Shown: positions 1-64,000 of the stretch, in pieces
Position numbering within the stretch: position 1 is the stretch's first letter
How the letters are laid out: every line of letters starts with the position of its first letter
Source of the DNA: Glaciibacter superstes DSM 21135
GTDB taxonomy: Bacteria; Actinomycetota; Actinomycetes; Actinomycetales; Microbacteriaceae
Assembly: GCF_000421145.1 (NCBI RefSeq)
Contig: NZ_ATWH01000002.1
Coordinates: 1 to 64,000, forward strand
Direction of reading: 5' to 3'
Length of the DNA stretch: 64,000 nucleotides
Position numbers and translations under genes: made by a program
Notes under the pieces: model-generated
What the model was told of the DNA's origin: nothing
The model's input: only the letters and a program-made list of their open reading frames with translations
Database searches by the model: none

Positions 1-270
1 GTAGAGAAGTTGCCCCATTGCGATGGCCGGGAGGTCTGAGGTTGGGGTGTCCGATCCTTGAGAACTCAACAGCGTGCACTATGTCAAATGCCAAAAACCT
101 CGTCGTTGGACTTCGGTCTGATGAGGAGATTCCTTTGGAAAAGATTAATGGATAGAAGCAAGTCAGTAATGATTTGTTCTGTCAGTTTCAAACTTGTGTT
201 TGGTTCGCCTATTCCGGTGGCCTTTCACACTAGATGTGACGCTGGGTTCGCCTGGTTGTCTGTCAAACAT
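1..270 (+). promoter_or_regulatory. rRNA operon leader region
   Basis: This stretch precedes the 16S gene and holds no convincing protein gene. At 57-79 it has a CTTGAGAACTCAACAG block, the conserved type of sequence found in actinobacterial rRNA leaders; a close relative (TTTGAGAACTACACAG) recurs in the 16S-23S spacer at 2122-2137. Such blocks take part in antitermination or RNase III processing of the precursor. The operon promoter is probably at or beyond the left edge; I cannot point to a convincing -35/-10 pair here. Confidence 0.5.
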
Positions 271-5427
<5,157 letters not shown>

Positions 5428-5442
5428 ACTTCGTTCGAATCG

Positions 5443-5472
5443 AAGATGCTACGCGTCCACTATGTGGTTCTC
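5443..5472 (+). other. 3' arm of 23S processing stalk
   Basis: AAGATGCT-ACGCGTCCACTATGTGGTTCTC is almost the reverse complement of 2125-2153 in the 16S-23S spacer, apart from one extra base and two G-U or mismatched positions. Pairing would loop out the 23S rRNA, which is the standard layout for RNase III processing. The rest of the 23S-5S spacer shows nothing else. Confidence 0.75.
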
Positions 5473-5545
5473 GATGTACGGTCGAGAACCAAACACACAA
5501 CATCACGTTGTGCTTGTTTGATTCACTTTGATTAACATCACAAGT

Positions 5546-5663
5546 GTTTCGGCGGCTATAGCGAGAGGGAAACGCCCGGTCACATTCCGAACCCGGAAGC
5601 TAAGACTCTCTGCGCCGATGGTACTGCAGGGGGGACCCTGTGGGAGAGTAGGACACCGCCGGA
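5546..5663 (+). rRNA. rrf: 5S ribosomal RNA
   Basis: The 5S rRNA of about 117 bases starts near GTTTCGGCGGCTATAGCG and ends near CACCGCCGGAC, with the terminal helix formed between these ends. It contains the typical CCCGGTCACATTCCGAACC core and GGGAGAGTAGG. It is the last gene of the rrn operon, followed at once by a terminator. Confidence 0.93.
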
Positions 5664-5680
5664 CTTAACTTAGAAACACC

Positions 5681-5708
5681 AGAATGGCCACCCCAGGGTG
5701 GCCATTCT
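5681..5708 (+). terminator. rrn operon terminator hairpin
   Basis: AGAATGGCCACC (5681-5692) pairs with GGTGGCCATTCT (5697-5708) as a 12-bp stem with a CCAG loop, 18 bases after the 5S gene. The U-tract is poor, which is common in high-GC actinobacteria. Confidence 0.8.
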
Positions 5709-5922
5709 GCGTTAACCCGTACGCTTGAATGAATGAGTGGGTTCGTTGGGGTGCCGGGTGGCAGGATTCGGCTCCTCAGCTCAAACAATCGGCGCTTCGG
5801 CATCGACCCTCCGCAGGCTCCGGGCCGACACCGAAACACCGATAACTCGACACCCCGCCGAACCCTGCCACCCGGCCGCAAGACTTCCGGACGACCGGAC
5901 GAAAATACAACAGGAGATACAA

Positions 5923-7461
5923 GTGAGTCCATCAGGATCGCGCGACGAGCCTCGACGTGACAGCAAGAATCCCCGCAGCGGTGAAGGTAACCCGCGCAGC
6001 AGCGGTGGCGGAGAACGGAAGCCTTATCGAGGCGGTTCCGAGCGTCGTGACGACGCACGGCCGGCCAGAGACGGCGAACGCAAGCCGTACGCCGGCAAGT
6101 CCGATCGCCCGGCACGCGATGGAGCACGCCCCGCCCGCGATGGCGAACGGAAGCCATGGGCAAAGGATGGAGAACGGAAGTCTTACGGCGCCGGCTCCGA
6201 TCGCTCTGCACCGCGTGACGGTGCACGTCCGGCTCGCGATGGCGCACGTCCGGCTCGCGATGGCGCACGTCCGGCTCGTGATGGTGAGCGTCCGGCTCGT
6301 GATGGTGAGCGGAAGCCGTGGGCTAAGGATGGCGCGCGCCCTGCCCGTGATGGCGAGCGAAAGCCGTGGAGCAAGGACGGGGCCCGGCCTGACCGGCCTG
6401 CGCGCGATGGAGAGCGCAAGCCGTGGGTGAAGGACGGTGAACGGAAGCCGCACAGCGGCGGCTCCGACCGGTCTGGTCCTCGCGATGGCGCACGCCCGCC
6501 CCGTGATGGGGAGCGCAAGCCGTGGAGCAAGGACGGGGCTCGGCCTGACCGACCCCGCCGGGACGCCGGTTCTTCGGAACAGCGCCTCTGGACCAGAGGC
6601 GGCGCGCCAGCACGCGGCGACCGCGAAGCCCACGCCGTCGAAGAGGAGATGACCGAAGAGCAACGCATGCAGCGGGAGCTGCGTGCCGTGCGTCCTCGTC
6701 ACGACGACCCCGAACTGCCAGAAGACGTCACAGCAAAAGATCTGGACCGCGTCGCGCGCAACGAGCTGAAGACCCTCACCAAAGACAACGCAGAAGCAGT
6801 TGGCCGTCACATGGCGATGGCCGCCCGCCTCATCGACGAAGACCCGGCACTGGCGCACAGGCACGCCATGTCGGCAGCCAGGCGCGCAGGCCGTATCGCG
6901 GTAGTGCGGGAGACCCTCGCGATCACCGCATACGCAACAGGGGACTTTGCGCTGGCCCTTCGCGAACTGCGCACCTACCGCCGCATCTCCGGCTCCAACG
7001 ACCAGCTGGCGCTGATGGTCGACAGCGAACGGGGAGTTGGCCGGCCAGATCGTGCACTTGAACTCGGTCGCTCGGTCGACCGCGCGACACTTCCGGTTCC
7101 TGAGCAGGTCTCCGTGGCGATCGCAATGTCGGGGGCACGCCTCGACCTCGGCCAGACGGAGTCCGCGTTGAGCGAGCTCGAGATCCCGCAGCTCGATGCG
7201 TCCAGGGCGTACTCCTACAGCCCTGAGCTGTTCGCCGCGTATGCGGAGGTGCTCGGGGAGCTTGGGCGGGTGGAAGACGCACAACGCTGGAGCGAACTCG
7301 CCGCGCGTGCCGACGCTGCTTTGGGCGCTTCGGAGGCCGACGACGAGACGATGGAAATCATCGATCTCGACGAGACCGACGAGCAGGATACCGAGATCGG
7401 CTCGCCAGGTTTCGAGCGTGGGGTTGAGGAGACCGACGACGATGTTCGGTCGGAAGACTAA
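5923..7461 (+). CDS. repeat-rich basic protein with C-terminal helical domain
   Basis: Protein of 512 residues. I chose the GTG at 5923 because AGGAG stands 6 bases before it and the upstream in-frame stretch does not look coding. Residues 1-242 are a low-complexity, very basic, probably disordered region built from variants of ARPARDG and ERKPWAKDG, rich in R, K, D, G and P. From the Met at 6649 (MTEEQRMQRE) to about residue 480 there are paired amphipathic helices of the tetratricopeptide kind. The last 30 residues are strongly acidic. The charge pattern suggests nucleic-acid or ribosome binding through the N-terminus, but this is inference; no function is known to me. It overlaps the next gene by 20 bases, and the pair precedes tlyA. 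Confidence 0.75.
   Translation: MSPSGSRDEPRRDSKNPRSGEGNPRSSGGGERKPYRGGSERRDDARPARDGERKPYAGKSDRPARDGARPARDGERKPWAKDGERKSYGAGSDRSAPRDGARPARDGARPARDGARPARDGERPARDGERKPWAKDGARPARDGERKPWSKDGARPDRPARDGERKPWVKDGERKPHSGGSDRSGPRDGARPPRDGERKPWSKDGARPDRPRRDAGSSEQRLWTRGGAPARGDREAHAVEEEMTEEQRMQRELRAVRPRHDDPELPEDVTAKDLDRVARNELKTLTKDNAEAVGRHMAMAARLIDEDPALAHRHAMSAARRAGRIAVVRETLAITAYATGDFALALRELRTYRRISGSNDQLALMVDSERGVGRPDRALELGRSVDRATLPVPEQVSVAIAMSGARLDLGQTESALSELEIPQLDASRAYSYSPELFAAYAEVLGELGRVEDAQRWSELAARADAALGASEADDETMEIIDLDETDEQDTEIGSPGFERGVEETDDDVRSED
6226..6309 (+). repeat. four tandem 21-bp coding repeats
   Basis: Four head-to-tail units of the type CGTCCGGCTCGCGATGGCGCA run at 6226, 6247, 6268 and 6289; the last two carry shared T-for-C and GAG variants. 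Each encodes one heptad (A/E)RPARDG. Units in phase with codons can expand or shrink without breaking the frame, so this stretch is likely length-variable between strains. Confidence 0.85.
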
Positions 7462-8467
7462 AGCGGTGACGCCGCTCGACGGGGTCGACGTCGTCCTGGC
7501 CGACCTCGACGGCGTCGTCTACACCGGTCCAGCCGCCATTCCGTTCGCAATCGACAGCCTCAACCGCGCGGCCGAGTCCATCCGTGTCGGTTACATCACC
7601 AACAACGCGTCTCGCACTGACCAGTCGGTCGCCGACCACCTGACCGAGCTCGGTCTCACCGTTGCGGCAACGGATGTCGTCACGTCGCCCCAGGCAGCTG
7701 TGCGTCTGCTTGCAGAGCAGGCGGCGCCTGGCTCCAGCATCCTCGTGGTCGGCGGAGACGGCCTCGTCGACGAGGTACAGAAGGCCGGCTTCGTTGTGAC
7801 CCGCTCTGCCCTCGACGACCCGGCGGCCGTCATCCAGGGCTTTGCCCCTGAGGTGGGGTGGACCGAACTCGCCGAGGCCTCATTTGCGCTGGCCAGTGAC
7901 GTAGAGGGTGGCGGCATCCCCTGGATCGCCACCAACACCGACTGGACCATCCCGGTGGCGCGCGGAATCGCGCCGGGCAACGGCACCCTGGTTTCTGCCG
8001 TGCACTCCGCCGTCGGGAGACTACCGATTGTTGCAGGCAAGCCGGAAATCGCCATCTTCACCGAGGCCGTGAATCGCTTCCAGGCCCGCCACGCCCTGTT
8101 CGTCGGCGACCGGCTTGATACCGACATCCTGGGCTCGAACCGGGCCGGCATCCCCTCCGTTCTCGTACTGACCGGTGTCGACAAGGCGAAGCACGTGCTC
8201 GCGGCCGATGCCGATTCCCGGCCGACCTTCATTCTCGGAGACCTCCGTGAGTTGCACGAGCCCTACCCGGAGACGAGCTTCTCCCGAGACCGCACCACCG
8301 CAACAGTGGCCGGTGCAGCCGTGCGCATCCGCGGCAATGACGTCGAGATCACAGCAGAGGGAGACGGCGCAATCAATCTGCTGCGCGCCGCCTGCGCCAT
8401 CATCTGGGCCTCCGGCCGACCGATCTATGGCCTCAAGGTACCCGAGCGACTCACCCTCTGGCGGTAA
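7442..8467 (+). CDS. HAD-superfamily IIA phosphatase (NagD-like)
   Basis: Protein of 341 residues from the ATG at 7442, inside the end of the preceding gene. It shows the HAD order of motifs: DLDGVVYTG near residue 22 (nucleophile Asp and acid/base Asp), TNNASRT (motif II), GKPEIAIF, and GDRLDTDILGSNRAG (motif IV, Mg2+ binding). The long cap between motifs II and III is of the type C2 found in NagD and p-nitrophenyl phosphatases. It should hydrolyse a small phosphate ester in the cytoplasm, perhaps a damaged or side-product sugar phosphate; the substrate is not readable. A HAD gene next to tlyA is common in Actinobacteria. Confidence 0.88.
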   Translation: MFGRKTKAVTPLDGVDVVLADLDGVVYTGPAAIPFAIDSLNRAAESIRVGYITNNASRTDQSVADHLTELGLTVAATDVVTSPQAAVRLLAEQAAPGSSILVVGGDGLVDEVQKAGFVVTRSALDDPAAVIQGFAPEVGWTELAEASFALASDVEGGGIPWIATNTDWTIPVARGIAPGNGTLVSAVHSAVGRLPIVAGKPEIAIFTEAVNRFQARHALFVGDRLDTDILGSNRAGIPSVLVLTGVDKAKHVLAADADSRPTFILGDLRELHEPYPETSFSRDRTTATVAGAAVRIRGNDVEITAEGDGAINLLRAACAIIWASGRPIYGLKVPERLTLWR

Positions 8468-8470
8468 CCT
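8465..8470 (+). promoter_or_regulatory. -10 box (TAACCT) of a probable leaderless gene
   Basis: TAACCT ends 7 bases before the GTG at 8478. With the usual 6-8 base distance from -10 to transcription start, the mRNA would begin at or next to the start codon, and no Shine-Dalgarno is visible. No clear -35 can be named because the region is coding for the upstream gene. Confidence 0.4.
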
Positions 8471-8477
8471 AGTAGGT

Positions 8478-8753
8478 GTGACCACCGAGGATGCCAGAAC
8501 CACCGAGGATGCCAGCAGCGCTGAGAATTCCAGCAGCGCTGAGAATTCCAGCAGCGCTGAGAATTCCACAACCGCTGGGGATTCCAGAACAGACGGCGAT
8601 GTCGGCACCGGCACGCCTGACGACGGGCTGGTCTCCCGCCTGGCCGTGATCGAGGACCAGCCGCTGGAATCTCGCGCCGCCGCATACTCGCAGCTCCTCG
8701 ATCAGTTGCAGGGTCGCCTTGAAGGCGGGGATGTGCCCCGGTCGACCAACTGA
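8478..8753 (+). CDS. small acidic protein with N-terminal repeats
   Basis: Protein of 91 residues read from the GTG at 8478. The first third consists of SSAENSSSAEN-type repeats from three exact 18-bp DNA units, then a Ser/Thr/Asp linker. The C-terminal 45 residues (SRLAVIEDQPLESRAAAYSQ onward) form a probable amphipathic helix pair. Small proteins of this kind with that conserved tail sit just before tlyA in many actinobacteria; none has a known function to my knowledge. Its TGA shares one base with the tlyA ATG, so the two are translationally coupled. Confidence 0.75.
   Translation: MTTEDARTTEDASSAENSSSAENSSSAENSTTAGDSRTDGDVGTGTPDDGLVSRLAVIEDQPLESRAAAYSQLLDQLQGRLEGGDVPRSTN
8514..8567 (+). 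repeat. three exact tandem 18-bp repeats
   Basis: AGCAGCGCTGAGAATTCC occurs three times without change at 8514, 8532 and 8550. Just before it a different 18-bp unit, ACCACCGAGGATGCCAG plus one variable base, occurs twice (8480-8515). Both are in phase with the codons of the small acidic protein. Exact identity suggests recent slippage. Confidence 0.95.
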
Positions 8754-9631
8754 TGGCGGGGACCCGGCTCGACGCCGCACTGGCTGAACGCGGGCTGGTG
8801 CGCTCGCGCACCCAGGCGGCACGCCTGATCGCGGACGGGCTGGTCACTGTTGACGGCGAACCCGTCGTCAAGCCCTCGCACAAGGTAGGCGACGAGCACG
8901 TGCTCGCGGTCGCGCCGACCGACCACTACGTGAGCCGCGGTGCGCACAAGCTGATCGCGGCGCTGGATGCCTTCGCCGTGTCGGTTGCCGGTCGCATCGC
9001 GCTGGATGCCGGAGCTTCGACCGGCGGTTTCAGCCAGGTGTTGCTCGAACGTGGAGCCGACCGGGTACTCGCGGTCGATGTCGGCCACGGGCAATTGGCG
9101 GCCTCGCTCGCCCTGGAGCCGCGCCTTTCCCTCGTGGAGGGATTCAACCTGCGGTACGCGTCCCCGGAGACGCTCGCTGCGGCATCCGGCGTTCGGGAAC
9201 GACCCGATCTGGTTGTCGGTGACCTCTCCTTCATCTCGCTGACTACCGTGCTGCCTGCGCTCGTCCGGGCGGCAACACCCGGTGCCGACTTCGTGCTTTT
9301 GATCAAACCGCAGTTCGAGGTAGGCAGGGGAGGCATTCGCGAGGGCGTCGTGCACAATCCGGCGTTGCGAGCCGACGCGATCACCGGGGTACTCTGGGCC
9401 GCGTGGGATCTCGGGCTTCTGACCATGGGACTCATCGCCTCGCCGATCGCCGGCGGTTCAGGCAACCGGGAGTATCTGTGCTGGCTGACGGCTGCTGACG
9501 ATGCCCTGGCGAAAGCGAAAGCGACGGCGAATGGCCAAGCGAATCCCGAATCGGACCCAGGCGAACTCTCCACGCCACGAGGCAATCCGACACAATGGAC
9601 TGACCGGATAACCGCACTGGTGGGAGCCTGA
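8753..9631 (+). CDS. tlyA: TlyA-family rRNA 2'-O-methyltransferase
   Basis: Protein of 292 residues. Residues 1-60 form an S4 RNA-binding domain (RLDAALAERGLVRSRTQAAR). Residues 65-270 are an FtsJ-like S-adenosylmethionine methyltransferase with LDAGASTGGF as the SAM-binding loop, then VGDLSFIS and LIKPQFEVGR; these carry the Asp and Lys of the K-D-K-E catalytic set. TlyA methylates cytidines in 16S and 23S rRNA at the subunit interface, and its loss gives capreomycin resistance in mycobacteria. The start is coupled to the preceding small gene, and nadK follows 4 bases later. Confidence 0.93.
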   Translation: MAGTRLDAALAERGLVRSRTQAARLIADGLVTVDGEPVVKPSHKVGDEHVLAVAPTDHYVSRGAHKLIAALDAFAVSVAGRIALDAGASTGGFSQVLLERGADRVLAVDVGHGQLAASLALEPRLSLVEGFNLRYASPETLAAASGVRERPDLVVGDLSFISLTTVLPALVRAATPGADFVLLIKPQFEVGRGGIREGVVHNPALRADAITGVLWAAWDLGLLTMGLIASPIAGGSGNREYLCWLTAADDALAKAKATANGQANPESDPGELSTPRGNPTQWTDRITALVGA

Positions 9632-9635
9632 CACG

Positions 9636-10556
9636 ATGAGCGAGAAGCCACGCAACATTCTTGTCGTCGCCCACACGGGCCGCGACGATTCGCTGGAAGC
9701 TGCCGTCACGGTGTGCGAGCAACTCATCGCGGCCGGGGCCGTTCCCGTGCTCGACCGGGGCGAGCGCGACGACATCCGTGCCGTCGCCCCCGGGCTGAAC
9801 GGCGCACTCGCCATTCTCGACGAGACCGTCGCACCTGGTGACCTCGAACTCGCCATCGTTCTCGGCGGAGACGGAACGATCCTGCGCGCGGCGGAACTCG
9901 TTCGCGGCTGCTCTGCACCGCTTCTCGGAATCAACCTCGGCCATGTCGGGTTTTTGGCCGAAAGCGAACGCGACGACCTCGGTGAAGCCGTTCGCCGGGT
10001 ACTCGCACGCGATTATCACGTCGAAGAACGCATGACCATTTCGGTGCGAGTGAAGGTCGACGACGAAGTCGTCTACGAGACCTGGGCGCTCAACGAAGCG
10101 ACCGTCGAGAAGGCCAGCAGAGAACGGATGCTGGAGGTCGTCATCGAGGTCGACGGTCGTCCGCTCTCGTCGTTCGGCTGTGACGGGGTGGTCATGTCGA
10201 CGCCCACCGGGTCGACTGCTTATTCGTTCTCGGCCGGTGGCCCTGTCGTGTGGCCGACGCTCGACGCGATGCTCCTGGTGCCGCTCAGCGCCCACGCGCT
10301 CTTCGCCCGCCCTCTCGTCGTCGCGCCAGACTCATCGCTGGCCGTTGAGGTGCTGGCCCGCACGAACGGTTCAGCCGTGCTCTGGGCCGACGGTCGACGG
10401 CCGTTCGACCTCCCGGCCGGCGCCCGCGTCATCGTGCGCCGCTCCAGCGTTCCGGTGAGGCTGGCGCGCCTGCACAGCGGGCCGTTCACCGACCGGCTGG
10501 TCAAGAAGTTCGATCTGCCGGTGCACGGCTGGAGGGGCCCGGTCGGTCGTGAGTGA
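9636..10556 (+). CDS. nadK: NAD kinase
   Basis: Protein of 306 residues, the usual length for the polyP/ATP-dependent actinobacterial enzyme. It contains LGGDGTILRAAEL from about residue 75 (the GGDGT diphosphate-binding motif with the catalytic Asp) and GVVMSTPTGSTAYSFSAGGP around residue 187, which binds NAD. It phosphorylates NAD+ to NADP+ in the cytosol. It lies between tlyA and recN, an order conserved in Actinobacteria. A 70-base gap follows, so recN may have its own promoter. Confidence 0.96.
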   Translation: MSEKPRNILVVAHTGRDDSLEAAVTVCEQLIAAGAVPVLDRGERDDIRAVAPGLNGALAILDETVAPGDLELAIVLGGDGTILRAAELVRGCSAPLLGINLGHVGFLAESERDDLGEAVRRVLARDYHVEERMTISVRVKVDDEVVYETWALNEATVEKASRERMLEVVIEVDGRPLSSFGCDGVVMSTPTGSTAYSFSAGGPVVWPTLDAMLLVPLSAHALFARPLVVAPDSSLAVEVLARTNGSAVLWADGRRPFDLPAGARVIVRRSSVPVRLARLHSGPFTDRLVKKFDLPVHGWRGPVGRE

Positions 10557-10626
10557 GACGATCGCATGCGAGATGGTCCGAATGATTACAGTCTGTGATG
10601 AGTCCAGTCATGATCGGTGAGAAGGA

Positions 10627-12321
10627 ATGATCGAGGAACTTTCCATCAAAGACCTGGGGGTCATCGCAGAAGCGACGCTGCCACTCGGCCCAGGGTTCAC
10701 CGCGGTGACCGGTGAGACCGGCGCCGGCAAGACCATGGTCGTCACGGCGCTCGGCCTGTTGCTGGGTGAGCGAGCGGATGCCGGAACCGTGCGTGAAGGA
10801 CAGCCGCAGAGCTGGGTGGAGGGCCGCTGGCTCATCGACCCCGAGAGTGCAGCCGCCGAACGCGTGCGTGATGCCGGGGGAGAGCTCGACGGGCCGGAAC
10901 TGATCCTCGGGCGTTCGGTCTCCGTCGAGGGGCGTAGCCGCGCCATCGTTGGCGGGCGGAGTGCGCCGGCCAGTGTGCTGGGCGATCTCGGCGCCGACCT
11001 CGTTGTGGTGCACGGCCAGTCAGACCAGGTGCGCCTGCGCTCCGCCGTTGCCCAGCGGGAGGCACTCGACCGGTTCGCCGGTGTAGAGCTCGCTGCATGC
11101 CTCGCGACGTATCAGCACGCATTCCATCGTTGGCAGGCCAACGCGGCAGAGCTCGACCGGCTCACCAGGGAACAGGACGAACGCGCGGCAGAGGCCGCCG
11201 AGCTTCGCACCGCGATCGCCGAGGTCGAGACCGTCGCGCCCCAATCGGGTGAAGACACCGACCTCACCGAGCGGGCAGAACGACTGAGTAATCTTGAGGA
11301 ACTGCGCCTCGGTGCGGCACAGGCTCGCGAGCTTTTGTCGGCAGAAGAGAATCCGGATGACGCTCCAGACGCCATCGCGATGCTCGAGTCGGCGAGACGG
11401 CACCTCGAACGCGTCGCCGGGCATGACCCGGCGCTTCCGGCCCTCACCGAGGCGATCGCGAACGCGGGATTTGTGGTCTCGGACATCGCAGCCCAACTCT
11501 CCAGCTACCTCGCCGGTCTCGACGCGGACGGTGCCCGCGAACTCGACATCGTGCAGGAACGACGCGCCGATCTCACCGCCCTTTCGCGCAAATTCGAAGG
11601 CGGAATCGACGAGGCCATCGCCTTCCTCGATACGGGGAGCGCACGCCTGCTCGAACTCGACGGCGACTCTGACCGGCTCGATCGGCTGAAGGCAGACACG
11701 GAGTCAGATCGTGTCACGGTCGATGAACTCGCGGGCAGGCTGAGCTCCCTGCGAGCTGAGGCGGCCGGCGCCCTCGGCGAGGCCGTGACCGCTGAACTGT
11801 CGGCGCTGGCCATGCCAGACGCGGCACTCGTCGTGCAGATCGATACCCGTGACGAACTCACCGCAGCCGGACGCGACACGGTCACGATCATGCTGCGGCC
11901 CCACGCTGGAGCGCAGCCTCGCTCGCTCGCTCGCGGGGCATCCGGTGGCGAACTGTCTCGAGTCATGCTGGCCATCGAAGTTGTCATCAACGTGTCCGAC
12001 CCCGTACCGACCTTCGTCTTCGACGAGGTCGATGCCGGGGTGGGCGGGGCGGCGGCGATCGAGATCGGGCGCCGGCTCGCCAGGCTTGCCGAGACCGCGC
12101 AGGTGATCGTTGTCACCCACCTCGCGCAGGTGGCGGCCTTCGCCGGAAACCATCTCAGTGTGGTCAAAGACAGCGACGGTGCGGTCACCGCGTCGAGCGT
12201 GCGCCAGCTGCAGGGCGATGAACGCACGGCGGAGATGGCCAGGTTGCTCTCCGGCCTGCCCGATTCGGCGAGCGGGCTCGAACATGCCCGCGAGTTGATC
12301 TCACTGGCTCATTCGTCATGA
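10627..12321 (+). CDS. recN: DNA repair protein RecN
   Basis: Protein of 564 residues, an SMC-like ATPase. The Walker A motif GETGAGKT is at residues 29-36. Long Glu/Arg-rich coiled-coil segments span about 150-240 and 300-385. The ABC signature SGGELSRVM is near 437, and Walker [11 protein letters not shown] near 461, followed by the D-loop and H-loop THLAQVA. RecN acts early in double-strand break repair by binding DNA ends and tethering chromosomes. An AAGGA site precedes the ATG. Its stop overlaps an in-frame ATG of pyrG. Confidence 0.96.
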
Positions 12322-12353
12322 CTGGCTCACGCGAACTGATAGGCTCGAAGCCC

Positions 12354-14045
12354 GTGGTGAACATTAGAAACGCGGACAACTCAGACGGCACTACCAAACA
12401 CATTTTTGTGACCGGTGGTGTCGTTTCTTCGTTGGGCAAGGGCCTGACGGCGGCGAGCCTCGGCAATCTGCTCACGGCACGCGGTCTCCGCGTCGTCATG
12501 CAGAAGCTCGACCCCTACCTCAACGTCGATCCCGGCACCATGAATCCGTTCCAGCACGGTGAGGTCTTCGTGACGGATGACGGGGCAGAGACCGACCTCG
12601 ACATCGGCCACTATGAGCGATTCCTCGACATCAATCTGACACAGGCGGCCAACGTCACCACCGGCCAGATCTACTCGCAGGTGATCGCGAAGGAACGCCG
12701 TGGTGAATATCTCGGTGACACCGTGCAGGTGATCCCGCACATCACAGACGAGATCAAGCGGCGCATGCGCCTGCAGGCCACAGACGATCCGAAGCCCGAC
12801 GTGATCATCACCGAGATCGGCGGCACCGTCGGTGACATCGAGTCGCAGCCGTTCATCGAGGCCGCGCGCCAGGTTCGACACGAACTCGGGCGCGGGAACG
12901 TCTTCTTCGTGCACGTCTCCCTGGTGCCGTACATGAACGCCTCTGGGGAGCAGAAGACGAAGCCGACGCAGCACTCCGTTGCGACGCTGCGCTCCATCGG
13001 TATCCAGCCCGATGCGCTGGTGCTCCGCAGCGACCGCCCTGTCTCAGAGCCGAACAAGCGCAAGATCGCCCTGATGTGCGACGTCGACGAAGACGCCGTC
13101 GTGAACGCCATCGACGTGCCGAGCATCTATGACATCCCCACCATGCTGCATGACCAGGGCCTCGACAGCTACATCATCGACGCACTCGACCTCGAGGCGC
13201 CCGCCGTCGACTGGTCGGGCTGGGAAACTCTGCTCGAAGCCGTGCATGAGCCGCGATACGAGGTGAACATCGGGCTGGTCGGCAAGTACATCGACCTGCC
13301 GGACGCCTACCTGTCGGTCACCGAAGCCCTCAGGGCTGGCGGCTTTGCGCAGCAGACGAAGGTGAAGATCCACTGGATCGCCTCCGACGAGTGCGAGACG
13401 GAGGAGGGCGCCTCCCGAATGCTCGGCGAGCTCGACGGCATCTGTGTGCCAGGCGGATTCGGAGTGCGAGGTATCGAGGGCAAGCTCGGTGCCCTGCGCT
13501 TCGCGCGCGAGAACGGCATTCCCGTGCTCGGCCTCTGCCTTGGCCTCCAGTGCATGGTCATCGAGTACGCACGCAACAAGGCAGGCCTTGACGGCGCATC
13601 CTCGAGCGAATTCGATCCAGACACCCAATTCCCGGTCATCGCGACCATGGCAGAGCAGGTCGAGATCATCGCCGGTGGAGACCTCGGCGGCACCATGCGC
13701 CTCGGCCTCTACCCGGCGGCGCTTGCCCCCGGTTCGCTGGTCGAAGAGCTCTACGGGGCGTCGGAGGCGTCGGAGCGCCACCGCCACCGCTACGAGGTGA
13801 ACAACTCCTACCGCGACGCGATCGCAGAGGCCGGCATGTGGTTCTCCGGAACGTCGCCAGACGGGCACCTGGTCGAGTACGTCGAACTGAAGCGCGACGA
13901 GCACCCGTTCTACGTCGGTACACAGGCGCACCCCGAGCTGCGCTCGCGCCCGAACAACGCGCATCCGCTGTTCCGTGGGCTGATCAGCGCGGCGCTCGAT
14001 CGCCAGCAGGCCAGCCGCCTGTTCGAAGTGAAGGAAGATGCCTGA
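12354..14045 (+). CDS. pyrG: CTP synthase
   Basis: Protein of 563 residues. The N-terminal synthetase domain opens with [16 protein letters not shown] (P-loop) and carries [20 protein letters not shown]. The C-terminal class I glutamine amidotransferase has [10 protein letters not shown] with the catalytic Cys near residue 394. It makes CTP from UTP, ATP and glutamine. I prefer the GTG at 12354 because a TAGGCT box stands 8 bases before it, so the mRNA may be leaderless. The ATG at 12318, overlapping the recN stop, is in frame and would add 12 residues. It overlaps the next gene by 8 bases. Confidence 0.95.
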
Positions 14046-14709
14046 GTTGACCAGCGCCGGGTCGCCTGCTGCCGAATCGTCCGGTACCGGGTCGCCGATC
14101 GAGGACGACCTCGAGTTCGCCCCCGTCTCTGAGTCTGAATTGGCGTTCGAGGGCAAGGTCTGGAATGTGCGCCGAGACCGGTTCGGCTACAACGATTCGT
14201 CGATCGTGCGTGAGTACGTCGAGCACACAGGGGCCGTGGCTGTTCTTGCACTCGATGACCAGGGGCGGGTGCTGCTGATCAAGCAGTACCGGCATCCGGT
14301 GCGCGTGCGTGACTGGGAGATCCCGGCCGGGTTGCTTGACGTCGAGGGGGAAGACGCGCTCGCGGCAGCGCAGCGCGAGCTTGCCGAAGAGGCAGACGTG
14401 CAGGCGAGCCAGTGGAGCGTGCTGACCGACTTCTACACCTCGCCCGGCGGCAGCTCAGAGGCGATCCGCATCTATCTGGCGCGGGGCCTGAGCGGCCTGG
14501 ACGCCTTTGACCGCACCGAAGAAGAAGCGGACATCGAGCTGCGCTGGGTGCCGCTCGACGAGTGCGTCGACGCCGCACTCGCACGCCGAATCCAGAACCC
14601 GTCCCTGTTACTCGGCGTGCTCGCGGCACAGGCGTCGAAAGCCCGCGACTGGAGCACTCTGGCGCCTGCAGACGCGCCGTGGCCGCGGCATCCGTCGAAC
14701 TGGCGCTAG
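14038..14709 (+). CDS. NUDIX hydrolase, ADP-ribose pyrophosphatase type
   Basis: Protein of 223 residues with the Nudix box at about 98-120, [21 protein letters not shown], which fits GX5EX7REUXEE. The upstream [17 protein letters not shown] is the signature of ADP-ribose diphosphatases of the NudF/YffH kind. It probably splits ADP-ribose to AMP and ribose 5-phosphate. The first 40 residues are a Ser/Pro-rich extension. It starts inside the end of pyrG. In many actinobacteria the next gene would be xerD; here a sugar-utilisation module is set between them. Confidence 0.9.
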
Positions 14710-14719
14710 ATTCAAGATC

Positions 14720-15718
14720 ATGCGCGCAACCGTGAAGGATGTCGCCAGCCGTGCCGGTGTCTCTCCCAAGACCGTCTCGAACGTCGTCAACGGACTGGTG
14801 CCGGTCAGTGAGAAGACCAGGGAAAGGGTCGAGCGCGCGCTGGTCGAACTCGACTACGTACCGAACCTCTCCGCACGCGGACTGCGGACCGGGCGCTCAG
14901 GCCTGATCGCCCTGGCGCTGCCGAACCTGCAGACCGCATATTCCGCTGAGATCGTGAGCGCCATCGTCGACATTGCCCACGCGTCCGGATGGAGCGTGCA
15001 GGTCGAAGAGACCGGCATGGAGCCCGTGCGGGAGCGCGAACTGCTGGTCAAAGCGCGTGCGCACCAGATCGACGGGCTCATCCTGAACCCGGTCGTCCTC
15101 GAAGACAGCGCAATCGAGCGAGGGACCAACCTGCCACCGGTCGTCATCATCGGTGAGGTCGAACAGGAGCTCACCGATCGCGTCTGCGTCGACAGCGAGG
15201 GTGCGGCCTGGGAGATGACCCGCTTCCTCCTTGGCCTTGGGCACCGCAGCATCGTGGCGGTGGGTGCCGGCGCACGATCGGTCTCCGCGGCCGGTCATCT
15301 GCGTGCACTCGGGTACCGCCGTGCGATGAGCGAGGCCGGCCTCGAAACGATCGAGGTCGAAGAAGGCACGTGGAGCCACGCGGGTGGTGCCGCGGTGGTG
15401 GAGGAATACCTCAGCCACAATGACCTGCCAGATGCGTTCTTCTGCTTCACGGATGGTCTGGCGATCGGTGCATTGGGTACCCTGGCCGAACGCGGCCTCT
15501 TCGCGCCAGATGATGTTTCCGTCGCCGGATTCGACGACATCGAAGCGGCGAAGTATCTCGTCCCGGCCTTGACCACCGTTTCGTTCGACAAGAGGGCATT
15601 CGCAGAGGCCACGTTTGCCAAACTCGTCAACCGGATGACGAACCGGTCAGCGGAGCCGGGACTGACCGTCGTCCCCCACGCATTAGTGGAACGGGCAAGC
15701 ACCCGGGCCCGTCCGTGA
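14720..15718 (+). CDS. LacI-family transcriptional regulator
   Basis: Protein of 332 residues. The N-terminal helix-turn-helix [22 protein letters not shown] and the hinge helix ([18 protein letters not shown]) are followed by a periplasmic-binding-protein-like sugar sensor domain. The ATG at 14720 is 10 bases after the NUDIX stop with no Shine-Dalgarno; a TAGATT box lies 7 bases before it, so the transcript may be leaderless. It precedes a substrate-binding protein, two ABC permeases and an arabinofuranosidase, and two LacI-like operators sit just downstream. It is therefore probably the local repressor, sensing an arabinose-type sugar. Confidence 0.92.
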
Positions 15719-15755
15719 GCCCGCCGTGTGCAGATTCCGGACATCGTCTTGCGCA

Positions 15756-15796
15756 ATCGTTTACAACGATGTAATTTCGTCTACAACGATGTAATT
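15756..15796 (+). promoter_or_regulatory. two LacI-type operators, 20 bp apart
   Basis: TTACAACGATGTAA (15761-15774) and CTACAACGATGTAA (15781-15794) are near-palindromes with a central CG, the form bound by LacI-family regulators. The shared core TACAACGATGTAATT is repeated exactly at a 20-bp step, two helical turns, so two dimers would sit on the same face. They lie 35-70 bases before the substrate-binding protein start, where they would block transcription. Confidence 0.75.
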
Positions 15797-15828
15797 CCTG
15801 TTGGACACGTATCACGAAGGAGTGACGG

Positions 15829-17190
15829 GTGAAGCAACCGAACGCACAGGTAGAGACGGTGTCTGCCGGCCTGACCCGCCGGAACATGCTCAGGGGGAGT
15901 GTCGCAGTCTTGGGCGGTGCATTCATCACTGCGGCTCTCGCCAGCTGTACGCCCGCGTTCGCGCAGCAGGTGCAGCAGCTCAAGTTCTGGCACCTGCTCA
16001 GCGGTGGCGACGGAATCAAGATGAACGCACTCGTGCAGACCGTCGACGCTGAGAATCCCGAGTTCCGCGCCACTCAGTCAGTGTTGGCCTGGGGCACGCC
16101 GTACTACACGAAACTCGCGATGGCATCCGTCGGCGGGCGCGCCCCAGACGTGGCGATCATGCACGTCACCCGCGTGGCCGGCTACGCGCCGGGCGGGTTG
16201 CTTGACCCGTGGGACAGGAAGATCCTCGCCGAGGAAGGCGTCACCGAAGACTCGTTCCTGCCGAGGGTGTTCGAAAAGGGCGTGATCGACGGTGAGCTGT
16301 TCTCTGTCGCCCTCGACACGCATCCGTTCATCATGATGTACAACACCGAGATCGCCGATCAGGCCGGTGTTCTCGGCCCGGACGGCCTGATGCAGCAGAT
16401 CGACTCACCGGAGCAGTTCCTCGAGGTGGCCTCGAAGATTCAGCAGGTCACCGGCAAATTCGGGATCTCGTACGGCTACCTCGGTGATGGCGCACAGATG
16501 TGGCGGCTGTTCTACACCTTCTACGCCCAGCAGGGCGCAGGGATGGTGCTGGAGCCCGGCAAACCGGCGGAGGTCGACATGGATGCGGCGGTGAAGGCAC
16601 TCGAATTCATCCGCACCATGCTCGACGGCACCATCGCGAGCGCGAGTGGTGACTACGCGACGGCAATCAGCGAGTTCATCGGCGGTGGCAGCGGCATCCT
16701 GCTCACCGGCGTCTGGGAACTGCCCACCATGCAGAACGCGGAGATCCCATTCGATGCCGCGCCGATCCCCACGCTGTTCGGCACACCGGCCACCTACGCG
16801 GACTCCCACACCTTCGTTCTGCCGCACCAGAATGACCCGGACGAAGCGAAACGGCGCGATGTGTACACCTTCGTTGCCGGGATCCTCAAGAACTCGATCA
16901 GTTGGGCGGAGGCCGGGCACATTCCGGCGTACCTGCCGATCGTCGACAGCCCCGATTATGAGGCGCTGCTTCCGCAGTCGCACTATGCGCAGGCGGCCGA
17001 GAACGTGGTCTTCGATCCAGTGGCCTGGTTCAGCGGATCCGGATCGGACTTTCAGAACTACTTTCTGCAGTACGTGCAGGACGTATTCAGGGGCAACCAG
17101 GACCCGCACGAAGGCATGCAGGCATTCGTCGATCGCCTGGACGTGCTGCTCAGCCGGCCCAATCCGCTCGCGCCCGCAGACGCGAACTGA
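15829..17190 (+). CDS. ABC sugar-binding lipoprotein
   Basis: Protein of 453 residues starting at GTG 15829, with AAGGAG 7 bases before it. The signal region carries a twin-arginine motif (TRRNML, residues 16-21), a hydrophobic core and a lipobox LASC with Cys40. It should thus be folded, exported by Tat and lipid-anchored outside the membrane. The remainder is a family 1 extracellular solute-binding protein (LKFWHLLSGGDG, HTHPF-like ligand region), the class that binds oligosaccharides. It is the first gene of the operon, behind the two operators. The ligand is probably arabinose-containing, judging from the GH51 enzyme downstream. Confidence 0.92.
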   Translation: MKQPNAQVETVSAGLTRRNMLRGSVAVLGGAFITAALASCTPAFAQQVQQLKFWHLLSGGDGIKMNALVQTVDAENPEFRATQSVLAWGTPYYTKLAMASVGGRAPDVAIMHVTRVAGYAPGGLLDPWDRKILAEEGVTEDSFLPRVFEKGVIDGELFSVALDTHPFIMMYNTEIADQAGVLGPDGLMQQIDSPEQFLEVASKIQQVTGKFGISYGYLGDGAQMWRLFYTFYAQQGAGMVLEPGKPAEVDMDAAVKALEFIRTMLDGTIASASGDYATAISEFIGGGSGILLTGVWELPTMQNAEIPFDAAPIPTLFGTPATYADSHTFVLPHQNDPDEAKRRDVYTFVAGILKNSISWAEAGHIPAYLPIVDSPDYEALLPQSHYAQAAENVVFDPVAWFSGSGSDFQNYFLQYVQDVFRGNQDPHEGMQAFVDRLDVLLSRPNPLAPADAN

Positions 17191-17234
17191 CCCACCCACT
17201 TCACGCGACGACGAAACTGACGAAGGAGTCATTC

Positions 17235-18182
17235 GTGACGACAGCAGCGCAACTCAACCGGAGGACAGCCGCACTGGACGGTCTGGCCAAGCCGGCAAAG
17301 ACACCACTCAGTTCCAAACGCCGCGATTCCCTCCACGGTTGGGCATTCGCGGCACCGTTTGTGATCGCGTTTCTGCTCTTTCTGATCTGGCCCGTCATCT
17401 TCGGTTTCTACCAGAGCCTGACCAGCCAGTCCATCACCGGAGCAAACAGCGAACTCATCGGATTCGCAAACTACGCCGAGGCGTTCGGCGACGTGGAGAT
17501 GTGGCGCTCGCTCGGCAACACGCTCTGGTTCACCGTGCTGAGCACGATTCCCCTCGTCGTCGTTGCGCTGGTGCTCGCACTGCTCGTGAACCTCGGCCTG
17601 CCCGGCCAGTGGTTGTGGCGGCTCTCGTTCTTCATGCCGTTCCTGCTGGCCTCCACCGTCGTGTCGCTGTTCTGGGTGTGGATGTACAACCCGCAGCTGG
17701 GCCTCATCAACGACATCCTGTCGACGTTCGGCCTTCCCGCCGTCGACTGGCTTCAGGACCAGAACACGGCGATGATCGCTATCGTCATCGCAACGGTCTG
17801 GTGGACCGCCGGCTTCAACTTCCTGCTGTACCTGGCCGCACTGCAGAACATTCCAGAGCAGCAATACGAGGCTGCAGCGCTGGACGGGGCAGGCAAGTGG
17901 CGCCAGCTGTTCTCCATCACCATTCCGAATCTGGCGCCAACGACGATCCTGATCCTGATCCTGCAGGTACTCGCCTCGCTGAAGGTCTTCGACCAGATCT
18001 ACCAGATGACAGCCGGTGGGCCAGGCGGTTCGACCAGGTCGATCGTGGAGTACGTCTACGAGACGGGCTTCACCGCCTACCGATTGGGCTACGCGTCGGC
18101 GGTCGCCTACGTGTTCTTCGCCCTCATCATCATCGTGTCGCTCATCCAACTTCGCATTTCCGCACGAAAGGGCGCCTCATGA
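17235..18182 (+). CDS. ABC sugar permease, MalF/UgpA type
   Basis: Protein of 315 residues with six predicted membrane spans. The first is near residue 40 (FAAPFVIAFLLFLIWPVIFG). The cytoplasmic EAA loop EAAALDGAGKWRQLFSITIP lies around residues 215-235 and docks the ATPase. It starts at GTG 17235 behind GAAGGAG. It forms a heterodimer with the next gene product. No ATPase gene is in this operon, which is usual for CUT1 systems of actinobacteria that share one MsiK-like ATPase. Confidence 0.93.
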   Translation: MTTAAQLNRRTAALDGLAKPAKTPLSSKRRDSLHGWAFAAPFVIAFLLFLIWPVIFGFYQSLTSQSITGANSELIGFANYAEAFGDVEMWRSLGNTLWFTVLSTIPLVVVALVLALLVNLGLPGQWLWRLSFFMPFLLASTVVSLFWVWMYNPQLGLINDILSTFGLPAVDWLQDQNTAMIAIVIATVWWTAGFNFLLYLAALQNIPEQQYEAAALDGAGKWRQLFSITIPNLAPTTILILILQVLASLKVFDQIYQMTAGGPGGSTRSIVEYVYETGFTAYRLGYASAVAYVFFALIIIVSLIQLRISARKGAS

Positions 18183-19078
18183 CCCAGACACTGACTCCGC
18201 CCGCTTCGTCGGACACGCCGCCACGGATCATCTCCGCGCGGCCGAGGCGCAAGCCGTTCCGCCCGTCTTCGGTCGTCGCCGTCGTCATCCTCGCCGTGCT
18301 CGCGATCATCTGGCTGCTCCCGTTCGCGTGGGCATTCGTCACGTCGCTCAAGAGCGAGACGGATGCCGGTGCGGTTCCTGTCACCTGGTTCCCAGAGGGC
18401 GGTTTCAGTTTCGACGCCTATACCAAGGTGTTGACCGAGGGAAACATCCCGCAGTGGGCGTTCAACAGCATCCTGACCTCGGTGGTCATCACCGTCATCA
18501 CGGTGGTCATCTCGGCGCTCGCCGGCTACGCGTTCTCCCGAATAGACTTCACGGGCAAGAAGGTGCTGTTCTTCGTCATCATCGCGTCGATCATCGTTCC
18601 GCCGCAGATGCTGATCGTGCCGCTGTTCTACCAGATGCTCGCGTTTGACATGATCGACACGTACTGGGGCATCATCTTGCCGCAGATCATTGCGCCGGCC
18701 ATGGTCTTCATCCTGAAGAAGTTCTTCGACCAGGTGCCGATCGAACTCGAGGAGGCGGCGCGGGTCGATGGCGCCAGCCGACTGCGTGTCTTCACCCAGA
18801 TCGTGCTGCCGCTGTCGCGACCGATCCTGGCCGCGGTATCGATCTTCGTGTTCATCGCTGCCTGGAACAACTTCCTCTGGCCGTTCATCGTGGTCAACGA
18901 CTCGTCGCTGATGACCCTGCCCGTTGGCCTGCAGACCATCGAGAGCGCGTTCGGGGTGCAGTACGCCCAGAACATGGCTTCGGCCATCCTCGCCGCGCTG
19001 CCGCTGATCATCGTGTTCCTGTTCTTCCAGCGCCAGATCATCAAGGGCGTGGCGACGACCGGCTTCGGCGGGCAGTAG
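18179..19078 (+). CDS. ABC sugar permease, MalG/UgpE type
   Basis: Protein of 299 residues; the ATG at 18179 overlaps the stop of the first permease (ATGA). There are six membrane spans and the EAA loop EEAARVDGASRLRVFTQIVLP around residues 190-210. The proline- and arginine-rich N-terminus (residues 1-38) is cytoplasmic. An open stretch continues upstream in this frame, but it lies antisense-like across other genes and is not part of the protein. The partner is the permease encoded just before it. Confidence 0.94.
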   Translation: MTQTLTPPASSDTPPRIISARPRRKPFRPSSVVAVVILAVLAIIWLLPFAWAFVTSLKSETDAGAVPVTWFPEGGFSFDAYTKVLTEGNIPQWAFNSILTSVVITVITVVISALAGYAFSRIDFTGKKVLFFVIIASIIVPPQMLIVPLFYQMLAFDMIDTYWGIILPQIIAPAMVFILKKFFDQVPIELEEAARVDGASRLRVFTQIVLPLSRPILAAVSIFVFIAAWNNFLWPFIVVNDSSLMTLPVGLQTIESAFGVQYAQNMASAILAALPLIIVFLFFQRQIIKGVATTGFGGQ

Positions 19079-19154
19079 CCGAGCCAGGTCGGCAACCCTT
19101 TCACAGCATCCGTTTGCCACAATTGCCATCACCAACCCAACCAGGAGGACCTTC

Positions 19155-20708
19155 ATGACCCGCGCCCGAATCACCATCGACCGGGACTTCACGATCGGAG
19201 AGGTGCCGCGGCGGCTCTTCGGCTCATTTGTGGAGCACATGGGCCGCTGCGTCTACACCGGCATCTACGAGCCGGGGCACCCGACCGCAACAGAGGAGGG
19301 CTTTCGCCAGGACGTACTCGACCTCACCAAAGAACTCGGCGCCACCGTGGTGCGCTACCCCGGCGGCAACTTCGTCTCCGGCTACAACTGGGAAGACGGG
19401 GTCGGGCCCGTCGACCAGCGGCCCAGGCGACTCGACGGTGCGTGGCACACGCTCGAGTCCAACGCGTTCGGGCTGCACGAGTTCATGTCGTGGTCGAAAC
19501 TCGCCGGCGTCGAGGTGATGGAGGCGATCAACCTCGGCACCCGCGGGGTCGACGCGGCCAGGGAACTGGTCGAGTACGCGAACCACCCTGGCGGAACCTA
19601 CCTTTCCGACCTGCGCCGCAAGAACGGCGCTGCTGAGCCATTCGACATCAAGCTGTGGTGCCTCGGCAACGAACTCGACGGGCCATGGCAGATTGGGCAC
19701 AAGACCGCTGACGAGTATGGGCGGCTCGCGCAGGAAACCGGCAAGGCGATGCGTTTTGTCGACCCCGACATCGAACTCGTCGCCGTCGGCAGTTCGAACT
19801 CCGGCATGCCGACCTTCGGCGAATGGGAGTACACGGTGCTCAGCCACGCCTACGACGAGGTCGACTACATGTCGCTGCACGCGTATTACCAGGAGCACGA
19901 CGGCGACGCGAAGAGCTTTTTGGCCAGCGCCGTCGACATGGACTACTTCATCGAATCGGTGATCGCCACCACCGATGCCGTGCGCGCCCGCGGAAAGCAC
20001 AAGAAGCACATCAACCTCTCGTTCGACGAGTGGAACGTCTGGTACCAGCGGGGACTGGGCACCGACGATCAGCCCGCCGCCGTGTCGAAAGCCGGCTGGC
20101 GCGAGCATCCGCGGGTCATCGAAGACGCATACAACGTGACGGATGCCGTTGTCGTCGGCACGCTGCTCAACTCCCTGTTGCGGCACGGTGACCGGGTCAA
20201 GATCGCCAACCAGGCGCAGCTGGTGAACGTGATCGCCCCGATCAGGAGCGAGGAGAACGGTCCGGCGTGGCGCCAGAGCATCTTCTGGCCGTTCGCGCGG
20301 ATGGCCGAGCTCGCGCGCGGACAGATCTTGCGGACATCCGTCGACTCCGACCGGATCGACACGGCGCAGTTCGGTGATGCCGACCTCGTCGACATCAGCG
20401 CAACCTGGGATGAGGAGAACGGGCGCGCCGCCTTCTTCGTGGCCAATCGTGGGCTCGACGAAGCAGCGCAGGTCGACCTGGCGCTTCGGGGCTTCTCGGT
20501 GTCGAGGGTGACCCGCGCCGAGGTGTTGAGGGTGCCAAATGGTGCCGACCGCTTTGCGACGAACAACCAGGCCGCGGGGGAGCAGGTCGGCCTGGTGCCG
20601 CTGGAGGGGGTGCAGCACGACGGTGGTCAACAGGGCGCCGGCCGGCTGACCTTCTCGCTGCCCGCGCTGTCGTGGGCCGTGATCGAGGTGGAGGTTGCTG
20701 TCGTCTGA
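19155..20708 (+). CDS. abfA: alpha-L-arabinofuranosidase, GH51
   Basis: Protein of 517 residues, the normal length for intracellular GH51 enzymes, without a signal peptide. The acid/base Glu is E173 in WCLGNELDGPW, and the nucleophile is E292 in SFDEWNVWY. The N-terminal (RRLFGSFVEHMGRCVYTGIY) and C-terminal beta-sandwich parts match the family. It removes terminal arabinofuranose from arabino-oligosaccharides brought in by the ABC transporter. The gene lies 76 bases after the second permease, behind AGGAGGA, and is likely the last of the operon. Confidence 0.94.
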   Translation: MTRARITIDRDFTIGEVPRRLFGSFVEHMGRCVYTGIYEPGHPTATEEGFRQDVLDLTKELGATVVRYPGGNFVSGYNWEDGVGPVDQRPRRLDGAWHTLESNAFGLHEFMSWSKLAGVEVMEAINLGTRGVDAARELVEYANHPGGTYLSDLRRKNGAAEPFDIKLWCLGNELDGPWQIGHKTADEYGRLAQETGKAMRFVDPDIELVAVGSSNSGMPTFGEWEYTVLSHAYDEVDYMSLHAYYQEHDGDAKSFLASAVDMDYFIESVIATTDAVRARGKHKKHINLSFDEWNVWYQRGLGTDDQPAAVSKAGWREHPRVIEDAYNVTDAVVVGTLLNSLLRHGDRVKIANQAQLVNVIAPIRSEENGPAWRQSIFWPFARMAELARGQILRTSVDSDRIDTAQFGDADLVDISATWDEENGRAAFFVANRGLDEAAQVDLALRGFSVSRVTRAEVLRVPNGADRFATNNQAAGEQVGLVPLEGVQHDGGQQGAGRLTFSLPALSWAVIEVEVAVV

Positions 20709-20827
20709 GTCTCGCGTGACGGTCTCTGCCCGCTCTTCGCTGCGGCATAATCGAAATGAGTTCTCGATTAACGCGTGAGGAGCGACAGAGTGCGCCGTGC
20801 GGTGAGCGTTCTGACGGGGAGGTGCTC

Positions 20828-21733
20828 ATGACGGTTGCGACGGCGGTGCACACCTACCTGCGTCACGTCACGATCGAGCGGGGGCTGTCGGCGAACACGG
20901 TCGCGGCGTATCGCCGCGACCTCGCGCTGTACGCTGCCTGGCTGGGAGAGCAGCAGATCACGGACCCGACGGCCATCGATAGCGGACACGTGTCGGAGTT
21001 CGTGCGGCACCTCGCTACCCGTGAGGAGTCGCCGCTGACCGCCGCGTCGATCGCGCGTATCCTCTCGAGTGTGCGCGGGCTTCACCGGTTCATGCTCGAC
21101 GAGTCTGTGGTCGAAACGGATGTCGCGCACGACAGCAAACCGCCGAAACTCGGTTCGAGGCTGCCGAAGGCGATCTCGATCGAACAGGTGAATGCGCTGC
21201 TGGCGGCGACAGACGGCGACGGAATCCAGCAGCAGCGTGACAAGGCACTGCTCGAGCTGCTCTACGCGACAGGGGCGCGGGTCTCTGAGGTGGTGAACCT
21301 CAACGTCGACGACATCCTCGATGAGGAGGTCGTGCGGCTGACCGGAAAGGGCGACAAACAACGCATCGTTCCGGTCGGGAGTTTCGCGCGCGCTGCTCTC
21401 GACATCTACCTCGTTCGTGCACGGCCGGAACTGTCGAAGCGCGGCAAGGCCACCCCTGCGCTGTTCCTCGGGCTCCGTGGCCAGCGGGTGAGCAGGCAGA
21501 ACGCGTGGCTGATCATCCGTGCAGCGGCCGAACGGGCCGGGCTGGAGGTGGAGGTTTCGCCGCACACGCTGCGTCACTCCTTCGCCACCCATCTGCTGGC
21601 CGGGGGAGCGGATGTACGGGTGGTGCAGGAACTGCTCGGCCATTCCTCGGTGGCGACCACGCAGATCTACACGCTCGTCACGGCCGACACCCTGCGCGAC
21701 ATGTACACCACCGCGCATCCGCGCGCCCGCTGA
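20828..21733 (+). CDS. xerD: tyrosine recombinase XerD
   Basis: Protein of 301 residues from ATG 20828 (GGGGAGG 5 bases before it). An in-frame ATG at 20756 would add 24 atypical residues. The SAM-like N-terminal domain ([20 protein letters not shown]) precedes the catalytic domain with [13 protein letters not shown] (first Arg), [12 protein letters not shown] (His and second Arg), [14 protein letters not shown] (His and nucleophile Tyr). XerC/XerD resolve chromosome dimers at dif. Placement before parA-scpA-scpB is the conserved actinobacterial order. Confidence 0.95.
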
Positions 21734-21840
21734 CGACTGTGACTCTCACCACGTGAACGGCGTCGGCGACAGCGAACGGATGCCGCCGGTCGCGGCGGTG
21801 CGCACCATTCACTCGGCTTCGGCTCGCTACAATCGACCAA

Positions 21841-22755
21841 GTGATGGGTGCAGGACGGATCGAGGACATCTCAGTGACGCGAAAGCAGGATGACCGGCTC
21901 CCCGGCCTCGATGAGCCGATTGTCGGGCCGACCGGAAGACCGAAGCAGGAATTCGCCGAACCCAAACCTCTCAAGAGCCACGGCCCCGCCCGAATCATCT
22001 CGCTGTGCAACCAGAAGGGCGGGGTGGGCAAAACCACCACCACGATCAACCTTGGTGCCGCCCTCGCGGGCTACGGCCGCCGTGTGCTCGCGGTCGACTT
22101 CGACCCGCAGGGTGCCCTCTCCGCCGGCCTTGGCGTGCCGACGCATGAGGTCACCACGATCTACGACCTGCTGCTGAGCGGGTCGAAAGACCCGCTCGAT
22201 GCCATCCAGAAGACTGCGGTCGATGGACTCGACATCATTCCGGCGAACATCGACCTCTCCGCAGCCGAGGTGCACCTGGTCAACGAGGTCGCCAGGGAGC
22301 AGATCCTGGCGAGGGTGCTGCGCAAGGTGTCGGCCGACTACGACGTCATCCTGATCGATTGCCAGCCGTCACTCGGCATCCTCACCGTCAATGCGCTCAC
22401 CGCCAGTCACGGCGTGCTCATCCCGCTGGAGTGCGAATTCTTCGCCCTGCGCGGAGTTGCCCTCCTCATCGAGACCATCGACAAGGTGCGCGACCGCCTC
22501 AATCCGGCCATCGAGCTGGACGGCATCCTGGCCACCATGTACGACTCCCGCACCCTGCACTCGCGCGAGGTGCTCGAGCGCGTCGTCGATGCCTTCGGAG
22601 ACAGCGTTCTCGAGACCGTTATCGGTCGCACAGTCAAATTTCCGGATGCGAGTGTGGCGGGTGTTCCGATCACCGATTTCGCCCCCGAACATGCAGCATC
22701 GAAGGCCTACCGTCAGGTGGCCCGAGAGATGATCGTCCGTGGCGCTGTCGCCTAG
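21841..22755 (+). CDS. ParA-family ATPase of the scpAB cluster
   Basis: Protein of 304 residues. The deviant Walker A motif KGGVGKTTT begins at residue 59, with DFDPQGALSAGLG and IDCQPSLGILTVNAL as the other nucleotide-binding loops. It lacks the N-terminal HTH of plasmid ParA. It is not beside parB here; it belongs to the ParA-like group next to scpA in Actinobacteria, distinct from the oriC parAB pair. A TACAAT box ends 7 bases before GTG 21841, so the transcript may be leaderless. It overlaps scpA. Confidence 0.92.
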   Translation: MMGAGRIEDISVTRKQDDRLPGLDEPIVGPTGRPKQEFAEPKPLKSHGPARIISLCNQKGGVGKTTTTINLGAALAGYGRRVLAVDFDPQGALSAGLGVPTHEVTTIYDLLLSGSKDPLDAIQKTAVDGLDIIPANIDLSAAEVHLVNEVAREQILARVLRKVSADYDVILIDCQPSLGILTVNALTASHGVLIPLECEFFALRGVALLIETIDKVRDRLNPAIELDGILATMYDSRTLHSREVLERVVDAFGDSVLETVIGRTVKFPDASVAGVPITDFAPEHAASKAYRQVAREMIVRGAVA

Positions 22756-23581
22756 CGCGGCCGGTATCGACCAGCTCGCGGAATCCGCCACGCCCGCTGC
22801 GACCGGCTTCTCGGTCAACCTCGGCAACTTCGAGGGACCGTTCGACCTGCTCCTGTCGCTGATCGGCAAGCACGAACTCGACATCACCGAGATCACGCTG
22901 AGCCGCGTCACCGACGAGTTCATCGGATATCTGCGGGGCCTCGACTCCGCCGAGGAACTCGATCAGGCCACGGAATTCCTGGTGGTCGCCGCCACCCTTC
23001 TCGATCTCAAAGTTGCCGGTCTGCTGCCCCAGGGTGAGCTGGTCGACGCCGAAGACGTCGCCCTGCTCGAAGCCCGCGACCTGCTGTTCGCCCGCCTGTT
23101 GCAGTACCGCGCGTTCAAGGAAGCCTCGACCTGGTTTCAGCGACGCCTCGACGCAGAGTCGACCAGGAATGTGCGGTCGGTGCGCCTGGAGGAGAAATAC
23201 CGCAAACAGACGCCCGATCTGGTCTGGACGCTCTCGCTTGACGACTTCGCCGCACTCGCCGCGCTGGCCTTCACTCCGCGTGAGATTCCGAGCGTCGGAC
23301 TCGACCACCTGCATGTGCCGCTGGTCAGCATCCGTGAGCAGGCTGCCCACGTCGTGGCTGTGCTGCGTTCCGGCGAGCCGGTCTCGTTCCGCCAGCTCAT
23401 CGTCGGCATCGACCAGAGGGGCGTTGTGGTCGCCCGCTTCCTTGCGGTGCTCGAGCTGTACCGCCGTTCCGCCATCTCCTTCGACCAGCTCGAACCGCTC
23501 GGCGAGCTCACCCTGCGCTGGAGCGCAGAGTCCTGGTCAGAAGAGAACCTCGCCAACCTCGGAGCCGACTATGACAACTGA
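22739..23581 (+). CDS. scpA: segregation and condensation protein A
   Basis: Protein of 280 residues starting at GTG 22739, 17 bases inside the parA-like gene. The kleisin N-terminal part FSVNLGNFEGPFDLLLSLIG (about residues 22-41) binds the Smc neck, and the C-terminal winged helix (SFRQLIVG...VVARFLAVLELYRR) binds the Smc head. With ScpB and Smc it forms bacterial condensin. It overlaps scpB by 11 bases. Confidence 0.95.
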   Translation: MALSPSAAGIDQLAESATPAATGFSVNLGNFEGPFDLLLSLIGKHELDITEITLSRVTDEFIGYLRGLDSAEELDQATEFLVVAATLLDLKVAGLLPQGELVDAEDVALLEARDLLFARLLQYRAFKEASTWFQRRLDAESTRNVRSVRLEEKYRKQTPDLVWTLSLDDFAALAALAFTPREIPSVGLDHLHVPLVSIREQAAHVVAVLRSGEPVSFRQLIVGIDQRGVVVARFLAVLELYRRSAISFDQLEPLGELTLRWSAESWSEENLANLGADYDN

Positions 23582-24269
23582 CGAAGCGTCAACTGACGAC
23601 TCCCTCACCGATGCGACAGACGGCACCACAGACGGCACCACAGACGACACGACGGTCGAGGCGACGGATGCTGCGCCAACGCCGGCCGATTCGGCCGCGG
23701 CCCGTCTCGGCCCTGGCGTTGACATCGACCGGGCACTCGAGGCGATTCTCATCGTGGCAGACGAGCCGCAGAGCCTGATCCACCTCGCCACGGCACTCGA
23801 TCGTCCGCTGAAGGATGTGCGCTCCGCCGTCGCTAGGCTCGTCGCCGACTACGACGGCGAAGCAACAGGTTCCATTCAGCGAGGCTTCGAGTTGCGCGAG
23901 GTGGCCGGCGGCTGGCGCATCTACGTGCGCGAGGACTACGACCCGATCGTCGCCGACTTCGTGCTCACGCAGAACCCCAGCCGGCTGTCGCAGGCGGCTC
24001 TCGAAACCCTCGCCGTGATCGCCTACAAGCAACCGATCAGCCGCGGCGCGATAGCCTCGATCAGGGCGGTCAACGTCGATTCGGTCGTGCGCACCCTGCT
24101 CGGCCGCGGTCTGATCACCGAGGCGTTCACCGACAGCGAGACCGGCGCCATCAACTACGCCACCACCGACGTGCTGCTCACGCAGCTCGGGATCAATTCG
24201 CTCGACGAATTGCCCCATATTTCGCCGCTGCTCGCAGACGGCGCAGAAGGATTTGAGGATCTACGATGA
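23571..24269 (+). CDS. scpB: segregation and condensation protein B
   Basis: Protein of 232 residues from ATG 23571 within the end of scpA. Residues 1-45 are a Thr/Asp-rich variable tail with the repeat DGTT. Then come two winged-helix domains (RALEAILIVADEPQSLIHLA and LSQAALETLAVIAYKQPISR), followed by the conserved VRTLLGRGLI. ScpB dimers bind the ScpA centre. It overlaps the rluB start (ATGA). Confidence 0.95.
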   Translation: MTTDEASTDDSLTDATDGTTDGTTDDTTVEATDAAPTPADSAAARLGPGVDIDRALEAILIVADEPQSLIHLATALDRPLKDVRSAVARLVADYDGEATGSIQRGFELREVAGGWRIYVREDYDPIVADFVLTQNPSRLSQAALETLAVIAYKQPISRGAIASIRAVNVDSVVRTLLGRGLITEAFTDSETGAINYATTDVLLTQLGINSLDELPHISPLLADGAEGFEDLR

Positions 24270-25087
24270 CAGACGACAGAGACATCGACAGTGACATCGA
24301 CGCCGGCATTGCCCCGAGCGATGCGGCGGCAGACGGCATCCGTCTGCAGAAGGTGATGGCGTCTGCGGGTGTTGCCTCCCGCCGTGGTTCTGAGGAACTG
24401 ATCGCCGCAGGGCGTGTGCGAGTGAATGGGAAGGTCGTCACAGAGCTCGGTAGGCGCATCCACCCGGAGACCGACGAGATCGCGGTCGACAATGTTGCAG
24501 TGCAGCTGGACACCAGCCGTCGCTACCTGATGCTGAACAAGCCGGTCGGTGTTGTCTCGTCGATGCAGGACGAGAGCGGCCGCCCTGACCTCCGCGAGTT
24601 CACCGACACGTTCGAGGAGCGGCTGTTCAATGTCGGCCGGCTCGATGCCATGACCAGCGGGCTGCTGGTGCTCACCAACGACGGCGACCTGGCGCACGTG
24701 CTTGCGCATCCGTCTTTCGGGGTGTCGAAGACCTACATCGCCAAGGTCGAGGGGCGCGTCTCAGCGCAGACCATCGGCCGGTTGCAGAGCGGCATCGAGC
24801 TCGAAGACGGGCCGATCGCAGCCGACAAGGCGCGCATTCTCACCAGCCCTCCAGGCGAGGGCGCGAGCCTGGTGGAGTTGACCCTGCACTCCGGCCGCAA
24901 CCGAATCGTCCGACGCATGCTCGATGCCGTCGGCCACCCCGTCATCGATCTGGTGCGGCGCCAGTTCGGCCCGCTGCACCTTGGCACGCTCAAATCGGGT
25001 GCCGTGCGCGAGTTGACTAAAGTGGAACTCGGCCAGCTGCTCACGGTCTCTCGGTCGGACGCAGCCAGGGCAGAACCGCCGAAGTAA
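24266..25087 (+). CDS. rluB: 23S rRNA pseudouridine synthase RluB-type
   Basis: Protein of 273 residues. An S4 RNA-binding domain (IRLQKVMASAGVASRRGSEE) covers about 26-75, followed by the RsuA/RluB catalytic domain. The GRLDAMTSGLLVLTNDGD motif has the catalytic Asp near residue 127. LTLHSGRNRIVRRMLDAVGH closes the domain. It isomerises a uridine in the 23S peptidyl-transferase region. The first 25 residues are acidic. It is the standard neighbour of scpB. Confidence 0.94.
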   Translation: MTDDRDIDSDIDAGIAPSDAAADGIRLQKVMASAGVASRRGSEELIAAGRVRVNGKVVTELGRRIHPETDEIAVDNVAVQLDTSRRYLMLNKPVGVVSSMQDESGRPDLREFTDTFEERLFNVGRLDAMTSGLLVLTNDGDLAHVLAHPSFGVSKTYIAKVEGRVSAQTIGRLQSGIELEDGPIAADKARILTSPPGEGASLVELTLHSGRNRIVRRMLDAVGHPVIDLVRRQFGPLHLGTLKSGAVRELTKVELGQLLTVSRSDAARAEPPK

Positions 25088-25126
25088 CCGGCAGGCCGGC
25101 CGAAAGCAACAGTCAGGAGAGCGCAC

Positions 25127-26209
25127 GTGGTCGAGAGTCGACTGGTCGGACCGGTGCGCATCGTCGGTGTCGGCCTGCTCGGGAGCAGCATCGGGCTGGG
25201 TTTGTCTGCGCGCGGCATCGAGGTTGTTCTTGCCGATGCGTCGCCGACGCACCTTCGCATCGCCATCGATTACGGCGCGGGCCGCGCAGCCGGACCGCAC
25301 GACGCACCGCAGCTGATCGTGGTCTGTGTGCCGCCCGATGTGACCGCCGACGTCGTCGCGCGCGAGCTCGAGGCCTACCCAGACGCGATCGTGACGGATG
25401 TCGCCAGCGTCAAGCTGGCCCCGCTGCAGGAGTTGCGCGCCCGCGGCGCCGACATCTCCCGCTACATCGGATCTCACCCGATGGCGGGCAAGGAACGCGG
25501 CGGGCCGTTGGCCGGCCGCGCCGACCTCTTCCTCGGCCGCCCGTGGGTGGTCGCCGCGCACGACGGCATCAGTTACCAGCGCGCCAACGCCGTCGACGAC
25601 CTCATCCTCGACCTCGGTGCCACCCTCGTCGAAATGACACCAGAGGAGCACGACCGCGGCGTCGCCCTGGTATCGCACGTGCCGCAGGTCATCTCCACGC
25701 TGTTGGCGAGACGGCTGACGGATGCCCCTGGCTCCGCCCTCAACCTCGCCGGGCAGGGACTTCGCGATATGACGCGTATCGCGGCGAGCGACCCGGAGCT
25801 GTGGGTGCAGATCCTCGGCGCGAACTCCGATCCAGTGCGCGAAATTCTTCTGGCTTACCGCGACGACCTCGACCGCTTCATTGAGAGTCTCACCGACCCG
25901 ACCGCTCCAGGTGCAGAGCGCAAGGTGGCTGAGGAGATCGCCGGTGGCAACGCCGGAGTAGCCCGGTTGCCAGGTAAACACGGGCACGATCGACGGTTTG
26001 CATCGATGGTGGTCATGGTCGACGACACACCGGGCCAGATCGCCAAGCTTCTCCACGAGATCGGCGAGCTCGGGGTGAACCTCGAAGACCTGCGTCTCGA
26101 GCATTCACCGGGAGCCGAACTCGGGCTCGTCGAGATCTCTGTCCTCCCCGAGGCGGTCGCACGCCTCACAGAAGAGCTGGCCGCCCGCGGCTGGCGGATT
26201 GCCGGTTGA
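25127..26209 (+). CDS. tyrA: prephenate dehydrogenase
   Basis: Protein of 360 residues from GTG 25127 (CAGGAGAG before it). The Rossmann motif GVGLLG is at residues 14-19. The catalytic region has [12 protein letters not shown], and ALVSHVPQV is the conserved inner helix. The C-terminal 80 residues ([20 protein letters not shown]) form an ACT domain, which in this family binds tyrosine for feedback inhibition. It converts prephenate to 4-hydroxyphenylpyruvate in tyrosine synthesis. It overlaps an upstream TTG start of cmk. Confidence 0.93.
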
Positions 26210-26214
26210 GCGCC

Positions 26215-26916
26215 ATGCCGAATGAGTCCCTTGAGCGCACTGTGCCGATCGTTGTCGCCATCGATGGGCCGGCCGGCAGCGGAAAGTCCAGCGTGAGCAA
26301 GGCGGTCGCCCGGCGGTTCGGCTTCGGCTTCCTCGACACCGGTGCCGCCTACCGCGCGCTCGCCTGGCGCGTGGTCGAGGGCGGGTTCGACCAGGAAGAC
26401 GCAGATGCCGTCACTGCCTCGCTCGACGGATTCGACTACAGCATCGGAACAGACCCAGACGTCTACTTCGTCAGGGTCGGCGAAATCGACGTGACCGACG
26501 CCATCCGTCTGCCCCGTGTCACGGCCGTGGTGAGCGCGATCGCGAGGGTTCCTGCTGTTCGTTCCCACCTCACCGAGCTGTTCCGCACCATCGCGGGATC
26601 GACCGATCGGCCCGGGATGGTGATTGAGGGCAGGGACATCACAACAGTGGTCGCGCCAGACGCCGATGTGCGGATCCTGCTTACCGCGTCTGAAGAGGCT
26701 AGAATGGCGAGGCGCTCTCTGGAAATTTCGACCCAATCGGCTGACACTGTGGCAGAGCAGTTGCGATCGAGGGATCGGGCTGACTCGCAGGTTGTCGATT
26801 TCATGAGCGCCGCAGACGGTGTGACCACCGTCGACTCCACCCATCTCGACTTCGAGCAGACCGTAGACACGGTCGCTGAGGTCATCACCACACGTACCGC
26901 GAGGACCTCGCCATGA
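26215..26916 (+). CDS. cmk: cytidylate kinase
   Basis: Protein of 233 residues from ATG 26215; a TTG at 26206 overlapping the tyrA stop is in frame and would add three residues. The P-loop [16 protein letters not shown] covers about 15-30, then [13 protein letters not shown] (CMP binding) and [15 protein letters not shown]. It phosphorylates CMP and dCMP. The tyrA-cmk-der order is typical of Actinobacteria. It overlaps der by 4 bases. Confidence 0.94.
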
Positions 26917-28436
26917 CCAATGAATTCAACGACGCGCCAGAGCTGGACACACAGCTCGACACCGAGCTGGCTTCGCGCCTGGCCAACCTCGATGACGACC
27001 TCGCGCACCAGCGCGCCTCCGCCCTCCGCAGCGGACTCGACGACTACGAGCTCGACGAGGAAGACCTCGACGTGCTCGAGGCCGCCACCGAAGACCCCGA
27101 CGCCATCAAGTACCTGCCTGCGCTGCCGGTCATCGCGATCGTCGGGCGCCCGAACGTCGGCAAGTCGGCGCTGGTCAACCGCATCCTGGGTCGCCGTGAA
27201 GCGGTCGTCGAAGACACTCCTGGAGTGACCCGTGACCGTGTCACTTACAAGGGTGAGTGGAACGAGCGCCGGTTCAGCCTCGTCGACACCGGTGGCTGGG
27301 AGCCGGATGCCCGTGGCATCGACGCTTCCGTCGCCGCGCAGGCCGAGGTGGCCATTGACCTCTCCGACCTGGTGATGTTCGTTGTCGACTCGAATGTCGG
27401 GCCGACCTCAACAGACGAAGCCGTCGTACGGATGCTGCGGAAGAGCGGCAAGCCCGTCTTCCTGGTGGCGAACAAGGTCGACGACATTCGTCAGGAGCCG
27501 CAGTCGGCGAGCCTGTGGTCGCTTGGCCTCGGCCAGCCGTGGCCGGTGTCTGCACTGCACGGTCGTGGTGTTGCCGATCTGCTTGATGCGATTCTGCTCG
27601 AACTGCCAGAGATCTCGACTGTCGCCAAGCAGGAAGTCGGCGGGCCGCGGCGCGTTGCGCTGCTCGGACGGCCGAACGTGGGCAAGTCGAGCCTCTTGAA
27701 CAAGGTCGTGGGGGAGGAGCGCGTTGTTGTCAACGAGCTCGCCGGCACGACTCGCGACCCGGTCGACGAACAGGTCGAGCTGGGTGGCAAGGTGTGGCGT
27801 TTTGTCGACACCGCCGGCATCCGTCGTCGTGTTCACCTGGCGCAGGGCGCCGACTTCTACGCATCGCTGCGTACCAGCGCAGCGCTGGAGAAGGCCGAGG
27901 TTGCGGTCGTTCTGATCGACGTCACCGAGGTGATCAGCGAGCAGGATATTCGCATCATCGACCTGGTGCTCGAGTCCGGCCGTGCGCTGGTGTTGGCGTT
28001 CAATAAGTGGGACATGATCGACGACGAGCGTCGCCGGTACCTGGAGCGCGAGATCGAGATGGACCTGGCGCATGTGGCGTGGGCGCCGAGGGTGAACATC
28101 TCCGCGCGCACCGGGCGGCACATGGAGAAGCTGGTGCCGGCGCTTGAGTTGGCGCTGGAGTCATGGGACACCCGCATTGCGACGGGCAAGTTCAACGCTT
28201 TCCTGGCCGAGCTCACGGCGGCGCATCCGCACCCGGTTCGCGGTGGAAAGCAGCCGCGAATCCTGTTCGGCACGCAGGCGTCAAGCCGGCCGCCGACATT
28301 TGTGGTGTTCACCACCGGATTCCTCGACCCTGGTTACCGTCGCTACATCCAGCGACGCCTCCGCGAGATCTACGGTTTCGAGGGCAGCCCGATCAACCTC
28401 AGCATGCGCGTGCGAGAGAAGCGCGCTCGCAAGTAG
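26913..28436 (+). CDS. der: ribosome assembly GTPase Der (EngA)
   Basis: Protein of 507 residues. It has an acidic 70-residue N-terminal extension and two tandem GTPase domains: [12 protein letters not shown] from residue 79 and [12 protein letters not shown] from about 252. Both have NKxD motifs (NKVD, NKWD). The C-terminal KH-like domain ([11 protein letters not shown]) follows. Der is needed for 50S subunit maturation. It is the last gene of the conserved block and is followed by a strong hairpin. Confidence 0.96.
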
Positions 28437-28474
28437 GGCGCACCCGCCCGTCGAGTCGCGAGTGCACATCGAGT

Positions 28475-28535
28475 CGCGAGTGCGGTCAGATGGCCGCTTC
28501 GTTTCGCTGGAACCGACCATCTGACCGCACTCGCG
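28475..28535. terminator. 19-bp perfect inverted repeat between convergent genes
   Basis: CGCGAGTGCGGTCAGATGG (28475-28493) and CCATCTGACCGCACTCGCG (28517-28535) are exact reverse complements with a 23-base loop. It lies between der (+) and a convergent minus-strand gene, so it fits a bidirectional terminator. A half copy of the left arm (GAGTCGCGAGTGC) occurs just upstream at 28453-28465. Confidence 0.65.
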
Positions 28536-28544
28536 GGCAACAAT

Positions 28545-29018
28545 CTAGCGCGTTTCGGTGGGCTCAGCCTCTGGAATGGTCTGGTTCTCGGTGACGGTCT
28601 CATCCTCGGCGGCCGGCTTTGCAGCATCCGTCGTCGCCTCGTCGGTTGCCGTCTCCTCCGTCAGGGCGACCTCGTCGACAGGAGCCTCGATGAGGTCCTC
28701 GTCGTCGAACTCGTCAACATCATCGAAAACAACAACCTCGGGCTCGACGGCCTGCTTGCGGCTGGCGGCCTGGGCGGCCAGCGCGAGGAGCACTCCGAGC
28801 ACGCCGACGGCGATCAGGAGCCCGCCGACGGTGCTGCCGGACTGAGCAACGAAGAGCTTGTCGTAGTCGGCGGCGCCCGAGGTGTACAGGGCGGCCTGGC
28901 CGGAGTTCGAGGAGGTCATCCAGAGGTAGCCGAGCACGGCGACGATGACGGATGCCAGCCACAGCACGATAAGGGGGATGTTGATTTTCGCGAGTGGGCT
29001 TGAGGCGTTCGAAGACAT
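28545..29018 (-). CDS. small membrane protein with acidic tail
   Basis: Protein of 157 residues. Two membrane spans are visible: INIPLIVLWLASVIVAVLGY (about 12-31) and GGLLIAVGVLGVLLALAAQA (about 65-85). The outside loop between them is Ser/Gly/Tyr-rich. The C-terminal half (from VVVFDDVDEFDDEDL) is highly acidic and repetitive in E, T and A, probably cytoplasmic and disordered. A GGAAGGA site precedes the ATG. I do not recognise a characterised family. It faces der, from which the hairpin separates it. Confidence 0.75.
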   Translation of the reverse strand: MSSNASSPLAKINIPLIVLWLASVIVAVLGYLWMTSSNSGQAALYTSGAADYDKLFVAQSGSTVGGLLIAVGVLGVLLALAAQAASRKQAVEPEVVVFDDVDEFDDEDLIEAPVDEVALTEETATDEATTDAAKPAAEDETVTENQTIPEAEPTETR

Positions 29019-29145
29019 GATGTCCTTCCGTGGGGGAGTGGCCCTGTCCGGACCACACTCGAACGTAGGGATGCCTTCTATGTGTTTCCTATGAGTCTGC
29101 AGGGCATCCCCACAGAATCGAGCCTCTGTTCACGGCTGCCGATGC

Positions 29146-29736
29146 TCACATTTCCAGCCGCACAACGGCACGGGCATCCGTGGGGCGCGACGCTATCTCG
29201 AACCCGGCGCGCTCAAAGAGCGACAGTGTCCCGTGGTACAGCTCCGCGGATGACGCCTTCACCCGCTCGCCCGTGTCGACCGGATACCCCTCGATCACGC
29301 GGGCGCCGTGCTCCCGCGCGTGGTGCACCGCGCCATCGAGCAGCGCGGAGGCGACGCCTTTGCGGCGGTGTCCCACACGAACGACGAAGCAGGTGACGGC
29401 CCAGACGGATGTATCGGTTGGGTCTTCGTCGCTGCCTTTGAGGACTTTGAGGCGTTGGAGCCGGCTGTATTTCGGTCGGGGTTCGACGGCGCACCAGCCG
29501 ACGGGTTCGTCGCCGTCGTAGGCGATGACGCCGGGTGCCGGTTCGTTCGCTTCGATCTGTTGCCGGAGCATTCCAGCGCACTCGTCGCGAGTTGCGGTCT
29601 CCCATGCGGCGTTCGGCATCTTGAAGTACTGGCACCAGCACCCCGCTGGGTCGCCTCGCGTTCCGAATGCCGTGCGCACGTCTTCCCACGGCACGTCAGA
29701 GACCGACACCACTCTGAATCCTGTCCCAACCGGCAT
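29146..29736 (-). CDS. GNAT-family N-acetyltransferase
   Basis: Protein of 196 residues from the ATG at 29736; a longer reading to 29865 adds residues that run through a repeat and are unlikely. The acetyl-CoA loop is VRVGHRRKGVASALLDGAV (the R/Q-x-x-G-x-A motif), preceded by VWAVTCFVV. The N-terminal GDPAGCWCQYFKMP is seen in a GNAT subgroup of unknown substrate. It stands alone near the tRNA-Pro. Confidence 0.85.
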   Translation of the reverse strand: MPVGTGFRVVSVSDVPWEDVRTAFGTRGDPAGCWCQYFKMPNAAWETATRDECAGMLRQQIEANEPAPGVIAYDGDEPVGWCAVEPRPKYSRLQRLKVLKGSDEDPTDTSVWAVTCFVVRVGHRRKGVASALLDGAVHHAREHGARVIEGYPVDTGERVKASSAELYHGTLSLFERAGFEIASRPTDARAVVRLEM

Positions 29737-29791
29737 ACACAAGACGTTACGCCCGCCCACTTCGCTGGTCGAGTTTGTCAAGATCCTCGCT

Positions 29792-29832
29792 GGTTGAGGA
29801 GCCGCTGAGGAACGAAGCGGCGTCTCGAAACC
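29792..29832. repeat. REP-like palindromic element
   Basis: The 41-base stretch runs from GGTTGAGGAGCCGCT to AAGCGGCGTCTCGAAACC and folds on itself, with GCCGCT pairing with AGCGGC and outer GGTT(t/g)..GAG pairing with CTC..AACC. Sequences of this GGTTGAGGAGC...CTCGAAACC kind are scattered between genes in Microbacteriaceae, from memory. Only one copy is in this window. Confidence 0.5.
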
Positions 29833-29967
29833 TCGTAACCCGATCTCAGAACTCAGCCATTTCATCCGGCAGGCAGGACACCCGTGCGCACACCCACCCC
29901 TTTCGACGCGGTAAGCTATTCGAGTTGTCTTCTGCGGGATCCGTTCAGCGGATTCGGTGTGGGATTA

Positions 29968-30041
29968 CGGGCTGTAGCGCAGCTTGGTAGCGCACCTGAC
30001 TGGGGGTCAGGGGGTCGCAGGTTCAAATCCTGTCAGCCCGA
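29968..30041 (+). tRNA. tRNA-Pro(GGG)
   Basis: A full cloverleaf of 74 bases. The acceptor stem is CGGGCTG/CAGCCCG with discriminator A. The anticodon stem CCTGA/TCAGG carries the loop CTGGGGG with anticodon GGG. The T-arm contains GGTTCAAATCC. The CCA is not encoded. It serves as the integration site of the mobile element to the right, so its 3' part is the left copy of the attachment site. Confidence 0.95.
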
Positions 30042-30045
30042 CGTA

Positions 30046-30081
30046 AAAACCCTGATGAGAAGCGATTTTCATCAGGGTTTT
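30046..30081. terminator. terminator after tRNA-Pro
   Basis: AAAACCCTGATGA (30046-30058) pairs with TCATCAGGGTTTT (30069-30081) as a 13-bp stem with a 10-base loop. The A-rich left and T-rich right arms make it work in both directions, ending the tRNA on one strand and the integrase gene on the other. Confidence 0.85.
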
Positions 30082-30227
30082 GTCATATCTAGAGACGACT
30101 TTCTGTGGTCCCCCTCTGGTCCCCTGAACGTCCCTGCCGCCGATGCCGGGTGGACAGCGGAACCCTGTAGCGGGCTCTGCCTGTGGATAAGGGGACCAAA
30201 AGGGGACCAGAACACTCCCCGCGACGA

Positions 30228-31457
30228 TCACAGAGACCTCGATGGACCTCTGCGCTTCGGGCTGCTGGCAGCACCAGTCGCCTTGGCAAGGAACGCGTTG
30301 GCCTGCTCAGCGGCCGACGCGAGATGGCGGTCATCAGGGTGGAGATAGCCTCGGGTGGTGTCGACGGATGCGTGGCCGAGGATCTCTTGAAGGACGTGCA
30401 ACGGGATTCCCGCGTCGGCCATCCAGGTTGCTCCGGTGTGACGGAGCCCGTGACGTGTGAGGTCGGGTAGTCCGAGAGCAGCGACGATCGTGTCCCAGCT
30501 CGTCGCGTCCCGCACGGTTGCAGTGGTGAGCGCTCCGCCTTTCGGGCCGACGAGTAACCGATCCTCGGGCTCCTTGCCGTCGGTGAGGCGTTCCAGGACG
30601 GGGCGGAGAGCATCTAAAATCGGGACGCGACGTTCCTTGCGACTCTTGGTCTGCTTGGTGATCAACCCGCCTCTGCCAGGGAAGGTCTGCCGGGCGATGA
30701 CGACGAGGTTCTTGTCGAAGTTCACATCCCCGGCCTGGAGGCCGGAAACCTCGGAAGAGCGTGCCGCAAGGAGCGCGGCGAGCATGACGAAGTCCGAATA
30801 GGACTGGTGCACCTTCCCGCACGCTTCGGCCAGAGTGACCAGGGTGGACATCTCAGGGATCGCGTGAGCGCGCGGAGACGATTGCTCAGCGGGCTGGGCC
30901 CGGAACGCATTGCGATTCAGACTGCGCTTAGCGCGGTTCTTCGCTGGGTTGATCGTCAGCATCCCGTCGCGGACTGCCTCGTCGAGGACCCGCACAAGCG
31001 GGGCGATGGAGTTCTTGATCGTGGACGCGCCATAGCGTTTCTCCCAGGCATCGATCGTGCGGTCGATCGCACCGGCAGTGATCTGCGTGACCGGCATATG
31101 ACCGAGTGCAGGCAAAACACGAAGCTTGAGCCCGTACTCATAGGTCTCACCAGTCGACGTCGGATCGAGGCCGCGCGCCCAACGGTCACCGATCGCGGTG
31201 ACGAACTCGGTCAGGGTCATGGACACATCCATGCCCTTCACAGAGGAATGGCGCAGCGACTCGAAGAACTCATGCGCCGCGGCCTCGTCAGCGACGATCT
31301 CAGAACGGATAATCCGGCGCTTACTGAGCGGGTCAGTCCACCGAGCACGGGCACGGATACCGTACGACCGTCGTTCCAGGTCCGTCGAGATCTTCACCCC
31401 GATCGGCGGCACCGGCTTCGGCTGAGCCGTCGGGAGCGGCTCAGCCTTCCGCGGCAT
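30228..31457 (-). CDS. int: ICE tyrosine integrase
   Basis: Protein of 409 residues from ATG 31457; an in-frame ATG at 31496 would add 13. The N-terminal part carries an Arg-rich AP2-like DNA-binding stretch (RRSYGIRARARW), then a SAM-like core-binding domain. The catalytic domain has LAARSSEVSGLQ (Arg), LTRHGLRHTGATWM (His, Arg), ILGHASVDTTRGYLH (His, nucleophile Tyr). It recombines attP with the tRNA-Pro 3' end. The gene ends 150 bases from the tRNA and overlaps the excisionase gene by 17 bases, so both would be made together. Confidence 0.93.
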   Translation of the reverse strand: MPRKAEPLPTAQPKPVPPIGVKISTDLERRSYGIRARARWTDPLSKRRIIRSEIVADEAAAHEFFESLRHSSVKGMDVSMTLTEFVTAIGDRWARGLDPTSTGETYEYGLKLRVLPALGHMPVTQITAGAIDRTIDAWEKRYGASTIKNSIAPLVRVLDEAVRDGMLTINPAKNRAKRSLNRNAFRAQPAEQSSPRAHAIPEMSTLVTLAEACGKVHQSYSDFVMLAALLAARSSEVSGLQAGDVNFDKNLVVIARQTFPGRGGLITKQTKSRKERRVPILDALRPVLERLTDGKEPEDRLLVGPKGGALTTATVRDATSWDTIVAALGLPDLTRHGLRHTGATWMADAGIPLHVLQEILGHASVDTTRGYLHPDDRHLASAAEQANAFLAKATGAASSPKRRGPSRSL

Positions 31458-31656
31458 GATCGTGTTCCATCCGCGCCAGCCACGCATCGACCGCATCCAG
31501 CCGATACCGGGCGATCCCTCCCAGCCGCAAGAACGGAGGCCCCTGACCAGCTGACCTCCACCGGGAGAGCGTGGACTCGGAGACCTTCAGGTAGGCCGCA
31601 ATCTCACGGCTGTCCATGAGCGGTGACACCGTCGCGGCGCTGGCTCCCTCGCTCAT
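31441..31656 (-). CDS. xis: AlpA/excisionase-type helix-turn-helix protein
   Basis: Protein of 71 residues. The MerR-like helix-turn-helix LMDSREIAAYLKVSESTLSR (about 13-32) with WRSAGQGPPFLRLGGIARYR is the fold of helix_turn_helix_17/AlpA excisionases. Such proteins bend att DNA to direct the integrase towards excision. It lies directly upstream of the integrase, whose start it overlaps, and 4 bases into the DUF4913 gene. Confidence 0.85.
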   Translation of the reverse strand: MSEGASAATVSPLMDSREIAAYLKVSESTLSRWRSAGQGPPFLRLGGIARYRLDAVDAWLARMEHDHAAEG

Positions 31657-32240
31657 GGCAGTTCCCCGGTAACGGGGTTCAGGCCCGCATAGAAGTCGTC
31701 CTCTTGCTTGCGGCGGCGGGCGACGTCATCGAGCACGAACTGGACGAAGTCCTCGTCCCGGTTAGCAATGATGATGTCCTCGACCGGCGCGGCAGGCTCG
31801 CCGGGCCAGGGCGTTTGCCTGGTGGGCCGGTCGCGGTCGAGACGTGTTCCGGAAGCGGTAACCCAGTCCCTCAGCCGTTGGCGTGTGTCGGCGAAATCCC
31901 GATGCCAGCCCAATGGCGCCGACCCGCTCCGCTCCGGATCGTAGGCGCACAGCCAGTGCAGGTGCAGCGCCGATAGTTCCCACACGAGTTCAGGATGACG
32001 GTGCCAGAACGGCGGAATAACTCCGGCGGGGAGGCCATAGGTGTGGCGGAGCCAGTCGATCCACCTGTTCAGTTCCAGCCATTCAGCTTCCGCCTCGGTG
32101 GCAGTGAGCAGATTCCAGTTGACCGGATGCGGAGGTTCCGGGATCAACGGTCCACCGAAAGCATCGGCAGGATCGTCACCTGGCAGCGGCGGTTCGGATT
32201 CGTCAGGCACGGGGCGGGCGTCGTCGTCGTCATTCATCAC
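31653..32240 (-). CDS. DUF4913 domain protein
   Basis: Protein of 195 residues. The stretch WLELNRWIDWLRHTYGLP (about 52-69), with IPPFWHRHPELVWELSALHL and PLGWHRDFADTRQRL after it, is the pattern of DUF4913, known from actinobacterial conjugative elements and plasmids. It is rich in Trp and His. The function is unknown. It overlaps the excisionase gene and lies 10 bases after the SSB-like gene in the same operon, so it may be an accessory of excision or transfer. Confidence 0.8.
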   Translation of the reverse strand: MMNDDDDARPVPDESEPPLPGDDPADAFGGPLIPEPPHPVNWNLLTATEAEAEWLELNRWIDWLRHTYGLPAGVIPPFWHRHPELVWELSALHLHWLCAYDPERSGSAPLGWHRDFADTRQRLRDWVTASGTRLDRDRPTRQTPWPGEPAAPVEDIIIANRDEDFVQFVLDDVARRRKQEDDFYAGLNPVTGELP

Positions 32241-32250
32241 AGCTCCCGGT

Positions 32251-32703
32251 TCAGAGACTGATACTCGACGCGGGACGGGCGGCCGTGGATGGTGCGGTGA
32301 ACTCGGCGGGAATGTCCCTTTGCTCCGTCACAGCAGGGGCGGAGCGCGAAGTCCGGTCGACTTCGTAACGAGTGCGGGCACTGTCGTGACCGATCCTCTT
32401 CGCGACGAACTCCTCGCCCTCGACGCTCTGTCCGTCCTTCTCGTAGGCGCTGTGCCGGGTGTAGCCCTCGGCGACGAAGTTGTCACCTTTCCCGAACTGC
32501 TCCGCTGCTCGCTCCGCAGACCGACCGAACATCACCAGGTGGTGATAAGTCGTCTCGGTCTGCGTGAACGACCCGTCCTCTTCGTGCCGGTAGTGCTCCT
32601 GCCCGACCCGGACGTAGAGCCTCGGGTCGCCCTTGGTAGTTGGGGCGAGTTGCGGATCGGATGCGATGAACCCCGAGAGGGACTCTTGCGTGCGGATAGC
32701 CAT
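32251..32703 (-). CDS. single-stranded DNA-binding-like protein
   Basis: Protein of 150 residues with an OB-fold pattern: SGFIASDPQLAPTTKGDPRL, TTYHHLVMFGRSAERAAEQF, and GDNFVAEGYTRHSAYEKDGQ, which match strand blocks of SSB (DP-L, W/F-RSAE, L/V-GR/GY). It lacks the usual acidic DDDIPF tip and ends in SSISL. It probably coats transferred single strands inside the recipient. It follows the coupling-protein gene. Confidence 0.8.
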   Translation of the reverse strand: MAIRTQESLSGFIASDPQLAPTTKGDPRLYVRVGQEHYRHEEDGSFTQTETTYHHLVMFGRSAERAAEQFGKGDNFVAEGYTRHSAYEKDGQSVEGEEFVAKRIGHDSARTRYEVDRTSRSAPAVTEQRDIPAEFTAPSTAARPASSISL

Positions 32704-32768
32704 CGATCTGTCCTCCTGACATCGGCAACCCCGGACGGGGTCGCTCTACCTGCCAGGTGCACCGCCGT

Positions 32769-34544
32769 TTACGACGCGCGACGTTGCAGAAGCTTCTCGA
32801 TCCCGGCGCGATCCGTCCGGAGCTGGTCTGAATCACGTCGGTTCGTCCAGGTGCGCATCCGGGTCACGATCGGTGGTGCAGATCGGAGAACTACTAGGGC
32901 GGTGCCGAATGGGAGGGTGCGGATTGTGTCGGGGGGCATGATCGGAACCCGGCGAATGGAGCGTTGCGCGGATCGGGAGCCGTGGTCACCGATGGTGGTG
33001 GAGTCGGTGAGTTCGTCGCGTTCGCCGATGAGGGTGGTGAGGTCGTGGAGGTCTTTCGAGTTCGAGGCTCCGCCGAGGATGATCTTCACGATGGACGCAT
33101 CCCAGATCGCACCGGCCGCATTCTCGGACCACTTCTCCCGTGCCTGCGCGAGCGACTGAAGGACGGGCATCGTCGTGATCCCGGTGCCACCTCCCTCTGC
33201 CATCAAGGTCGGCAACGACGGCAGCGGGGCAAGGTTCCCGACCTCATCAAGGGCGAGAAGCAGCGGCGGGTCGAGACGCGCGCCAGCACTGCGGGCGGCG
33301 ATGCGCCGGGCCGTTTCGACGAGGTCTTCCACGAACGCGGCGACGGCCGCGGATGAGTTGTTTGCCCCGGCGCCGGTCGCGAGGAGGTAGAGGGTGCCGT
33401 TGGCTTTCAGGAAAGCTTCGGGGTCGAAGTCCTCACCCTCTCTCGGGGATACGGCGTCGAGGACGCGGGGGTCTGCGAGTGCGGCGAGGGTCAGGGAGAC
33501 ACCTTGCCAGATGGAGTCGCGGGTTCTCGGGTCGGAGTCGATCATCGCCTGCAACGAGTCCGCCCATCCCGTGGCCGCGTTCGGGTGCCCGGTGAGGATC
33601 GCCACGGCGTCCGCGGCGGTGGAAGGGTCAAGGGTCCACCGGAACAACTCAGCGGGCGTCCGGTGATCGAGGGCTGCGGCGTGCAGGAGAGCTTGCAGGG
33701 CCGTGCGGGTTTTCCCTTCCCAGAACCCGCCACCTTCTACTCCGCCGGCGGACAGGCCAGTGCCTGCGGCGAGACCGGTAGCGCGGATCATCGCCGTGAG
33801 GGGGTCCTCACATCCCCGGATAGGCGACCAACGGAGGCCGGCGGGGACGCCTTCGGCGAGGTGCTGCGGGTCGAACACCGCCACCGGCCCGATCTTCTCT
33901 CGCGCTCGAAGCGTTGCGGTCAGATTGTCTGGGCGGGTGGAAGTGGTGACGACTGCGCCGGGTGCGTCGAGGATCATGTTGATCACGACGTGGGCGCCTT
34001 TCCCGGAGCGGGGCGGTCCGATGAGGAGGATCGAGTCCTCCACTGACGCCCACACTCCTGCACCGCGTGAGGTGCCGATCTGGTAGCCGATATCGGTGGC
34101 CTGGGGGTTCTCGAGCGAGGGGCGCAGGTGTCCGGCACGGCGCAGTAGCGCTTTCTCTGACGCGGCGGCGGTGACGTCGGGGCGGGTCGCGATTCCGACG
34201 ATCCGGTAGGGGTCTGTTCTTGTGCGGCGTCCGTGTTCCCGGATGGTTCGCCACACCCACCACCCGACAACGCCGAGCAGTGTGAGGAGAACGATGACGC
34301 TGGCCCAATACGCGACCGGGTTGAGTCCTTCCGCACCGAGAACAGTGCCGGGGTCGCCAGGGTTGGTGAAGACCCCGACGCCGGCCTCGATCCCTGCTGC
34401 GGGTTGAGGCGTTCCGGTCACCCAGGCTGCGACAGACCCCGCACCTCGGAGGAGCGCAGCGAGGCCGGCGACGGCGATGAGCCCTCCGAGGAGGATGTTG
34501 GTGAGCTCGTCCCCGAACGACCCCGACGAGCGCGGCGTCCTCAT
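32769..34544 (-). CDS. type IV coupling protein, TraG/VirD4-like
   Basis: Protein of 591 residues. Two N-terminal membrane spans (ILLGGLIAVAGLAALL; YWASVIVLLTLLGVVGWWVW near 80-100) precede a TraG-like ATPase with Walker A IGPPRSGKGAHVV near 175 and Walker B LLLALDEVGNLAPLP near 410. GITTMPVLQSLAQAREKW is the conserved glutamine-containing helix. It links the relaxosome to the secretion channel and drives DNA export. Its ATG overlaps the stop of the gene before (ATGA). Confidence 0.93.
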   Translation of the reverse strand: MRTPRSSGSFGDELTNILLGGLIAVAGLAALLRGAGSVAAWVTGTPQPAAGIEAGVGVFTNPGDPGTVLGAEGLNPVAYWASVIVLLTLLGVVGWWVWRTIREHGRRTRTDPYRIVGIATRPDVTAAASEKALLRRAGHLRPSLENPQATDIGYQIGTSRGAGVWASVEDSILLIGPPRSGKGAHVVINMILDAPGAVVTTSTRPDNLTATLRAREKIGPVAVFDPQHLAEGVPAGLRWSPIRGCEDPLTAMIRATGLAAGTGLSAGGVEGGGFWEGKTRTALQALLHAAALDHRTPAELFRWTLDPSTAADAVAILTGHPNAATGWADSLQAMIDSDPRTRDSIWQGVSLTLAALADPRVLDAVSPREGEDFDPEAFLKANGTLYLLATGAGANNSSAAVAAFVEDLVETARRIAARSAGARLDPPLLLALDEVGNLAPLPSLPTLMAEGGGTGITTMPVLQSLAQAREKWSENAAGAIWDASIVKIILGGASNSKDLHDLTTLIGERDELTDSTTIGDHGSRSAQRSIRRVPIMPPDTIRTLPFGTALVVLRSAPPIVTRMRTWTNRRDSDQLRTDRAGIEKLLQRRAS

Positions 34545-35080
34545 GGCAGGCGCTCGACCGTGAGGGTGCCGGAGATCCGGCCGAACAAGATCACCTCACG
34601 AGTCGGCGACGACGCGACCTGTTCCGGAGTGAGGAGTCCACGGGCGGTCCCGTTGTGGGCGGCGTCGCTATGGGTGAGGATCACCGCGACCGCGACATCC
34701 TCACCGGGAACAAACCCCTCACCCTGAACCATCTGCAACTCGGCCAACGCCGGGACTGCCGGTACTGAAGCAGAAGACAGTTTCAGTTCCGGCGCTGGTC
34801 GGCGTTTATTCGTGGCGGTGACGATGTCGGTGAACACGGTTCCGTCCGCTTCGCGGACCTCGACCCTGACCGGGGTGCGCCGTTCACCGGTCAAGCTGTC
34901 GAGGATCGTGGGGAATGCTTCGCGTCTCCAGGGTGGCGCGAACGGTTCCGGCAGGTGGGGCTCACCGTCGACAGAGACGGTCATGGTGCCGTCTTCGGAG
35001 ACAGCCATCACGACGGACGGCAACACCACCGGAACCTGATCGGTCTCGGTGGGCGTGCGCTTATAGCGGGGCCGGTTCAT
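34541..35080 (-). CDS. conserved ICE protein of unknown function
   Basis: Protein of 179 residues from ATG 35080, with AGGAGGA before it. It is soluble, with no membrane span, and beta-rich (TMTVSVDGEPHLP; TPVRVEVREADGTVFTDIV; REVILFGRISGTLTVERL). I do not recognise a named domain. The gene is wedged between the VirB4-like ATPase (1-base stop/start overlap) and the coupling protein (4-base overlap), so it is probably a partner of these cytoplasmic energisers. Confidence 0.75.
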   Translation of the reverse strand: MNRPRYKRTPTETDQVPVVLPSVVMAVSEDGTMTVSVDGEPHLPEPFAPPWRREAFPTILDSLTGERRTPVRVEVREADGTVFTDIVTATNKRRPAPELKLSSASVPAVPALAELQMVQGEGFVPGEDVAVAVILTHSDAAHNGTARGLLTPEQVASSPTREVILFGRISGTLTVERLP

Positions 35081-36624
35081 CAGGATTCCTCCTGATCGTT
35101 CGAGATTCCCGAAGGAACGTCGGGGTTCCTGAACTCGCGGTTTTTTGTGATCATGCGGGTTGTGGTGTCGAACGTCGTGAGCTCGTTGGGGTGGAGCTGG
35201 TGCTGCACGACGAACGAGCGGTCCTTGATCCGCCACAATCCCTGCCCGGTGCCGAGGGTTGGGATGATCTTTTGCTCTGTTCCGGTGAGTCCGAGCGCGG
35301 TGGCGGTTCCGCCGAGTTGGTCGGGTTCCTGTCGGTAGACGATCCTGGTCTCGGCGTTCGCGAGGAGTGATGAGGCGAGGGCTCGCATGGCTGAGCCCTG
35401 GTCGCCGACGTTGTCGAGGTCACTGAGTTTGTGGAAGATCAGCATGTTTGCGATCCCGTAATGCCTGGATAGTCGCCATTGCGCGTCCATTCGTCGGAGC
35501 AGTGATGGGTAGGCCATGAGTCGCCAGGCTTCGTCGTAGATCACCCACCGCTGCCCGCCGTTGGGGTCGGACAGGGCGGATTCCATCCACGCCGACGAGC
35601 AGGTCATCAGCACCGAGATCAGAGTGCTGTTCTCTGCAACGCGGGACAGGTCGAGGGACACCATCGGTAGTGAGGGATCGAACCGGACAGTGGAGGGGCC
35701 GTCGAAGAGCCCTTGGAGGTCGCCGGCGACCAGACGGCGGAGGGCGTGTCCGACGAGCCGGCCGTCCTCAGTCAGTCGGCCATCTGCGTCGTCGGCGGGG
35801 TTAGGGGCGAGGATGCGGTCGACGACCATTGGGAGGATCGGGACTTCTGATGTGCGGACGGTGTCGGTGAGGGCGAGGTCGATCGCGGTGTGCTCCAACG
35901 GTGTCAGCACCCGGTCCAGCACGGTCTCCGCGAGTGCCCCGATGAGGTCACGACGCCGTGCTGCGACTTGTGTGGCCCATTCCAGGTCTGAGATCGCGGA
36001 GGGTCGGTGTCCTTCATCGAGCGGGTTGAGGCGGGCGGTCATCCCGTGGCCGAGAACGATCGCCTTCCCACCGACGGCTTCCGCGACGGCGGTGTGCTCG
36101 CCTTTCGGGTCACCGGGAACGTACACGCGCCGTCCGAATGGGAGGGAGCGCGTGTAGAGGCTTTTGGCGAGGGAGGATTTGCCGGAGCCGACGATGCCGG
36201 CGAGGACGATGTTGGGGGCGGTGATGATGCCTTGCCGGTACAGCTCCCACGGGTCATACACGAACGATCCGCCGGAGTAGAGGTCCTGCCCGACGAATAC
36301 GCCGCGGCTGCCGAGGCCGGCTTCGGCGAGGAACGGGTACTGCCCGGCCAGCGTCGCGGACGTGTCCTGATGCCTGGGGAGCCGGAACCGGCCCGGTGTG
36401 CGCAACGCTGTCGGGCCGGGTTCACCGGCGGCAGGCAGATATGTCGTCGCTCGTTCTGCGGCCCGTTCGGCCTCCCAAGTCGCCTTTGCCTCGTTCTTCC
36501 GGGTCCGGCGGGCGTCGGCCTCGATTTCGGTGGCGGCTTTCCGGCGTGCTTTGCGGTGCTTGCGGCGTTCTCCTTCGGGGCCGACGAGCACCGTGGTGTG
36601 CAGCTTCTCCTCGTCACCGGTCAC
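35080..36624 (-). CDS. VirB4-like conjugation ATPase
   Basis: Protein of 514 residues from GTG 36624, which overlaps the preceding stop (GTGA); open sequence further upstream is not coding. After a Lys/Arg/Glu-rich coiled-coil start (residues 15-60) comes the ATPase domain with Walker A GIVGSGKSSLAKSL near 145 and Walker B RWVIYDEAWRLM near 370. YGIANMLIFHKLSDLDNVGD and ETRIVYRQEPDQL follow. This is the AAA-10/TraC-VirB4 class found in SCO6880-type actinobacterial systems. It powers channel assembly and substrate transfer. Confidence 0.92.
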   Translation of the reverse strand: MTGDEEKLHTTVLVGPEGERRKHRKARRKAATEIEADARRTRKNEAKATWEAERAAERATTYLPAAGEPGPTALRTPGRFRLPRHQDTSATLAGQYPFLAEAGLGSRGVFVGQDLYSGGSFVYDPWELYRQGIITAPNIVLAGIVGSGKSSLAKSLYTRSLPFGRRVYVPGDPKGEHTAVAEAVGGKAIVLGHGMTARLNPLDEGHRPSAISDLEWATQVAARRRDLIGALAETVLDRVLTPLEHTAIDLALTDTVRTSEVPILPMVVDRILAPNPADDADGRLTEDGRLVGHALRRLVAGDLQGLFDGPSTVRFDPSLPMVSLDLSRVAENSTLISVLMTCSSAWMESALSDPNGGQRWVIYDEAWRLMAYPSLLRRMDAQWRLSRHYGIANMLIFHKLSDLDNVGDQGSAMRALASSLLANAETRIVYRQEPDQLGGTATALGLTGTEQKIIPTLGTGQGLWRIKDRSFVVQHQLHPNELTTFDTTTRMITKNREFRNPDVPSGISNDQEES

Positions 36625-37430
36625 AGCGCGAGCTCCCGTCCCGACCGTGGGGATGATGCGCCGGGTGGGCGGGTGAACCAGTCCTGCTTCTTCGCTTGCA
36701 CCGGTAATATCCCGTGCTGCCTCGCGACCGCACCGCCCGCCGCCATAGCCATCGGGCCTCCTACGGGGGCGGGCGGGTGCTCTCGGTTCAGAGAGACATG
36801 CCCGAGGAACGGGCTGTAGGTCAAGGTGTATGCGCCCTGGGTGGCGACTTTGTCGAGCGCCCCGACGGGCACGTCGTCGTAGACGTACCCGTTCTCCAGC
36901 GCGGCCTGTGTGGTCTCGTCCCCGTAGTCGCACCCGGCCAGATCGTTGATGGCCGCGTCCGTGCCGTCTTTGGCGATGAGATCCAGGATCTCGTCAGCGG
37001 CGTCACCTTGCAGGAACACCACATTCACCCACCGCCGCTCAGGCATGGATGCTTGGACGTTTTCAGGGGTGTGAGGTTGCGGGGCGGTCCGCCACGCGAT
37101 GCGCGACGAATGCCCGGAGGCCTGATCGAGCCGGTCATGAACCTGATCGAGGGCAGTGACGGCCTGGGCGAGCTCATCAGCAGCAGCCAGAGCCGAGTGG
37201 GCGCCAGCGAGGTGGTTGCCGTTGTCGTCGAGCGCGTAGGCGCGGTGGTTCACGTTGGCGGTTGCGAGTTGATCGAGTACCTGGCGGAGTGCGCGGACTG
37301 TGCCGAGGAGTTCCCCGAGCATCGGATACATCTGGGCTGGGGTGGTGATGGTACGGGTCTCGTGGGCGAGACGCCGCAGCGCGGCGTAGGCGTCAACTGC
37401 GTCCGGGAACGGGGCATCGAAATCTGGCAT
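36621..37430 (-). CDS. hypothetical ICE protein
   Basis: Protein of 269 residues. Residues 1-105 are helical, with heptads suggestive of a coiled coil (LGTVRALRQVLDQLATANVN; SALAAADELAQAVTALDQVH). Residues 130-215 look like a compact alpha/beta domain (RRWVNVVFLQGDAADEILDL; YDDVPVGALDKVATQGAYTL), and the tail is Pro/Gly-rich. I cannot name a family. It sits between the SCO6880-like gene (39-base gap) and the VirB4 gene (GTGA overlap) and is a likely member of the transfer apparatus. Confidence 0.75.
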   Translation of the reverse strand: MPDFDAPFPDAVDAYAALRRLAHETRTITTPAQMYPMLGELLGTVRALRQVLDQLATANVNHRAYALDDNGNHLAGAHSALAAADELAQAVTALDQVHDRLDQASGHSSRIAWRTAPQPHTPENVQASMPERRWVNVVFLQGDAADEILDLIAKDGTDAAINDLAGCDYGDETTQAALENGYVYDDVPVGALDKVATQGAYTLTYSPFLGHVSLNREHPPAPVGGPMAMAAGGAVARQHGILPVQAKKQDWFTRPPGASSPRSGRELAL

Positions 37431-37469
37431 GTTCTTCTCCTCACAAATGGGTGTCGCCGGGAAGGTGCG

Positions 37470-38930
37470 TCAGACCGCGCGGCACAGCGGCAACGCGGCC
37501 ACGGTGAACGCCTGGGCCTGCTGGCCGACTAATTTCCGGGTTTCGCAGGAGGCTTGGATCGCGGCCTGCTCGATCGCAGCGACCGCGGCGTCGAGGTCTT
37601 CCGGAGTCGACGCGGTGATGCTGATGAGGCCGGAGACGCGCAGGACGCCGTGCCCTGCGGTGAGGTCGGCTTCTTGCTGGAGAACATCGGCGTATTCAGC
37701 GGTCGCGGTGGCGTCCTCGACCTGGCCGATGCGGTGCCGCTGGTTCGCATCACTGATCAACTCGGTCTTCTTCTTCCGCAGATCCCGAGCGGCCTGATCC
37801 GCCCGCACTGGCGTGTAGTGCAGGGACAAGGTGCGCAGGATGCCGTTGGACAGGACGAGCGGGGCGAGGAATCCGGGATAGACCTGTGAGCGGGGCCATT
37901 CGGTGATCCACAGCACCGCATGGTGTGCGGAGTCTGAGCGCAGGCGGTCCCAGGTTTCGGTGACGGCGACGGGGCCGGCGGTGGCGAGGTCGCGCCCGAG
38001 CGCACCGTGGCGTTCCAGCGCGGGGCCCGCGGCCGGGTCGTAGGCCGACCGGAGAACGACAGCGACTTCACCTGGTGTGAGCCATCCCGTGGCGGTGAGC
38101 TCCGCCGCCCGCAACGCAGCCGTCAGGGTCGTCATCTCCTGCCGGAGCACGGCGGCGGCACCGCGGACGCCGCCGCCTGCGGTGCGGATCTGCCGGGCGG
38201 CAGCTTTCATATCCAGGGCGAGGCTGATCGTGGTCGCGTGGCGTTCCCCGGCAGGGCCGGCACGGTCGATGAGTTCCTTGTAGGTCGTCGCAGCCCAGGA
38301 GCCGTCGTCGGTGCCGTGCTGCCGCCACCACTCGGCAAGCCCGGTCCCGGAATCTGGCAGGGTGCGTTCGGTGACCTGGATGCGAGCGATCCGCCCGGAC
38401 CGGCACGTCGCGGCAAGAACCCGCCCCCACCCGGACACCCGGCGTTGCTGCTCGCCGGGATCGAGGAGCACGAACGCGGGGTGGGAGACCCCGAGGATGA
38501 CGGTGAGGGTCTGGGCGTGGGGGTCGTGGATCATCGCGGCACCCGTCTCCGGGTCCTCCCACTCCCGCAGTGACGCCGCGTCGCCTGGCAGGGCGAGTGT
38601 TCCTGCCGGGCGTGGCTTGATGATCTTGCGGCGGTAGACGAGCTGTCCGAGATACGTGCGGAACATCCATCGGGTGAGGATCGGTGCCCACTCGATCACT
38701 TTCCGCCCGCCCGCGGGGATCGCTGCCAGCAATGCCGCTGTTGCCCACACTGGTGCGGTCCAGGCCAGGCCCATGCCGCCGGACGTGTAGAGGGCGGCGA
38801 CGACGGTGAGGAGGGCGATGCCGAGGACGATGAGCTGCGGCAGTGACAGGCCGAGGAGGATGCCTCGGCGGGTGAGGCGAGAGAACTGCATCGGCGACAG
38901 CGCGTACCCGCTCTGATTGGTGGAAGACAC
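37470..38930 (-). CDS. SCO6880-family transfer protein (PrgI/VirB3-like fusion)
   Basis: Protein of 486 residues. Two N-terminal membrane spans (LPQLIVLGIALLTVVAALYT near 30-49; APVWATAALLAAIPAG near 58-75) resemble the PrgI/VirB3 part. The large cytoplasmic part (LVYRRKIIKPRPAGTLALPG onward) is the SCO6880 domain, which accompanies VirB4 in actinobacterial type IV systems. It has no Walker motifs. It probably docks VirB4 at the membrane. The gene starts 2 bases after the TrbL-like gene. Confidence 0.85.
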   Translation of the reverse strand: MSSTNQSGYALSPMQFSRLTRRGILLGLSLPQLIVLGIALLTVVAALYTSGGMGLAWTAPVWATAALLAAIPAGGRKVIEWAPILTRWMFRTYLGQLVYRRKIIKPRPAGTLALPGDAASLREWEDPETGAAMIHDPHAQTLTVILGVSHPAFVLLDPGEQQRRVSGWGRVLAATCRSGRIARIQVTERTLPDSGTGLAEWWRQHGTDDGSWAATTYKELIDRAGPAGERHATTISLALDMKAAARQIRTAGGGVRGAAAVLRQEMTTLTAALRAAELTATGWLTPGEVAVVLRSAYDPAAGPALERHGALGRDLATAGPVAVTETWDRLRSDSAHHAVLWITEWPRSQVYPGFLAPLVLSNGILRTLSLHYTPVRADQAARDLRKKKTELISDANQRHRIGQVEDATATAEYADVLQQEADLTAGHGVLRVSGLISITASTPEDLDAAVAAIEQAAIQASCETRKLVGQQAQAFTVAALPLCRAV

Positions 38931-38932
38931 GA

Positions 38933-40396
38933 TCAGCCCTTCCCAGTAGGTGGCGTAGAGGGTGGTGGCGGTGGCGGGGCAGACCGGGGCGTCGAGCCTG
39001 ATGGTGAAGCAGCCGTCGGAGGCGCACTCGCTGGAGGGGCAGACGGAGACGAGGTCGGGGGTGCTGTCTGCGATGGCGCGGGCGGTGGCGAGGAGGGTTC
39101 GTTTGCGGCACCGGCCTGGCTCTCGGCAGCACCGCCGACCATGCCGCCGGCCTTCGGCCCTGCGGTGGCGGCACCCTTGACGACTGCGGCGCCCGCAACG
39201 ATCGCGAGACCTGCCGGCCCAGCAGCCGCACCAGCACCAGCGCCGGCACCGGCAGTGCTTGCGCCGGCCCCGGCGCTTCCGCTCGCTCCCGCGGTTGATG
39301 CACCACCAGTCGTGGCGGTACTCGAGCCTGCCCCGGCGGCTGGCGTTCCGCCTGGAGACGCGGGAGGCGTACCGCCTCCACCGCCGGGCGATGGATCTGG
39401 TGGCGGGGACCCGTTCTTGTCGCCGCCGCCGTCGAGAACCTTCTTCGCGCCATCAGGGGACGGGTTGGATGGCACAGGGACGGGACGGTTCAGCGCGGAT
39501 TTCGCTTCTTGTTCGGAGCTCATCGCGTGGTACATGTCGAAGCCCACAAAGCTGATGAATTTGTAGGTGATGTAGGGCGCGAATGCTGCGATGAACATCA
39601 GCACGACCCCGGCTATCGGGTCCGAGATCGACGCGAGATCCGCGTCGATGGGTGCGCTGACTTGGGCGATGGCGACGAGGAAGATGACGACGAGGACGAG
39701 CTTGGACAGGATGAGGGCGATCACGAACGACGCCCATTTCCCGAACCAGCCCTTGGTCGCATCCCACGACGCTCCCGCGAGGGCGACGGGTCCGAAGACG
39801 ATTGCGACCAGGAGGAGGGCTTTGCGGATGAGGAGGGAGAACCACACGATCGCCGCCGCGCTGATGGCGAGTCCCGCGAGGAAAATCGTGATGATCGCCC
39901 CGACGCCGGGGCCTGCGATGTTGATCGTTGCGAACCCGGCAGCCAGCAGGGCGATCCGGTCGCCCATTCCTTCCATCGTGTTCCCGGTGGCTTGCACGAT
40001 GCCGACGGCGAGCTGGTCGGTGATCTCCAGCAGCAGGGTGGTGAGGCTGATGATGACGAACGATCCGAGCACCGATTTGGCGAGGCCGAGGGCTGCGCGG
40101 GTGAGGGCGGTGGGGTCGCGGTGGATCAGTCCAGTGATGAGCTGGAGGCAGAAGAACACCAGCATGACGAAGATCGCGACGCCGAAGAGGATGTTGTAGA
40201 CGCCGATGTATTCGGCGCCGGTGACATCGACGAGGGTCGTGGTATCGAAGACCGACCAGACGGCTTCGAACAGCCAGGATGCGGCTTGTCCCATTGCTTG
40301 GGCGAGCCAGTCGAAGGGTGCTGCGATCAGGGACGCGGTTCCTTCGCCGACGGCGTCGCAGACGGTGGAGATGACGGGGACATCGCAGACGCTCAT
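38933..40396 (-). CDS. TrbL/VirB6-like channel protein with low-complexity tail
   Basis: Protein of 487 residues from ATG 40396, chosen because GGAGG is 8 bases before it; a GTG three codons earlier is possible. It has six to seven membrane spans in residues 50-290 (YNILFGVAIFVMLVFFCLQL; VGAIITIFLAGLAISAAAIV; KLVLVVIFLVAIAQV). The last 170 residues are a Gly/Ala/Pro/Ser tail that should be cytoplasmic and disordered. TrbL/VirB6 proteins line the inner-membrane channel. The tail is far longer than in classical VirB6. Confidence 0.85.
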   Translation of the reverse strand: MSVCDVPVISTVCDAVGEGTASLIAAPFDWLAQAMGQAASWLFEAVWSVFDTTTLVDVTGAEYIGVYNILFGVAIFVMLVFFCLQLITGLIHRDPTALTRAALGLAKSVLGSFVIISLTTLLLEITDQLAVGIVQATGNTMEGMGDRIALLAAGFATINIAGPGVGAIITIFLAGLAISAAAIVWFSLLIRKALLLVAIVFGPVALAGASWDATKGWFGKWASFVIALILSKLVLVVIFLVAIAQVSAPIDADLASISDPIAGVVLMFIAAFAPYITYKFISFVGFDMYHAMSSEQEAKSALNRPVPVPSNPSPDGAKKVLDGGGDKNGSPPPDPSPGGGGGTPPASPGGTPAAGAGSSTATTGGASTAGASGSAGAGASTAGAGAGAGAAAGPAGLAIVAGAAVVKGAATAGPKAGGMVGGAAESQAGAANEPSSPPPAPSQTAPPTSSPSAPPASAPPTAASPSGSTPRSAPPPPPPSTPPTGKG

Positions 40397-40436
40397 CCGG
40401 CCCACCTCCGCCCGCGTGGAGTGTGGTTGCGGGGGT

Positions 40437-40706
40437 TCATACGCCTTGGCCCACGTTCCAGAAGAAGTTCACGAGCGTCACGGCCGCACCGCAGATGATC
40501 GCCGCCCCGCAAGAAACCAGAACGCCGGTCTTCCCGCGGGACGCGAGGTGGGGGTTCGAGCCGTTGGAGCCGAAGCCCCAGATGATCGCCGAGATGATCA
40601 AGGCGAGGACGGAGAGGATGAGGCCGATGGTCATGACTGCGCCGACGATGGTGCGCAGTTGCTCGATACCGGGAAGGCCGGTTCCGTTGGGGTCGATGTC
40701 GATCAC
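40437..40706 (-). CDS. DUF6112 small membrane protein, copy 1
   Basis: Protein of 89 residues with two spans: IVGAVMTIGLILSVLALIIS (about 20-40) and VLVSCGAAIICGAAVTLVNF (about 62-81). The short basic loop between them (NPHLASRGKTG) faces the cytoplasm. The size, hairpin topology and position before the VirB6-like gene recall VirB2/TrbC pilins and the DUF6112 family of actinobacterial ICEs. It is about half identical to the next gene product. Confidence 0.8.
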   Translation of the reverse strand: MIDIDPNGTGLPGIEQLRTIVGAVMTIGLILSVLALIISAIIWGFGSNGSNPHLASRGKTGVLVSCGAAIICGAAVTLVNFFWNVGQGV

Positions 40707-40788
40707 GAGTGTGCTCCCTTTGACAGTGGCGAGATGAAGTTCTCGACGGTCAGGTGCACAGCACGCCCCAGGCGGAGCACAGAGACGG

Positions 40789-41055
40789 TTAGAGGGTGTT
40801 GCCGATGTCGATGAGGAAGTTCAGCCACGCGACGCCAGCCCCTGCCAGTGCGGCGGTGCCGACGGAGACGAACAGGCCCGCCCTCGCTTTAGCGGCGACA
40901 TGGTGGTTGCCGTTGGGGGACGCGATGGCCCAGGTGATCGCGGAGACGATGAGCATGAGTACCGCGATCACCAAGACGAACATGAGGAGGGCACCGATGA
41001 CGGAGCGGAGGTCGCCTGCGGCACCGACGCCGCCGAAGTCGGGAAACACGTTCAT
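40789..41055 (-). CDS. DUF6112 small membrane protein, copy 2
   Basis: Protein of 88 residues, clearly a paralogue of its neighbour: SVIGALLMFVLVIAVLMLIV and LFVSVGTAALAGAGVAWLNF match the two spans, with the basic loop NHHVAAKARAG between them. Both keep the end pattern (N-F-x6-G). The ATG overlaps the stop of the M23 hydrolase gene. Two diverged copies may form a hetero-oligomer or a two-subunit pilin. Confidence 0.8.
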   Translation of the reverse strand: MNVFPDFGGVGAAGDLRSVIGALLMFVLVIAVLMLIVSAITWAIASPNGNHHVAAKARAGLFVSVGTAALAGAGVAWLNFLIDIGNTL

Positions 41056-42248
41056 GGGGTGCCATCGCTCTCGGTCGAGATAGGGGTGCAGGTCTTGGAT
41101 GCGGTGTCGCCGCCGGTGATGCCTTCGGCGTGATGCTCGGTCAGCCAGATGTCGGAGTCCACGGTGGGCTGGCCTTGGCCGCCGGGGTGGATCTGGAAAT
41201 GCAGGTGGGGTCCGGTGGAGTGGCCGGAGGAGCCGACGTCAGCGATGTGCTGGCCCGCGGTGACGGTCTGCCCTTCGGTGACGAAGATCCCGTTCTCCCA
41301 CATGTGGACGTACATCGACGCCACACGCTCACCTTGGACGGTGTGCTCGATGACGATGTTCCCGCCCCCAGAATCCGTGTAGCCGGCATGGACGACGACA
41401 CCATCCATCGCCGCGAAGATCGGGGTCCTGCCCGCGGCGGCGAAGTCACTGCCGCCGTGGAAGGACGCCGCACCAGTGATCGGATCAATCCGTGGCCCCC
41501 ACGGACTCGTCCTCGTCCACGTCCCCTCCGGCAGAGGAAACACGATCCTGGTCGTCTCCGGCACCACCGGCGCACCGCCCGGATTCCCGCCGCCTGGACC
41601 AGGCGCGGGCCGGGTGAGGGTGGCGAGGATCTTCTCCGCGACGGGTTGATAGTTCTGATACCGGTCAGGGAACGCCGAAACCTCGACCGACTGCGCGGCC
41701 TCGCCGGGGTCGAGGTTCTGCCAGTCGGGGATGTCGAGGAGGCCGCGCGGGCTCGGGTAGTTCGGGCCGGTCGGCCCACCGAAGAAAGCTTTGGCTTGAT
41801 ACCGCGGGTCCATGAGTTCGGCGACCGTGCCCCACCCGGATTGTGGGCGCATCTGGAACAAACCCAGGCTGTCGTGGTCGGAGCCGTTACCGTCATTCGG
41901 GTAATTCCCGGATTCGGGGTAGGTGCCGGTATTGGCGAGCATCCGCAGGGACGACTCGGTAAGGGCGGCCATGATCGCGATCCGCGCACCCGGTGCGCCG
42001 ACGCCGTCGGTCTGTCCGGCGGTGGTGATGATCGTGGCCGCGTGGGTGAGCTGGGTTTTGTCGAGGGTGATGGTGATGCCGTCGCGGGTGGTCGCGGTCA
42101 GCGAGTCCGGGATCGGCCCCAACGCGAGCGACCCCGGTAGACAGGCGGAGATCCCGGCGGGGTTCATCAACGCCCCGACCCCGACCAGCGCGGCGGCGGG
42201 GCCGAGGAAGACGAGCGCCAGGCCGAGAGCGAGGACCTTCTTCAACAT
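41052..42248 (-). CDS. M23 peptidase with transglycosylase-like domain
   Basis: Protein of 398 residues from ATG 42248 (GGAGG before it). A signal/anchor span (VLALGLALVFLGPAAALVGV) opens it. Residues 75-190 resemble a lysozyme-like fold (ALTESSLRMLANTG, LGLFQMRPQSGWGT). Residues 245-360 are an M23 peptidase with the zinc ligands HGGSDF and HLHFQIH. Together they can cut both glycan strands and peptide cross-links, opening the wall for the conjugation channel. Confidence 0.92.
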   Translation of the reverse strand: MLKKVLALGLALVFLGPAAALVGVGALMNPAGISACLPGSLALGPIPDSLTATTRDGITITLDKTQLTHAATIITTAGQTDGVGAPGARIAIMAALTESSLRMLANTGTYPESGNYPNDGNGSDHDSLGLFQMRPQSGWGTVAELMDPRYQAKAFFGGPTGPNYPSPRGLLDIPDWQNLDPGEAAQSVEVSAFPDRYQNYQPVAEKILATLTRPAPGPGGGNPGGAPVVPETTRIVFPLPEGTWTRTSPWGPRIDPITGAASFHGGSDFAAAGRTPIFAAMDGVVVHAGYTDSGGGNIVIEHTVQGERVASMYVHMWENGIFVTEGQTVTAGQHIADVGSSGHSTGPHLHFQIHPGGQGQPTVDSDIWLTEHHAEGITGGDTASKTCTPISTESDGTP

Positions 42249-42262
42249 CACGAACCTCCGGC

Positions 42263-42949
42263 TCAGTGGAGAGGGTTGTCGAGCTGGGACAGCCGCAGCA
42301 CCCGGCAAGGCCCCGCACGGAACTCCGGCGCCACCGGACTACAAGCGATGAACACCGTGAATGACACCGGCCCGGAAGACTCCACCGGGTCGGTATCCCA
42401 GGTCCCGGTACGGTGCCGGACTCCGGTGATCGTGTACGCGGTCGCCCCTTTGGGGAGCTGGCCCGGCGCGGCCTGTTCGACCGCGGTTTCCCACGCTTCG
42501 GGGACGGCGGCGGTGTCGATGGTCAGCCATTGGCGGGTCTGGTACTGCCGGAGCTGCGCCCACGCAGGCGGAGACGGCAGATATCCGCGTATGTCCGAGG
42601 CGAGCAGGTCCGCCTCCGCCTCGTCGGCGGCATCCAGGATCGGTTGCGCGTAGTCCGCCGGCCCCGCGCTGCCGGTCGTGTTCCAGGTGAACAAGGCTGT
42701 GGCGATGCTCTGGGCGAAGGCTTCCGGATCAGTTGACACGGGCAACGGCTCGGGTTTGCTGCCCGTGCCGTTCGAGGGTGTGGGAGTGCCCGGTGCAGTG
42801 GAGGTCACCGGGTCAGGAGTGTCGGCGTCGGAGCCGGGCCCGCGAAGCAGCCCGTACACGCCGACACCAACCAGGAGAAAAAGTGCGACACCGCCAGCGA
42901 TGACGGCGATCAGGAGGCGACGGCGGCGACGGTCAGCGGCGGGGTCCAT
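42263..42949 (-). CDS. membrane-anchored transfer protein, possibly VirB8/TcpC-like
   Basis: Protein of 228 residues: a basic start (DRRRRR), one membrane span (LLIAVIAGGVALFLLVGVGV, about 12-32), a Thr/Pro/Ser linker, then an outside domain from about residue 75 (FAQSIATALFTWNTTG onward) with mixed alpha/beta pattern. The topology and place next to the wall hydrolase fit a VirB8/TcpC-type scaffold, but I see no diagnostic motif. It precedes the M23 gene by 14 bases. Confidence 0.65.
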   Translation of the reverse strand: MDPAADRRRRRLLIAVIAGGVALFLLVGVGVYGLLRGPGSDADTPDPVTSTAPGTPTPSNGTGSKPEPLPVSTDPEAFAQSIATALFTWNTTGSAGPADYAQPILDAADEAEADLLASDIRGYLPSPPAWAQLRQYQTRQWLTIDTAAVPEAWETAVEQAAPGQLPKGATAYTITGVRHRTGTWDTDPVESSGPVSFTVFIACSPVAPEFRAGPCRVLRLSQLDNPLH

Positions 42950-43023
42950 GCGGGTGTCCTCCCAGAAGACGACGAACAGGGTTGTCGCCTAGAAGGTGCA
43001 CACCCCGCACCCGAGCCCCCTGG

Positions 43024-44088
43024 TTAGGCCGTGCGGCGAGAGGAATCCTGTCGCGCAACCTCGATAGCTTCAGCGAAAGCGACAGTGCCGGCAACGGTCG
43101 CGGTGAACTGCTCCCACTGCTCATCCGTCAGCCCGGCCGCGATTTCCTCGACATCGAAGTGTTCCCACCACTCGATGAGGTCCGTCCAGGTGAGCACGAA
43201 CGCCCGCAAGGTTCGCCGCTCCCATCCGCCCGGAAGCACCAGAGGTGTTTTCCCTCGGGGCTTCTTTCCTGATGCCCGGACACGGGCGAGTGCGTCCGCG
43301 GCTAACCGTTCCAGGTCGGCGGCCCGCACGGTCGGTTCCTCCGCGCGAACCCGCGCGGCTTCTGCGCGGGCGTGGGCTTGCTCGGCTGGGGATGCGTCGG
43401 GGTTCACAGCGAGTTGTTCCAGCTCGGTCAGCGTGGCTTCCGCATTCACTCGTTGGAAGGCTGAGTACACACCGGCGCCTGCATCGATCCGTTCCAGCTC
43501 CGCCGATGCTGCTGCGCGTACATGCTCGGGCTGGGAAGCGTCGCCTGCCAGATCTTGGAGACGTCCGACTCGTTCCAGAGTTGTGTAGGCATTGCGTCCC
43601 GTGACCATAAGAGCCGCCTGCGCACGGGCTTTGCCCGCCGATTCTGACGGTGGTGCCAATTTGGCACCACCGTCAACTCTCGGGTTGTGACCGCCCGCAA
43701 CGAACCGTGAATCGACCTGCCTGCGGGCTGCATCCTCAGCCATCACGGTCTTCAGCTCCCGATAGAGGGTTGCCTGCTCAGTCGGGGTCAGGGGCTTGTG
43801 GAGGGCGTTGTCGTCTTGTTCGGCGAGGAGCTGCCCGAGCCGGTCGGTGATCCCGGATCGCACCCAGACGTTCACCGTCTTGATCCCCAATGCTTGGAGC
43901 GCGGAGAGCCGGCGGGCACCGCACACCAGCGCACCCTCGGGCGTGATCGTGATCGGCTGGAGGAGTCCTTCGCGGCGGATGGACTCGATCATCGCGTCGA
44001 GATCGCCGAGGTCGGTGCGGTGGCGACGGCCGACGGTGATGGAGTCGAGTGAGCGTTCCAGCTCGATATGCCCAGGACTGTTAGCCAC
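43024..44088 (-). CDS. ParB-like nuclease-domain protein
   Basis: Protein of 354 residues. The ParB N-terminal domain spans 10-95 (HRTDLGDLDAMIESIRREGL; TPEGALVCGARRLSALQALG, the CTP/arginine patch GARR). A helical DNA-binding middle part follows, with MVTGRNAYTTLERVGRLQDL as likely helix-turn-helix. No parA lies beside it, which is common for such ICE proteins. Its own coding sequence includes a perfect 31-bp palindrome. The start overlaps the stop of the next upstream gene by 8 bases. Confidence 0.88.
   Translation of the reverse strand: MANSPGHIELERSLDSITVGRRHRTDLGDLDAMIESIRREGLLQPITITPEGALVCGARRLSALQALGIKTVNVWVRSGITDRLGQLLAEQDDNALHKPLTPTEQATLYRELKTVMAEDAARRQVDSRFVAGGHNPRVDGGAKLAPPSESAGKARAQAALMVTGRNAYTTLERVGRLQDLAGDASQPEHVRAAASAELERIDAGAGVYSAFQRVNAEATLTELEQLAVNPDASPAEQAHARAEAARVRAEEPTVRAADLERLAADALARVRASGKKPRGKTPLVLPGGWERRTLRAFVLTWTDLIEWWEHFDVEEIAAGLTDEQWEQFTATVAGTVAFAEAIEVARQDSSRRTA
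43645..43675. repeat. perfect 31-bp palindrome inside parB
   Basis: TGACGGTGGTGCCAA, a single T, and TTGGCACCACCGTCA are exact mirror complements, 15-bp arms around one base. In the parB reading it encodes VDGGAKLAPPS, between the ParB domain and the helix-turn-helix part. A palindrome of this length does not arise by chance at this scale, and the parB context makes a parS-like binding site likely. Confidence 0.9.
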
Positions 44089-44944
44089 GACCCCACCTCG
44101 ACGGATGTTCTGGCGTCACCATGACGATCTCGGCAAGCAAAGCATCATCATTGAGTAGCGCGGGAAGTGATTCGCCGATGAGGAGACGCAAGAGGACACC
44201 GCGGCCGGCGTCGGTGTGCGCGAGATCGGGGTCGGGGTTGCCGAGCACGATCCGCAGCATCCCCAGCCACGATGCGCTGGGAAGATCCAAGAGTGCGCGG
44301 GCGGGGTAGTCGCGGCGCAGCGCCTCGAACGCGGACTGGCGCGACGCGGAATCGGTCAGGCGGGAGCAGATGTACTCGACTCCGCCTCGTGCCGAGGTAC
44401 TGGACCAGCCCATCAGGGTGAACAGGTCGATCGCGTCTTCGACCGCTGACTCGACGCTCGTTATCCCGTCGAAGCCGTCCGCTTGTTCCTCATCGTCATC
44501 ATCGAACGGGGTGATGCGGAACGTTTCGTGATAGTCGGTGAGCGGGTTCTCGCGGTCGCTGAACCGCTCCGCGTCATGAAACACGGAGAAGCGCGGCCGC
44601 CTGGCCTGATGCACCGAACACAAGAGCCCGTTGGCGCGTTCTTCCGCGATGCAGGTGACCTGCACGGCGCGGGTGACCATCGCCCACGGATCATCGGCCT
44701 TCCGCACTGACGGGGCACGCATCGCGTCGAACGCGGCCGAGACGGCTTCCCACGGGTCCAAGCCATGTTTCTTCGCCAACGCCGCGTACTTCTCGGCGGC
44801 GTGCCGCATGAGCGCGGTGACCTCGGGGTCGGCTCGCCATGCCCCGCGTCCCTGAGCGTGCAGGCGGGTGAGGAGAGTGCGGAGTCCTTCGGAGTTCTCG
44901 AAACCCTGTCGGCGCTGGCCTTGCTGTGTGCTCGTGGTTGTCAT
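44081..44944 (-). CDS. conserved ICE protein of unknown function
   Basis: Protein of 287 residues from ATG 44944 (AGGAGG before it); sequence further upstream is not coding. It is mostly helical, with LRTLLTRLHAQGRGAWRADP, AALAKKHGLDPWEAVSAAFD and a Trp-rich WAMVTRAVQVTCIAEERANG segment, then an acidic loop (DDDDEEQADG) and a Leu-rich C-terminal region. I cannot assign a domain, though the first part recalls replication-associated proteins seen beside ParB in actinobacterial ICEs. It overlaps parB. Confidence 0.75.
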   Translation of the reverse strand: MTTTSTQQGQRRQGFENSEGLRTLLTRLHAQGRGAWRADPEVTALMRHAAEKYAALAKKHGLDPWEAVSAAFDAMRAPSVRKADDPWAMVTRAVQVTCIAEERANGLLCSVHQARRPRFSVFHDAERFSDRENPLTDYHETFRITPFDDDDEEQADGFDGITSVESAVEDAIDLFTLMGWSSTSARGGVEYICSRLTDSASRQSAFEALRRDYPARALLDLPSASWLGMLRIVLGNPDPDLAHTDAGRGVLLRLLIGESLPALLNDDALLAEIVMVTPEHPSRWGRG

Positions 44945-45029
44945 GGGTGTGGCACCTCCTGACAGGCAGGTGCACACACCACCCCCAGTAATCCACGATG
45001 CAATGATGCTGGGGGTGATCATGATCAGC

Positions 45030-45431
45030 TCACCGCGTTCCGATCCCCGGACGCCCCACTGACTGGGCTGGCGGCGTTCTCCGGTTTCCGAATGCTGACA
45101 AGGGCGACAAGCGGTGAGCACGTTCGCTGATCGCGTGCCGGCGCGTTGCGGCCGCTTGGACGGTGACCCGGCGAGTGCGGCGAGTGAGTTCGGCCTGAAA
45201 GTCGATCCCACACCCCGATATTCGCCCGCCTGCGTGGGAGAGCAGGTCTGTGGGTCGGGTCCATACGACGCCCCGGCCGGGCTTCCGCTCCGCCTTCTTT
45301 GTCGGGTCTGGCTTGGTGAGGGACGGGTCGCCGTGGCGCGACAGTTCCTCGTTGTCCTCAACAGCACGCGGCACGTCGGGCTTCTCGCTCGCTGGGCGGT
45401 CGATGGTCTCTGGTGTTTGGTCGGTGCTCAT
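45030..45431 (-). CDS. hypothetical basic protein
   Basis: Protein of 133 residues. It is charged and probably disordered, with an acidic first third (DQTPETIDRPASEKPDVPRA) and an Arg-rich last third (ELTRRTRRVTVQAAATRRHA). Its ATG overlaps the stop of the DUF2637 gene (ATGA), the strongest sign that it is real. The C-terminal half reads poorly and could be eroded. No domain is recognised. Confidence 0.55.
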   Translation of the reverse strand: MSTDQTPETIDRPASEKPDVPRAVEDNEELSRHGDPSLTKPDPTKKAERKPGRGVVWTRPTDLLSHAGGRISGCGIDFQAELTRRTRRVTVQAAATRRHAISERAHRLSPLSAFGNRRTPPAQSVGRPGIGTR

Positions 45432-46084
45432 GGTGTCTCCTTGTCATCGGTGCTGGGAAGTGCGGGCGTGTGGAACCATCTGCCGATGGTGGAAGGGTGC
45501 ACTCCGACCTGCCAGGCAATCTGCTTGTTCGACCAGCCATCGCCCCGCAGCGCCACCGCCAGCTCGCGACCCACGGGCCGCGCCACCACGAGTTCCGCGG
45601 CATCAGCATCAGTCACACCGTCGGACTCGGTCTCAGGAGAGAGCTCGACCGGTTCGAGGTGGAGGGGGCGGGTGAGGATGACGGTCAGGTGCGTGATCGC
45701 GAGCAGCACCAGCGGCGGGACGGCCGCGACGCTGGCGGCCAGTATCGGCGGCACATCCGCGTCAGCAGACACGACGGCGTGGAGTGCGTTCGCCGTCACC
45801 GAGACCACGGCACCGGCTCCGAGGAGTAGCCACGGATACCAGGCCGACTTCTGCGCGGCGAGGGCGACGACGGCGACTGTCGCGACGACGATGATGCCGT
45901 CCACGATCAACGGCCACGCCCACGCCTGGCTCGCTGATACTCCCGACCGGTGCGCCAGATCAGCCAACGCTGTAAAGGACAACCAGAAAGCTCCGGCAGC
46001 GATGAACACTGTTCCGGCGACTGCGGTGACGACGGCCAGGCGCCCGCCACGTCTGCGCACGAGATCCACGGGTGCGGGGTTCAT
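45428..46084 (-). CDS. DUF2637 membrane protein with C-terminal HTH
   Basis: Protein of 218 residues. Four membrane spans fill residues 15-135 (AVVTAVAGTVFIAAGAFWLS; WPLIVDGIIVVATVAVVALA; PWLLLGAGAVVSVTANALHA; ILAASVAAVPPLVLLAITHL), which match DUF2637, a family of actinobacterial plasmids and ICEs. The last 50 residues carry DGWSNKQIAWQVGVHPSTIG, a resolvase-like helix-turn-helix. A membrane domain joined to a DNA-binding tail suggests a membrane-tethered regulator or replication protein. It lies between the primase gene and the small basic protein, both in overlap. Confidence 0.85.
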   Translation of the reverse strand: MNPAPVDLVRRRGGRLAVVTAVAGTVFIAAGAFWLSFTALADLAHRSGVSASQAWAWPLIVDGIIVVATVAVVALAAQKSAWYPWLLLGAGAVVSVTANALHAVVSADADVPPILAASVAAVPPLVLLAITHLTVILTRPLHLEPVELSPETESDGVTDADAAELVVARPVGRELAVALRGDGWSNKQIAWQVGVHPSTIGRWFHTPALPSTDDKETP

Positions 46085-46992
46085 GAGAGCACCTGGCTAC
46101 TGGACCGTGCCATACGGCGCGGTATCTCATCGCGCCCAGAACCCCCAGAGGTGGCAGAGGTGGTGTGGGTGGCGCGGTAGGCGGAACGGATCGTTGCGGT
46201 GATCTCCCGCGGCGAGAGCCCTGCATGTTCTGCAGCCGGCGCGAGGGCGTCGTGCATCTCAGGCAGACTCATGCCGGCTTCGGAGAGACGGCAGGAAGCC
46301 CAGAACAGCCCGCGATTGCGTTCCCCCTCGCCGCGGGCCGTGATCCAGGCTGCGAGCCGCTCCGGGTCAGCAGCAACGGAAGCCGTCAACCGTCCCCAAT
46401 TTCGCAAGAGAGCGGGATTGGGGCGGGGGTCTAGGAACTCCCGCAGAGCAGGAGCATTCACTGGGGACCCTGGGGAGTTCGACCCGGTGATCAGCACATA
46501 CGACGCACGCAGCTCCGTGGTCACCTGGACGACGGAGGGTGGCGCGATGATGTATCCGCCGTTGCCCCGGAAATCGACATGCGCGCCGGCGGCCTGCCAT
46601 GACGGTTGGTGCCGGTCACGGTGCGCCGGGTAGTAGGCGTGCATCCCGCCCGACGGCGTCCGCACCAACACCTCCCACCCCGCTACCAGACCCTCCCGGT
46701 GCGCCCTGTTAAACCCGGCGAACCCCGAACCTGAAGCCTTCACATCCACGTCGACGACTTCCAGCCCGGAGACGCCACCGGTCGGGATTCCGATGTTCGC
46801 GGCCGGCCACCGCCGCCACGACGCCGCGACCTGCCGCGCATCACTCGTCGCCTCGTGGAAACCATGCCTGATGAGCGGTCGCTTCTCGCCCGGCACGCAC
46901 GGAAACACCGGCACCCCGGCACGAGCGAATAATGTGGCGGCGTCCGGTAGAGAACGTCCAGTAACCGACGCGAGCAGGCTTGCGGTATCCAT
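46081..46992 (-). CDS. bifunctional primase-polymerase (prim-pol)
   Basis: Protein of 303 residues from ATG 46992. The prim-pol domain is shown by AGVPVFPCVPGEKRPLIRHG (about 26-45), NIGIPTGGVSGLEVVDVDVK with the metal-binding D-x-D, and VRTPSGGMHAYY plus HVDFRGNGGYIIAPPS. The C-terminal helical part ends in ITATIRSAYRATHT. No helicase domain is attached. It probably primes replication of the circular or transferred form of the ICE. It overlaps its neighbours on both sides. Confidence 0.9.
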   Translation of the reverse strand: MDTASLLASVTGRSLPDAATLFARAGVPVFPCVPGEKRPLIRHGFHEATSDARQVAASWRRWPAANIGIPTGGVSGLEVVDVDVKASGSGFAGFNRAHREGLVAGWEVLVRTPSGGMHAYYPAHRDRHQPSWQAAGAHVDFRGNGGYIIAPPSVVQVTTELRASYVLITGSNSPGSPVNAPALREFLDPRPNPALLRNWGRLTASVAADPERLAAWITARGEGERNRGLFWASCRLSEAGMSLPEMHDALAPAAEHAGLSPREITATIRSAYRATHTTSATSGGSGRDEIPRRMARSSSQVLS

Positions 46993-48068
46993 CACAGCCC
47001 TCTCGCCGCCGGAGTCGCCGATCGCGTCGACCGGGTGGCATCGGCACTCTGGGCCGTCGCGCATTCAGGTCGTGCCGCCGGCCGGGCTTCACGGACCAGT
47101 CCCGGAGGATCACCTGCAGCGACCTGCACCGTGGGTAGTGCGTCGAGGATCGTCCCGGCGGTCTTGCGGACTCGTTCACCGGTGGCCTGCACCACCTCTG
47201 CCGGGTTCTTATCCTTCACCGTGCCCGCCCACCCCGAGACATACGGGATCGTATACTCGCTGGTGTCCATCCCGTGAGCGGCACCGACCATCAGAGCGAC
47301 CGACTCAGCCTCGACCTCACCGATCCCGCGATGTCCCGACGCCTCCGGATTGCCTGGCCCGTGGAGCTTCACGTGGGCGAGCTCGTGCGCGAGGGTCTTT
47401 ACCTGCGCGGCGTCCGGCATATTCTCCCGGACCGCGACGGTCTTCGCCGTGTAGTCGGTTAAGCCGTTCGCGCCGCCGATCATGCCCTCATGCGGCACCC
47501 GCAACACCGCGAAGCCCTCAGCCTCCACCAGCGCTGCGAGCCAATCCCAGAGCCCAGCCGGTGCCTCGCCTTCGAGAAACACCGGGGCCGGGCGTTCCGG
47601 GATCGGCTCCCCATGCGTCTGGGAAACGTCCCACACGTAGGCCGGTCGGGCACCAATGATGTTCGACCGCGCGGCCTCGCCAGGCTTCGGCTTCTCGAAC
47701 TTCCCAAGTCGGCGCCACGACCCCGCATCCGCCGGAGTGAACGTCGCGAACCGACCCATCACGGGGGCGTAGATCATGTACCCGGCTTGGCCCTTCGCGA
47801 CCTGTCGGCCGAGGGTCTGCCACTGCTTGAACCCCGCCACATACGACGGCTCCGGCTCCGTAACACGTCCCTGCTCGAACGCATCCATATGCTGCGCCCA
47901 GATCAGCAGCGTGTTGTTGAACGAGCGTGACCGGAACCGGGCAGCGAACTCGAGCGCACGCTTCCAGTCCTCACCCGACACCAGCCGTTCGACAGCACCA
48001 GTCAAGCGCTCATGCAGAGCATCGAGCTTCGCATCCCGCGCAGCCCGAGCCTCCTCCGTCGTCGCCAT
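46992..48068 (-). CDS. ArdC-like antirestriction protein with zinc-peptidase domain
   Basis: Protein of 358 residues. The N-terminal 110 residues (RALEFAARFRSRSFNNTLLI; QWQTLGRQVAKGQAGYMIYA) fit the ArdC ssDNA-binding domain. The central IrrE/ImmA-like metallopeptidase has TLAHELAHVKLHG, with E further on in GEVEAESVALMVG. ArdC proteins shield incoming single-stranded DNA from restriction in the recipient. It is the first gene of the long minus-strand array, behind an AGGAGGGAGG site. Confidence 0.85.
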   Translation of the reverse strand: MATTEEARAARDAKLDALHERLTGAVERLVSGEDWKRALEFAARFRSRSFNNTLLIWAQHMDAFEQGRVTEPEPSYVAGFKQWQTLGRQVAKGQAGYMIYAPVMGRFATFTPADAGSWRRLGKFEKPKPGEAARSNIIGARPAYVWDVSQTHGEPIPERPAPVFLEGEAPAGLWDWLAALVEAEGFAVLRVPHEGMIGGANGLTDYTAKTVAVRENMPDAAQVKTLAHELAHVKLHGPGNPEASGHRGIGEVEAESVALMVGAAHGMDTSEYTIPYVSGWAGTVKDKNPAEVVQATGERVRKTAGTILDALPTVQVAAGDPPGLVREARPAARPECATAQSADATRSTRSATPAARGL

Positions 48069-48282
48069 GATGACCTCCCTCCTGGCGGGCCACCAGAACA
48101 GAAGTGACCCTTGCGACCATGAGGTACGCCAGGAGGATCAGGAGGACGGACGTCAGAACAAACGCGGCGACCGTCAGGCTCCGCGACGAACCCGACGCTT
48201 CACATCCGGTCTACGCGATCACAGCAACCGTGACACGCGGGAGAACGAGACTTCGCTGAAATCGTCTGGGTGGATGCGTAGA

Positions 48283-49221
48283 TCAGACGGAACGCTCAGA
48301 CTGGCTTGCCCTCCGGACGCTGTGTCGATACTCGCTTGGCGGAACCCCGACGCTCCGGCGAAACTGCCGGGCAGCGTGATCCGCATCTGCCCATCCAACT
48401 TGACGGGCAACTAACGCGATCGAGTCATCAGAGTCATGCAGGAGAGCGGCCATGCGTTCGACTCTCGCCATGGTTAGGTAGGCGATCGGCGACTTCCCGT
48501 ATGCCTCCGCGAACACTCGGCCGAGTTGCGATGCGGACAGATACACGGTCTCAGCGAGTTCATTCAGAGTCCAATCGCGTTCAGGGGCTTCGCGGATCAA
48601 GTTGGCGACGTGGTGGGCCTCGCGACGCAGCGGGAGGAACCGGCGTTGTCGCGGCGTGCCGGGAGCGGTTGCTCTGCGTTGCACAGCAGGCCGGCGGGTT
48701 ACGCTCACGCTGATATGCGGCACGATCACGTCCAGGACAGCGAAAAGTAATGCTTGCATCCGATAGAAGCGGGACTGTTGCCCACGATCACTGCTGAGGG
48801 CGACGAGTTCATCCAGCCACGGTGCGAATTTTCCTGCGCTGTCCTCTCCAAGATGAATCACCTGGAGAGGGTCGGCGTAGACGGCGTCGATGAGCAGTCC
48901 CGCTTCGTGCCGATCACGGAGAATAGCGGAGAGCTGCCAGAACACCTGATCGGTCAGGTAATCGCGGTCCAGATAGAGGGTCGTGACCGTGATCGTGTCC
49001 CGTGGCTCGCTTCCGCAAAGAGTGTTCGAGGCGAGAAGCACCACATCGCCGGCCACGATGCGATGTTGCCCGACCTCGCTGCATAGCGTGGCTGAACCTG
49101 ATCTCACGAAGATCAGCTTGATGCAGTCATACGCGACCGGCGCGACCACAGAGCAGACCGTTCTGCTTCGAGCCACCACAGGCTCGAAGCAGAACGAATG
49201 TCCTGCACTGTCAGCCGACAT
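48283..49221 (-). CDS. AraC-family regulator
   Basis: Protein of 312 residues. The N-terminal half looks like a cupin-type sensor (LIFVRSGSATLCSEVGQHRI, VAGDVVLLASNTLCGSEPRD). The C-terminal part has two helix-turn-helices: WTLNELAETVYLSASQLGRV and ALVARQVGWADADHAARQFR, followed by the family end GVPPSEYR. It lies 32 bases after the Cmx-like exporter and is probably in the same transcript, so it may control it or be passive cargo. Confidence 0.88.
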   Translation of the reverse strand: MSADSAGHSFCFEPVVARSRTVCSVVAPVAYDCIKLIFVRSGSATLCSEVGQHRIVAGDVVLLASNTLCGSEPRDTITVTTLYLDRDYLTDQVFWQLSAILRDRHEAGLLIDAVYADPLQVIHLGEDSAGKFAPWLDELVALSSDRGQQSRFYRMQALLFAVLDVIVPHISVSVTRRPAVQRRATAPGTPRQRRFLPLRREAHHVANLIREAPERDWTLNELAETVYLSASQLGRVFAEAYGKSPIAYLTMARVERMAALLHDSDDSIALVARQVGWADADHAARQFRRSVGVPPSEYRHSVRRASQSERSV

Positions 49222-49253
49222 CGCGATCCCGCGTCACCCCTGAACTCCTGCTT

Positions 49254-50429
49254 CTACGGCTTCAGCGAGGTGTTGGTACGGTGGATCGATTGCGCCTGCA
49301 TCGCCCATACGAAAAGCACCGCGACAACGAGGCCAGCGCTCACAAAGACAGGACCTTGCTCCGCGAAAGCTCCGAAAGCGATGCCGCCAAGGATTGGGCC
49401 AAGAATGGCACCGAGGTTCAGCGCGACGGTCGCGTAAGAGCCCCCCATGGTCGGCGCCTCCAGAGCCACGGCCATGATTCGGCCGATCAGGGTGCTGCCC
49501 ACGGCGAACGACAACGCGCCTTGGAGGAAGACGAAACCGAACAGGGCAACGGGATGCACCGCAGTGGTTCCCAACAGGACCCAACCCACGAGCAGAGCAA
49601 TACCGCCGAAGGTCAGGATCTGACGCCAGTAGCGGTCGGCGAGCCTTCCCGCCGTCGTCACTCCCGTGAAAGCCCCGACACCGAAGAGGGCGAGCACAAC
49701 AGGAACCACACGTTCGTCCAGGCCTGCTTGATCGGTGACGAGGGGTGCGAGGTAGGTGAACGTGCAGAACGTTGCGGCGTTGACCAGGACCGCCAGCAGC
49801 ATTGTCGTCTGGAGGGACGGGCTCAGGAGGGTTCGTAGCTCGGTACGGAGCGTCCCCCGCGAGCGCGAGTGATCGGCTTGGTCGAGTCTGGTCGGAGTGG
49901 CCGCGAGCACAGCGATGAGTGCAGGCAGCGAGATGACCGCGATAGCGAGAAGAGCGGTTCGCCAGCTCCAGAGCGATCCGACGAGCGCACCGGCGGGAAC
50001 ACCCACGATCAGCGCGGCTGTTGTTCCGCCAAGCACGACGGCGAGAGCGCGGGTTCGCCGCTCCGGGGCAACGATCGTGGTGACCGTCGAGAGGGTCACC
50101 GCGAGGAAGCCGGCGTTGGCGAGAGCAGCGATGACACGGGTTGTCAGCAGCACGGAGAAGTCGTCCGTCATCGCACCGACCACGTGCATGGCGATGAAGA
50201 CGGCGAGGAAGCCGGACAGCGTCCAGCGTGGTGACAGGTTACGACCGAGAGCAGCCATGACGGGTGCTCCCACCACCATGCCAACAGCGAATGCGGATGT
50301 GAGAAGCCCCGCCTGCGGAATGGTCACGCCGAGATCAGATGAGATACCGGACAGGAGTCCTGCGAGGAGAAACTCTGAGGTTCCCTGCGCGAAGACGGCG
50401 ACAGCGAGGAGATACAGCAAAATGGGCAT
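49254..50429 (-). CDS. MFS drug exporter, Cmx/CmlR chloramphenicol type
   Basis: Protein of 391 residues with twelve membrane spans. It opens with LLYLLAVAVFAQGTSEFLLAG, closely the Cmx signature, and carries LTSAFAVGMVVGAPVMAALG and TRVIAALANAGFLAVTLSTV of the DHA1 family. Cmx-like proteins of Corynebacterium and Rhodococcus pump out chloramphenicol; similarity by eye supports the group, not the exact drug. The ATG stands 9 bases after GGAG, which a strong hairpin would cover. Its neighbour in the transcript is the AraC regulator. Confidence 0.85.
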   Translation of the reverse strand: MPILLYLLAVAVFAQGTSEFLLAGLLSGISSDLGVTIPQAGLLTSAFAVGMVVGAPVMAALGRNLSPRWTLSGFLAVFIAMHVVGAMTDDFSVLLTTRVIAALANAGFLAVTLSTVTTIVAPERRTRALAVVLGGTTAALIVGVPAGALVGSLWSWRTALLAIAVISLPALIAVLAATPTRLDQADHSRSRGTLRTELRTLLSPSLQTTMLLAVLVNAATFCTFTYLAPLVTDQAGLDERVVPVVLALFGVGAFTGVTTAGRLADRYWRQILTFGGIALLVGWVLLGTTAVHPVALFGFVFLQGALSFAVGSTLIGRIMAVALEAPTMGGSYATVALNLGAILGPILGGIAFGAFAEQGPVFVSAGLVVAVLFVWAMQAQSIHRTNTSLKP

Positions 50430-50831
50430 GAAAATACGCTCCGAAGTGAGAAGTTGGGAAAGGGTGCTCGAACGGCACTTCCGTACTTCGGACGCGAATC
50501 AACAGAACAGCCGGCCGCGAGTATGGCTACTGGGTGTTCTGGAGTCGTCTCAACCGGGTGGTGTCAACGCATCAGCATCTTGGGCTACCGGAAGGCCGGC
50601 AGCCCGACTCTGGATGCTTCAGGAGAACTCACCTGAGGAGAATATCATCCGGGTACTGCGGAAGGCAGCATCCGGCCGTCGTGACGACTCGTCACCAACC
50701 CAAGCGTCCTTGAAGAGCTCGGAGTGCGCACACAGCCTGACCGGGACGGTCCGCAGTGAAGCTTGTCGATCGGGTGATGTGCGTTGCCAGCCGCCAGCTC
50801 CATTTTGTGAATGGCCCCTTCCTTAGTCGCA
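50430..50831. other. intergenic region between two exporter genes
   Basis: These 400 bases hold the leader of the Cmx-like gene (hairpin at 50437-50492). Tiny minus-strand frames such as MLMR at 50577-50563 could serve as leader peptides, but none has a good ribosome binding site. A direct repeat TTCTCCTGAGG/TTCTCCTCAGG-like stands near 50617-50642. I see no gene here. Confidence 0.5.
50437..50492 (-). promoter_or_regulatory. hairpin covering the exporter ribosome binding site
   Basis: In the transcript, TCCGAAGT (50492-50485) pairs with ACTTCGGA (50447-50440), and the latter contains the GG of the Shine-Dalgarno GGAG. A second upstream arm GAAGTG (50481-50476) can pair with CACTTC (50448-50443), giving a competing fold. 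This is the layout of translational attenuation. Confidence 0.6.
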
Positions 50832-52214
50832 TCAACGTTTTGCCGGGATCATGATGCTGGAGATGATTGCCGCGACGATGGCTGCGATGGCTGCGACGAG
50901 GAAGGCCTGTTGGAATCCCGCGTTGCCACCGCCGGCGAGGCTGAGGGCGGCGATGCTGGAGACGGTTGCGACTCCGATTGATGCGCCGAACTCATGGAAG
51001 GTGCTGAGCAGGCCCGAGGCGATGCCGGCTTCCTCCGGAGCGACTTGGCCCAGTGCGGTGGCGGAAGCGACGATGAAGAGAGTCCCGATACCGAACGCGC
51101 CAAAACTGATGCCGATGGTCGTGGCCAGTGTTGTCACCCAGAGGGCAGGTATGAGCAACCCGACCGCGGCAATGATCATCCCGATGGCACCCAGCTTGCG
51201 CGCACCGATACGTCCGATGAGTCGTCCGCCGAGGTTGGCGCCGATCATGGTGGCCAGAGCCACCGGCAGGAACAGGAGCCCGGTGACCAGCGGTCCGTGT
51301 CCTGCGGACTGCTGGAAGTAGAAGGTGCCGAGGAAGAACACTGCAACCATGAGGGCTGTGGCAATGAGGATGACGAACACACCAGTGAACACCGGCCGCC
51401 GAGTGAGCAGGCCGAGGTCCATGAGCGGGGACGCTGCAGTCCTTTGCCGCCAACCGAAGAGGAGGTAGAGCACGACCGCTGCTCCGGCCGAGATGAGTGT
51501 CTGCGTTGAAACCCAGCCAGCATCGCCCGCGACGGTCAGGGAGTAGATCGCAAGGCCAGTCGCCACGGTGACTAGAAGCGCACCTACGGCGTCCAGGCCG
51601 CCGCGCCCGGAGATAGGTGGCAGCGGTGGCAGCACGCGCAGGAGGCCGATGAGGACGATCGCGCCCACAGGCACGTTGATGAAGAACACCCAAGGCCATC
51701 CCGGACCTGCCGTGATGAGACCACCGAGTAGCACTCCCACGGCCGCTCCGCCACCGCCGAGTGCCGACCAGATTCCCAGAGCACGGTTGCGCTCGTCCCC
51801 GGAGAATAGCCGCACGACGGCCGAGAGTGCTGCGGGTGAGAGTATGGCCGCGCCGATCCCTTGAGCAACGCGACCTCCCAGCAGGAAGGTGACGTTGTCG
51901 GCCAGGCCGGCAGCGAGCGAGCCGGCAACGAATACGAGCAAACCGGCGACCACCATCCGCTTGGCACCGAATAGGTCCGCGCTACGCCCGCCCAGCAACA
52001 TGAGCCCGCCAAAGGCCACTGTGTAGGCGGCGACGACCCAGGTCAACGCTTCGCGCGACAGATCCAGATCGGCACCCATCTGGGGCAGCGCTACCGCAAC
52101 CACGGTGACATCGAGGATGAGCATGAACTGCGCCGTGCCCAGCAGGGCCAATGCCAGCCAGCGTTTTGGATGGGTCCCGTCGCTGGCATCGAGTTGTTCT
52201 CTTGTGGTCGACAT
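50832..52214 (-). CDS. MFS exporter, DHA2 family (14 spans)
   Basis: Protein of 460 residues with 14 membrane spans. Motif C-like features and the opening LALLGTAQFMLILDVTVVAVAL (the D of motif D1), VVAAYTVAFGGLMLLGGRSADLFGAKR (motif A) and INVPVGAIVLIGLL are those of EmrB/QacA-type drug:proton antiporters. The start at ATG 52214 has AGGAGAAC before it. A divergent TetR gene and two operator-like palindromes lie upstream, so it is probably a repressed multidrug or antiseptic pump. Confidence 0.92.
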   Translation of the reverse strand: MSTTREQLDASDGTHPKRWLALALLGTAQFMLILDVTVVAVALPQMGADLDLSREALTWVVAAYTVAFGGLMLLGGRSADLFGAKRMVVAGLLVFVAGSLAAGLADNVTFLLGGRVAQGIGAAILSPAALSAVVRLFSGDERNRALGIWSALGGGGAAVGVLLGGLITAGPGWPWVFFINVPVGAIVLIGLLRVLPPLPPISGRGGLDAVGALLVTVATGLAIYSLTVAGDAGWVSTQTLISAGAAVVLYLLFGWRQRTAASPLMDLGLLTRRPVFTGVFVILIATALMVAVFFLGTFYFQQSAGHGPLVTGLLFLPVALATMIGANLGGRLIGRIGARKLGAIGMIIAAVGLLIPALWVTTLATTIGISFGAFGIGTLFIVASATALGQVAPEEAGIASGLLSTFHEFGASIGVATVSSIAALSLAGGGNAGFQQAFLVAAIAAIVAAIISSIMIPAKR

Positions 52215-52228
52215 CGCGTTCTCCTAAG

Positions 52229-52285
52229 TCAAACATGGGTGTTTGAGTTGTACCCTGTTACTATAACTCGTACACGCGTGTTTGA
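52229..52285. promoter_or_regulatory. two TetR-type operators between divergent genes
   Basis: TCAAACA-TGGG-TGTTTGA (52229-52246) is a perfect 7-bp inverted repeat with a 4-base spacer. TCGTACA-CGCG-TGTTTGA (52268-52285) has the same spacing with two changes in the left arm. The centres are 39 bp apart. They fill the space between the exporter and the TetR gene, so one repressor would control both. Confidence 0.8.
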
Positions 52286-52306
52286 GAAACGAGGTCGCAA
52301 TGATAG

Positions 52307-52900
52307 TTGCCGGTCCACGGTCCACGGCCCACCGCCAAGCGTGCCGATGCCATGCGGAACGTCGAGAGCATCCTTGACGCCGCGATCACCTGCCTAGGGA
52401 ACCGTCCGAACGCGACCATGGCGGACATCGCCAAGGAAGCAGGGCTCGGACGGGTCACTTTGTACGGCCACTTCGCTTCACGCCCCGAGCTCATTGATGC
52501 TGTCGTCGCGAGAGTCATCGAGCATGGCGAGCAGACCCTGAGCTCTGTCGACCTCGACGGGGATCCACGCGAGGCGCTCACTCGGTTAATCCACAGCAGC
52601 TGGCGTCTGGTCGACCAAGCGCGCTCGATTATCGCCGCTGCCCAGGATGAACTCTCACCGGCGCGCATCCGGCAGCTTCACGCTGACCCGGCCAGACGAG
52701 TCGAGGCGCTCATTCGTCGCGGCTGCGACGAAGGCTTGTTCCGGACTGATATGCCGATTTCGTGGCTTATCGCCGTGCTCCAACAGATTCTCCACGGCGC
52801 ATCGGCCGAGATTGCCAGTGGCCGCCTCGACCCAGCTGATGCGCCCGAGTTGATTGTCAGCACAGTGCTCGGCCTCCTCAACCCGCCTGACGTTGGCTAG
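52307..52900 (+). CDS. TetR-family repressor of the DHA2 exporter
   Basis: Protein of 197 residues from TTG 52307; an ATG at 52352 is the alternative and would still keep the DNA-binding domain. The helix-turn-helix is ATMADIAKEAGLGRVTLYGHFASR (about 35-58), preceded by the TetR-type helix 1. The ligand domain ends in LIVSTVLGLLNP. It is divergent from the exporter across two palindromes, the classical autoregulated layout. Confidence 0.9.
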   Translation: MPVHGPRPTAKRADAMRNVESILDAAITCLGNRPNATMADIAKEAGLGRVTLYGHFASRPELIDAVVARVIEHGEQTLSSVDLDGDPREALTRLIHSSWRLVDQARSIIAAAQDELSPARIRQLHADPARRVEALIRRGCDEGLFRTDMPISWLIAVLQQILHGASAEIASGRLDPADAPELIVSTVLGLLNPPDVG

Positions 52901-53020
52901 GAAGCGGAAAGGTCGGTCATCTCCTCGGTCCGGCCAAGAGTCGGACGGGCGTAGGCTCGAACGGCATGTCCCGACAGCCCGATTGCAAGAGTTCTTGACC
53001 GCCGAGGGAAATTTCTCACT

Positions 53021-53163
53021 CTACTCAGGTCTACCAACGATGTTCTCGGTGGCCGAGACGAGCATCACCCCGGCTTCGCGGAGTGCGAGGTGGATTGCCA
53101 CATCGTCCGCACGGTTGCGGCGAGACCGTTTACCCATGTGGACGACCCGCCGGATCTCAACGA
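53021..53163 (-). pseudogene. fragment of a serine recombinase
   Basis: Read on the minus strand, the stretch gives RNRADDVAIHLALREAG and LVSATENI before a stop at 53021. These match the inner part of the serine recombinase (resolvase) catalytic domain (typically R-ADD-AIH-ALR-AGV-LVS-TENID). The catalytic Ser region upstream and the rest of the domain are missing, so it is a remnant. It marks an old insertion or transposon end between the two regulator modules. Confidence 0.65.
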
Positions 53164-53164
53164 G

Positions 53165-53800
53165 TCAGTTGGTGTCGGGGGCGTACCGGGCAAGGAACAG
53201 TGCGACGGCGGAGGCAAGCCGGGGAGGCGCATCCGGAACGTCGCCCTTGAGGAGGGCCGCGTTGAGCGCGGCACCGATCACCAGCCAGGTGAACTCGTCT
53301 GCAGCGGCACGTGGGTCGTCAATCTCCAGCTTGCCCTGTCGATCCAAATCACGGAATGCGTCCGCGAGGTCATCGATATTTCGTTCCCAGCTCTCCGCGA
53401 AGTACGTCGCCGCGACCTCGGGGTGAGCCTCCGCCTCACTACTCACCAGGTGGCGCATTGCCAGGACGGTGGGACTGAGGACGCCGGCCCGGATCGTAGC
53501 CCCGAGCTCGATGAGGTCGCTTTCAGGATCCTCACCCTGGACGAGCTGGTTCAGCGCTGGACGCATCGCGCCACGGCCGGCTGCAGCCCAGTCGGAAACG
53601 ACCGCCGCGTAGAGGGCCGCTTTCGACCTGTGCGCGCGATAGAGCGACGCCTTGGAGATGTGCGCTCGTGACGCGACCTCGTCCATCGTGGCGCGCGCGA
53701 ATCCCCGATCGAGGAATACCGCGCGCGCGATCGCGAGCAGCTCATCCCCGCTCGATCCGGGAGGGCGCCCTCGGGGCGTTCGTTCTTCGACCACGACCAC
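53165..53800 (-). CDS. TetR-family regulator
   Basis: Protein of 211 residues. The N-terminal helix-turn-helix is ATMDEVASRAHISKASLYRAH (about 37-57), preceded by GRPPGSSGDELLAIARAVFL. The C-terminal domain (TVLAMRHLVSSEAEAHPEVA) resembles TetR_C_33-type members. It is divergent from the DUF1761 membrane gene, with a promoter and repeated AGTACT boxes between them, and probably controls it. Its end meets the serine recombinase fragment. Confidence 0.88.
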   Translation of the reverse strand: MVVVEERTPRGRPPGSSGDELLAIARAVFLDRGFARATMDEVASRAHISKASLYRAHRSKAALYAAVVSDWAAAGRGAMRPALNQLVQGEDPESDLIELGATIRAGVLSPTVLAMRHLVSSEAEAHPEVAATYFAESWERNIDDLADAFRDLDRQGKLEIDDPRAAADEFTWLVIGAALNAALLKGDVPDAPPRLASAVALFLARYAPDTN

Positions 53801-53805
53801 AGTTT

Positions 53806-53850
53806 AGTACTTGACAGGACTGAATAGGATCCTTAGTGTAATTAAGTACT
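53806..53850 (+). promoter_or_regulatory. promoter and operator of the DUF1761 gene
   Basis: TTGACA (53811-53816) and TAGTGT (53834-53839), 17 bases apart, form a good sigma70-type promoter. AGTACTT (53806-53812) and AAGTACT (53844-53850) flank it as an inverted pair, each with the palindrome AGTACT. A TetR dimer pair bound there would cover both boxes. Confidence 0.6.
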
Positions 53851-53872
53851 CGAACGTACCGAAAGGCAAATC

Positions 53873-54253
53873 ATGGTCATCCTGGGAGTCGCTCTGGCGA
53901 CAGTCGTCTCATTCATCGCCAGCGCGGCCCTGTACGCGGTGCCGCCGGTGTCACGCCTCATCACGAGTCGGAGCACCGCAAGGCCCGGCATCCCGATCGC
54001 AGTCCAGATGCTGCTCGTCGTGCTGCGCAGTCTCATCGTGTCCTGCCTCCTGGCCGGTCTCCTGATCGCCGCACACTGGCATGGCGCGGGGCCGGGCGCT
54101 CTGCTGGGTCTAGCCCTGTCATTACTGCCGCTGGTCCTGCTCCTCGGAGGCGTGGTGCACGAGAACACGCCTGTCCCCGTGGCGGCCATCCACCTCGCCG
54201 ATTGGATCGCCAAGCTCATCATCATCGGCCTCCTCGTCGGCCTCTTCATCTGA
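53873..54253 (+). CDS. DUF1761-like membrane protein
   Basis: Protein of 126 residues with four membrane spans (VILGVALATVVSFIASAALY; LLVVLRSLIVSCLLAGLLIA; LLGLALSLLPLVLLLGGVVH; IAKLIIIGLLVGLFI). The order and the motif VHENTPVPVAAIHLADWIAK near the end resemble DUF1761. The role is unknown. GAAAGG precedes the ATG. It is 14 bases from the DUF1905 gene and divergent from the TetR gene. Confidence 0.75.
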   Translation: MVILGVALATVVSFIASAALYAVPPVSRLITSRSTARPGIPIAVQMLLVVLRSLIVSCLLAGLLIAAHWHGAGPGALLGLALSLLPLVLLLGGVVHENTPVPVAAIHLADWIAKLIIIGLLVGLFI

Positions 54254-54267
54254 AACGGAGCATCGAC

Positions 54268-54555
54268 ATGACACGCGAACCACAACCGCTCGACATCACC
54301 TTCACCGCCATCCTCGGCAAGGTCCGCGAAGGAGACACTTGGACTTGCGTCCAACTGCCAGACTCGGCGACCGTATTCGGCACCCGAGGTCTCGTGAAAG
54401 TCGAGGGCACCGTCAACGGAGAACCTTTCAAGGGTGCCTTCATGGCACTGGGTGACGGCACCCACAAGCTCCCGGTCTCCGCAACCATCCGCAAGCGCAT
54501 CCACAAGGACGATGGCGACGAAGTCACCGTCCACCTTCAGCGGCGCTTGAACTAA
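54268..54555 (+). CDS. DUF1905 protein
   Basis: Protein of 95 residues from ATG 54268 (ACGGAG before it). FTAILGKVREGDTWTCVQLP, GTRGLVKVEGTVNGEPFKGA and HKLPVSATIRKRIHKDDGDE are the three blocks of DUF1905, a small beta-barrel often found with YdeI. The function is unknown. It probably shares the transcript of the DUF1761 gene. Confidence 0.88.
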   Translation: MTREPQPLDITFTAILGKVREGDTWTCVQLPDSATVFGTRGLVKVEGTVNGEPFKGAFMALGDGTHKLPVSATIRKRIHKDDGDEVTVHLQRRLN

Positions 54556-54711
54556 CAGCAGCGAAGTCGAACCGGAGGTATTTGTTAGAGCGGGATGACG
54601 GGGAGGGTTCGACGCCCTCCAGCTCTGCGAGTGATTGCTCGCACGGTGCGATCTCGCACCCTGAACTTCATGCCAGTACTCAAGCAGATATCCCTCGATA
54701 TACCCGGGAAA

Positions 54712-55434
54712 TCAACGATCTAAGCGGCTTGCTCGAGTTTTAGAAGCACGTACTCGGGTTCCGTCGTCGAGACGCACCTCGACGCCCCGGCTCGACCTCT
54801 TCACCGCCTGCACCACCCTTCCGGGCCGAAAATCTGTGTGCATGAGGTGGAGACCTCGCAGCTGCGCAGCGATCGGTTCCCCCAGGCTCGCTTGGAGAGG
54901 CAAATCTGCCCGAGCAACCAGGCGTACGTCGGCACCGGCGAACACGCTTGCGGCTTCCGTCCCCACGATTCCGGCCCCGAGCCCGGTCACGGGCCGGCGA
55001 ACTCGGTGCCGATGTGCTCGCGGATACGAACGGCATCGAATGCGCTGTGCAGCGTGAACACTCCGCCGACGCCATCACCCATCGTCGGTTGCGGCGTGCC
55101 GCCCGCGGAGACGACGAGTGCGCGGAATCGGAGGGTCCCCCCACCCTCCGAATGGACGACACTTTCTGCTCGATCCATTCCGGTGGCACGGCCTTGCACA
55201 AACGGTGCGTCCAGTAGTTCGAGGTTCGGGAGAGCTGCTTGTTCAGGGCGAGTAGGCCCGGGAGGATGCCCTTGTCCACCAGAGTGTGGTTGTACGGTGC
55301 GGTCGTCTCGTCGTGCACGATGCAGGCCGTTCCGGTGAAACCTTCGTGGCGCAACGTCATCGCCGCCGCGTGGCCCGCCACCCCGCGCCGATGATGAGCA
55401 CATCGGTGTCCTGCTGGTCCATCGGCTCCCTCAT
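54712..55434 (-). pseudogene. decayed FAD/NAD-dependent oxidoreductase
   Basis: The remains lie in three frames. MDQQDTDVLIIGAG breaks near 55386, where one base is missing, and continues as GHAAAMTLRHEGFTG...PYNHTLVDKGILPGLL to about 55150. A second shift leads to FRALVVSAGGTPQP...GVFTLHSAFDAVRIREH, and a third near 54985 to GLGAGIVGTEAASVFAGADV. The order FAD loop - VSAGG - NAD loop is that of ferredoxin-reductase-like and rhodanese-linked disulfide reductases (about 400 residues); here about 240 codons remain, so the C-terminus is lost too. A CsoR-type operator precedes it. Confidence 0.75.
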
Positions 55435-55449
55435 TTCGCCTTGAACGGA

Positions 55450-55466
55450 ATACCCCAGGAGGGTAT
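55450..55466. promoter_or_regulatory. CsoR/CstR-type operator
   Basis: ATACCCCAGGAGGGTAT is a near-palindrome of the ATACCC-N5-GGGTAT form bound by copper- or sulfide-sensing repressors of the CsoR family. A half site, ATACCCCAGGG, follows at 55483-55493. It lies 16 bases before the start of the decayed oxidoreductase. Confidence 0.7.
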
Positions 55467-55501
55467 ACAGTTGAACCTGTCGATACCCCAGGGCAGGCGG
55501 C

Positions 55502-55561
55502 GACATCGCGGAGGAGAAGATCCGCGAGGCTTCCCAGGCGATCGGTCGTCTCGTGCGGTGA
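55502..55561 (+). pseudogene. C-terminal remnant of a CsoR-family repressor
   Basis: Twenty codons read DIAEEKIREASQAIGRLVR and a stop. This matches the conserved tail of CsoR/DUF156 repressors (EA-IARLV at the end). The first 70 or so residues, with the metal-binding Cys and His, are gone, apparently by a deletion that joined the operator region to the gene end. Confidence 0.55.
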
Positions 55562-55767
55562 CGGTGATATCGCCCTGTGTGTCCGACCGAGCCACCGAGT
55601 CGGTAGGACTCTTCGCCGACTTACTGAAGCTCAGGCGACTGAGTCGCGGTGCCCTGAGCCGGCATGTGAGGGCCAACTACACCCGAGCGATACTGTTGCC
55701 CCGATGACGTGCCCAAACATCACGGCGTCAATGAGGCTCCAGACATCGCTGACTTCAGGTCGTATGG

Positions 55768-56844
55768 TCATGCTGTAGAGCGTCTAATGCTGCCGCGGCT
55801 TGTCGGGGGCAGGACGCCGTTGCCGAGCGCGGTGAGTTGTTGCGTGTTGGTCAGTTCAAGCTCCTGGTCCGTGACCCAGCCTTCGTCCAAGCCCATGAGC
55901 CATTCCACGAACGAGGGGGCTGGTCGTGGACCAGCCCCCTCGTTCAGGATTGCGGGGGCTGGGGCTGTTCGTCCGGTGATGTGTTCCCATCGGGCGATGG
56001 CTGGGGCGTAGCGTCCCCAGCGTCGAAGAAGTCCGCGATCAACTCTGCCGCCTTCTCCGGTGAAGGCTGTCCGTGGTTGAGTACGAGGTCGATGACCTGA
56101 TGGCTGAGCGCGATCGTCCCGCGGCGAGCTTTCACCTGATCCAGGGTCTCGCCGCCCCTGGACGAGTCCGATGCGAGCGGAGTGCGGAAGAGTGCGGTGA
56201 GCGAGGATGAAGATCCGGAATCTTGGGTGTGGTGCGCCGATCGCGGAAGCGGGTAGACCGATCCATCGTGCATCCATGCCGAGGTCGGCCAGGTCTCCGA
56301 GAACGGCGCCAAGCGCGCGAAGAGGTCGAGCTGACTCGTCTCCCAAGCCCCAAGGATCGAGTTCCAGGTTGCGAAGGGTTGCCTTGCCGGGGGTTGCGGT
56401 TTCGGGGTTGCATCGTTCATCGTCGGTTCCTTCCTGAACGGGGCGGATCGCGGGCGAGGAAAGTAGCCCGCGGACGTTCTCGATGACAACCCACTCAGGT
56501 TGCAACGCGTCGATCGCGGTAGCCATGTTCGCCCAGAGCCCGGAACGTGTTCCTGGGGCGAGGCCGGCGCGTTTGCCGACGGTGGAGACGTCCTGGCAGG
56601 GGAACCCACCGCAGAGGACGTCCACTGGCGGAACCTGATTCCAGTCGATGGTGGTGATGTCGCCGAGGTTCGGGGCGTCGGGCCAGTGGTGGGCGAAGAC
56701 GCGGGCGACAGGCTCGTTGATCTCAGAGAACCACACGGTTCGGGCGTTGAAGGCTTCTTCGACGGCGAGGTCGAGGCCGCCGTATCCGGAGAACAGCGAT
56801 CCGACCCGTAGCCGCTGGTCGGTGATGTCGTTCGGTTCGTGCAT
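55768..56844 (-). CDS. dcm: cytosine-5 DNA methyltransferase
   Basis: Protein of 358 residues. SAM-binding LRVGSLFSGYGGLDLA is at 12-27, the catalytic GGFPCQDVSTVGKR near 80 holds the Cys of the PCQ motif, and VVIENVRGLLS is motif VI. DARWIGLPASAIGAPHPRFR is motif VIII, and LTALGNGV is motif X. The end PTSRGSIRRSTA looks shifted: removing one C from the run of five at 55805-55809 restores RQAAAALDAL, the usual end, with a stop at 55755. The middle (residues about 140-300) overlaps another protein-like frame. It would protect the ICE against restriction or modify host DNA. Confidence 0.88.
   Translation of the reverse strand: MHEPNDITDQRLRVGSLFSGYGGLDLAVEEAFNARTVWFSEINEPVARVFAHHWPDAPNLGDITTIDWNQVPPVDVLCGGFPCQDVSTVGKRAGLAPGTRSGLWANMATAIDALQPEWVVIENVRGLLSSPAIRPVQEGTDDERCNPETATPGKATLRNLELDPWGLGDESARPLRALGAVLGDLADLGMDARWIGLPASAIGAPHPRFRIFILAHRTLPHSARIGLVQGRRDPGSGESSPRDDRAQPSGHRPRTQPRTAFTGEGGRVDRGLLRRWGRYAPAIARWEHITGRTAPAPAILNEGAGPRPAPSFVEWLMGLDEGWVTDQELELTNTQQLTALGNGVLPPTSRGSIRRSTA
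55944..56420 (-). CDS. ORF nested in the methyltransferase gene
   Basis: A 158-residue frame inside dcm, shifted by one base, starts at ATG 56420 with AGGAAGG 8 bases before it. It reads FARLAPFSETWPTSAWMHDG, YPLPRSAHHT, TALFRTPLASDSSRGG and GTIALSHQVIDLVLN, then a Pro-rich end. From memory, segments of the type TW-SGM--G-YPLP plus LLPTP-ASD-RGG occur with phage and mobile-element cytosine methyltransferases. Codon third positions are GC-rich in this frame too. It could be a true overlapping gene, or a piece of the methyltransferase displaced by two frameshifts. Function unknown. Confidence 0.5.
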   Translation of the reverse strand: MNDATPKPQPPARQPFATWNSILGAWETSQLDLFARLAPFSETWPTSAWMHDGSVYPLPRSAHHTQDSGSSSSLTALFRTPLASDSSRGGETLDQVKARRGTIALSHQVIDLVLNHGQPSPEKAAELIADFFDAGDATPQPSPDGNTSPDEQPQPPQS

Positions 56845-57074
56845 GGGGACTCCGCCTGATCGGTGACCTCGGTCGTCATCCGTTCACGGACTCCAGTGCC
56901 GAGCTGGTCACCTGCCAGGTACACGCCCACGCCCCACGCCGAGCAGGCCAGATCACTCATTCCGGACCCACCTGGACCCCTTTTCGCTCACCTCGCTTCT
57001 GAGCCACCACGCGTCTTGCAGATCGAGGTCGCGACCACCCGCGTGTGATTTCTGAAGCCATTGATCCTGCTTGT

Positions 57075-57103
57075 TCACCTCCTCCTTGATGGAGGGAAGG
57101 TGA
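57075..57103 (+). promoter_or_regulatory. hairpin before the relaxase gene
   Basis: TCACCT-CCTCC pairs with GGAGG-ga-AGGTGA around a TTGAT loop, with a 2-base bulge. The right arm contains the ribosome binding site of the relaxase (GGAGG/AAGGTG). It may control relaxase translation or be part of the origin of transfer, which usually lies beside a MobF relaxase gene. Confidence 0.55.
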
Positions 57104-57109
57104 GCTGCG

Positions 57110-60100
57110 GTGACGGTGTCGATGCGGGTGATGTCGGCTGGCGACGGCTACAAGTACCTGCTGCGCACAGTGGCGGCTGGTGACGGCGACCGGGACCTTT
57201 CGACCCCGTTGACGAGGTATTACAACGCGGACGGCACGCCGCCGGGACGCTGGATGGGCAGCGGCCTCCCAACGCTCGGAAGCGGGCAACTCCGCGACAG
57301 TGATGAAGTTACCGAGGCGCAGCTCCAACTGTTGATCGGAATGGGGCGTGACCCTCTCACAGGTGCCCCGCTGGGGCGGGCGTACCCGGCTTACAAGTCC
57401 GTGACTCAACGCGTTGAGGAGCGAGTCGGAACGCTCGATCCCAAGCTGGGGCCGACCGCTCGGGGCCGAGCAGTCGCGGCGATCGAGGCCGCGGAATCCG
57501 AGCGTGGCACACGACGAGCAGTGGCCGGATACGACTTCACCTTCTCCATCCCGAAATCCGCCTCCGTGCTGTGGGCAGTCGCTGACGCAGGAACGCAATC
57601 ACTCATCGTCAACGCACATCACGCGGCGGTTGCAGAAGTGGTTGCGTTCATGGAGCGCGAGGTTGCAGCCACTCGCGCCGGTGCAACCCCTGGGGATGGT
57701 GCCGTTGCGCAGGTCGAGGTACGCGGGCTGATCGCGACAGCCTATGACCACTACGACTCGCGCGCGGGTGACCCCCACCTGCATACGCACGTCGTGATCA
57801 GCAACAAGGTGCAGACCGTGCTCGACAACAAGTGGCGAAGCCTGGACGGGCGCCCCCTCCACGCTGCAACGGTGGCGCTCTCCGAGTTCCACGAAGCGGT
57901 GTTCGCGGATCACCTCACGCGGCTCTTCGGTGTGGAGTGGGAAACACGTGATCGCGGACGAGACCGCAACGCGGCATGGGCCATAGCGAAGGTCCCAGAA
58001 CAACTCGTGTCCGAGTTTTCGTCGCGCTCGCGGCATATCAACGAGGAGAAGGATCGGCTCATCGCCGCGTACGTGGAGAAGCACGGCAGACAACCCTCCC
58101 GCACGACGATCATCAAGCTGCGTGCCCAGGCGGCACTCGCCACACGACCGGAGAAAGAGATCCATTCCCTCGCCGAACTCACCACTGAATGGAGGCATCG
58201 GGCGGGCACGATCCTTGGTGTCGATGCCACTCGCTGGGCACGCGAGGTCACGGCGAATGAGGCGCCGTTGCTCCTGCGCGCTGATGATGTGCCGCTTGAC
58301 GTAGTTCGTGGGCTGGGACAGAGCGTCGTGGCCGCAGTCGGGGAAAAGCGTTCCACTTGGCGCCGCTGGAATCTCACCGCCGAAGCTGCCCGGCAAACGA
58401 TGAGGTACCGTTTCGCCAGCACACGCGATCGCGAAGCGATCATCGGCATGGTTGTCGATGCTGCCGAGGCCGTGTCGATTCGGCTCACGCCGCCCGAACT
58501 GGCATCCAGCCCTGCCATCTTTCGCAGGAGCGATGAATCGTCGGTGTTCCGGCCGAAGAACTCCACGGTGTTCTCGTCGGGTGAGCTGCTCGACGCCGAG
58601 GAGCGCCTGCTTCAACTCGCTCACACAACAACGGGCCCGACCGTCTCGCTGGAGACGGTCGAACGCATCGTGCGGAAGCCCGACCGTGAGGGGTTGGTGC
58701 TCGGGGAAGACCAAGCGTCTGCGCTGACGAAGATCGCTGTCTCCGGTCGTGTCGTTGATCTGCTCGTCGGCCCGGCTGGCGCCGGGAAAACGACCGCCAT
58801 GAACGCACTACGCCGGGCATGGGAAAAGGAACACGGTCAACGATCCGTCGTCGGGCTGGCCCCCTCTTCGAGTGCGGCACAAGTGCTTGCCGAGGATCTC
58901 GGGATCACAACTGAGAACACGGCGAAGTGGTGGCAGAATCACCTGCGAGAAGGTGAGACCTTTCAGTCGGGCCAGCTCGTCATCGTTGATGAAGCGTCAC
59001 TCGCGGGAACGCTTTCCCTGGACCGAATCACCCAGCTTGCTGCTGATGCTGGGGCAAAAGTGTTGCTCGTCGGAGACTACGCGCAGCTCCAGGCTGTCGA
59101 CGCGGGCGGCGCCTTTGGGATGCTCACGCATGATCGTTATGACGTGCCCGAACTTATCGACGTTCACCGCTTCACGCACGACTGGGAAAAGCGTGCGTCC
59201 CTCGATCTTCGCCATGGCCACACCGACGTCATCGACACCTACGACGAGCACCAACGCATCGTTGACGGGGACACCGAGGAAATGATCGATTCAGCGTATA
59301 CCGCCTGGCGCAGCGATCTCGTCGCGGGGCGTGCAACGGTTCTCGTCTCAGACTCCAATGAATCGGTGACCGCACTCAACAACCGAGCGCGCACCGATCT
59401 GATTCTCGATGGCGCCGTTCGCGGGTCACGTGAGTCTGAGCTGCACGATGGAACCCATGCGGCATCCGGAGATATCGTCATCACGCGCCGCAATGACCGC
59501 CGCCTACTGGCAGGGCGAGGCTGGGTGCGCAACGGAGATCGCTGGAACGTCGTCGATGTTCGACGCGATGGATCGATGCTTGTTCGACGGGCTGGAAGTT
59601 CCTGGGGGACCAGCGTTCTTCTGCCAGCCGATTATGTAGCTGAGCACGTCGAACTCGGCTACGCCGTGACATCCTTCCGCGCGCAAGGCCTCACCACCGA
59701 TACTGTACACGTGCTCGTCGACTCGACGATGTCCCGGGAGAACTTCTACGTGGCGATGACACGGGGTCGTGATGCCAACGTCGCCTACGTCGCAGTCGAC
59801 AAGCCCGACCCATCCCACGATGGTCCACATCCTGGTGAGAACGATGAAGTCACCGGCCGCAGCGTTCTCACCGGAGTGCTCCAGCACGTCGGTGCCGAAC
59901 TTTCCGCGCATGAAACGATCGCCGTTGAACAAGAGTCCTGGGGATCGATCGCGCAGCTTGCCGCAGAATACGAGACGATCGCCTCGGCCGCGCAGCGCGA
60001 CCGGTGGGCATCCCTGGTGCGAGCGTCCGGCCTCAGTACAGAAGAAGCCGAGGAGGTCATTAGCTCGGATGCGTTCGACCCCTTGACTGCAGAGCTGCGC

Positions 60101-60667
60101 CGAGCTGAAGCAAACCATCATGACCTGGCCAACTTGCTCCCACGTCTCGTCCGTGCGCGTGGCTTTGGCGATGCGGACGACATCGCTGCCGTCATCCGAC
60201 ACCGAGTTATCGACGCCACCGCGCGACCAGCTGGATCAGGCCGCACACGCAAGGTGCCCAGGCTCATCGCCGGGCTCGTACCCGAAACGATGGGACCGGT
60301 TGCTGGTGACATGCGTCAGGCGCTCGATGAACGTCGTCACCTCATCACGCAGCGAGCCGACGCAGTGCGCGACAAAGCCATCGTCGATGATGCGCAATGG
60401 ATCGCGTCACTCGGTGAAGCTCCCGCTGCCGCATCGGGGCGTGAGAGTTGGCAGCTGGCAGCGCGGACGATCGCCGCGTATCGCGACCGATACGCCGTCA
60501 CGACGCCGAGCCCGCTTGGGCTCCGACCCGAGGCCACGGCGCAGCGAATCGATCACGCGAGGGCCGAAGCAGCACTCACCGAGATCCGCCGTATGAACGC
60601 CGCGGCCAAGGTTGTGCAGTCCCATCGTGAGCCGTCTGAGAGGACTTCGGAGAGGCGGGTGCTCTGA
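57110..60667 (+). CDS. MobF relaxase-helicase (TraA/TrwC-like)
   Basis: Protein of 1185 residues from GTG 57110. The N-terminal relaxase domain (VMSAGDGYKYLLRTVAAGDG; catalytic Tyr near residue 14-16) has the metal-binding HIS cluster in DPHLHTHVVISN near 220. The TraI-type helicase has Walker A VGPAGAGKTTAMNALRRAW near 552 and Walker B LVIVDEASLAG. AVTSFRAQGLTTDTVHVLVD and VAMTRGRDAN are motifs V and VI. The C-terminal part is helical. It nicks oriT and unwinds the strand for transfer. It is on the opposite strand and 9 kb away from the other transfer genes. Confidence 0.95.
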   Translation: MTVSMRVMSAGDGYKYLLRTVAAGDGDRDLSTPLTRYYNADGTPPGRWMGSGLPTLGSGQLRDSDEVTEAQLQLLIGMGRDPLTGAPLGRAYPAYKSVTQRVEERVGTLDPKLGPTARGRAVAAIEAAESERGTRRAVAGYDFTFSIPKSASVLWAVADAGTQSLIVNAHHAAVAEVVAFMEREVAATRAGATPGDGAVAQVEVRGLIATAYDHYDSRAGDPHLHTHVVISNKVQTVLDNKWRSLDGRPLHAATVALSEFHEAVFADHLTRLFGVEWETRDRGRDRNAAWAIAKVPEQLVSEFSSRSRHINEEKDRLIAAYVEKHGRQPSRTTIIKLRAQAALATRPEKEIHSLAELTTEWRHRAGTILGVDATRWAREVTANEAPLLLRADDVPLDVVRGLGQSVVAAVGEKRSTWRRWNLTAEAARQTMRYRFASTRDREAIIGMVVDAAEAVSIRLTPPELASSPAIFRRSDESSVFRPKNSTVFSSGELLDAEERLLQLAHTTTGPTVSLETVERIVRKPDREGLVLGEDQASALTKIAVSGRVVDLLVGPAGAGKTTAMNALRRAWEKEHGQRSVVGLAPSSSAAQVLAEDLGITTENTAKWWQNHLREGETFQSGQLVIVDEASLAGTLSLDRITQLAADAGAKVLLVGDYAQLQAVDAGGAFGMLTHDRYDVPELIDVHRFTHDWEKRASLDLRHGHTDVIDTYDEHQRIVDGDTEEMIDSAYTAWRSDLVAGRATVLVSDSNESVTALNNRARTDLILDGAVRGSRESELHDGTHAASGDIVITRRNDRRLLAGRGWVRNGDRWNVVDVRRDGSMLVRRAGSSWGTSVLLPADYVAEHVELGYAVTSFRAQGLTTDTVHVLVDSTMSRENFYVAMTRGRDANVAYVAVDKPDPSHDGPHPGENDEVTGRSVLTGVLQHVGAELSAHETIAVEQESWGSIAQLAAEYETIASAAQRDRWASLVRASGLSTEEAEEVISSDAFDPLTAELRRAEANHHDLANLLPRLVRARGFGDADDIAAVIRHRVIDATARPAGSGRTRKVPRLIAGLVPETMGPVAGDMRQALDERRHLITQRADAVRDKAIVDDAQWIASLGEAPAAASGRESWQLAARTIAAYRDRYAVTTPSPLGLRPEATAQRIDHARAEAALTEIRRMNAAAKVVQSHREPSERTSERRVL

Positions 60668-60732
60668 CCGCTGCCCAGTCGCGCCGGTGCACGCGCTTTT
60701 CTCCAGTCAACTGCGCTGAAGAAGATGAGCGA

Positions 60733-61740
60733 TTACAGGCCGCGTGAATCGGGTGAGCGACGATCACAAGCTGCAGCGATGCGAAATGCTCGTGACAGCT
60801 CCGTGTTGGGGTCGTTGCTCTTGTCCTCGTCGGCGAGTCGAAGAACGTCTTCGGAACCTGTGAGCAAACGGGCGCGTCTGTCTTGAATAAGGATGTTGGA
60901 GCCATAGCTGGCGGCACTCGTCACGGGGCCAGGAACCGCACCGACTGAGCGACCAAGCTCCACTGCTTCGTTGGCGACACGCAGCGATCCTGACCGCGCC
61001 CCCGCCTCAACGATCACCGTCGTCGAGGAGAGCGCGGCCATAATCCGGCCACGATCGAGAAAGCGCTGCCGTGTTGGCGCAACACCCGGTGCAACCTCAG
61101 AAACGAGGAGACCTTGTTGCTCAATACGCGCAAACAGATCCGCGTGTCCGGCAGGGTATGCGCGATCGACCCCACCCGCGAGGACTGCAATCGTTCTTCC
61201 ACCGGTCGCCAACGCCGACTGGTGTGCGACTGCTTCGATGCCGTAAGCACCACCAGCGACAACGACACGGCCACTGAGCGCGAGGTCACTGGCGAGCTCA
61301 ATCGCCATGTGGTCTCCATACGCTGTGGAGGCGCGCGCACCGGTCAACGTGATGCGGTCGGCTAGAGGCTGGGCCAGCAGCGCAGTCTCGCCACGCGTCC
61401 AAAGTGCATATGGTGTGCGGGCTCCGAGATCGTTGAGGGCGACTGGCCAATCCTCCTCACCCGGAATCAGGACCCGGAGACCTTGTCGCTCGAAGGCTGC
61501 CATCTGTGTGGCCAAGGTGTCGGCGCTGCTCACAGTGTGTAAGCGTTCGCGCCATACTGCCGCTGCGATTTGGTCGAGGCCGGGCACCGCGCCGTCAGCA
61601 TCAGCGAGGCGGAGCAGTTCTACAGCGCCGACTCGGCCAACGAGACGACCGGTCGACGGATCGTTCGGTGGAGCCACGAGCGAGAGAACGGTACGCGCGC
61701 TCCGCTCGTCGTGTCCGAGGGAAGAGAGGGAAGTCATCAT
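60733..61740 (-). CDS. dprA: DprA-like DNA-processing protein
   Basis: Protein of 335 residues. The Rossmann domain has LTGARASTAYGDHMAIELAS, VVAGGAYGIEAVAHQSALAT, TIAVLAGGVDRAYPAGHADL and TVIVEAGARSGSLRVANEAV, the motifs of DprA/Smf. It lacks the C-terminal DML1-like winged helix in any clear form and has a long N-terminal part. DprA loads RecA on incoming single strands; in a conjugative element it may process DNA entering the recipient. It is convergent with the relaxase gene. Chromosomal DprA genes have other neighbours. Confidence 0.88.
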   Translation of the reverse strand: MMTSLSSLGHDERSARTVLSLVAPPNDPSTGRLVGRVGAVELLRLADADGAVPGLDQIAAAVWRERLHTVSSADTLATQMAAFERQGLRVLIPGEEDWPVALNDLGARTPYALWTRGETALLAQPLADRITLTGARASTAYGDHMAIELASDLALSGRVVVAGGAYGIEAVAHQSALATGGRTIAVLAGGVDRAYPAGHADLFARIEQQGLLVSEVAPGVAPTRQRFLDRGRIMAALSSTTVIVEAGARSGSLRVANEAVELGRSVGAVPGPVTSAASYGSNILIQDRRARLLTGSEDVLRLADEDKSNDPNTELSRAFRIAAACDRRSPDSRGL

Positions 61741-61926
61741 CGGGCTCCTTCACAGCAGTCATTACCGTGAAGGTGCACAGAGCCGCCCTTCCGTATGTCG
61801 TTGGTCCGGCGTACCCTTGAAACCAGGCGACACACTCAATGTTCGCCATCGCCCGCGCGATGGCATGACGGCCCCAGGGCAGTCCTTCAAGGTTCAACGT
61901 TGCCGAGCCATGAGAGGACCGTTGTC

Positions 61927-62271
61927 ATGTTTCGAATCATCTGGGTTATCAGCATCCACCTCCGCAACTTCATGCGCAGGTACATGCCGACCAACATCCT
62001 GCTCGACGCGATTCGCGCCCGCCGCGGGCTCAAGTGGGGCGTGCCCGCGATGCTTCTCGCCATCCCGTATCTCTTCGCCGCGAGCATCTGCACGGCTCTC
62101 ATCGACGGGGGAGCGTCCCGCTGGCTCTACGTCGTTGCACTTGTCTGCATCTGGAACGCGCTCAAGTTTTTCGTGATCGGGCCGGTCTCAGCGGTGTTGA
62201 TAATGCGGATCAAGCATGCTGAACGTCGGGCCATGGGACACACCGTGAATTCCACCGCCGCGGCTTCGTAG
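61927..62271 (+). CDS. small membrane protein
   Basis: Protein of 114 residues from ATG 61927. It has the opening WVISIHLRNFMRRYMPTNIL, then LKWGVPAMLLAIPYLFAASI and WLYVVALVCIWNALKFFVIG as two membrane spans, and a basic cytoplasmic tail. I have seen this kind beside transfer genes in actinobacterial ICEs, sometimes labelled sulfate permease without support. The function is unknown. The gene stands between the divergent dprA and the OLD ATPase. Confidence 0.75.
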   Translation: MFRIIWVISIHLRNFMRRYMPTNILLDAIRARRGLKWGVPAMLLAIPYLFAASICTALIDGGASRWLYVVALVCIWNALKFFVIGPVSAVLIMRIKHAERRAMGHTVNSTAAAS

Positions 62272-62678
62272 AGCGCTCGGCAAATTATCTGCGCGATTTG
62301 GCGGCTGCGACCCGCGGGCTGTGATTCCTCGGCGAAGAGCGTTGTCTCATAGGATTGCGGCTATGTGACACTCCAACGAGGAGGTGCCTGCGTGTCCACG
62401 AGCCAGGCCCATTGAATGTCACGGCTGATCGGGCCCGCCACCTGATGTACGTGCGCTTCCTGACCAGGATGGGCCCGCCAGGTCAAACGCGAACGACGCA
62501 AAGGAAATGAAGGTCGTTTCGAGATGGATGGACGCCTGACCGGGTTGAAAGGGCCGCTTTAGCGGTCCAGGTATGTCCTGATCGACAGACGCCCATTCGT
62601 CGGGCATGCTTGGGCAATCAGGTATCTTCCGATTCCGTAGGGGCGCAAGACGAAGCGGTCCTCCAGTTAGGACCACGA
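62272..62678. other. intergenic region before the OLD ATPase
   Basis: No convincing gene is seen. GGGCCCGCCA occurs twice, at 62431-62440 and 62471-62480, flanking DNA that does not translate well. Base composition changes from about here: the DNA to the right is less GC-rich. It may be a junction between the ICE body and a separate insertion, or an ordinary promoter region. Confidence 0.4.
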
Positions 62679-64000
62679 ATGCCCCCGGACATCGCGCCAT
62701 CAATCGATGCGTCTCGGCCGGAAGCTCCTGCAACTCCAGCGCCGCTGCGCGTCAGCAACATCAGCGTGAGGAACTTCAGGCTTCTGCATAAGGTGGACGT
62801 CGCTCTCAGCGATAGTGCAACGGTACTGGTGGGGCGCAACAACACAGGGAAGACCTCATTGGCGGAGGTCATGTCGCGGTTCTTCCAAAAGACGAGCTTC
62901 AAGCTGGCTCTTGCTGACTTCTCGTCCGAGACGTATGACCAGTTTCGTCGTGCCTGCGAGTTGTATCTCGATCACAACGAAGACGCGGCCAGAGATGCGT
63001 TACCGACGATCACATTGACGATCAACATCGCGTACGACCCGAAACTTCCTGAGTACGGACCGTTGTCTGCTCTCATCGTCGATCTCGATTTGAGCTGCAA
63101 TGAGGCTAGAGTCCAATTCGACTATGCGCTCGAAGGGGGGCGCTTGAAGGAGTTCTTTGAAGGGATCTCCCTGGACCCGACAACTGGCGCATTACCAAGT
63201 ACCGTGACAGTGCTTGACGCTGTAGGCGACCGAATTCCCAAACTTTTCAAACGAACGATCGCAGCAGTTGACCCGAACGACTCGTCGAACACGAGAGAAG
63301 TTACGCTCGATGCAGTTCGCAAACTCATCACAGTTGATTTCTTGCAAGCACAGCGTGGACTGGACGACGAAAAAGAGCGCCCAAAGGACTTAATCGGGCA
63401 GATCTTTCAGTCACTCTTTACCGCTGCATCAAACGCAGAAGACGATACCGCCCAGCGCCGGACCGCCGACGATCTTGCAAAAGCCGTGGAGGGAATTGAG
63501 ACGCAACTTGGCGCTCAGGTAGGGCGCATGGTTGCTGGCGTCATTCCGACGCTCGAACGATTCGGATATCCCGGTTTGCATGACCAGGAACTTGAGACGA
63601 AGACCAAACTTGACATTGAACGATTGCTCTCGAATTACACGAGCGTCCACTATCGCGGGGTAGCAGGAGTTTCACTCCCAGAGTCGTACAGCGGACTCGG
63701 CTCACGGAATCTCATCTTGATTCTCCTGACTCTCCTGAGCTATTACAGGGAGTACGCGGCCAGGGGCAACACCCCAGGTGTTCATCTCGTTTTTGTGGAA
63801 GAGCCCGAAGCTCATTTACATCCGCAGATGCAGGAAGTTTTCATCGATCAACTGAGCAGTCTCGCGAAACTGTTCCCTGGCATCGATAAGACCAGTCAGG
63901 ATTGGTCGGCCCAATTCTTGGTGTCCACCCATTCTTCGCATGTCGCCAACAAGGCACCGTTCTCGGCGATTCGATACTTCCGCCTGGCTCGTGCCGTGAC
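62679..64000 (+). CDS. OLD-family AAA ATPase (partial, runs off the edge)
   Basis: The first 440 residues of a protein cut by the window edge, from ATG 62679 (TTAGGA before it). After a Pro/Ala-rich start, ISVRNFRLLHKVDVALSDSA and the Walker A GRNNTGKTSLAEV (from about residue 52) open an SMC/RecF-like ATPase. SYSGLGSRNLILILLTLLSY is signature-like, VHLVFVEEPEAHLHPQMQE is Walker B with the OLD pattern, and FLVSTHSSHVANKAPF follows. A TOPRIM nuclease domain is expected next but is not visible. OLD proteins act in phage defence, alone or in Gabija-like pairs. Its codons are less GC-rich than the genes around it. Confidence 0.88.
   Translation, partial: MPPDIAPSIDASRPEAPATPAPLRVSNISVRNFRLLHKVDVALSDSATVLVGRNNTGKTSLAEVMSRFFQKTSFKLALADFSSETYDQFRRACELYLDHNEDAARDALPTITLTINIAYDPKLPEYGPLSALIVDLDLSCNEARVQFDYALEGGRLKEFFEGISLDPTTGALPSTVTVLDAVGDRIPKLFKRTIAAVDPNDSSNTREVTLDAVRKLITVDFLQAQRGLDDEKERPKDLIGQIFQSLFTAASNAEDDTAQRRTADDLAKAVEGIETQLGAQVGRMVAGVIPTLERFGYPGLHDQELETKTKLDIERLLSNYTSVHYRGVAGVSLPESYSGLGSRNLILILLTLLSYYREYAARGNTPGVHLVFVEEPEAHLHPQMQEVFIDQLSSLAKLFPGIDKTSQDWSAQFLVSTHSSHVANKAPFSAIRYFRLARAV

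Follow-up and report, generated by a model that had tools for sequence, protein, structure and literature searches.

A cytosine-5 DNA methyltransferase gene of Glaciibacter superstes with a conserved overlapping frame that probably encodes a second chain of the enzyme

The cytosine-5 DNA methyltransferase gene dcm in the DNA analysed here (the window, a stretch of 64,000 nucleotides from contig NZ_ATWH01000002.1 of Glaciibacter superstes DSM 21135) contains, in another frame, a second open reading frame of 158 codons, which raises the question of whether the same bases encode two proteins and, if so, whether both belong to one enzyme. Few long, conserved overlaps on one strand are known among cellular and phage genes, and claims of such overlaps usually meet with doubt. 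The preliminary description of this DNA offered two explanations, a genuine dual-coding pair in which the second protein works with the methyltransferase, or two compensating frameshifts that had moved a family segment out of frame. Comparison of homologous loci makes dual coding close to certain, and the locus probably specifies a cytosine-5 DNA methyltransferase made of two polypeptides that share one overlapped gene.

The catalytic frame (frame A, 55768-56844, minus strand, 358 codons) carries motifs I-VIII followed by IX-X. It matches PF00145 with the catalytic fold (E 4.8e-33), the only match to this family in the genome, scores 106.8 bits against TIGR00675 (cutoff 100.65), and has HhaI as its top relative in the PDB. 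Motifs PCQ (IV), ENV (VI), VIII, IX and X can all be located in it. On the minus strand these are motif IV with the catalytic Cys (GGFPCQDVS, 56584-56610), motif VI (ENVRGLLS, 56458-56481), a motif VII-VIII region running from RPLRALGAVLGDL to GAPHPRFRIFILAH (56197-56328), a motif IX equivalent (APSFVEWLMGLDEGWVTD, 55867-55920) and motif X (LTALGNGVLPP, 55804-55836), with about 60 residues between VIII and IX. Motif VIII itself (GAPHPRFR, 56206-56238, minus strand) bears out the earlier observation that the dcm frame keeps this segment in the DNA shared with the nested frame.

The nested frame (frame B, 55944-56420, minus strand) lies wholly within A and one base downstream of its frame (+1), with an ATG at 56420, a stop at 55944-55946 and a putative Shine-Dalgarno sequence, AGGAAGG (56429-56435, minus strand), 8 nt upstream of the ATG; the coordinates first given for the 158-codon frame and its AGGAAGG site were confirmed. 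The predicted product is a TWNP / TWP / LxTPxASD protein of 158 residues. Its core, FSETWPTSAWMHDGSVYPLP (56244-56303, minus strand), is dual-coded with motif VII-VIII of A and includes the TWPTSAWMHDG segment, which falls beside motif VIII; the TWNP and TWP segments share bases with the motif VII-VIII region, and the motif IX equivalent of A lies past the B stop. A later part of B, from LFRTPLASDSSRGG to RRGTIALSHQVIDLVL (56079-56192, minus strand), coincides with the stretch of A between motifs VIII and IX. The match of B to phrog_1008 (E 1e-12) covers residues 65-149 of that family, its N-terminal part, and the statement in the preliminary description that segments of the type TW-SGM-G-YPLP...LLPTP-ASD accompany many phage methyltransferases was right. 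There is no match to B in Pfam up to E 1, HNH included, and none in NCBIfam or PADLOC at the thresholds used. The length of the frame is in itself little proof of coding in DNA so rich in GC, where frame B stays open upstream of its start (338 codons counted from an ATG at 56960), and the ATG at 56420 is singled out because this start and its Shine-Dalgarno sequence are kept in relatives.

Searches with B (tblastn) recovered 222 phage records, 3 plasmids and 16 genome loci, and matches occur in 31 of 398 genomes of the window's family, its own included; within the genus, B is present in the window's own genome alone out of 57, the distribution that a mobile gene would be expected to show. Among 147 loci in a profile survey, 135 have both the B core and A motif VII-VIII, and B lies at +1 in all 135, while 8 loci have B only and 4 have no B profile match. 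The outcome that would have spoken against dual coding, homologues keeping only one open frame, was not obtained. Both frames are open in 133 of the 135. Viral loci chosen by their A protein in two scans of viral contigs have B at +1 in 159 of 160 cases, a figure that concerns near relatives of the A chains used as seeds, since these seeds (A5 and A6) were built from B-bearing loci and the best 80 of 597 and the best 80 of 590 relatives were taken. For the viral contigs a single query (P0001) gave no match and an alignment query was needed. The sole exception among the 160 (L183) is cut by a contig end before motif VI, and the 158 readable loci fall into 146 distinct groups, only 6 of which are common to the loci found through B. 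Nine further named loci with 36-70% GC, from phages of Lacticaseibacillus, Acinetobacter, Paenibacillus, Synechococcus, Microcystis and Mycobacterium and from plasmids of Bacteroides, Methylorubrum and Shinella, all have B at +1. In total, B lies at exactly +1 in 300 of 300 loci in which A and B are readable, equivalent to 259 distinct groups when loci sharing a 60-base stretch in motif VII-VIII are merged. Members of the overlapped class come from Actinobacteria, Proteobacteria, Firmicutes, Bacteroidetes and Cyanobacteria, or from phages of these groups.

The fixed offset bears directly on the reading in which two compensating frameshifts, or sequencing errors, produced the arrangement and only one of the two proteins is real. 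Frame breaks in A do occur in some copies (L003, L018, L034, L041, L043), but motif VII-VIII of A and the TWP core of B lie on the same bases in divergent homologues, and no joining of the frames yields both. Together with the +1 offset in 300 of 300 loci from many assemblies and with constraint on both frames, this refutes the frameshift reading, to which we attach scarcely any probability, and the dual-coding alternative, with the shared bases conserved in both frames across many divergent loci and the offset always +1, is the one that gains support.

Some copies are damaged. An apparent +2 offset in L022, L046 and L049 was rejected, the local offset being +1 in the profile survey and an indel or break having shifted the anchor; these are damaged copies in which A and B have shifted together and the local +1 is kept. 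A is interrupted by four stops in L022 and L046, apparently one copy fetched twice, and by one in L033, and a stop falls within the B profile match in 6 of 78 A5-seeded loci. In L003, a Microbacterium plasmid (NZ_CP072877.1), the A frame is shifted near its start, and the PLSDB gene table, which is incomplete, lists only B (WP_187326295.1, hypothetical) and no A.

Out-of-frame long reading frames are common in GC-rich DNA, and the +1 frame could in principle be a by-product of GC-rich codon bias and of A motifs read out of frame. Codon shuffles that preserve the A protein do reach a mean of 23-25 bits against the B profile, which shows that some signal leaks from A and that weak B matches are to be distrusted. 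The real B frame nevertheless scores above every one of 50 such shuffles in 246 of 247 tests (80/80, 78/78, 80/80 and 8/9 in four sets, between which a few contigs are shared), with median scores of 95, 77, 73 and 56 bits in the respective sets; the single failure is L316, at 37.4 versus 39.6 bits. Against a viral-only profile built outside the window clade, the window's B reaches 86.9 bits and its 50 shuffles at most 34.9, and with this profile the real B is above all shuffles in 37 of 37 window-clade loci. With a profile that included the window the scores are 137 versus 52, and the B frame is free of stops in 40% of the shuffles. The pair is also open at 36-45% GC, in the Bacteroides, Acinetobacter, Paenibacillus and Lacticaseibacillus loci.

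Ordinary methyltransferases lack this signal. A control sample of Actinobacterial methyltransferases (30 loci taken, from matches in 34 of 119 genomes) contains 26 that match PF00145 end to end, and all 26 are without B, the best score being 7.2 bits. Among the remaining four, which match over half the length, two are without B, one (L345, in a genome already matched in an earlier scan) has a strong B at 99.8 bits, and one (L340) has a weak B at 21.8 bits, within what leaks from A.

Conservation of the encoded residues points the same way. In 25 of 31 homologues, B-frame identity in the overlap is 7.3-11.1 standard deviations above the null of A-preserving shuffles, and in the same 25 it exceeds both the third frame (4.4-8.5, values lifted by conservation of the DNA as such) and the B frame in the DNA that precedes B (1.6-6.7). 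The other six comparisons are distant or damaged (L008, z 4.3; L022, L046, L051, L053 and L054, z 0.4-2.6). Codon-position analysis used 25 window-clade loci, the window included, after 7 of 32 were dropped as distant, damaged or near-duplicate (L008, L022, L037, L046, L051, L053, L054). Mismatch at A codon positions 1/2/3 is.155/.125/.376 before B,.300/.186/.274 inside B and.261/.230/.594 after B, a pattern of A alone, then of both frames mixed, then of A alone again, and variation at fourfold sites falls from.436 before B to.247 inside it and rises to.632 after it. Over A codons 210-255 the usual order is inverted, position 1 of A (the third of B) varying at.38-.55 and position 3 (the second of B) at.11-.14, which indicates that B is the constrained frame there and A a free linker. 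The same inversion follows motif VIII in three clades, with position 1 versus 3 mismatches of.321/.155,.306/.180 and.389/.196, values that are pairwise and come from pairs that are not independent. These codon-position substitutions, the kind of constraint check in both frames that the preliminary description had proposed, show both A and B, as far as alignments can tell, to be under purifying selection over the same bases. With B the constrained frame after motif VIII and 26 ordinary methyltransferases free of such a signal, the by-product reading is refuted and its probability is negligible.

B also has its own conserved start codon and predicted ribosome-binding site. The ATG at which B begins in the window clade follows GGAAGGAGACGACG or a close variant of it. 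Of the 41 loci numbered up to L049, which include partial copies and five phages, 27 fit a simple pattern for a GGAAGGAG-type site before the ATG. In the phage-type loci, the first B start lies some 40-57 bases further upstream relative to motif VI than in the window clade, as a GTG 13 bases after the start of the ENVRG Arg codon in 53 of 82 loci or as an ATG within motif VI in 20 of 82. In 60 of 76 unique loci of this type the Arg of motif VI is AGA or AGG, as against 189 of 1177 Arg codons elsewhere (Fisher p 1e-30); four codons past it, the Ser is AGT in 56 of 75, as against 56 of 729. These choices spell a putative ribosome-binding site and the GTG start of B. The window clade, in which the first B start past motif VI lies 46-55 nt downstream of the Arg codon in 23 of 28 loci, uses AGR for this Arg in none of 27. 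The choice of Arg codon thus tracks the B start, and the signals for B appear to sit in synonymous choices of the catalytic motif of A and to move with the start. The conserved start signals, the codon-position pattern and the A-preserving shuffles all point to translation of both frames. In the general phage class, as in L230, L271, L282 and L289, the B frame extends upstream of the B core over the PCQD motif of A, often reading SPARTS or SPAKTS.

A programmed ribosomal frameshift from A into B, giving one fused product, is an option raised for the gp6/gp7 genes of Corndog-type phages (PMC4351075), and such a shift would give a full-length chain wherever A ends shortly past motif VIII and IX-X are in B (both motifs are in B in 36 of 259 distinct loci). 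A shift after motif VIII would, on the other hand, lose the most conserved part of B, which overlaps VII-VIII, and the ribosome-binding site and start of B written into the codons of A also argue against fusion. In 73 of 131 loci, no more than 20 codons separate B from a preceding stop in its own frame (or from the contig end), and in the window A already has IX-X. A fused product is accordingly very unlikely, and independent initiation on B is the reading retained here.

Whether the two proteins act together can be judged from the distribution of motifs IX and X. Both are in A, as in the window, in 71 of 259 distinct loci; X is in A and IX in B in 65; and both are in B in 36. The other 87 show none of these three layouts cleanly: in 50 only X was found, in A, in 24 neither motif was found, and 13 are of other kinds. 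Strict patterns and contig ends account for part of this. A FastTree tree of motifs I-VIII (174 rows, 67 of 170 inner branches poorly supported) requires at least 11 changes of layout, and the starred branches force 8, 3 and 8 changes for the single labels. Compact phage pairs such as L112 have an A that ends a few residues past motif VIII and a B of 204 residues with TWP, IX and X, and a B of this kind must carry whatever recognises the target because A ends so near VIII. That IX-X sit on either chain or are divided between the two, and have changed place at least 11 times on this tree, makes it very likely that A and B form one enzyme. The same exchange of IX-X strongly suggests, as the dual-coding alternative had supposed, that B works with the methyltransferase, and it is highly probable that B is the partner of A.

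B might instead be translated but have a separate job, for instance as a regulator or an anti-restriction protein, and merely share its DNA with A. This would fit the window-clade B, which is without IX-X and ends before them, and the lack of any Pfam, NCBIfam or PADLOC family. The same B core, however, runs on into IX or IX-X in 101 of 259 distinct loci (65 + 36), the loci chosen by A as near relatives of B-bearing seeds have B at +1 in 159 of 160, and phrog_1008 joins the B core to a methyltransferase C-terminus. A separate function is therefore unlikely, and a role for B within the enzyme is preferred. As the window-clade B is without motif IX, it cannot be needed there to supply it, and A, which has every named motif, might be active by itself.

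What B would contribute is suggested by its position. At the place of the target-recognition domain, the stretch of about 60 residues from VIII to IX, conservation over codons 210-255 is in the B frame and not in A, and the balance tips slightly towards B being a specificity subunit. Structure prediction with AlphaFold2 gave N-terminal beta strands and no reliable fold for either of two B proteins, the window B alone (pLDDT 57.3, pTM 0.31) or a compact phage B with IX-X (pLDDT 68.9, pTM 0.43). In a Foldseek search of predicted B against the PDB, none of 28 matches reached E<=0.001, the weak matches including overlaps of 36-60 columns with DNMT3-family methyltransferase chains. Against BFVD there were 6 matches at E<=0.001, the named ones being mostly phage 'DNA methylase' or methyltransferase proteins, and the B profile had no meaningful match in the PDB (best E 0.58).

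In the preferred reading of a two-chain enzyme, frame A would yield the catalytic chain (I-VIII, then IX-X) and frame B the 158-residue second protein, with ribosomes initiating independently on B inside the A message. The two chains would assemble into one enzyme in which B supplies or shapes the part that is not conserved in the A frame, at the place of the target-recognition domain, and thereby holds or completes target recognition. A step further, the product could serve as an orphan modification enzyme that belongs to an integrated conjugative element and marks the DNA of this element against host restriction.

The neighbourhood of the pair is relevant to this last step. A TrwC-type relaxase/helicase (57110-60667, plus strand; PF08751, E 2e-88) is divergent from it, and a TrwC relaxase adjoins the pair in 26 loci besides the window (23 distinct), many loci being too short to tell. 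This neighbour suggests a family of actinobacterial conjugative elements, and we infer that such an element carries its own protective methyltransferase. On the other side is the remnant of an FAD/NAD-dependent oxidoreductase (54712-55403, minus strand), of which 54712-54990 matches Pyr_redox_2 (E 4e-7); the reading frames at 54740-55381 and 54987-55403 have no Pfam match and by eye resemble the rest of the oxidoreductase in other frames, and the remnant may be a gene broken where the element ends. A DprA homologue (60733-61740, minus strand) follows the relaxase, and an AAA_15 ATPase (62610-63998, plus strand; PF13175, E 9e-51) that runs off the window end, presumably OLD-like, is a possible defence gene.

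The closest known enzymes are M.EcoHK31I and M.AquI. In M.EcoHK31I, an m5C enzyme recognising YGGCCR, the gene for the small chain lies within that for the large chain and is read in a different frame, and the window resembles it in this respect, the second polypeptide being encoded in an alternative frame inside the large-subunit gene. According to the account in PMC3404938, M.EcoHK31I consists of a large polypeptide with I-VIII and X and a small one with IX, and M.AquI of two polypeptides split in the variable region into I-VIII and IX-X; the title of reference 18 in that paper states that both proteins of M.EcoHK31I are required in vitro. By its described motif split, M.EcoHK31I has the layout of 65 of the 259 distinct relatives, and M.AquI, with IX-X in the second chain, that of 36. 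Unlike M.EcoHK31I, the window's A keeps both IX and X and its B has neither; unlike M.AquI, the relatives overlap over VII-VIII at a fixed +1, and the window itself is without the AquI split. The same account places the predicted target-recognition domain of M.EcoHK31I in the large subunit (PMC3404938), which does not favour the reading of B as a target-recognition part.

The arrangement in the window is also that of the overlapping methylase genes gp6/gp7 of Corndog-type phages, in which the strongest ribosome-binding site and coding potential of the second gene lie inside the first, and for which the authors left two products, a frameshift, a hop or an intron undecided (PMC4351075). That passage reports no comparative codon-level test and, for comparable arrangements, refers to a paper on the Halobacterium phage phiH. 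A Cluster O relative, Catdawg (L314), has B at +1, and the comparison presented here answers the question left open for these phages between two products and a frameshift. In the PHROGs database, phrog_1008, to which B and all 47 members of alignment A3 match, is listed as 'DNA methyltransferase' in a one-line description that names no overlapping catalytic chain. The overlap is likewise not described in the sections available of PMC3439449, PMC6456624, PMC4574080, PMC6070908, PMC2884959, PMC4524720 and PMC10885494, and within the open-licence literature, which was without the primary EcoHK31I papers, no paper treating the overlapped class was found beyond the PMC4351075 passage, a statement about that literature and not a claim of absence from print.

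New here are how widely the class occurs, the constancy of its +1 offset, the movement of IX-X between the chains and the variant with IX and X both in A. It is moderately probable that a large class in phages and mobile elements is obligatorily dual-coded, with VII-VIII and a specificity-subunit domain at a fixed +1, starts embedded in the ENV codons and IX-X moved repeatedly by frame changes. If true, two domains of one enzyme would have evolved in the same DNA since ancient times, in a case sampled many times over. The overlap is testable in hundreds of loci. The natural series of split methyltransferases, with the same C-terminal motifs on either chain, would be useful for engineering split enzymes and for studying the evolution of overlapping genes under two constraints.

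The overlap also explains the uneven annotation of A and B. Among 13 annotated records, both genes are present in 3, A with a shortened B in 2, A alone in 6, and only B or part of it in 2. The record of Paenibacillus phage Genki annotates both nested genes; in Abidatro, gp41 is annotated to start past the end of gp40, and the B core is cut off.

A second reading frame out of frame within a phage methylase gene is likewise described for ShiLan, where it is an inserted homing endonuclease whose HNH domain lies between conserved residues (PMC11855218). This was considered for B and rejected, as B is without an HNH match, is not an insert and overlaps VII-VIII. The record of ORF067b of phage ArV1 (L005) notes similarity to gp65 of phage DLane, and gp65 of ShiLan is named in that account as the methylase hosting the out-of-frame endonuclease (PMC11855218). 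From this gp65 lead, the ShiLan host gene may itself belong to the overlapped class.
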